In this document: piece by piece, positions 1 to 33,483 of the stretch | Layout of the letters: each line of letters opens with the position of its first letter | Numbering within the stretch: position 1 is the first letter of the stretch | Source: Actinomycetota bacterium | GTDB taxonomy: Bacteria > Actinomycetota > Acidimicrobiia > Acidimicrobiales > JAMCQF01 | Reading direction: 5' to 3' | NCBI GenBank assembly: GCA_023379605.1 | Contig: JAMCQF010000055.1 | Location: forward strand, 1-33,483 | DNA length: 33,483 bases | Position numbers and translations under genes: made by a program | The notes under the pieces: model-generated | Told to the model about the DNA's origin: nothing | The model's input: only the letters and a program-made list of their open reading frames with translations | Database searches by the model: none

Positions 1-88
1 GGGTACTCCCCGGGCTATGGTGCTCAAGGTTGACGCCCCTTTAGGAAAATCTCTATGTGCAGCAAGGTAAAGATGTAGCTTACAGTCC

Positions 89-108
89 ACGGCCACCTGA
101 GGTGCCGT
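89..108 (+). promoter_or_regulatory. Imperfect hairpin (ACGG-C-CACCT-G-AGGTG-CCGT) just upstream of a strong SD (aaaggaggt, ~115-123)
   Basis: Arms CACCT (94-98) / AGGTG (100-104), extended by ACGG (89-92) / CCGT (105-108) around one bulged C; function unknown. Confidence 0.3.
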
Positions 109-132
109 AGGCCAAAAGGAGGTCAACGCAAC

Positions 133-1683
133 GTGTACCCAGCCACCTATGCCAAGATCACCCCAGACAAGCCAGCTGTGATCATGTCAGGATCGGGGGC
201 AAAGGTGACATACGCCGAGCTCGATGAGCGCTCCAATCGCTTGGCTCAGCTCCTGCGAAAGAGCGGGCTCAGACCTGGAGATGGAATAGCTCTACTCATG
301 GAGAACCACCTGAGGTTCTTGGAGGTGACCTGGGCGGCCCAGCGCAGCGGCCTCTACTACACCCCCATTAGCTCACGGCTCACCGCCGAGGAGGTCGCCT
401 ATATCCTAGATGACTGCGGGGCAAAAGCCTTTATCACCACCGCAGGCTGTGCACCGGTTGCTACAGATGCAGCCAGGATCGCAGCCAACCTGGATGTACG
501 GCTCGCTGCAGATGGCCTGGTCGAGGGGTTCGAAAGCTATGAGGAAGCCACCGCTACCCAGCCGCCATCACCGCTCCCAGACGAGATGGAGGGCGCCGAC
601 CTGCTCTACTCCTCGGGCACGACCGGACGGCCGAAAGGGGTCAGGCTACCTCTTTTGCAGGGTAGGGAGATCGGCAGCCCAGACGGTGTCACCATGCTCA
701 TGGGCGCGCTCTATGGGGCAGGAGCTGACTGCGTCTATCTCTCGCCCGCTCCTTTGTACCACGCAGCCCCGCTGCGCTTCTGCATGGCCGTGCACCGCCT
801 GGGAGGAACTGTGGTGGCCATGGAGCATTTCGAGCCCATCGAGTACCTGGGCCTGATAGAACGCTACCGGGTAACCCACACCCAGCTCGTCCCCACGATG
901 TTTGTGCGCATGCTCAAGCTCCCTGCCGAAGTGAGAGACAGGTTCGACCTCTCCAGCCTGCGCTGTGCAGTGCACGCAGCAGCACCCTGCCCAGTCCAAG
1001 TAAAGCAGGAGATGATCCACTGGTGGGGGCCGATCATCCATGAGTACTACGCAGGCACCGAAGGCAATGGGTTCTGTGCAGTGGGCTCACAAGAGTGGCT
1101 CTTGCATCCCGGTACCGTAGGAAAGCCCCTGGTTGGGACCGCTCATATTCTCGATGAGGCTGGCCAGGAGGTTCCTGCGGGTGTTGATGGGATGATCTAC
1201 TTCGGCGATGGTGCCCAGTTCGAGTACCTGAACGATCCTGACAAGACAGCTGCCTCCCGCGATCCTAATGGAAGAGGGTGGACGACTCTCGGCGATATAG
1301 GCCATCTGGACGAGGAAGGATACTTGTACCTTACGGACAGAAAAAGCTACATGATCATATCCGGAGGTGTGAACATCTACCCACAGGAAGCGGAGAATGT
1401 GCTTATAGCTCACCCAAAGGTCATGGACGTGGCAGTGTTCGGCGTGCCCAACGCTGACCTTGGTGAGGAGGTCAAAGCCGTAGTCCAGCCAGTTGATATG
1501 GCCGAAGCCAGTCCCTTCCTAGAGGAAGAGCTCATATCCTACTGCAAGGGACATCTCGCCTCGTACAAGTGTCCCCGTAGCATAGATTTTGAGTCCGATC
1601 TACCCAGGCATCCTACTGGAAAGCTGTACAAACGGCTGCTTCGCGATCGGTACTGGCAAGGGCACGAAAGCCGAATCCTGTGA
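133..1683 (+). CDS. AMP-dependent acyl-CoA synthetase/ligase (ANL superfamily)
   Basis: Motifs YSSGTTGRPKGV, YYAGTEG, GWTTLGDIGHLDEEGYLYLTDRKSYMIISGGVNIYPQEAE and C-terminal PRHPTGKLYKR; GTG start preceded by AGGAGGT. Confidence 0.9.
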   Translation: MYPATYAKITPDKPAVIMSGSGAKVTYAELDERSNRLAQLLRKSGLRPGDGIALLMENHLRFLEVTWAAQRSGLYYTPISSRLTAEEVAYILDDCGAKAFITTAGCAPVATDAARIAANLDVRLAADGLVEGFESYEEATATQPPSPLPDEMEGADLLYSSGTTGRPKGVRLPLLQGREIGSPDGVTMLMGALYGAGADCVYLSPAPLYHAAPLRFCMAVHRLGGTVVAMEHFEPIEYLGLIERYRVTHTQLVPTMFVRMLKLPAEVRDRFDLSSLRCAVHAAAPCPVQVKQEMIHWWGPIIHEYYAGTEGNGFCAVGSQEWLLHPGTVGKPLVGTAHILDEAGQEVPAGVDGMIYFGDGAQFEYLNDPDKTAASRDPNGRGWTTLGDIGHLDEEGYLYLTDRKSYMIISGGVNIYPQEAENVLIAHPKVMDVAVFGVPNADLGEEVKAVVQPVDMAEASPFLEEELISYCKGHLASYKCPRSIDFESDLPRHPTGKLYKRLLRDRYWQGHESRIL

Positions 1684-1696
1684 CGGTGGCTGTCAC

Positions 1697-3631
1697 TCAG
1701 GCCATCTTCGCACTTAGCGACTCTCCTACCGCTTGGGCGATGAGATCGTGCAGTTCAACATTAGAGCTTCGCTGCGTGACCACACGCACTGCCTGAAGAC
1801 AGGACATGGTCCCAGATGAGCTATGTCCAAGGCGGGAGAGCGCTTTTCGGATCGGGCCATCGATGTCTGCACCCTCTATGCTCGCCTGGGAAAGCCCGAA
1901 GCCCGATACCACTTGGCCAATATCTACAACTGGAGGCGTAGCCATGAGCCTTTCGAACCGGTCTGGCTGCATTGAACCCGCCTGTGGCAGGAATGAGAAT
2001 ATGCCCCCCCCTCGATTGTCGACGACCACTATCACCATACAAGGAGGAACAGAGACACAAGAAAGCGCCGAGATGTCGTGGAGGAAAGCGAGATCTCCCA
2101 GCAGGACCGCTGTCCTTCCCCGATCTATCCGCTGATCACCAATGCCCTTCTCGCGAACACCGAGGTGATCCGGTTGAATCGTTACAGGATTATAGTTCGC
2201 ATGCGTCTCAATATCAATGGCCGCATTGGATGCCCTGGCGGCTGCCACCCCGAGAGCAGTGGATAAAACGCCGTCAATCCCATTGGCTCCCCTATTGGAG
2301 ATCACCTCTGGTGGGGAGTGGTGAACTGGAGCGAACCACTCAAGATCCCTTATGGGCATCGAGGAAGAGACCACAAGGCTGTCCCCTTCGCCAAGCGCAG
2401 ACCAAAGAGCTCGGGCGACACCAGGCTCGCTCGGGGTGACCTGTGCTTGGAGAACCTCACCGATGGCTGCCTGAGCCAAGGCTTCTGCCTGGGACCATGA
2501 CTGCTCCCAAGGCGTCGCTTGGCGCGCGATTGGCCCTCCATCCCCTCCAGCCAGCTCTGCGATCACCAACTCGCAGACGGCATCTGGTGATGCAGATATG
2601 ACCTGGTCTGCCACTCGGTCCGGGTCGCCCCATGCCCAGTAGGGATCTACGAGGATCTGTAGAGCACCACAACCGGCAAGCCAGCTGCCGAGTGCTTTTG
2701 AGGCCCATGGCTGGCCAAAGTGCAACACCACCTCAGGCTTGTGCTCTTTAGCGAAACGCTCCTCCCTGAGCAGGGCATCGGCTGCTGCAATCACCACAGC
2801 ATCTTTGTGCGCCCGCCTCGCCCCACTCCGCGGGTCTGCCAGAACCGGCCAGGACAGGGCGCCAGCCAGGCTGAGCACTGCGGAAGGCAGGGGCGCCGAA
2901 CGCCCGCCGCCTGCAACGATGATCCCACGCCGGCTCTTGAGCGAGGATATGGTATCTATAACTTCACGCGATGGAACCTCTTGCCGCGCCCGAGTCAGGT
3001 GCCAGGGCAAACCCCCTTGCCGTCCTGGAGGCAACTCGCCTGCCCTACCAGTTAGTGGTTCGGCAAAGGAAAGGTTCGCATGCACCGGGCCCGGACCCTT
3101 GGGGCCATAGGAGGCCTCAGCCACCAGCCTTGCCGCCAGCGAGCGCCAAGCAACTCTGGTGCGCTCCTCGGGGACCCCAAGAGATACCGACCACCTTAGC
3201 GAGTTCCCATATAGTCGGCTCTGGTCCAAGGTCTGAGGGGCCCCTACGTCGTGCAGCTCAACGGGCCGATCTGCTGTGCAGATGATAAGGGCGATCCTGG
3301 AAAGATCAGCTTCGACAACAGCTGGGTGCATCTCCACTGCGGCAGTCCCAGAGGTGGTTACAGCAACGACCGGGCGCTTGGAGGCCACGGCCATACCCAA
3401 AGCGAAGAACCCTGCAGATCGCTCATCCAGACGGATATGAGCCCTAATGCGATCGTCCCTGTCGAGCGCTTCTACCAGAGGCGTGGAACGAGATCCAGGA
3501 CATATGACGGCGTCGGTGACGCCAGCTCTTGCCCACTCGTCAACCAGGGTCGAACAGAACGTCGCTGCGGTGCTCAGGCGGGGTGCTCCATCAAAGGGGC
3601 CGTGTCCTTGCACAGAGGTATGTAGGCTCAC
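1697..3631 (-). CDS. menD: 2-succinyl-5-enolpyruvyl-6-hydroxy-3-cyclohexene-1-carboxylate synthase (MenD)
   Basis: N-terminal VTDAVICPGSRSTPLVEAL, SNRGANGIDGVLSTALGVAAA, GDLAFLHD and VVVDNRGGGIFSFLPQ motifs. Start uncertain (GTG 3631 or GTG 3613). Confidence 0.92.
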   Translation of the reverse strand: MSLHTSVQGHGPFDGAPRLSTAATFCSTLVDEWARAGVTDAVICPGSRSTPLVEALDRDDRIRAHIRLDERSAGFFALGMAVASKRPVVAVTTSGTAAVEMHPAVVEADLSRIALIICTADRPVELHDVGAPQTLDQSRLYGNSLRWSVSLGVPEERTRVAWRSLAARLVAEASYGPKGPGPVHANLSFAEPLTGRAGELPPGRQGGLPWHLTRARQEVPSREVIDTISSLKSRRGIIVAGGGRSAPLPSAVLSLAGALSWPVLADPRSGARRAHKDAVVIAAADALLREERFAKEHKPEVVLHFGQPWASKALGSWLAGCGALQILVDPYWAWGDPDRVADQVISASPDAVCELVIAELAGGDGGPIARQATPWEQSWSQAEALAQAAIGEVLQAQVTPSEPGVARALWSALGEGDSLVVSSSMPIRDLEWFAPVHHSPPEVISNRGANGIDGVLSTALGVAAARASNAAIDIETHANYNPVTIQPDHLGVREKGIGDQRIDRGRTAVLLGDLAFLHDISALSCVSVPPCMVIVVVDNRGGGIFSFLPQAGSMQPDRFERLMATPPVVDIGQVVSGFGLSQASIEGADIDGPIRKALSRLGHSSSGTMSCLQAVRVVTQRSSNVELHDLIAQAVGESLSAKMA

Positions 3632-3636
3632 CTGGC

Positions 3637-4527
3637 ATGCCTTTCATAGATGGTGGGACCTTCCTCAGCTTCACCTCTAGGGGACCTGCAGGCGCACGCC
3701 GCGTAGTGCTCGTGCATGGGTTCACCCAGTCGGGACGATCTTGGGAGAGGGTGGCTACGGCTCTGGCCAAGCACTACGAGGTTCTCTGCCTGGACGCACC
3801 TGGGCACGGAGGGTCGTCGGGCATACGGGCTGACCTGTCGGAAGGAGCGGCCCTGATAGGTCGTAGCGCTGGCAAAGCCGCATACGTCGGCTACTCCATG
3901 GGAGGGCGTTACTGCATGCATCTAGCACTGTCCCAACCCGACCTGGTGGACGCGCTGGTCCTCCTGGGTGCCCATCCCGGGATTGAGGATCCCAGCCAGC
4001 GCAAAGCGAGGAGGATCTCAGATGACCTGCTGGCCACCAGCCTCGAGCCCACTGAAGCCATGGCTGCGAAGGGGAGCTCTGAAGAGAGTCCGACAGAGGC
4101 TGGTGCGGTTGACATCCGTGGCGAAGAGCTCCCTCGCCTCAGGGAGTTTCTTGATCGATGGCTCTCCCAGCCGCTCTTCTCTACCCTGTCAACAGAACAG
4201 GCAGGTTTGCAGGCTCGCCTGGAGGACAACACTTGCGCGGGGCTCGCCTCAAGCCTCCGCCTGGCTGGAACTGGGACCCAGACACCGCTTTGGAACCGTC
4301 TCGGTGAGCTTTCCATGCCTGTCCTCATTGTCGCGGGCGAGCACGACTTGGCCTACAGTGCCCTCGGTCGTCGCACCGCCAGCGCCATAGGTGACAACGC
4401 CAGATTTGTATCTGTGGCTGGAGCAGGTCATGCTGTGCACCTAGAGCAACCCGAGCAGTTCTTTCATCTGGTGAGCTCATTTTTAGACGATCTTTACGAT
4501 GGTGACAGGGGTGCCTCACAGGGCTAG
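3637..4527 (+). CDS. menH: Alpha/beta hydrolase, MenH-like (SHCHC synthase candidate)
   Basis: LVHGFTQSGRSWERVA, DAPGHGGSSG, nucleophile elbow GYSMGGRYCMHLAL, GEHDLAYSALG, and GAGHAVHLEQPEQF; men-cluster context. The ORF track extends to 3529, but ATG 3637 fits the fold start better. Confidence 0.75.
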   Translation: MPFIDGGTFLSFTSRGPAGARRVVLVHGFTQSGRSWERVATALAKHYEVLCLDAPGHGGSSGIRADLSEGAALIGRSAGKAAYVGYSMGGRYCMHLALSQPDLVDALVLLGAHPGIEDPSQRKARRISDDLLATSLEPTEAMAAKGSSEESPTEAGAVDIRGEELPRLREFLDRWLSQPLFSTLSTEQAGLQARLEDNTCAGLASSLRLAGTGTQTPLWNRLGELSMPVLIVAGEHDLAYSALGRRTASAIGDNARFVSVAGAGHAVHLEQPEQFFHLVSSFLDDLYDGDRGASQG

Positions 4528-5433
4528 GCCAACCGTAAGCAAGCCGGCCAGAACCAGCTGTGCCGCTGCTGTCATTGCAAGGACGGGGATCAGGTCTTGG
4601 CCCTCTGCCCCAGCGCGCACCCTTCGGGCTGCCAGCACAGCGGGGAGAAGCGCTCCAAGAGCCAGCAAAGCCCAGGTTCTGCCCGAGGCTGCAAGAGCGG
4701 CCCCCGTTGCCACGCTTCCAAGCAGGCATGAAACATAAAGCCGACGTGCACCGGTCTCGCCCAGCCTTACCGACAAGGTCCGCTTGCCCGCTGCCGCATC
4801 GGTAGGTATATCCCGCAGATTGTTCACCGCCAGCAAGCTGCTTGCGGCAAGACCGACGGGCACCCCTGCAGCAACCGCTAGAAGAGTTAGCTTGTCCAGC
4901 TGCACGTAAGCTGTGCCAGCGGTAGCCACCAGTCCGAAGAACACAAAGACGAACAGCTCTCCAGCCCCGGCATAACCATAGGGGTATGGCCCTCCAGTGT
5001 AGAGCCACGCTGCGGCTATGCAAGCTGCTCCCACAGCCACGAGCCAGAGCGTGGTCATGAGCGCAAGAGCGAGGCCTGCCACCGCGGCCAGCCCAAAACA
5101 CAGCCATGCCGCAGCACGCACGGCGTTCGGCTTTGCCAATCCCCCAGCCACCAACCGGACGGGTCCCACCCGCTTCTCGTCTGTGCCCCTTATGCCGTCG
5201 CTGTAGTCATTTGCATAGTTGGTCCCTACCTGGAGAGCCAGTGCCACCAATCCTGCAAGGACTGCTCTGGACCAGATAACGCCCCCAGAATGCCCGTCCC
5301 CGACCGCTGCTACCGCTGTTCCAACCGCCACTGGAGCAAGTGCTGCAGCCAGCGTGCGCGGTCGGGCACCGGAAACCCAAGCCCGCCACCTCAAAGGAGC
5401 ACGTGAGCTCACTGAGCCTCCATTACAGTTCAA
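4516..5433 (-). CDS. menA: 1,4-dihydroxy-2-naphthoate prenyltransferase (UbiA family)
   Basis: Start of conserved region ARPRTLAAALAPVAVGTAVA, NYANDYSDGIRGTDEKRVGP (Asp-rich prenyltransferase motif), and NNLRDIPTDAAAGKRTLSVRLG; multiple TM stretches. Confidence 0.93.
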   Translation of the reverse strand: MNCNGGSVSSRAPLRWRAWVSGARPRTLAAALAPVAVGTAVAAVGDGHSGGVIWSRAVLAGLVALALQVGTNYANDYSDGIRGTDEKRVGPVRLVAGGLAKPNAVRAAAWLCFGLAAVAGLALALMTTLWLVAVGAACIAAAWLYTGGPYPYGYAGAGELFVFVFFGLVATAGTAYVQLDKLTLLAVAAGVPVGLAASSLLAVNNLRDIPTDAAAGKRTLSVRLGETGARRLYVSCLLGSVATGAALAASGRTWALLALGALLPAVLAARRVRAGAEGQDLIPVLAMTAAAQLVLAGLLTVGLAL

Positions 5434-5442
5434 GCGAGCAAC

Positions 5443-6435
5443 TCACGGTCTACGGGGAAAGCGAGAGAAATCGGGGCTCCGGTGCTCTACGAAGGCATCG
5501 CGGCCCTCTTGGCCTTCCTCGGTCATATAAAACAGCATCGTAGCGTCGCCAGCCAACTGCTGGATACCCGCAAGCCCATCGTCGGCAGCATTGAAGCCAG
5601 CTTTTAGCATCCTAAGCGCGATGGGAGAGAGCTTGAGCATCTCCTTACACCAAGCAACGGTCTCTTCCTCGAGCCGCTCCAGGGGCACCACGGTGTTCAC
5701 CAGCCCCATCGAGAGAGCCTCCTTGGCGTCGTACTGGCGGCAGAGAAACCAGATCTCCTTTGCTCTTTTTAGTCCTATGGTCCTGGCCAGCAGGCCTGCC
5801 CCATACCCGCCATCAAAGCTGCCCACCCTTGGACCGGTCTGGCCAAAACGCGCGTTGTCCGCAGCGATTGTGAGATCACAGACAAGGTGCAGCACATGGC
5901 CGCCTCCTATTGCATAGCCAGCCACCATAGCCACAACGGGCTTTGGAAGCCTGCGGATCTGCACCTGTAGATCGAGCACGTTTAGCCGACCTATTCCCCG
6001 GCGTGCCACTTCATCGTCGCCTAAGTACCCATCCTCTCCCCTGATCCTTTGATCTCCCCCAGAGCAGAATGCATCTGGGCCTTCCCCCGTAAGGATTATC
6101 ACCCCGACCTCTGAGTCATCCCTGGCCTTATTGAAAGCCGTCTCCAGCTCAAAAAGCGTCTGTGGTCGGAACGCATTTCGAACCTCGGGACGACAAATCG
6201 TTATCTTTGCGATCCCTTCTGGACCATGTGGACCTTGGCCCAGCTCATAGCGGATGTCACCAAACTCCCCAGCTGAGGTCCAGCTGAGCGCAGGTCCGGG
6301 ATTGCCACCAAGGCCTTGTGCCATTCCACCCAATGGGGCGAACGAGCTGTCTGGGGTCATTTGCGGGCGTGAATCTCGATCCATCCAGCTAGTCCAGCGC
6401 GACCGGGGTGCACAGCGCAACGTGGCTAGGCACAT
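5443..6435 (-). CDS. menB: 1,4-dihydroxy-2-naphthoyl-CoA synthase (crotonase family)
   Basis: [70 protein letters not shown], and EGREGRDAF-type C terminus. Start uncertain (6435 or 6360). Confidence 0.93.
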
Positions 6436-6452
6436 CTCAGCTGACTTAACCT

Positions 6453-7688
6453 GTGGCGGTGGTAGAGCTTATAGCCTTGGATCTTCCTGGAGGACCGGAC
6501 TTTGTCCGGGCACTACAGCAGGTATGGGACAGCGGCAACGCCGCGCTACCCATAGATCCCAGGCTACCTGCTCCAATGCGCAAGGCGGTCATAGAGGCCA
6601 TGTCGCCTTCGGCCATGATCGGACCCGACGGGATATGTCACCGCCTCGCTGGCGGGGTCCCACTAGAGCAGGAAGATGCTCTGGTGGTGGCAACCAGCGG
6701 GACCACTGGCAAGCAAAAAGGGGTCGTACTAACCCACTCAGCCGTGCAGGCATCAGCGCTGGCCACGTCAAAATGCCTTAAAGCTGACCCTTCCACAGAC
6801 AGGTGGCTTGCCTGCCTACCACTGGCACACATAGGTGGGCTGTCGGTGGTGACCAGGGCTCTACACACAGGGATTCCGCTAATTGTCCAGGACGGCTTCG
6901 ACATGAACAAGGTCATCTCCGCCGCACGCTCGGGCGCGACCCTCGTCTCTTTGGTTGCCACAGCGCTCCGGCGGATCGAACCAGGCCTGTTCCGCATAGT
7001 GCTCCTTGGTGCGTCCAGGGCCCCGGCTGACCTCCCGCCAAATGTCGTGACCACCTACGGCATGACAGAAACCGGCAGCGGGGTGGTCTATGACGGCATC
7101 CCACTCGAAGGTGTGGAGGTAAGAGTCTCTTGGCGTGATCCAGCCCCCCAGGGAGAACTTTTGGATCCCGGTGCAGACACAGCTTCAGTCAAGCTGGCAG
7201 AGATCGGCCAAGCTGACCAGGTCAAGCTGGGAGAGGTGCTACTCAGATGCCCGATGCTCCTGCGTTGCTACAGGGAAGGGCCCAACGGGGCATCACCGAC
7301 AGGAGAGGATCCCCGCCTAGAAGGAGGCTGGTTCCCCACCGGTGATGCAGGTTGGATTGACGAGAACCAGCGCCTGCACGTAGCTGGCAGGATCGCAGAG
7401 GTCATTGTCACAGGTGGCGAAAAGGTGTGGCCGGCTGCTGTCGAAGCTGTGCTTAACACCCACCCTTGCGTTGAGGAGATTGCGATTTCTGGCCAGCCAG
7501 ACCCCGAGTGGGGCCAAGCCGTGGTGGCCTGGGTAGTCCCTTCCAAAAGTGGGCCGCCAAGCCTTGAAGATCTCCAAGCAATGGCCTCCGAGCAGCTGCC
7601 ACCCTGGTCCAAGCCCAAGAAAATGAAGGTGGTAAGCTCCCTGCCCCGTACAGCCCTTGGGAAGCTGCGAAGGGAGCTGCTTAGATGA
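6453..7688 (+). CDS. menE: o-succinylbenzoate-CoA ligase-like AMP-binding protein
   Basis: [74 protein letters not shown], and [14 protein letters not shown]; men-cluster context, short (~411 aa) size typical of MenE. Confidence 0.85.
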
Positions 7689-8998
7689 CCGAGTCCATCA
7701 AACAGCACCCGCAGGCTACCCCCGCTGCGATCCCTTCTCGGTGGCTGACAAGAAACACCTGGTGCATAGCAGGGTCAGCCTTCTTTGCCGATCTTGGCTA
7801 CCAAGCAATCATTGCGGGATTCCCTTTGCTGATAGTGGTGGTCCTACACGGCACCACGCGTGAGTTTGCCCTGGCTAGCGCCCTGGCCTATGGAGGAGGT
7901 GCGCTGAGTGGCTACATAGGAGGCAGGCTGGGGGATCGCTACGGAAGGCGCAGGGTTGCCCTTATCGGCAACCTGGGCATCGTCCTGCTGGCACTGTGCG
8001 GGCTGGCAGCGGCTCCATGGCAAGCAGTGGCGCTGTTCGTGGCTGGCTGGTGGTCGCGAAACTTCAGGAGCCCCCCCAGACGAGCGCTTCTGGCGGCGGG
8101 CACCGCTCCCGAAAGCCGCAGCCGGGCGTTCGGGTTCCTGCATGCCTTGGACGTCGGCGGCGGGATGCTGGCGGCCCTGGGTCTGCTTGGGCTGTTGGCT
8201 GCGGGGGTGAGCTTGGGCCACGCCTTTCTGTTCGCGCTCGCTCCGCTACTCGCATCATCTGTGGTGTTGGCCGGAGCCAGGGAAGTTCACCAGCCCCAGC
8301 CCCCCGACATCTCTGAGGAGTCACCCGCCGTCGCAGAGAAGAGTTGCGAGCCAGCCCAGCCCGATCAGGTGCAAACCAGCCCAGCCGGGGAGCCCGGCAC
8401 GCGCGAAGCAGAAAAGGTTACCCGAGCCGTGCTCATCGCCACTGCCCTGTTCGGGTTCAGCTCATACAGCATCGGTTTCCCGGTTCTAACCGTGGCCCAG
8501 GGATCGCACAGCTTGACCCAGGGAGTCGGGGCGTACGCGGTGTTCCTTGGGGTGTCAGCTGCCACAGGGTGGCTGATTGCGACCAGGAGCTGGCCCGCCA
8601 TCGCCACCCTGGCAATAGCGGGGTACGCTCTCAGCGCTGTAGGGACCCTGGGGCTTGGACTTATGGCCAACTTCAATCAAAAGACCGCCTTGGAGTACGT
8701 AACGATAGGGCTTTTGGGCGCAGCTTTGGGAGTAATAGAGACAGTAGAGCCCTCCACCATCGCCAACCTGGCCAAGCTTGCCCGCCAAGGGCGGGCTATG
8801 GGAAAGCTCACAGCAGCAAGGGGCATCGGCCTGCTCGCCGGAAACCTGATCATGGGTCTCCTTTACACATTGAGCCCGCTGGCCGCCTACGCTTACGCAG
8901 CTGCAGTGGGGCTGGCGGCGGCGGTGGTTCTCGTTCCGTCAGCGATCAAGGGTCGTGATCCACTCAGCCGACCCCGCCCCGCAGATCAAGGGTCGTGA
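7685..8998 (+). CDS. Major facilitator superfamily transporter
   Basis: Multiple hydrophobic helices, MFS loop motif GGRLGDRYGRRRVALIG, and a charged central loop; ATGA overlap with the menE stop. C terminus lies in the 40-bp repeats. Confidence 0.85.
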   Translation: MTESIKQHPQATPAAIPSRWLTRNTWCIAGSAFFADLGYQAIIAGFPLLIVVVLHGTTREFALASALAYGGGALSGYIGGRLGDRYGRRRVALIGNLGIVLLALCGLAAAPWQAVALFVAGWWSRNFRSPPRRALLAAGTAPESRSRAFGFLHALDVGGGMLAALGLLGLLAAGVSLGHAFLFALAPLLASSVVLAGAREVHQPQPPDISEESPAVAEKSCEPAQPDQVQTSPAGEPGTREAEKVTRAVLIATALFGFSSYSIGFPVLTVAQGSHSLTQGVGAYAVFLGVSAATGWLIATRSWPAIATLAIAGYALSAVGTLGLGLMANFNQKTALEYVTIGLLGAALGVIETVEPSTIANLAKLARQGRAMGKLTAARGIGLLAGNLIMGLLYTLSPLAAYAYAAAVGLAAAVVLVPSAIKGRDPLSRPRPADQGS

Positions 8999-9075
8999 TC
9001 CACTCAGCCGACCCCGCCCCGCAGATCAAGGGTCGTGATCCACTCAGCCGACCCCGCCCCGCAGACCCAGGGTCG
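8944..9075. repeat. Tandem 40-bp repeat: three complete copies (8944-8983, 8984-9023, 9024-9063) plus a degenerate fragment (9064-9075)
   Basis: Unit GATCAAGGGTCGTGATCCACTCAGCCGACCCCGCCCCGCA repeated exactly. Each unit contains the inverted repeat GATCA-N7-TGATC. Confidence 0.97.
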
Positions 9076-9823
9076 CCCCACCGTCGACTACCACCGTCTG
9101 CCCAGTCATCCACGATGAGGCATCCGAGGCCAAAAACAGCGCTGCTCGGGCTATGTCATCTGGTTCCCCCAGACGGCGCAGTGGAAGCCGCTCGGCTATA
9201 GCCGCTTCTGCGGGCTCCCATAGGGCTCTCGCAAAGTCCGTCTTAACAAGGCCTGGAGCTATGGCATTGACACGGACCCCAGGAGCCATCTCCACTGCCA
9301 GGTGGCGCGTCATGTGGATCACTGCTGCCTTGGTTACGTTGTAGTACCCAATGGCCGGCTCCACGGTCAACCCCCCCACCGATGCCATGTTCACGATTGC
9401 ACCCCCGTGCTCTGACATCCGAGATCGCCAAGCCTGCTGGCACCACAAAAGTACACCCAGCTGGTTCACCTGGACGGTCTTCTCAGCCCTTGGAACGTCG
9501 ATGTCCAGCATCAGGCCCATGTAGGGATTGGTGGCAGCGTTGTTGACCAAAATGTCCAAGCTTCCCAACCGCTCTAGACACGCGTCGACGCACGCCTCGA
9601 TCTCCTCTGGCCGCCCGGCGTTGGCAGCAAACCAGGTCACGTTGGCAGAGGAGCCAGCGGACTGAGCGGCGATCTCCGCCGCTGCAGCCTCAAGGGACTC
9701 GGCTTTGCGCGAAGAGATCAAAACAGCCGCCCCCGCCTGGGCAAAGCGCTTGGCTATGGCCTTGCCAATGCCGCGCGAACCACCGGTCACGAGCGCCACC
9801 TTGCCATCCAGTCTCAGATCCAC
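9044..9823 (-). CDS. Short-chain dehydrogenase/reductase (SDR family, classical)
   Basis: LDGKVALVTGGSRGIGKAIAKRFA, DILVNNAATNPYMG, GYYNVTKAAVIHMTRHLAVEMAP, and SSWMTGQTVVVDGGATL. GTG start 9823 preceded by gaggagagaag; the ORF-track extension to 9979 overlaps the FKBP gene. Confidence 0.9.
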   Translation of the reverse strand: MDLRLDGKVALVTGGSRGIGKAIAKRFAQAGAAVLISSRKAESLEAAAAEIAAQSAGSSANVTWFAANAGRPEEIEACVDACLERLGSLDILVNNAATNPYMGLMLDIDVPRAEKTVQVNQLGVLLWCQQAWRSRMSEHGGAIVNMASVGGLTVEPAIGYYNVTKAAVIHMTRHLAVEMAPGVRVNAIAPGLVKTDFARALWEPAEAAIAERLPLRRLGEPDDIARAALFLASDASSWMTGQTVVVDGGATLGLRGGVG

Positions 9824-9890
9824 CTTCTCTCCTCTCAGCCCAGCATTGTGAAGAGGCCCTGCGCCATCTCCTCTCAGGTCTTCCAAGCAC

Positions 9891-10487
9891 TTATCCCACC
9901 GCAACCAGGTTGACCACAAAGACAAGTGTCTCGCCTGGAAGAATGCCCGATCCAGCAGGCGGCTGATCACCATAGCCAAGGTTTGGCGGAATTACCAGCT
10001 CTCTCTCGCCGCCTACCTTCATCCCTGGCAGGCCTCGAACCCAGCCAGGGATCAAGCTGTTGGCTTTCAAGATGAAGGTAGCTGGAGGACCCTGCCCCCA
10101 GGTGGCGCTGAACGCCTTTCCGGTGGAGCATGAGACGCCAACGTACTGAACTGTCACGGAATCGCCCAGCTCTGCGCTGGCACCACTGCCCATCTTCAAG
10201 TTCTCCACAACCAACGACTTGGGCGCTACCTTAGGCATCTTTACTTCAGGCTCTCCCGCTACGGTGGGGGCTGCTGCGGGCTTGCATGGCTGGCCGGGCC
10301 CTGAACCGTGATCGGTGGAGGTGGATGCTGGGGTGGCTGCAGGCGGCGAGGCCTCTCTGCCAGAGGCGCCCGAGCTGCTGGAAGCCCCGCTCGTGCAAGC
10401 CGCTAACGCCACCGCAATCGCCAAGCCAGTCGCTGCCACTTTCCACCTGTCACGGTGGTTCAAGGGACCGTTCATATGCTGCAACAT
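9891..10487 (-). CDS. FKBP-type peptidyl-prolyl isomerase, predicted lipoprotein
   Basis: Signal peptide with lipobox ALAAC, low-complexity Ser/Gly linker, FKBP core (VTVQYVGVSCSTGKAFSATWGQGPPATFILKANSLIPGWVRGLPGMKVGGERELVIPPNLGYGDQPP). Confidence 0.9.
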   Translation of the reverse strand: MLQHMNGPLNHRDRWKVAATGLAIAVALAACTSGASSSSGASGREASPPAATPASTSTDHGSGPGQPCKPAAAPTVAGEPEVKMPKVAPKSLVVENLKMGSGASAELGDSVTVQYVGVSCSTGKAFSATWGQGPPATFILKANSLIPGWVRGLPGMKVGGERELVIPPNLGYGDQPPAGSGILPGETLVFVVNLVAVG

Positions 10488-10513
10488 TGCCGCAGGTTAG
10501 CGGATCGAGCCAG

Positions 10514-10539
10514 ACCAAGGCTTGGTAGTCCATATGGAC
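10514..10539. promoter_or_regulatory. Two adjacent perfect dyads: ACCAAG-G-CTTGGT (10514-10526) and GTCCATATGGAC (10528-10539)
   Basis: Direct reading; located in the divergent FKBP / kdp intergenic region. Confidence 0.4.
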
Positions 10540-10700
10540 CAGTACGCTCCTGGGCAGGCTCAAGCGCTTTAAGGCACATGGATCACCTTTATCCAGCGCT
10601 GAGTGGCTCCCTAAGTGGGAGTCGAGCCGTTCACAGATTATTTATGCAGACAAGGCCGCGTTCACTTCCTGTTCACACCCGCTCAAGACACCATCTATTC

Positions 10701-10784
10701 ATGGCTGATGTGCTTAGCGTGCTGGCAGTAATGCTATTCGTAGCAGTGATGCTGGGCCTTATAAGGGCACTGGAGCGAGTGTGA
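10701..10784 (+). CDS. 27-aa single-TM small protein upstream of kdpF (MADVLSVLAVMLFVAVMLGLIRALERV)
   Basis: ATG at 10701, one hydrophobic helix ending in a charged ALERV tail, stop overlaps the GTG start of kdpF (GTGA). Confidence 0.6.
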   Translation: MADVLSVLAVMLFVAVMLGLIRALERV

Positions 10785-10870
10785 GCGTCACCGACATCGT
10801 GCTGCTTGTGGTCTCCGGCCTGCTCTTTGTCTACCTGGGCGTGGCTCTTTTCAACCCGGAGCGGTTCTGA
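10781..10870 (+). CDS. kdpF: K+-transporting ATPase small subunit KdpF
   Basis: Translation VSVTDIVLLVVSGLLFVYLGVALFNPERF has the KdpF-type YLxxALxxPERF tail; stop overlaps the kdpA ATG. Confidence 0.9.
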   Translation: MSVTDIVLLVVSGLLFVYLGVALFNPERF

Positions 10871-12561
10871 TGGGACTTCTCTGGACCCTTGTCGTGCTCG
10901 TGGTGGCCATGGCGATCTCCTGGCGGTTCCTCGGCTCCTATCTGGTCGCGGTATATGATGGAAAGACGTCCTGGCTGGGGTTCATCGAGCGTCCCTTGTA
11001 CCGCATCCTCAGAGTAGACCCAAAGGTCGAGCAGTCCTGGCAACGCTACGGGGGAGCCCTCATAGTGTTCTCAGGTGTCGCGATACTGGTGACCTATGGC
11101 ATGCTCCGCCTTCAGGGGTCGCTCCCACTCAATCCGCAGCACCTACCTGGCGTCACCCCTGCGCTGTCTTTTAATACTGCCGTTTCGTTTGTCACCAACA
11201 CCAATTGGCAGAACTACGCGGGCGGCTCGACTATGTCCTATCTCTCTCAAATGGGTGCTCTGGCAGTGCAGAACTTTGTCAGCGCTGCGGTGGGCATAGC
11301 TGTGGCGGTAGCGCTTATCCGTGGCTTTGCGAGGAAGGGCTCCTCTACCATCGGAAACTTCTGGGTCGACACGACAAGGGGAGTGCTCTATGTACTAATA
11401 CCTATTGCCTTCCTGGCCGGGCTCGTCTTCGTCGCGCAAGGAGCATTGCAGACCCTTGGCGGGCCCGTCCACATCCACGATGCACTAAACGGGATGAGCC
11501 AGACGATCCCGCGCGGTCCCGTGGCTTCGCAGGAGGCCATCAAGCAGCTAGGGACCAATGGGGGCGGGTACTTCAACGCCAACGGTGCCGACCCATTCGA
11601 GAACCCGACGGGACTTACAAACCTTCTTTCTATCGTGCTACTGCTCGCCATCCCCGTGGCGCTCACCTATACCTTCGGCAAGATGGTTGGCAGCGTCCGC
11701 CAAGGTGTCGCCGTGCTGGCGGCAATGACCATAATCTTCGGTACCTGGGTAGGCTTCACCGTCGCAGCAGAGCACGGGCCCAACCCCGCCGTTGCCGCCG
11801 CAGGGCTTGTGCACCAGCCCACTGGAAACATGGAGGGCAAAGAGACCCGTTTCGGAGACACATCATCTGCTCTTTACAATGCCGCGTCCACCCAGACCTC
11901 CACCGGGTCGGTTGACTCCTCAGCTGACTCCTACACACCGATAGGTGGCTTTGGGATGTTATCTGGAATGATGCTCGGCGAGATCAGTCCAGGCGGAGTC
12001 GGGAGTGGCCTTTACACAATCCTTCTCTTTGCCATTATGGCGGTATTCCTTGGAGGGCTCATGGTCGGCAGGACTCCTGAGTACCTGGGCAAGAAGATCC
12101 AGTCAAAGGAGGTGAAGCTGGCAGCTTTGGGGGTCCTCGTCATGCCCATAACCGTTTTGGTCCTCACCGCGATCGCGGTTGCCATCCCAGCCGGAAGAGC
12201 AGGCCCCTTGAACAAGGGTCCCCAGGGATTCTCTGAGATCCTGTACGCGTTCACTTCCCAGGCAAACAATAACGGCTCGGCATTCGCCGGCCTGAACGCA
12301 AACACCGCTTTTTACAACATAACCGGGTCTATAGCGATGCTCCTTGGTCGCTTCGCCATTATCGTGCCGGTTCTCGCCCTGGCTGGCACTCTAGGCTCCA
12401 AGAGTCTCGTACCCACATCAACAGGGACTTTCCGCACTGACACTCCCCTGTTTGTCGGGCTGCTGATTGGCGTGATCCTGATCGTCGGTGGCCTGACGTT
12501 CTTCCCTGGGATCGCGCTAGGTCCAATAGTAGAGCAGCTAAGCCACGGGAAGTTATTTTGA
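10870..12561 (+). CDS. kdpA: Potassium-transporting ATPase subunit KdpA
   Basis: [38 protein letters not shown], and [20 protein letters not shown] filter motifs. Confidence 0.97.
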
Positions 12562-14654
12562 TGGAGCCCAACATGCAAGCAGCTCCCCAAGCCGATCACG
12601 GTCTGTCCCCCTCGCATTCCTTAGAGCACAAAGCCAGGGGCGTGGCTACGCGCAGAGGGCTGTTCGACCCTGAGATCCTTCGACAGGCAGCCAAGGACGC
12701 CTTCCGCAAGCTCAACCCCATGGTGCAGATGCGCAACCCTGTGATGTTCGTCGTCTTGGTGGGCACGGTGGTAACCTTTGTCGAGGCCCTTCGCCACCCC
12801 GACAAGTTCACCTGGGGCATAACGATCTGGCTGGCTCTTACCGTGCTATTTGCCAACTTCGCTGAAGCAGTAGCAGAGGGAAGGGGAAAAGCACAGGCCG
12901 ACACCTTGCGCAAGATGCGATCGGACACCGATGCCAGACGGCTGCTCCAGAATGGGGGCGAGGAGCGAGTGGCAGCTGCGCAACTTGTCAAGGGAGATTG
13001 TGTGGTCTGCGAGGCTGGTGACATCATTCCCTCTGATGGCGAGGTGATCCAAGGCGTAGCATCTGTGGACGAATCTGCCATCACCGGGGAGTCAGCTCCC
13101 GTGATACGAGAGTCGGGCGGCGACCGATCAGCGGTGACAGGAGGAACCAAGGTCCTCTCGGACAGAATCGTCGTCCAGATTACCGCCGAACCTGGACATA
13201 CGTTCATGGACCGGATGATCTCCCTGGTCGAAGGCGCCAATCGTCAAAAGACTCCCAACGAGATAGCGCTTACGATCCTGCTCGCCGCGCTTACCATCGT
13301 CTTCTTACCGGTAGTCGTATCTCTCGAGCCGTTCGGGCGCTACTCTGGCAGCACAGTATCTGTGGTTGTGCTGGTGGCACTGCTGGTATGCCTGATCCCA
13401 ACCACGATAGGCGCGCTCCTCTCTGCGATCGGCATTGCCGGGATGGACCGTCTCGTGCAGCGAAACGTACTAGCCATGAGCGGAAGGGCCGTAGAGGCGG
13501 CGGGAGACGTGCAGACCCTGCTTTTGGACAAGACCGGCACCATAACCCTAGGAAACCGGATGGCATCGGCGTTCCTGCCCGTAGGAGGCCACAGCGAGAC
13601 AGAGCTGGCTGACGCGGCCCAGCTGGCTTCACTGGCAGATGAGACCCCTGAAGGGCGATCGATAGTGGTCCTTGCGAAGGAGCGGTTTGGACTGCGCGAG
13701 CGCGAGCTCTCAGGCGAGCACTCCTTTGTCCCCTTCTCTGCCACCACACGCATGTCCGGATTGGACGTGGGAGGCCGAGAGATACGCAAAGGGGCTGCAG
13801 AGGCGGTGCGTCAGTGGGTTTCCTCCAAGACGGGAACGATCCCCAAGGAGCTGGACCAGGTCGTAGAAAGAGTGGCTCGAGCTGGATCCACCCCACTGGC
13901 GGTTGCCGACGGCAAGGAGATCCTCGGAGTTATAGAGCTGAAAGACGTCGTGAAGCAGGGGATAAAGGAGCGTTTTGCCGATCTGCGCGCTATGGGCATA
14001 CGCACCGTGATGATCACAGGTGACAACCCGCTTACCGCAGCGGCAATTGCCCAAGAAGCAGGTGTGGACGACTACCTGGCCGAGGCGACGCCAGAGACCA
14101 AGATGGAGCTCATAAAAGCAGAGCAGCAGGACGGCAAGCTCGTAGCGATGACAGGCGACGGGACAAACGATGCCCCCGCCCTTGCCCAGGCCGATGTGGG
14201 AGTCGCCATGAACACCGGTACTACAGCTGCAAAAGAGGCCGGCAACATGGTGGACCTGGACTCCAATCCCACCAAGCTGATCGAGGTGGTAGAGATCGGA
14301 AAGCAGCTCCTTATCACCCGAGGGGCGCTCACCACCTTCTCAATAGCCAACGATGTGGCCAAGTACTTCGCGATCATACCTGCGCTGTTCGTTGCCACAT
14401 ACCCCCAGCTGGGTGCCTTGAATATCATGCGCCTGCATAGCCCTGCCAGTGCAGTGCTATCTGCAGTGATCTTCAACGCCTTAGTCATAATCGCGCTCAT
14501 ACCCCTTGCGCTACGAGGCGTGCGGTTCAAAGCCACTAGTGCTGCAGCGATACTAAGGCGCAACGTTGCAATCTACGCCGTTGGGGGGATCATCACGCCT
14601 TTTATCTTCATAAAGCTGATCGACATGGTCCTTACGGCTACGAGGCTCTACTGA
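12561..14654 (+). CDS. kdpB: Potassium-transporting P-type ATPase subunit KdpB
   Basis: [27 protein letters not shown], phosphorylation motif [16 protein letters not shown], and [28 protein letters not shown] 12561 overlaps the kdpA stop. Confidence 0.97.
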
Positions 14655-15184
14655 TGGGAATCCACCTGCGCCGGGCGGTCATATTGACTGTGTTCTTCTT
14701 CCTCCTGTGTGGACTCGCGTACCCGCTCGCCGAGACGGCCCTGGCCCAAGGGATCTTCGCTCACCAGGCAAACGGCTCTCTGGGTCCCGACGGCTCCACC
14801 CTCATCGGACAGACCTGGGCAGGGCCACAGTGGTTTCACGGCCGCCCGGACCCCAACAACCCAATGGCGACAGGCGGGAGCAACCTGGGCCCTCGCTCAA
14901 AGACGTTGGAGCGCCACGTGGCTGCTCGGATCAAGGCTTTGCGCCAGCTTGGGGTGAGACCCACCTCTGATCTTGTGACCAGCTCTGGAAGTGGAGTGGA
15001 CCCCGACATAAGCCCACGCTCCGCCTATGTACAGATACCAATGGTGGCCCGTGCCACCGGGATCTCCCAACAGCGGCTGCGCAGGCTGGTGGCAAGCCAG
15101 GTGCATCCTGAACAGCTTGGCTTCTTGGGCGCAGCTTACGTAAACGTGCTGGAGCTCAACCAAGCCCTGGCAAGGCTCAAGTGA
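14654..15184 (+). CDS. kdpC: Potassium-transporting ATPase subunit KdpC
   Basis: N-terminal TM, FHGRPDPNNPMATGGSNLGPRSKTL, and LGFLGAAYVNVLELNQAL. Confidence 0.95.
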   Translation: MGIHLRRAVILTVFFFLLCGLAYPLAETALAQGIFAHQANGSLGPDGSTLIGQTWAGPQWFHGRPDPNNPMATGGSNLGPRSKTLERHVAARIKALRQLGVRPTSDLVTSSGSGVDPDISPRSAYVQIPMVARATGISQQRLRRLVASQVHPEQLGFLGAAYVNVLELNQALARLK

Positions 15185-15498
15185 GCACATGGGATTTCAG
15201 CCAGGGCCCGCTCTGGCAGGGAAAGCCCATCGCGCGCAGAGTCGCAGACGCAAGGGCGCGCCGCCGTGCTGTGATCAGCGGTGTGGTGATCTCTGCCAAA
15301 AGCGTGCCTTTTGGTTCCTCGGTTGCCTACGAGTGCATGATAGAAGACGGCACAGGTGAGCTGAGGGTTGTCTTTACCGGCAGAGAGAGCATCCAGGGGC
15401 TGGCAAGAGGGGCCCGATGCACCGTGGAGGCGACTATCCAGGCAAATCACTCAGGTCTTTTCATGCGTGATCCGCTCTATAGGCTGGCAGCTGAGTAG
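15181..15498 (+). CDS. Small OB-fold nucleic-acid-binding-type protein
   Basis: 105 aa; RRRAVISGVVISAKSVPFGSSVAYECMIEDGTGELRVVFTGRESIQGLARGARCTVEATIQANHSGLFMRDPLYRL resembles the tRNA-anti/OB-fold pattern. GTG overlaps the kdpC stop. Confidence 0.65.
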   Translation: MSTWDFSQGPLWQGKPIARRVADARARRRAVISGVVISAKSVPFGSSVAYECMIEDGTGELRVVFTGRESIQGLARGARCTVEATIQANHSGLFMRDPLYRLAAE

Positions 15499-15515
15499 GC
15501 TGTGGCCTTCGAGGT

Positions 15516-16202
15516 CTAGGGCACACCAGGCTCCAGCCTGTAGCCAATCCCCGGATCGGTCCGGACAATCCTACCTTCGGGATCGCCAAGCTTGCGCCTA
15601 AGGCGGTATATGTACACACGAAGGTACTCCCCCTCATCTCCGTAGCTGGGCCCCCAAACTTCTTCTAGGATCATCTTGTGCGTGCAAACCTTCCCGGCGT
15701 GCCTGCCCAGGAACGCCAGAAGATCTAGCTCGCGCTGGGTGAGCTCCAGCCGGATACCGCCCCTGGTTGCCTCGTGATGAACCAGGTCAATTGTGATGTC
15801 TCCAACAGAGATCTCTGCCTCAGAGGGCCTAAGCGCCTCATGCCCCTGGTGGCGCAACGCCACCCTCAAGCGAGCTTCAAGCTCCACCATCCCAAATGGC
15901 TTTGTCATGTAGTCATCCGCCCCTCCATCGAGAGCGGCAACCTTGCGCTCCTCGGTGCCGCCCGCAGAGAGCACAATCACAGGCACTGTGCTCCACTGCC
16001 TGATCCTCTTGCAAACCTCCAAGCCGTCCATGTCGGGCAAGCCCAGATCCAATACGATGACCTCTGGGCTGTCCAATGCCGACTTAGCCAGGCCATCGCT
16101 GCCTGAGGAGGCTTCGTCCACCTCATGGCCCAACGCAGACAGACCGATCCTAAGTGCCCGTAGCAGCGATCTGTCGTCGTCTATGACCAGGACCCTAGCC
16201 AC
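15516..16202 (-). CDS. kdpE: OmpR-family response regulator KdpE
   Basis: Receiver (VLVIDDDRSLLRALRIGL; VIVLDLGLPDMDG; ALDGGADDYMTKPF) and winged-helix output domain (LTQRELDLLAFLGRHAGKVCTHKMILEEVWG; YIYRLRRKLGDPEGRIVRTDPGIGYRL). Confidence 0.93.
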   Translation of the reverse strand: MARVLVIDDDRSLLRALRIGLSALGHEVDEASSGSDGLAKSALDSPEVIVLDLGLPDMDGLEVCKRIRQWSTVPVIVLSAGGTEERKVAALDGGADDYMTKPFGMVELEARLRVALRHQGHEALRPSEAEISVGDITIDLVHHEATRGGIRLELTQRELDLLAFLGRHAGKVCTHKMILEEVWGPSYGDEGEYLRVYIYRLRRKLGDPEGRIVRTDPGIGYRLEPGVP

Positions 16203-16216
16203 CCGTAGCTACCCGC

Positions 16217-17929
16217 TCAGGACGGCACTGCCGCGAGGGGGGCAGCAGGCAGTGTGAACACAAACCTTGCACCGCCACCAGAGCCGCTCTCTACAGATAT
16301 GGTCTTAACCATGCTCCCGAGGGAACTCTTGGCAATGAACAGGCCGAGACCCGCTCCACCGCCCAAACCATTCCCACTCGAGCTCGTCCGCACGAACATG
16401 TCAAAGACCCGCTCTCTCTCCTGGCTGGAGACACCAGGGCCTTGGTCCTCGACTTGGACCGCAACTCTCCCACTGGTGAGCTGGCGGGCGCTCACCACAA
16501 CCGCAGTTCCCTCGGGAGCATGGTTAAGACCATTCTCCAAAAGGTTCACCAGCACCTGGCGTATCAGAAGGAAATCTACCTCCACCTCCGGCAGCTTCTC
16601 GTCCAAGCGCACCTCTACCCGGTAGGGCCACCCGCTCCCAAGTACTCCAAGAGCATCCTCTACAAGGTCCTTCAGCCCAACGGTCTTAAGGCGCAGTCCA
16701 AGGGCCCCTGACTGCACCCTAGTCATGTCCAACAGGCTGGTCACCATCCTGGCGAGCCTGTCGGACTGCGTGTCTATAAGAGTGATGCGCTCGTCCCGGT
16801 CCTCCCCGCGAAGCTCCGCTGCTGGGTCTCTTAGGGTAGAAGCAGAAGCCTTGATGGTTGCCAGAGGCGTCCTTAGGTCATGAGACACAGCTCCAAGCAA
16901 CGTGCTGCGGATCCTGTCTATCTCTTCTAGGAGCTGGGTTCTAAGCGCCTTCTCGCGCAGCCGAGCGCGATCGAGAGCCAGAGCTATGTGATTGGCAAAG
17001 GCGAGGAGAAGCTCCTGTTCGTGCTGGCCCAAGCGAGGGCCTGAGACCCCGAGCAAACCGACAGGCCGGCCCGAGGCAGTCAATGCCAGAGAGTAGATCC
17101 GATGCTGGCGAGCTTTGGGACTTACATCTTTGGAAAGTGGCGCTGGATTGCCTGCGCCGACGCTTGCCAACCTGCCCGAAGGAGGGTTCACCTGATCCAG
17201 CTCACAAGCCGAGAGTGGCACCCCAGCAGCGGCAGTGACCTCCAGGTCACCTTTGGGGCCAGTAGGCAAAAGCAGCACGACGCTGCGTAGCGAGAAAGCC
17301 CCGAGCACGCTGGCAGCGACGAGCTCTGCGAGCTCGGGGAGTGGCTTCTCCTCGAGCAGCATGTCCGATAGCCCAAAGAGACGGCGGGTGTCCTGCTCCC
17401 AGCTAATGGCTCGAGACCTCGCGTCCTTTAAGTTCGCCACCACTCGAGCAACGAGCACCACCACCACCGCATAGACCCCAAGCGCCACCCAGTTCTGGGG
17501 CGCACCGACGACCAAAGTGTAGTAGGGAGGTATGAATACGTAGTCGTAGGCCAGAAATCCCACCGCCACTCCCACGAGCCCAGCAGGGAAGCCCCCCACT
17601 GCCACCCCAGCCACTACGGGCACCACGAGAACCAGAGCCGCAACGGTCACACTCATGTGACCCCTCACCGGCAGCATCCCTACACAAGCCAGGATCACCC
17701 CAGCTACGGTGACCAAAGAGCCGAGTATCGCTTGGCGGACCTGGGAGCCTGGTGTACGCAGTCCCACATCTTCAAGATTACGGCCATTGGCACCATATAA
17801 GCCCAGCCAGCCCGGTGCACCTTGTGTGCAGCCCGGCCCAGTCAGGAGTGACGCCGTGGCTGGTGCACCTTGTGTGCAGCCCGGCCCAGTCAGGACTGAC
17901 GCCGTGGCTGGTGCTGGATGGGATCCCAC
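16217..17929 (-). CDS. KdpD C-terminal-type sensor histidine kinase (DUF4118-like TM domain + GAF-like + HisKA/HATPase), lacking the N-terminal KdpD/USP domains
   Basis: Four-TM block, FLAYDYVFIPPYYTL, GAF-like region, H-box LLGAVSHDLRTPLATIKASASTLRD, N-box NLLENGLNHAPEGT, and G-boxes VEDQGPGVS / GGGAGLGLFIAKSSL. True start may be GTG 17767, placing the repeats outside the CDS. Confidence 0.88.
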   Translation of the reverse strand: MGSHPAPATASVLTGPGCTQGAPATASLLTGPGCTQGAPGWLGLYGANGRNLEDVGLRTPGSQVRQAILGSLVTVAGVILACVGMLPVRGHMSVTVAALVLVVPVVAGVAVGGFPAGLVGVAVGFLAYDYVFIPPYYTLVVGAPQNWVALGVYAVVVVLVARVVANLKDARSRAISWEQDTRRLFGLSDMLLEEKPLPELAELVAASVLGAFSLRSVVLLLPTGPKGDLEVTAAAGVPLSACELDQVNPPSGRLASVGAGNPAPLSKDVSPKARQHRIYSLALTASGRPVGLLGVSGPRLGQHEQELLLAFANHIALALDRARLREKALRTQLLEEIDRIRSTLLGAVSHDLRTPLATIKASASTLRDPAAELRGEDRDERITLIDTQSDRLARMVTSLLDMTRVQSGALGLRLKTVGLKDLVEDALGVLGSGWPYRVEVRLDEKLPEVEVDFLLIRQVLVNLLENGLNHAPEGTAVVVSARQLTSGRVAVQVEDQGPGVSSQERERVFDMFVRTSSSGNGLGGGAGLGLFIAKSSLGSMVKTISVESGSGGGARFVFTLPAAPLAAVPS

Positions 17930-17945
17930 CTCTTGTGCAGCCCAG
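17814..17945. repeat. 48-bp direct repeats: two near-identical copies (17814-17861, 17862-17909) and a degenerate third copy (from 17910)
   Basis: Unit GGTGCACCTTGTGTGCAGCCCGGCCCAGTCAGGA(G/C)TGACGCCGTGGCT, one mismatch between full copies. Each full copy has the dyad TGCAC-N5-GTGCA (e.g. 17816-17830). Confidence 0.95.
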
Positions 17946-17971
17946 GGCAGTCATGAGCCAGAATCGACAGG

Positions 17972-19204
17972 ATGCCAGAACAGAGCTTTGAACCATCCAA
18001 CCTGGCAGCACCGAGCATCCCCTCCGAGCAGGTCACCAAAGCGAGCCACGCCGACAGCGCCTCAGGACCAATCGACGAGCCGAGCGCGGTCGCCCCGGCA
18101 GGAAAGTTCCGCATCTACCTTGGAGCTGCAGCTGGAGTCGGCAAGACAGTCGCCATGCTCGACGAAGGTCAGCGCCGCCGCAGGCGAGGGGCTGACGTAG
18201 TGGCAGCGCTCGTGGAGACCCACGGACGCTCCTATACACAGGCCCAGCTCGAGGGCATCGAGGTACTGCCCCGCAAGACCATCACCTACCAGGGAGCCAC
18301 CTTCACAGAGATGGACTTAGACGCCGTGCTTGCCCGCAATCCCCAGGTCGCCCTCGTAGACGAGCTTGCCCACACAAACGTGCCAGGCAGTGGCAGGCAC
18401 GCCAAACGATGGGAGGATGTCTTGGAGATCCTCCAGGCTGGCATAGCCGTCATAACTACTGTGAACATCCAACACCTAGAGAGCCTGGCCGACGCCGTCG
18501 AGCAGATGACAGGGGCAAGGGTAAGAGAGCGGGTCCCAGACTGGGTAGTCCGCTCCGCCGACCAGATCGAGCTGGTTGACTCCTCTGCCGAGCAGCTAAG
18601 ACGCCGGATCCTGCACGGCAACGTATATCCCCCGGAAAAAGTACCCGATGCCCTCACCCACTTCTTCCGCTCTGAGAACCTGACCGCCTTAAGAGAGCTG
18701 GCGCTTCGCTTTGTGGCCGACGAGACCGAAGAGGAGATGCTCGCATATCTCTGGCGCCACGGCAGCGCCAAGCTTTGGGACACAGCTGAAAGGCTGATGG
18801 TGGCCGTCACAGGCGCTGAGGGATCCGACCAGATCATAAGGCGTGCTGCTCGGATGGCGGCACGCACCAAGGCCAGCCTGCACGCCGTGCACGTTCACAG
18901 TGACACCGGGGAAGGCCGGACCAAAAAGGAAGATCTGGATAGGCTCAAACAGCTGGCAAGCGACCTTGGTGCCTCCTGGCACGAGGTCTCAGGAGACGAC
19001 GTCGCCGGTGCGCTGCTTGCCTTCGCGGGGTCTCATCAGATCACTCAGCTGGTGATAGGAGCCACCAGGCGCAGTCGCTTCGAAGAGCTCTGGCACGGCT
19101 CTGTGCTGCGCGAGGTCATCCGTGGGGCAGCACGCGTCGGCGTCGACGTGCACGTCATCGCCCGCAGGACTGATCGCCCGCCAGCAAATGGTGCGTCCAG
19201 CTGA
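17972..19204 (+). CDS. KdpD N-terminal-type protein: KdpD sensor (P-loop) domain + universal-stress-protein domain, no kinase
   Basis: FRIYLGAAAGVGKTVAMLDEGQRRRRRGADVVAALVETHGR, LVDELAHTNVPGSGRHAKRWEDVLEIL, and GITVITTVNIQHLESL-type block; USP motif LVIGATRRSRFEELWHGSVLREVIR; ends after USP. Confidence 0.92.
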   Translation: MPEQSFEPSNLAAPSIPSEQVTKASHADSASGPIDEPSAVAPAGKFRIYLGAAAGVGKTVAMLDEGQRRRRRGADVVAALVETHGRSYTQAQLEGIEVLPRKTITYQGATFTEMDLDAVLARNPQVALVDELAHTNVPGSGRHAKRWEDVLEILQAGIAVITTVNIQHLESLADAVEQMTGARVRERVPDWVVRSADQIELVDSSAEQLRRRILHGNVYPPEKVPDALTHFFRSENLTALRELALRFVADETEEEMLAYLWRHGSAKLWDTAERLMVAVTGAEGSDQIIRRAARMAARTKASLHAVHVHSDTGEGRTKKEDLDRLKQLASDLGASWHEVSGDDVAGALLAFAGSHQITQLVIGATRRSRFEELWHGSVLREVIRGAARVGVDVHVIARRTDRPPANGASS

Positions 19205-19277
19205 CCTCCACAAGGGCCGGGAGACCGTCCTCAGGGGTCACAGCAGACCTGGTTGCAGGCCTGATTGGCGATCCGAG

Positions 19278-19309
19278 TTGAAAAAGGCCCATGTGACCCT
19301 ACTAACATG
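19278..19309 (+). promoter_or_regulatory. Putative promoter/operator for the sat-apr-qmo operon: TTGAAA (19278-19283) and dyad CATGT-N10-ACATG (19290-19309)
   Basis: Pattern reading only; -10 match is weak (TACTAA/TAACAT). Confidence 0.25.
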
Positions 19310-19385
19310 CGCATAGAGGGAGCCGTGAGGGAGGGAGGTGGCATGTCGTGAGACTGATAGGTTGCCTTCAGGAGATCTCCTCGCG

Positions 19386-20582
19386 GTGACTCTGGTAAGC
19401 CCACATGGGCCTGACAAAGAGCTACTTACCCTGCTCGTAGCCAAAGAGGAGCTTTCTGCAGAGCGCTCGCGCGCTTCTCGGCTGCCGGCTGTGAGGATGA
19501 CCTCGCGAGAGACCTCTGATCTTATCATGCTCGGTATAGGAGCTTTCACTCCTCTTCGCGGCTTTATGGACTCGGCTGATTGGCGCACAGTATGCGATCA
19601 GATGACCCTGGCCGACGGCACGTTCTGGCCGATCCCCATCACGGTGTCAGCCAGCGAGGACGAAGCGGGCAGCATATCTGACGGGGAGGACATAGCGCTC
19701 CTAGACGGCGACACCGGCGAGCTGATGGGCGTGATGACAGTTGAGCAGCGGTATAGGATTGACAAAGAGCACGAGGCCCTTGAGGTCTTTCGGACCAAAG
19801 ACCCCGCTCATCCAGGTGTCGCCAAGGTCCTGGCTCAAGAGGACATAAACCTCGCCGGCCCTGTACGCGTGCTATCCGAAGCCGGATTTCCTGAGCTGTA
19901 TGGCTCTTTGTATATCCGCCCAGCCGAGACAAGAAAGCTGTTCTCAGAAAGCGGCTGGACCACCGTGGCGGCCTTCCAAACCCGCAACCCGATGCACAGA
20001 GCACACGAGTACCTGGCAAAGGTGGCAATCGAGATATGTGATGGTCTGCTCATACACCAGCTGCTCGGTCGCCTCAAGGAGGGGGATGTGCCCGCACAGG
20101 TCCGGGTACGTGCGGTGGATGCCCTAGTGAGCAACTACATGGTACCGGGGACCTGCATCCAGGCAGGCTACCCCATGGAGATGCGCTACGCAGGCCCCAG
20201 GGAGGCCCTCTTGCACGCCATCTTCCGCCAGAACTACGGGTGCAGCCACCTAATCGTGGGCAGGGACCACGCCGGGGTTGGCAGCTACTACGGACCCCTA
20301 GACGCACAGCTGATCTTCGACGAGATTCCACCCGATGCGCTGGAGCTGCGTCCCCTTAAGTTCGGGCCGACCTTCTACTGCGAGATATGCGACGCCATGG
20401 CGACAGAGCGGACCTGCCCTCACGGCAAGGATCATCACCTGTCCATAAGCGGAACCGAGGTCAGACGGATGCTCGCCAACGGGGAGGAGGTCCCAAACCA
20501 TTTCTCCAGGCCGGAGGTGCTGGCAGTGTTGGCTGAGCACTACCGTGACCGAGATGCCCTTTCCAATGCTGCAAGGCAGTGA
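19386..20582 (+). CDS. sat: ATP sulfurylase (sulfate adenylyltransferase)
   Basis: [35 protein letters not shown], and [28 protein letters not shown] 19386 preceded by AGGAG at ~10 nt; the ORF track extends upstream to 19338. Confidence 0.93.
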
Positions 20583-20612
20583 GAATCCAATAGTAACGAG
20601 CCAGGAGGAGCC

Positions 20613-21068
20613 ATGCCCACCTATGTAAACCCTGAGAAGTGCGATGGCTGCAAGGCGCTCGACAAGCCAGCCTGCGCCTATATATGTCCCAATGACCTAA
20701 TGATCCTCGATCCAGAGCTTGGCCAGGCCTACAATCAGGAACCGGACCAGTGCTGGGAGTGCTACGCGTGCGTAAAGACCTGCCCTCAGTCGGCAATAGC
20801 CATGAGGGGATACTCCGATGTGGTCCCTCTCGGTGCTAGCCTCACCCCTCTTAGGGGCACTGACTCGATAATGTGGACGGTCCAGTTCAGAGACAAACGA
20901 GTCAAGCGGTTCAAGTTCCCCATAAGGACCACCCCATGGGGCACGAGCGAGATCTACGATTCCATGCCCGAACCTGATTCATCGGCGCTCAAAGATCCGC
21001 ACCTGTGCGGTGAGAGCATCTACATGGGCATCGACAACCTGCCAGTCCCAGAAAGGAGCTCTTTGTGA
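20613..21068 (+). CDS. aprB: Dissimilatory adenylylsulfate (APS) reductase beta subunit
   Basis: PTYVNPEKCDGCKALDKPACAYICPNDLM, CWECYACVKTCPQSAI, and TDSIMWTVQFRDKRVKRFKFPIRTTPWGT; adjacent to aprA. Confidence 0.95.
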   Translation: MPTYVNPEKCDGCKALDKPACAYICPNDLMILDPELGQAYNQEPDQCWECYACVKTCPQSAIAMRGYSDVVPLGASLTPLRGTDSIMWTVQFRDKRVKRFKFPIRTTPWGTSEIYDSMPEPDSSALKDPHLCGESIYMGIDNLPVPERSSL

Positions 21069-22930
21069 ACGCGCCAGAAGTAGAGGTGGTGGAGACGGAC
21101 TTGCTGATACTAGGTGGTGGCATGGCAGGTTGTGGTGCAGCCTACGAAGCTGGATATTGGGCGCGCTCCCAGGGACTGCGTACGACCTTGGTGGAGAAGT
21201 CCTCTGTTGAGCGCAGCGGCGCGGTTGCCATGGGTCTCTCTGCCATCAACTGCTACATGGGCATGCAATGGGGGGAAAACCAGCCAGAGGACTTTGTCCG
21301 CTACGTGCGCCAAGACCTCATGGGCATCTGCCGAGAGGACCTCGTCTACGACATCGCACGCCATGTCGACGAATGCGTCCACCTTTTCGAGAAGTGGGGG
21401 CTGCCGATCTTTAGGAACGAGGACGGGCGCTACAAGCGCGAGGGCCGTTGGCAGATCATGATCCACGGCGAATCCTACAAGCCCATAGTGGCCGAGGCAG
21501 CCAAGAAGGCAATCGGTCCCGAGAACATCTACGAGCGGATCTTTGTCTCCCAGCTTCTAAAAGACCCAAACACTGGTAAAATATCGGGTGCAATCGGGTT
21601 CTCAGTGCGAGAGCACAAGGCATACGTCTTCAAGGCCAGAGCGGTAATAGTCTCTGCTGGGGGTGCCACAGGCGTGTTCCGCCCCCACGCAGTCGGTGAA
21701 GGGCTGGGAAGGATCTGGTATGCGCCCTGGAACACTGGCTCCGCCTACTCACTGCCCATCCAAGCCGGTGCCACCATGACCCAGATGGAGCACCGGCTGG
21801 TCGTGACCCGCTTCAAGGACGGCTACGGCCCTGTTGGAATGTGGTTCCTGCTATTCAAGGGCAAGGTACGCAACGCCTATGGAGAGCTCTATGAGGAAAC
21901 CCAGGCGGCAGCTCTTGACGAGTTCCCCCCCTATGGCAACGCCCGACCGATTCCCACTCCCCTTCGCAACCACCAGATGCTACTCGACCGCGCCCAGGGC
22001 AAGGGGCCTCATTACATGCGCACCGACGAGGCGCTGCAAGCGCTCACCCAGGGGCTCGATCCAAAGGCAGTCCGGGCCATCGAGAGCGACGCCTGGGAGG
22101 ACTTCTTGGATATGACCATGTCACAGGCTCTGCTGTGGGCGTCATACAACATCGACCCTGCCCAGCTCCCATCAGAGCTGGATCTCACAGAGCCATACCT
22201 CATGGGATCGCACTCATCGGCCACAGGCGCGTGGGTAAGCGGCCCAGAGGACCTGGCTCCGGAAGGTTACTTCTGGGGATACAACCGCATGACCACTGTT
22301 CCAGGGCTCTTCGCCGCAGGAGATGGCGTGGGGGGTTCTGCTCACAAGTTCTCCTCGGGTTCGTATGCCGAAGGAAGGCTTGCGGCAAAAGGTGCGATTG
22401 CATACATAGTCGACGCTAAAGAGCGCCCGAGCGTCGACGAGGACGGCCTCAACTCCAGCGTTCAAGCTATGTTCCAGCCATACCAGGTATTTGAGAGCTC
22501 CCAGGGAACTTCGACCAAGGTGGATGTGAACCCAAACTACTTCTACCCCAAGCAGGGCCTTCTCCGACTGCAAAAGCTCATGGAGGAGTATGCCGGCGGG
22601 CTCAGCTCCAACCTAATGGTCAACGAGCCAACCCTGCTTAGAGGTCTTGAGCTTATGGAGATGCTCAAGCAGGACATGGAGCACGTGGCCGCACGCGACC
22701 GCCACGAGCTGCTCAGGTGCTGGGAGCTAAGAGATCGGATCTGGTGTGCGGAGGCTCACATGCGCCATCTGCTCCACCGCAAGGAGACGCGCTGGCCTGG
22801 CTACTACTACCGCGGCGATTACCCCAGGATCGACGATGAGAACTGGCGGGTCTTTGTCAACTCCAACTATGACGCTGCCAGCGACAAGTGGGAGCTGGGC
22901 ACAGTTCCGTACCAATCAATCGTACCATGA
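21065..22930 (+). CDS. aprA: Dissimilatory adenylylsulfate (APS) reductase alpha subunit
   Basis: GGGMAGCGAAYEAGYWA FAD motif, ERSGAVAMGLSAINCYMG, EGRWQIMIHGESYKPIVAEAAKKA, and GDGVGGSAHKFSSGSYAEGRLAAK. Confidence 0.96.
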   Translation: MNAPEVEVVETDLLILGGGMAGCGAAYEAGYWARSQGLRTTLVEKSSVERSGAVAMGLSAINCYMGMQWGENQPEDFVRYVRQDLMGICREDLVYDIARHVDECVHLFEKWGLPIFRNEDGRYKREGRWQIMIHGESYKPIVAEAAKKAIGPENIYERIFVSQLLKDPNTGKISGAIGFSVREHKAYVFKARAVIVSAGGATGVFRPHAVGEGLGRIWYAPWNTGSAYSLPIQAGATMTQMEHRLVVTRFKDGYGPVGMWFLLFKGKVRNAYGELYEETQAAALDEFPPYGNARPIPTPLRNHQMLLDRAQGKGPHYMRTDEALQALTQGLDPKAVRAIESDAWEDFLDMTMSQALLWASYNIDPAQLPSELDLTEPYLMGSHSSATGAWVSGPEDLAPEGYFWGYNRMTTVPGLFAAGDGVGGSAHKFSSGSYAEGRLAAKGAIAYIVDAKERPSVDEDGLNSSVQAMFQPYQVFESSQGTSTKVDVNPNYFYPKQGLLRLQKLMEEYAGGLSSNLMVNEPTLLRGLELMEMLKQDMEHVAARDRHELLRCWELRDRIWCAEAHMRHLLHRKETRWPGYYYRGDYPRIDDENWRVFVNSNYDAASDKWELGTVPYQSIVP

Positions 22931-24189
22931 GTGACACCATACTTGTCCTAGGGGGTGGGATCGCAGGGATCACAGCCGCCCTGGAGGCCGCAGAGGCTGG
23001 CGCAAAGGTCTACCTGGTGGAGAAGAATCCCCACTTGGGCGGGCGGGTAGCTCAGCTGGCACGCTACTTTCCCAAGCTCTGCCCGCCCACCTGTGGCCTG
23101 GAGATCAACTACAGGCGGCTGCGTGATAATCCCAACATAGAAGTGCTCACAACCACCGAGCTCACTGCCCTCCAAGGTAGTCCGGGGGATTACAAGGCTA
23201 CACTGGCTCGCCATCCACGCTACGTGAACGACCGGTGCACAGCATGTGGCGCCTGCGTAGATCCCTGCCCAGTGGAGAGACCCAATCCGTTCGACTACGG
23301 CATGACGACTACAAAGACGATCTCGCTTGGCCATGAGATGGCCTATCCGATGAAGTATGCCATTGACGAGTCCACATGCCTGTTCGACAGCTGTGCGAAG
23401 TGCGTGCAAGCCTGCCCTTATGACGCGATTGACCTTCATATGCAACAGGAAATCCTGGAGCTGACCGTAGGGGCTGTAGTGATCGCCACCGGCTGGAAGC
23501 CCTACGATGCGGGGACGATTGCAAACCTTGCATTTGGCCACTTCCCCGACGTGGTCACCAACGTCATGTTCGAGCGGATGCTGGCTAGCAACGGGCCCTC
23601 TGGTGGGATAGTTATACGCCCCTCTGACGGCAAGGCAGTCGAGAGCGTGGCTTTCATACAGTGCGCCGGGTCACGAGATCGGCTTTATCTGAGCTACTGC
23701 TCGAGCATATGTTGCCTCGCCTCGCTCAAGGAGGCGAGCCTTCTGCTCGAACGCAACCCACAGGCAAGCGCATACATCTTCTACATAGACCTGCGCACTC
23801 CGGGCACCTACCAGTCATTTGCCTCCAAGGTGCTGGACCACCCCAGGATCTCCGCCATTAAGGGCAAGGTGGCAGACATCCTCTTAGAGCCCGGCAGCGG
23901 TCAGCTCGTAGTAGTTGCCGACGACATGGTAAGTGGAGCTATGAGCCATACATCTGTGGACCTGGTTGTGCTAGCAACTGGCATGGAACCCAGCCTGGCC
24001 GAGGGCCGACCACAAGGCGAGATGGACTTTGACCCCTATGGGTTCGTGCTACAAGGATCCGACCCGTCAGGTGTCTTCGCTGCCGGCTGTGCCAGGGCGC
24101 CGGTGGATGTCGCCACGGCAACCTTGGATGGCACGGCAGCGGCGATGAGCGCTATACGGGCAAGCCGACAGATGGTTGTAGTTCCATGA
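22927..24189 (+). CDS. qmoA: QmoA-like HdrA-family flavoprotein
   Basis: [80 protein letters not shown], and [28 protein letters not shown] 22927 overlaps the aprA stop. Confidence 0.92.
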
Positions 24190-26351
24190 GCCCTACCAAA
24201 AGAACAGGGCTTTACCTGTGCAAAGGATGCGGTATAGGCGAGTGCGTCGATATCGACTCCCTTGCAGAGCTATCTGAAGGCACTGACGAGCTCGCAGTTG
24301 TGCGCACCTCTTCTGCCTTCTGCCTCGAAGATGCCAAGCTGATAGCTTCAGACATTGACTCTGATGGGCTTAAGGCCGTGGTTATAGCTGCCTGCTCCCC
24401 CAGGGTCAACCGCCAGGTATTCAACTTCGGGACTGCGAAGGTAGAACGGGTGAACCTGCGCGAGCAGGTTGCCTGGAGCCACCGACCAGGCGAGGAGGCC
24501 ACTCAAGAGCTGGCAGCTGATCTGGTCCGCATGGGAATAGCAGCTTCCCAGCATGCCAGCCAAGCCACGCCCTTCACCCAGGACCATGAGCGAACCGTGC
24601 TTGTGGTAGGAGCCGGACCTGCTGGCCTGGAAGCCGCCGTTGCCTCAGCAGAGGCAGGATACGAGGTGACTGTCATTGACCGTGAGCCTCAGCCAGGTGG
24701 TCTGCTGGCAAAGCTCTACCGGTGCTGGCCGTCACAACCGAACCTGAGCAGCGCACTTGAAGATAGCGGCCTTGGAGTTCTCGTAGATAAAGCGAGCTCT
24801 CATCCCCGCATCACGATGCTTACCTCTACCACCGTAGAAGCTCTATCAGGTGAGCCGGGTCGCTTCATCGCAACCTTGAGCTCGGCTGCCAACGAGCCCG
24901 GCGGGCATCGCCAGATCATTGCGGGTGCGGTAGTGATGGCGACTGGGGCCAAGCCAGTGGCACCGGAGAGCTTTGCCAACTACGGGCTTGGCACGCTGGA
25001 CAACGTGATCACCTCCCTAGAGATGGAGGAGCTGGCGCTTCAGGGTGCCATCCGGCGTCCATCCGATGGCCGTGAAGCCCTACGGGTTGCGATCCTGGCA
25101 TGCGATGGCCCCAACGACGAACGCAACCTCGCTTATGGCGGCAACGTGACCAGCATGGTGGCCCTCAAACAGGCCGTCTACGTACACAAGAGCAATCCAG
25201 ACGCTCAGGTGTTTCTCGTCTACAAGGACATGCAGACGCCAGGCTTTGATGAGCTCTACTACCGCTTTGTCCAGCATGAGCGGTCGATCTTCCTCGTTAG
25301 AGGCAGTGTCAGCTCAGTGACCGAGCAAAGTGATGGGACCCTGGGTGTGACAGTGAGAGACTCGGTGCTTGCCACTGACCTCAGCTTGGAAGTTGACCTT
25401 GTGGTGGTCGACGTAGCCATGGAGCCAACCTCGGCGCCGGACACAGGTGAGTCGGTGCCGCTGCACCTCAACTATCTGCAGGGCGATTCTGTGCCCCTTG
25501 GCCGCGAGGGTTTTGTCGACTCCAACTTCGTCTGCTTTCCTTTCGAGACCAGACGAACCGGCATCTACGCGGCTGGCACCGTTCACCGCTCCCAGGACGT
25601 GGCTGCCAGCCGCCGAGACGGTGAGGCTGCTGCATTAAAGGCTGTCCAAGTGGTAGAGAGAGCAGCTCACGGTGAGGCCGTCCATCCCAGGGTTGGAGAG
25701 GTGGGATACCCGGAGTTCTTCATGCAGAAATGTACGGCCTGCGGTCGCTGCACCCAGGAGTGCCCATTTGGGGCGCTCGAGCTCGACGACGCTCGCCACC
25801 CCGTGATCAATCCAAACAGATGCCGGAGATGCGGCATCTGCATGGGTGCCTGCCCGGTCCAGGTCATCTCCTTTCCCGACTACTCGGTGGACATGCTCTC
25901 TGCCATGCAAAAAGCCGTCGAGCTTCCCGAGGACGAAGACAAGCCCCGGCTGTTGGTCCTGGCCTGTGAGAACGACGCGTACCCTGCCATAGACATGATG
26001 GGCATCAACAGGTTGGAGTACTCAGCCCATCTGAGAGTCTTGCCTGTGCGCTGCCTGGGCTCTGTCAACGCGATCACAGTGACCGACGCGATCCAACGGG
26101 GATTCGACGGTGTCGCTCTTCTGGGCTGCAAATCAGGCGAGGATTACCAGTGCCACTTCATCCAGGGAAGCGAGCTGCTGGCTACCCGCATGGACAACGT
26201 CCGTGAGACGCTGGGCCGCCTTGCCCTCGAAGAGGACAGGGTTCAGGTCCTCGAGACATCCATAGCCGACGCCAGGCGCCTGCCAGAGATGCTCGGAGAG
26301 TTCGCAGAGAGCGTGGCAGAGCTCGGTCCCAACCCAATGAAAGGCTTCTGA
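24186..26351 (+). CDS. qmoB: QmoB-like HdrA-family flavoprotein with ferredoxin and MvhD/FlpD-like C-terminal domains
   Basis: [108 protein letters not shown], and C-terminal [15 protein letters not shown]...[12 protein letters not shown]...[30 protein letters not shown]. Confidence 0.92.
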
Positions 26352-26355
26352 TCCG

Positions 26356-27621
26356 ATGCCCGCTGACTCGACAACCACTGACTCTGCCGGAGGTCATGAC
26401 CTGTCCAGCTCCAGCTCATCGACGCTCACCGAGGCTCACCCCCCACTAGCGCTCCGCCCTGATGTGGGCTTCATAGACCGCCTAGCCGAGCTGGCCGGAG
26501 ACTCTTTCTTGAGCTGCTACCAGTGCGGGACGTGCTCGGTGGTATGTCCATTCTCCCCGCAGGGAACCCACCTACCACGCCAGGAGATGCTCTTTGCCCA
26601 GTGGGGTCTAGAAAACGAGCTGCTCTCTAGCCCAAACCTGTGGATATGCACGACCTGTGGCAACTGCGCCAGGCTCTGCCCGAGAGAGGTGGACATTCCC
26701 GGGACCATAAGTGCAGCGAGGGACCTCTATGTAGCAAGTCGTGACATACCAAGAGAGCTGGCAACGGCGTTTGAAAACACCAGCCGCCAGGGAAACCCGC
26801 TGGGGCACTCTGCTCGCAAAAGGGCCGACTGGGCTGGGAATGCGGGCGTAGATGTGCCTGTAATGGCCAAGTTGGGCCGATCTGTCGACATCCTTTTCTT
26901 CACCGAGTGCTACTGGTCCTACCATCCACGAGGTATGCAGGCCGCTCAGGCTATGGCGCGGATGATGAGCGCCTTGGGCGTGGACTGGGCGATCCTTGGG
27001 GTCGAAGAACGCTGCGTGGCGGACTCTCAGCGGCTGGCAGGAGAGATCGGCCTGTTCGAGGAAGCAGCCCAGAAAAACATAGAGGTCCTAGGCAAGTACA
27101 GCTTCAAACGACTGGTCACGCCCGATCCACATGCCTACAATGCTCTCCGCAATCTCTACCCCAGCTATGGAGGCTCTTACCAGGTACAGCACTACACCCA
27201 GTTCCTCGCTGAGCTGATCCCCTCTATGAGCCTTGGCCCTATCCCTCAGCGCACCGTTACCTTTCATGATCCGTGCTATCTGGGCCGCCATAATGGCGAG
27301 TTCGAGGCGCCGCGGCGCTTGCTTGAGGCGATCCCGGGGATCAGCCTTGTCGAGATGGGCCATTGCAGGGCCGACGGGTACTGCTGTGGAGGTGGTGGGG
27401 GCGGTATGTGGAACAGCTCCTTTGTAGCCGAGCAGGTAGACGAGCGCTTGGCCGAGGTCCGCATCAAAGAGGCCGTGGGCACCGGAGCTGATGTTCTAGC
27501 GGTCTGCTGCCCCTTCGAGGTCTCCTTATTCGAGGATGCTGCGAAGTCCACCGGAAACGACGATAAGATCGTAGTACGTGATATTATCGAGCTTTTGGAC
27601 GAGTCGCTCAAGCTCCATTGA
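26356..27621 (+). CDS. HdrC-HdrB (HdrD-like) fusion iron-sulfur protein in the QmoC position; no TM helices
   Basis: N-terminal CYQCGTCSVVCPFS and CTTCGNCARLCPREVDIPG clusters; C-terminal CCG-type domains (DPCYLGRHNGEFEAPRRLLEAIPG, CCGGGGGGMW). First CCG domain degenerate. No hydrophobic helix. Confidence 0.88.
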   Translation: MPADSTTTDSAGGHDLSSSSSSTLTEAHPPLALRPDVGFIDRLAELAGDSFLSCYQCGTCSVVCPFSPQGTHLPRQEMLFAQWGLENELLSSPNLWICTTCGNCARLCPREVDIPGTISAARDLYVASRDIPRELATAFENTSRQGNPLGHSARKRADWAGNAGVDVPVMAKLGRSVDILFFTECYWSYHPRGMQAAQAMARMMSALGVDWAILGVEERCVADSQRLAGEIGLFEEAAQKNIEVLGKYSFKRLVTPDPHAYNALRNLYPSYGGSYQVQHYTQFLAELIPSMSLGPIPQRTVTFHDPCYLGRHNGEFEAPRRLLEAIPGISLVEMGHCRADGYCCGGGGGGMWNSSFVAEQVDERLAEVRIKEAVGTGADVLAVCCPFEVSLFEDAAKSTGNDDKIVVRDIIELLDESLKLH

Positions 27622-27665
27622 TCCATCCTGAGCGCCAGGTGACCTGCTCAACGGCTTGTCCAAAT

Positions 27666-27680
27666 GAGCCATACGGGCTC
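27666..27680 (+). terminator. Possible weak hairpin after the sulfur operon (GAGCC-ATACG-GGCTC)
   Basis: Perfect 5-bp stem ~45 nt downstream of the HdrCB-like stop; no U-tract. Confidence 0.2.
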
Positions 27681-27823
27681 ACCCACGGTCGGCCAACCCC
27701 TGCCATACCCACCACAGCCCCAGTGCAGAGCCACCACATAGCCTTTGGACCCTGGGCCAGCCGGTGAAGTAAGCCCACTTGAGTAGTCCCAAAGCGCCCC
27801 TGGTACAGCTATCGTGTTTGTCA

Positions 27824-28261
27824 ATGGCAAGATCGTCACTTATGGGCACAGGCCTGCCAGCGGCTGCTCTGGCAGGCAGTTTCATCCAGCCGCGGGCCCA
27901 GCCAGCAGAGCACCCGGGCGATGTGGCCCAGGATCCCACCAGGTTGGGTCTGCTTGCCAAGTTCTACAGAGCATTGGGCGATCCCACCAGGCTGGCACTG
28001 CTCCAGCTCCTCGCTGAAAAGGAGTGCACTGGCAGCGAGTGCGTGGAAGCGGTGGGGCTCTCCCAGGGAAGAGTCTCAGCCCATCTAGCCTGCCTGGTCT
28101 CATGCGGGCTGGCAACAGTACGCCGCAAAGGCCGGTTCGCATACTACAGGGCAGCGGACCCTAGAGTGACACAGTTGCTCAGGATTGCCAGCTCCATGGT
28201 CGTAGAACATGCTGAAACAGTGGCAGCCTGCGTGAGAGTAGCGGTCGAGGAGCTAGGCTGA
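27824..28261 (+). CDS. ArsR/SmtB-family transcriptional regulator, CmtR-like cysteine pattern
   Basis: Winged-helix FYRALGDPTRLALLQLLAEKECTGSECVEAVGLSQGRVSAHLACLVSCGLATVRRKGRFAYYRAADPRV; HLxCLxxCGL cysteine pair. Start uncertain (27779 TTG / 27824 / 27842). Confidence 0.88.
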   Translation: MARSSLMGTGLPAAALAGSFIQPRAQPAEHPGDVAQDPTRLGLLAKFYRALGDPTRLALLQLLAEKECTGSECVEAVGLSQGRVSAHLACLVSCGLATVRRKGRFAYYRAADPRVTQLLRIASSMVVEHAETVAACVRVAVEELG

Positions 28262-28336
28262 GCATTCCAAGCCAATTCAAGCTCCCCACAAGATTCGCGA
28301 GATCCAAACCCCGGCAGATATGGCCTTGGAAGGCAA

Positions 28337-30343
28337 ATGGCAAACCACCTCGAGGCAGAGACCAGTCCCTACCTTCGCCAGCACAAGGACAACCCCGTCG
28401 ACTGGTATCCATGGGGCGACGAGCCATTTGAGCTGGCGCTGAAGCAGGATCGCCCTGTCTTTGTTTCCATTGGATACTCCTCTTGCCACTGGTGCCACGT
28501 CATGGCTCATGAATGCTTCGAGGACCCTCAGATCGCAAGGTACTTAAACGAGCATTTCGTGAGCGTGAAGGTGGACAGGGAAGAGCGCCCTGACGTAGAC
28601 GGGGTCTACATGGAGGCCACCCAGGCCATGACGGGCGGAGGAGGCTGGCCGATGTCGGTGTTTGTGACCGGAGACCGAAAGCCGTTCTTTGCAGGAACAT
28701 ACTTCCCCCCAAGGGACCGCCAAGGCCTGCCGGGGTTCCCTCGTGTCTTGGAAGCCGTGATCGACGCATGGGAGAACAACCGCTCGAACCTGATTGAACA
28801 GGCCAACGCTCTTACCGCTGCCATCCAGGCCAGGAGCGGTCTGGCCGTTGTCAAGGATAAGGGTGGGCGTGCAACTCCAGCCTCCCTGGAGGCCCGAGAG
28901 CTCATCAACTCTGCACTCACAAGCCTGGCTCAGCGGTTCGACGAGACCTACGGTGGATTCGGAGGAGCGCCCAAGTTCCCCCAAGCTCCCTCAATTGACC
29001 TCCTCCTCGCAGGATACGCTCTTGACGCCAATGAGGAGTGCTTGACGATGGCAGCCAGGACTCTTGACGCTATGTCTGCGGGAGGTATCTACGACCACCT
29101 CGGAGGAGGGTTCTCACGCTATAGCGTGGACCGGGCTTGGCAAGTGCCTCACTTTGAGAAGATGCTCTATGACCAGGCCAGCCTTTTAAGGGTCTACCTG
29201 CACGGATGGCTTCTAACTGGTAACGCAAACTGGCACCAGGTAGTGCAGGAGACTGTCACATACGTCCTATCAGACCTTCGCGGTCCTCACGGGGGCCTAT
29301 GGTCCTCCGAGGATGCTGACTCCGAGGGGGAAGAGGGTCGATTCTACCTCTGGTCTGCTGATGAGATTGCGGACGCAGTTGGCAATGAGCTCGCGCAATC
29401 AGCCGTCTTATGGTATGGGGTGACCACGCAAGGCAACTTTGAGGGACGAAACATCCTCCACCGCCCCGAACCGGGCCAGCTGCTGCGCCCAGGCGACATA
29501 GAGCTGGCGCGTTCCAAGCTGGCAGCTCGGCGCTCCTCTAGGGTGCGACCGGCTCTGGACGACAAAGTCATCACCGAGTGGAACGCGATGTTCGCATCAT
29601 CGCTCGCCGAAGCAGCGTCGGCAACTGGCCGCAGAGATTGGGCTGAGGCAACCGAAGGCATCATGACGTTCCTGCTGGAGAACCTCCGCCGCTCCGATGG
29701 CAGGCTCCTTCGGGCCTGGCGTGACGGCCAGGCCAAGCATCTGGCCTACGCCGGCGACTACGCATGGATGGTCGACGCTCTTGTGAGAACCGCCGAGTTG
29801 ACAGGTGAGAAACGGTGGCTGGAGGAAGCCTGCGAGATGGCAGAGCAGATGATAGCCCTCTTCTGGGACCCAGAGGCCAGAGCATTCTCTACCACGGGAG
29901 CAGACGGTGAAAAGCTCATATCAAGGCAAGTGGATCTGAGCGACGGAGCGACCCCCGCTTCCAACTCGGTGGCAGCGGTCGCTCTTATGCGACTCGGCAT
30001 GCTCACCGCAGAGCAGCGCTTCAGCGATCCAGCTATCGAGCTACTCGCTAGCATTGCCCCGGCGATGGCTCTTCAACCCTCAGCCTTCTCCTATGCAATG
30101 GGGGCGGTCCGCATGGCTTTCCTTTCCAGCCGGGAGATCGTTGTAGTAGGTGACAGACCCGACCTTGTCCAGGCAGCTAGAACCAAGTGGCTGCCCGACG
30201 CTGTGCTGGCTTGGGGTGAGCCAACCGGGTCTGGTTTATGGTCAGACCGTGAGCCTGGAATGGCTTACGTGTGCCATCAGTTCACCTGCCTTGCCCCTGC
30301 CAGTCATCCTGAGGAGCTCCTGGCCCAGCTCCAGCCGGCATGA
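28337..30343 (+). CDS. DUF255 thioredoxin-fold protein (YyaL/SSP411 family)
   Basis: N-terminal [25 protein letters not shown]...[103 protein letters not shown]. Confidence 0.95.
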
Positions 30344-30517
30344 CAACGGCGCTGGGCAGTGACAATTAAGAGGCCCGCGCCGGCGAGCCTGTATGGGCCA
30401 ACTCGCTTAGCATGGTCAACGATGCCTAGACGACACCACTCCACCAGCTCCCCACCACTACCTGCCTCTGTCGAGCGGATCACAGCGCCGTCTAGCTCTA
30501 AAGCACAGCTCAAGATA

Positions 30518-31228
30518 ATGGTGCTGGCAATGACCGAGTCCGGTCTGGCAGGTGTAAACCTTGCCACGGGAGCGGTGATAAGGACCGCGAACGGTGATGA
30601 TTGTGGTGTTGAGAGTGCAAGCGACCACCGCAACTCTTTGGGCGAACCGATCTACCCTTACGATGTAGTACGGGTAAGCCTTAGTGATTACCCCCAGCTT
30701 GCGGACCCTTCCCAGCCAGAGGCGGCCGAGACAGTCGGCAAGCCAGTTCCCGATCGGCGCCTGGCAGCACGCCGGACCCAGCGGATCATAAAATCGCTGC
30801 TTGCACCCGACACAGAGCCGCTGTTGGGGTTCGTGGGTCAATCCACCTGCTATTGGACCCTAACCGGAGACCACCCTTCAGTTGCGCTCGTCGAGCTGGT
30901 ACGGCCACCGGTCCTTTACTGGCAGGATCGAGACGGCCAGCCCGCAGTGCGCTTCTCCTGGGGAGCGCGCCAGGAGTGGCTCCTATGCCAGGATCCCCTC
31001 GCAATCGCTGTCCTTCAGGCTTCTGGTGCAAGGCACCTCGGGGGCGAGAACCTCTCTAGGGCCCTGGGATTTCAACCATCGCACCTTGTAGTGACTTTGA
31101 CGCCACCGAAAGAGGGGTACTGCTACAAGGTGGTCTCGTCTCTGCTGCCCAAGCCAGCTCAGGCCGCCAAGATGTCTACCACCCGGCGAAAGCGTTCCGA
31201 GGCCAAGCGGGCCACGGTTGCATCGTAA
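30518..31228 (+). CDS. Hypothetical protein, possibly dual-OB-domain-like
   Basis: MVLAMTESGLAGVNLATGAVIR... resembles the start of dual-OB-type proteins; continuous ORF. Upstream ORF extension to 30359 looks like non-coding read-through. Confidence 0.5.
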   Translation: MVLAMTESGLAGVNLATGAVIRTANGDDCGVESASDHRNSLGEPIYPYDVVRVSLSDYPQLADPSQPEAAETVGKPVPDRRLAARRTQRIIKSLLAPDTEPLLGFVGQSTCYWTLTGDHPSVALVELVRPPVLYWQDRDGQPAVRFSWGARQEWLLCQDPLAIAVLQASGARHLGGENLSRALGFQPSHLVVTLTPPKEGYCYKVVSSLLPKPAQAAKMSTTRRKRSEAKRATVAS

Positions 31229-32178
31229 GCACATTCGGCCACAAGATCCAGCCCGCTATGGCGCATGAGGTTTGTGCCCTGCGTGCTCACCTCCGCGGCC
31301 GTAGGCCTGATGAGCAGCACCTCCGATCCACTCCTGCGCAGCCGAGCAGCCTCAAGGGCCACAGAGCGCGAAGCCCATGTCCGTGCCAACCTTGCAGCCA
31401 GACCTGGGGGCGAACCCGGCGCTGAGGCCATGGGGGCCACGCAGAGGACTACCTGGTAGCCAGCGGCCAGATCCAAGTTGGTCGTAGAGGTCACCCCGCC
31501 ATCAGCAAGAACGTGAGATCCTGACCGGACCGGGGGGAACACGCCTGGAACTGCACATGACGCCCGCACCGCAGAGGGCAGATCCAGCTCGATATCGCTC
31601 ACCCCAGGACCGCCCATCACCACACGCCTGCCCCGTGTGATGTCGTAGGCGGTAAGCCGAAGTGGTCGCAGTGGCCACTCAGGCGGCAGGTCCTTCTCCA
31701 GACGCTGGCGCCCTGCCTCCATAGAGAGCATGCCAGCTGGGAATGCCCTTGCCAAGCGACCCGGCACCTGAGGCACAGGGAAATGCAGCGCTGAACGGCT
31801 CAAAACGTAGGCAGAGCCCAGAGCACGGCGAGCTATGCCCAACGCCGAGGTCGACGCAGGAGAGATCACCTGTGCAAGACCCTCGTCCAATGCGGCGGGC
31901 TCGCCTTTGTCTACAGCCGAACGGAGAAACGAGGCGGCGCCGGTCTGACTTGCCAGATCTGCGGGGGTCCACCCGTTTCGTAGGTATGCTCCTATGACTG
32001 ATCCTGCGCTCGTGCCCACAATCAGGTCTGCTGACTCAGTTGCCACATTTGCGTCTTCAAAGGCGCAGAGCACGCCTGCGTGATAGGCGAGCCCGACAAG
32101 ACCTCCTCCTCCGAGCACCAGCGCGAAGGTCTTCTCGGGCCGGCTCTTATCTAGCGCCCCTGAAGGGCTACTGGCCAC
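31159..32178 (-). CDS. Patatin-like phospholipase
   Basis: LVLGGGGLVGLAYHAGVL oxyanion motif, GTSAGSVIGAYL nucleophile elbow, and LADGGVTSTTNLDLA (DGG dyad Asp). Confidence 0.92.
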   Translation of the reverse strand: MASSPSGALDKSRPEKTFALVLGGGGLVGLAYHAGVLCAFEDANVATESADLIVGTSAGSVIGAYLRNGWTPADLASQTGAASFLRSAVDKGEPAALDEGLAQVISPASTSALGIARRALGSAYVLSRSALHFPVPQVPGRLARAFPAGMLSMEAGRQRLEKDLPPEWPLRPLRLTAYDITRGRRVVMGGPGVSDIELDLPSAVRASCAVPGVFPPVRSGSHVLADGGVTSTTNLDLAAGYQVVLCVAPMASAPGSPPGLAARLARTWASRSVALEAARLRRSGSEVLLIRPTAAEVSTQGTNLMRHSGLDLVAECAYDATVARLASERFRRVVDILAA

Positions 32179-32206
32179 GCTGTTTTGTCCAGACCGCAGC
32201 TACTGG

Positions 32207-32878
32207 CTAGGGCAGGCGCCCGGCAGCTAGATCTTCGGCCATGGCCCATCCGAATGCTACGAGGCAGTCTCCACGGCCGCAGTCAATCGACCCGAAAAAC
32301 GCCTCCACCTCAGGCTCGACGGTGTCGGTCCTGGAAGAAACGAAGTCCACAAACCCAAACGTCGAGCCATCGCCGGTCAAGACAAAACTACGATCGTCTA
32401 TCTGGCCCTCTGCCTTGAACCGCTTTGCGAGCCGGCGACCCCAAGCCCGCTCCTCACCAGTGGCTCTGTGGCCCGGCCGAGGTACCACCTCCGACAGCCC
32501 AGAAAGGACCTGGAACCCTACAGGATCGACGATCCGCACCCCCACCAGCACGTCTTCATCTGGAAAAGCGAGAAGCGCCCGGCGAAACTGCTCTCCCATG
32601 ATGGCCTTCAAGGTGGCGTCCGCCTTGGAGGTGCGGGTCATCTGGGCCAAGCCCAAAAGAATGGAGGGGGTACCCCCGATCCGCTCCAGGGTAGAGAAGG
32701 AAAAGCCTCGGAGCTTGGCTCCTTCTCTCACCTGGGTGACCAGGACCCACTCCTCTCGCTGCTTGGACAGGTAGCCGATGTCGAAACCTCCGCGCCCCTC
32801 CATGCAGAGATCAGCCAACTCGGACAACTCCGAGTCACTTAGGCTCGTGCAGTCCTTAGTCTCGATCTGGAAGGCCAT
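32207..32878 (-). CDS. Uncharacterised protein
   Basis: Long ORF with protein-like composition (MAFQIETKDCTSLSDSELSELADLCMEGRGGFDIGYLSKQREEWVLV...); ATG 32878 fits better than 32923. No family recognised. Confidence 0.65.
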   Translation of the reverse strand: MAFQIETKDCTSLSDSELSELADLCMEGRGGFDIGYLSKQREEWVLVTQVREGAKLRGFSFSTLERIGGTPSILLGLAQMTRTSKADATLKAIMGEQFRRALLAFPDEDVLVGVRIVDPVGFQVLSGLSEVVPRPGHRATGEERAWGRRLAKRFKAEGQIDDRSFVLTGDGSTFGFVDFVSSRTDTVEPEVEAFFGSIDCGRGDCLVAFGWAMAEDLAAGRLP

Positions 32879-33054
32879 GTGTAGCTCGTCCTCTCCACAC
32901 GCTCGTCTTGGACCTTTCCTCATTCTACGGGAAATCCAAGCGATCCTTCCATCCAGGCACCGATTCCTTCCCAGAACTGCCTGCGAACAGCTTGCTTAGC
33001 TCCAAGCCCCCTCACTTAACCTCCCGAACCTCCCGAGCAGGTTGTAGTCGCTCC

Positions 33055-33483
33055 TCAGGCAGCAACCACGGCATTGGGGCCCAGAAGAACCCTGAGCTCT
33101 CCAAGCAAGTCGCTGCTGTTGGCAACCCTGTACTCATCTGGGAGGCACAAGACCTTGGAGCCCACATGCAGCAGTACCGGGGTGGGACCTGGATGCTCGG
33201 CCAGGATCTCCTTCAACCTCTCCACCGTCGGGTCTGAAAGGGCAACAAGCGGGAGCTCCACGTGAAGCTCCCCTGCTCCCTCTGGGGCCAGATCTGCCTG
33301 GCGTATATCCAGGCAGATCACCTTGAGAGCGTCATCTCGCATGTCCACCCGCCCCTTTAAGCAAACAATGACATCATCTTCAAGCACAGCGCCCTGGCTC
33401 TCCATAACCTTCGGAAAGACAAACACTTCGACCGAAGAGCCCAGATCCTCAAGAGTGAAGGTGGCCATTAGCTCCCCTCGTAC
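33055..33483 (-). CDS. dnaE: DNA polymerase III alpha subunit, C-terminal (OB-fold) fragment; CDS continues beyond the window
   Basis: MATFTLEDLGSSVEVFVFPKVMESQGAVLEDDVIVCLKGRVDMRDDALKVICLDI matches the DnaE C-terminal OB region; frame stays open (VRGEL) to the window edge. Confidence 0.88.
   Translation of the reverse strand, partial: VRGELMATFTLEDLGSSVEVFVFPKVMESQGAVLEDDVIVCLKGRVDMRDDALKVICLDIRQADLAPEGAGELHVELPLVALSDPTVERLKEILAEHPGPTPVLLHVGSKVLCLPDEYRVANSSDLLGELRVLLGPNAVVAA

Follow-up and report, generated by a model that had tools for sequence, protein, structure and literature searches.

The gap between two divergent halves of a split kdpD gene contains a tandem array of 48-bp repeats that is probably a local noncoding duplication, whose effect, if it has one, would be on the spacing or upstream context of the adjoining promoters. 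This argues against two tempting labels for the array, that of a repeat-bearing N-terminus of the kinase and that of an array of operators for the response regulator KdpE. At most, the array could tune the neighboring promoters, and a near-neutral array is somewhat more likely than a tuned one.

The 48-bp Array

In the window, which is the whole 33,483-nt stretch of DNA analyzed, Tandem Repeats Finder and a repeat search both identify two full copies on the plus strand, at 17814-17861 and 17862-17909. These are identical at 47 of 48 positions, the sole mismatch being a G/C difference at 17848/17896. Both harbor a perfect TGCAC-N5-GTGCA dyad (17816-17830 and 17864-17878). A third, degenerate copy on the same strand (17927-17957) matches the full repeat at 25 of 31 positions and terminates 1 nt before a candidate -10 element of the sensor gene. 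No other site in the window, on either strand, exceeds 20/31, indicating that copy 3 is related to copies 1 and 2 and is not a chance resemblance. These observations confirm the sequence-only reading, which had described two direct copies one base apart, the dyad in each of them, and a third, degenerate one. Copy 3 no longer has the dyad; it is offset from copy 2 by 61 bp (48 + 13) and not by 48 bp, and consequently lies outside a 16-codon register.

The array sequence occurs once in its own genome. When 395 genomes of the class were searched, this one included, the 394 others yielded only short, chance-level matches to the repeat (E of about 0.006-0.009). No Rfam match at E ≤ 1 was found in the array region, and the folding of the gap is mildly more stable than that of mononucleotide shuffles (z of about -1.5 to -1.9).

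The Split kdpD Locus and Its Predicted Promoters

The array is flanked by genes that together encode a split KdpD, with the N-terminal KdpD and Usp domains on one gene, and DUF4118, HisKA, and HATPase on the other (Pfam). The histidine-kinase half (DUF4118, HisKA, HATPase_c) is encoded on the minus strand at 16217-17767. Its preferred start, GTG 17767, is predicted from the onset of homology, codon-position GC, and stops in relatives, and its reading frame is open as far as GTG 17929. The N-terminal sensor/serine-kinase half with the Usp domain is encoded on the plus strand at 17972-19204, as assigned by Pfam, NCBIfam, and a motif check: it harbors the Walker A-like sequence GAAAGVGKT and the Walker B residues DE, and KdpB retains TGES. 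The response regulator gene on the minus strand at 15516-16202 has KdpE as its best NCBIfam match, with a score under the cut-off of that model. A search of genome contigs returned distant kinases only. Among the loci examined, 27 from relatives have the divergent kinase/sensor arrangement in addition to the window. A 105-aa open reading frame following kdpC (15181-15498, plus strand) has no NCBIfam match; locus L059 has a counterpart in the same place with 31% identity.

Both halves of the split kdpD look leaderless, with starts and promoters that are predicted from sequence. Leaderless transcripts are reportedly widespread in mycobacteria. On the kinase side, a candidate -10 element of the leaderless type, TAATCT (17775-17780, minus strand), lies 7 nt before GTG 17767. 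Counting the window, 12 of 28 loci have TAnnnT at a distance of 5-9 nt upstream of a start close to the equivalent position, as against a shuffled rate of 0.024 per candidate start. The sequence-only reading had instead proposed TTATAT (17795-17800, minus strand) as the -10 of a promoter for GTG 17767; the positions hold, but TTATAT is the weaker candidate, and TAATCT is better suited to the role. On the sensor side, the candidate -10 CAGAAT (17959-17964, plus strand), also of the leaderless type, lies 7 nt before the ATG at 17972. As an unseeded motif search for the sensor promoter yielded kinase-gene sequence, a pattern count was used for this side: [CTA]A[ACG]AAT, a pattern written after the gaps had been viewed, precedes an in-frame start by 5-8 nt in 9 of the 28 divergent loci, counting the window, and in 0 of 35 others; in shuffled sequence its rate is 0.005 per start. 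A pattern scanner found no sigma-70-like promoter in 17600-18100.

The array occupies the interval between the two leaderless-type -10 candidates. Its units thus lie in a putative cis-regulatory region, between two predicted divergent promoters, as expected of a promoter tandem repeat. The -10 lies outside copies 1 and 2, which are therefore not duplicated core promoters.

KdpE-Type Boxes Upstream of kdpF

A matrix for the KdpE-type box of this lineage was learned without seeding from the regions upstream of kdpF in 28 relatives, with the window excluded. A first unseeded search recovered the start of the coding sequence, and the final search was restricted to pre-start sequence. The resulting consensus, GTTgACGaatTGTTgACG, scores 237.8, versus at most 60.9 in shuffles, and describes a direct repeat with 11-bp spacing, GTTSAC-N5-GTTSAC. 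The two highest-ranking sites of the window both lie upstream of kdpF on the plus strand: box 1, GTTCACAGATTATTTATG, at 10629-10646 (21.4 bits) and box 2, GTTCACTTCCTGTTCACA, at 10660-10677 (13.1 bits). Two such boxes about 31-33 bp apart precede kdpF in most of the 28 relatives examined. We infer from these sequences that KdpE binds the kdpF boxes in this lineage, and the kdpF promoter is probably where KdpE acts.

The boxes at 10629 and 10660 share their 6-5-6 direct-repeat layout with the KdpE site of E. coli kdpFABC, TTTATA-N5-TTTACA (PMC3264566), whereas the 48-bp repeats have no match to a box of this kind. The minimal KdpE-binding 22-mer of M. smegmatis (PMC5401905) reaches 11.6 bits when read as its reverse complement; 11 of 509,838 positions of the genome studied here, for which the background was a 222-kb sample of stretches, score as high. 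The authors of that study called the M. smegmatis site unlike other KdpE motifs (PMC5401905); in reverse complement, it fits the kdpF matrix of this lineage.

Regulatory and Coding Readings of the Array

The notion that the array consists of tandem KdpE operators, with KdpE bound to each unit at GTGCAC-N5-GTGCAG or at the TGCAC dyad and autoregulating the split kdpD genes, draws on the presence within the unit of a direct repeat spaced by 11 bp, the site geometry of the OmpR/PhoB family. A looser pattern, GTKCA-N6-GTKCA, has only 20 occurrences in the genome, and the sites at kdpF and in the two copies together make up three of these, though it was devised after the sites had been seen. The matrix that finds both kdpF boxes, however, gives the copies only 0.33 bits, ranking them 167-168 among the sites of the window. 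Of random 204-bp stretches, 62% contain a site that scores this well or better, and about one such score is expected by chance in the gap. GTGCAC-N5-GTGCAG was considered as a kdpF-like box and rejected, since it scores at chance with a matrix learned without the window. Nor is such a box conserved at this position: kinase/sensor gaps exceed 10 bits in 1 of 27 relatives, versus a median of 20.6 at the kdpF promoters. In M. smegmatis, furthermore, the kdpD promoter shows only basal activity, which is the same in the wild type and in a kdpE deletion (PMC5401905). Because the box of this lineage is a GTTSAC direct repeat at kdpF and the copies score at chance, the tandem KdpE operators that the sequence-only reading had expected here are not supported, and we regard them as very unlikely. 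Marginally more credit, while still unlikely, can be given to an operator array for another regulator that reads TGCAC-N5-GTGCA. The dyad is perfect in both full copies, but only two further exact sites exist in the 2.5-Mb genome, so no regulon is visible, and copy 3 lacks the dyad altogether. The 48-bp spacing, moreover, amounts to about 4.6 helical turns, which would place the copies on different faces of the helix.

About as unlikely as this second regulator is a coding array, in which the kinase would start at GTG 17929 and carry an extension of 54 residues, rich in Ala, Pro, and Thr, that includes two 16-aa repeats. The frame is indeed open over these 54 codons, 48 is divisible by 3, and in-frame repeats occur near this position in the relatives L064 and L204, although in the N-terminus of the sensor and not of the kinase. 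The composition of residues 1-54 (17929-17768) nevertheless resembles that of noncoding DNA: GC at the three codon positions is 0.70/0.70/0.50 versus 0.70/0.47/0.66 in the body of the kinase, the in-frame codon score is negative, and the pattern across codon positions that marks the window's genes is absent. The extension has little or no homology, as alignments to nearly all of the closest relatives begin at residue ~60 or later; the one exception, beginning at residue 7, is with a relative whose open frame is long. An in-frame stop is frequent at the equivalent position, being present in 13 of 27 relatives with the divergent pair, between codons -11 and +8 (GTG 17767 as codon 1). Copy 3, finally, does not share one kinase frame with the other copies because of its 61-bp offset. 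Codon-position statistics, the start of homology, the stops in relatives, and the register of copy 3 thus make the coding reading unlikely, and the array probably lies outside the kinase protein. Where the sequence-only reading had kept both options, a noncoding array upstream of GTG 17767 survives, and a 16-aa coding repeat is disfavored by the first three of these lines of evidence.

Tandem Arrays in the Genome and Its Relatives

Arrays of this kind are nothing unusual here: across 1.31 Mb of sequence from this genome and its relatives, Tandem Repeats Finder lists 173 with a score of at least 50, and 44 with a score of at least 100. The window itself holds another, with a 40-bp unit in 3.3 copies and 97% matches (8944-9075), located at the 3' ends of the convergent open reading frames 7685-8998 (plus strand) and 9044-9979 (minus strand).

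Relatives have unrelated arrays within or close to the region preceding the sensor half of kdpD: a 24-bp array in L064 (4622-4773), a 21-bp array in L204 (4321-4434), a 15-bp array in L198 (6527-6628), a 7-bp array in L197 (6784-6854), and a 30-bp array in L223 (4957-5046). Those of L064 and L204 apparently lie within the N-terminal coding region of the sensor. In a post hoc comparison that excluded the window, 4 of 27 divergent loci had a strong array upstream of the sensor gene, compared with 7 of 363 gene starts elsewhere (p = 0.004); these strong arrays differ in period (7, 15, 21, and 24 bp). Arrays at the score-50 level gave 8/27 versus 32/363 (p = 0.003) in the same post hoc setting, again without the window. 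Because the comparison was made post hoc on crude gene calls, and two of the score-50 loci come from one genus, this enrichment is a lead only. That the split-kdpD promoter region is a recurrent site of independent repeat expansion in this order, with the repeat number setting the ratio of serine kinase to histidine kinase and so making potassium control adjustable, is a highly improbable proposition at present. If the recurrence of unrelated arrays holds, the locus would offer a setting, outside the mycobacteria, in which to ask whether a two-gene potassium sensor is tuned by the length of a repeat.

Origin of the Array and Comparison with Known Systems

A local noncoding duplication, the reading preferred here, would have proceeded from an older copy, now copy 3, immediately upstream of the sensor -10. 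This copy may have been the source of copies 1 and 2, which could have arisen through slippage or unequal recombination. The duplication would have moved the two promoters apart, and we propose that it was tolerated because it sits between two short leaderless promoters. Any effect on the sensor and kinase promoters may be exerted through their spacing or their upstream context, by analogy with promoter repeats in mycobacteria.

The genetic context has precedents. In E. coli, the N-terminal domain of KdpD is a serine kinase that acts on Ser162 of KdpB, and separate serine-kinase and histidine-kinase KdpD chains are known in other phyla (PMC11018627), most commonly in Acidobacteriota and Chloroflexota. 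Like those systems, the locus described here has N-terminal KdpD/Usp and DUF4118/histidine kinase on separate genes and keeps the Walker A-like G-X5-GKT, the Walker B DE, and the TGES of KdpB (PMC11018627). Unlike them, its two halves are divergent and have a common intergenic region, an arrangement that is recurrent in this order.

For the array itself, the closest likeness is to the promoter tandem repeats of M. tuberculosis, which include the 58-bp repeat of lpdA and those of dop and cysG/efpA (PMC12817950). The number of copies in M. tuberculosis differs from strain to strain and is linked to expression (PMC12817950), whereas here a single assembly is available. A further difference is that here only the degenerate copy adjoins a -10, the full copies being without one. 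The arrays nevertheless resemble each other in having a unit of tens of bases, in their head-to-tail arrangement, and in their position close upstream of a leaderless start. The lpdA array lies 12 bp upstream of its gene (PMC12817950), and the last copy of the array described here ends 14 bp before the ATG of the sensor gene.
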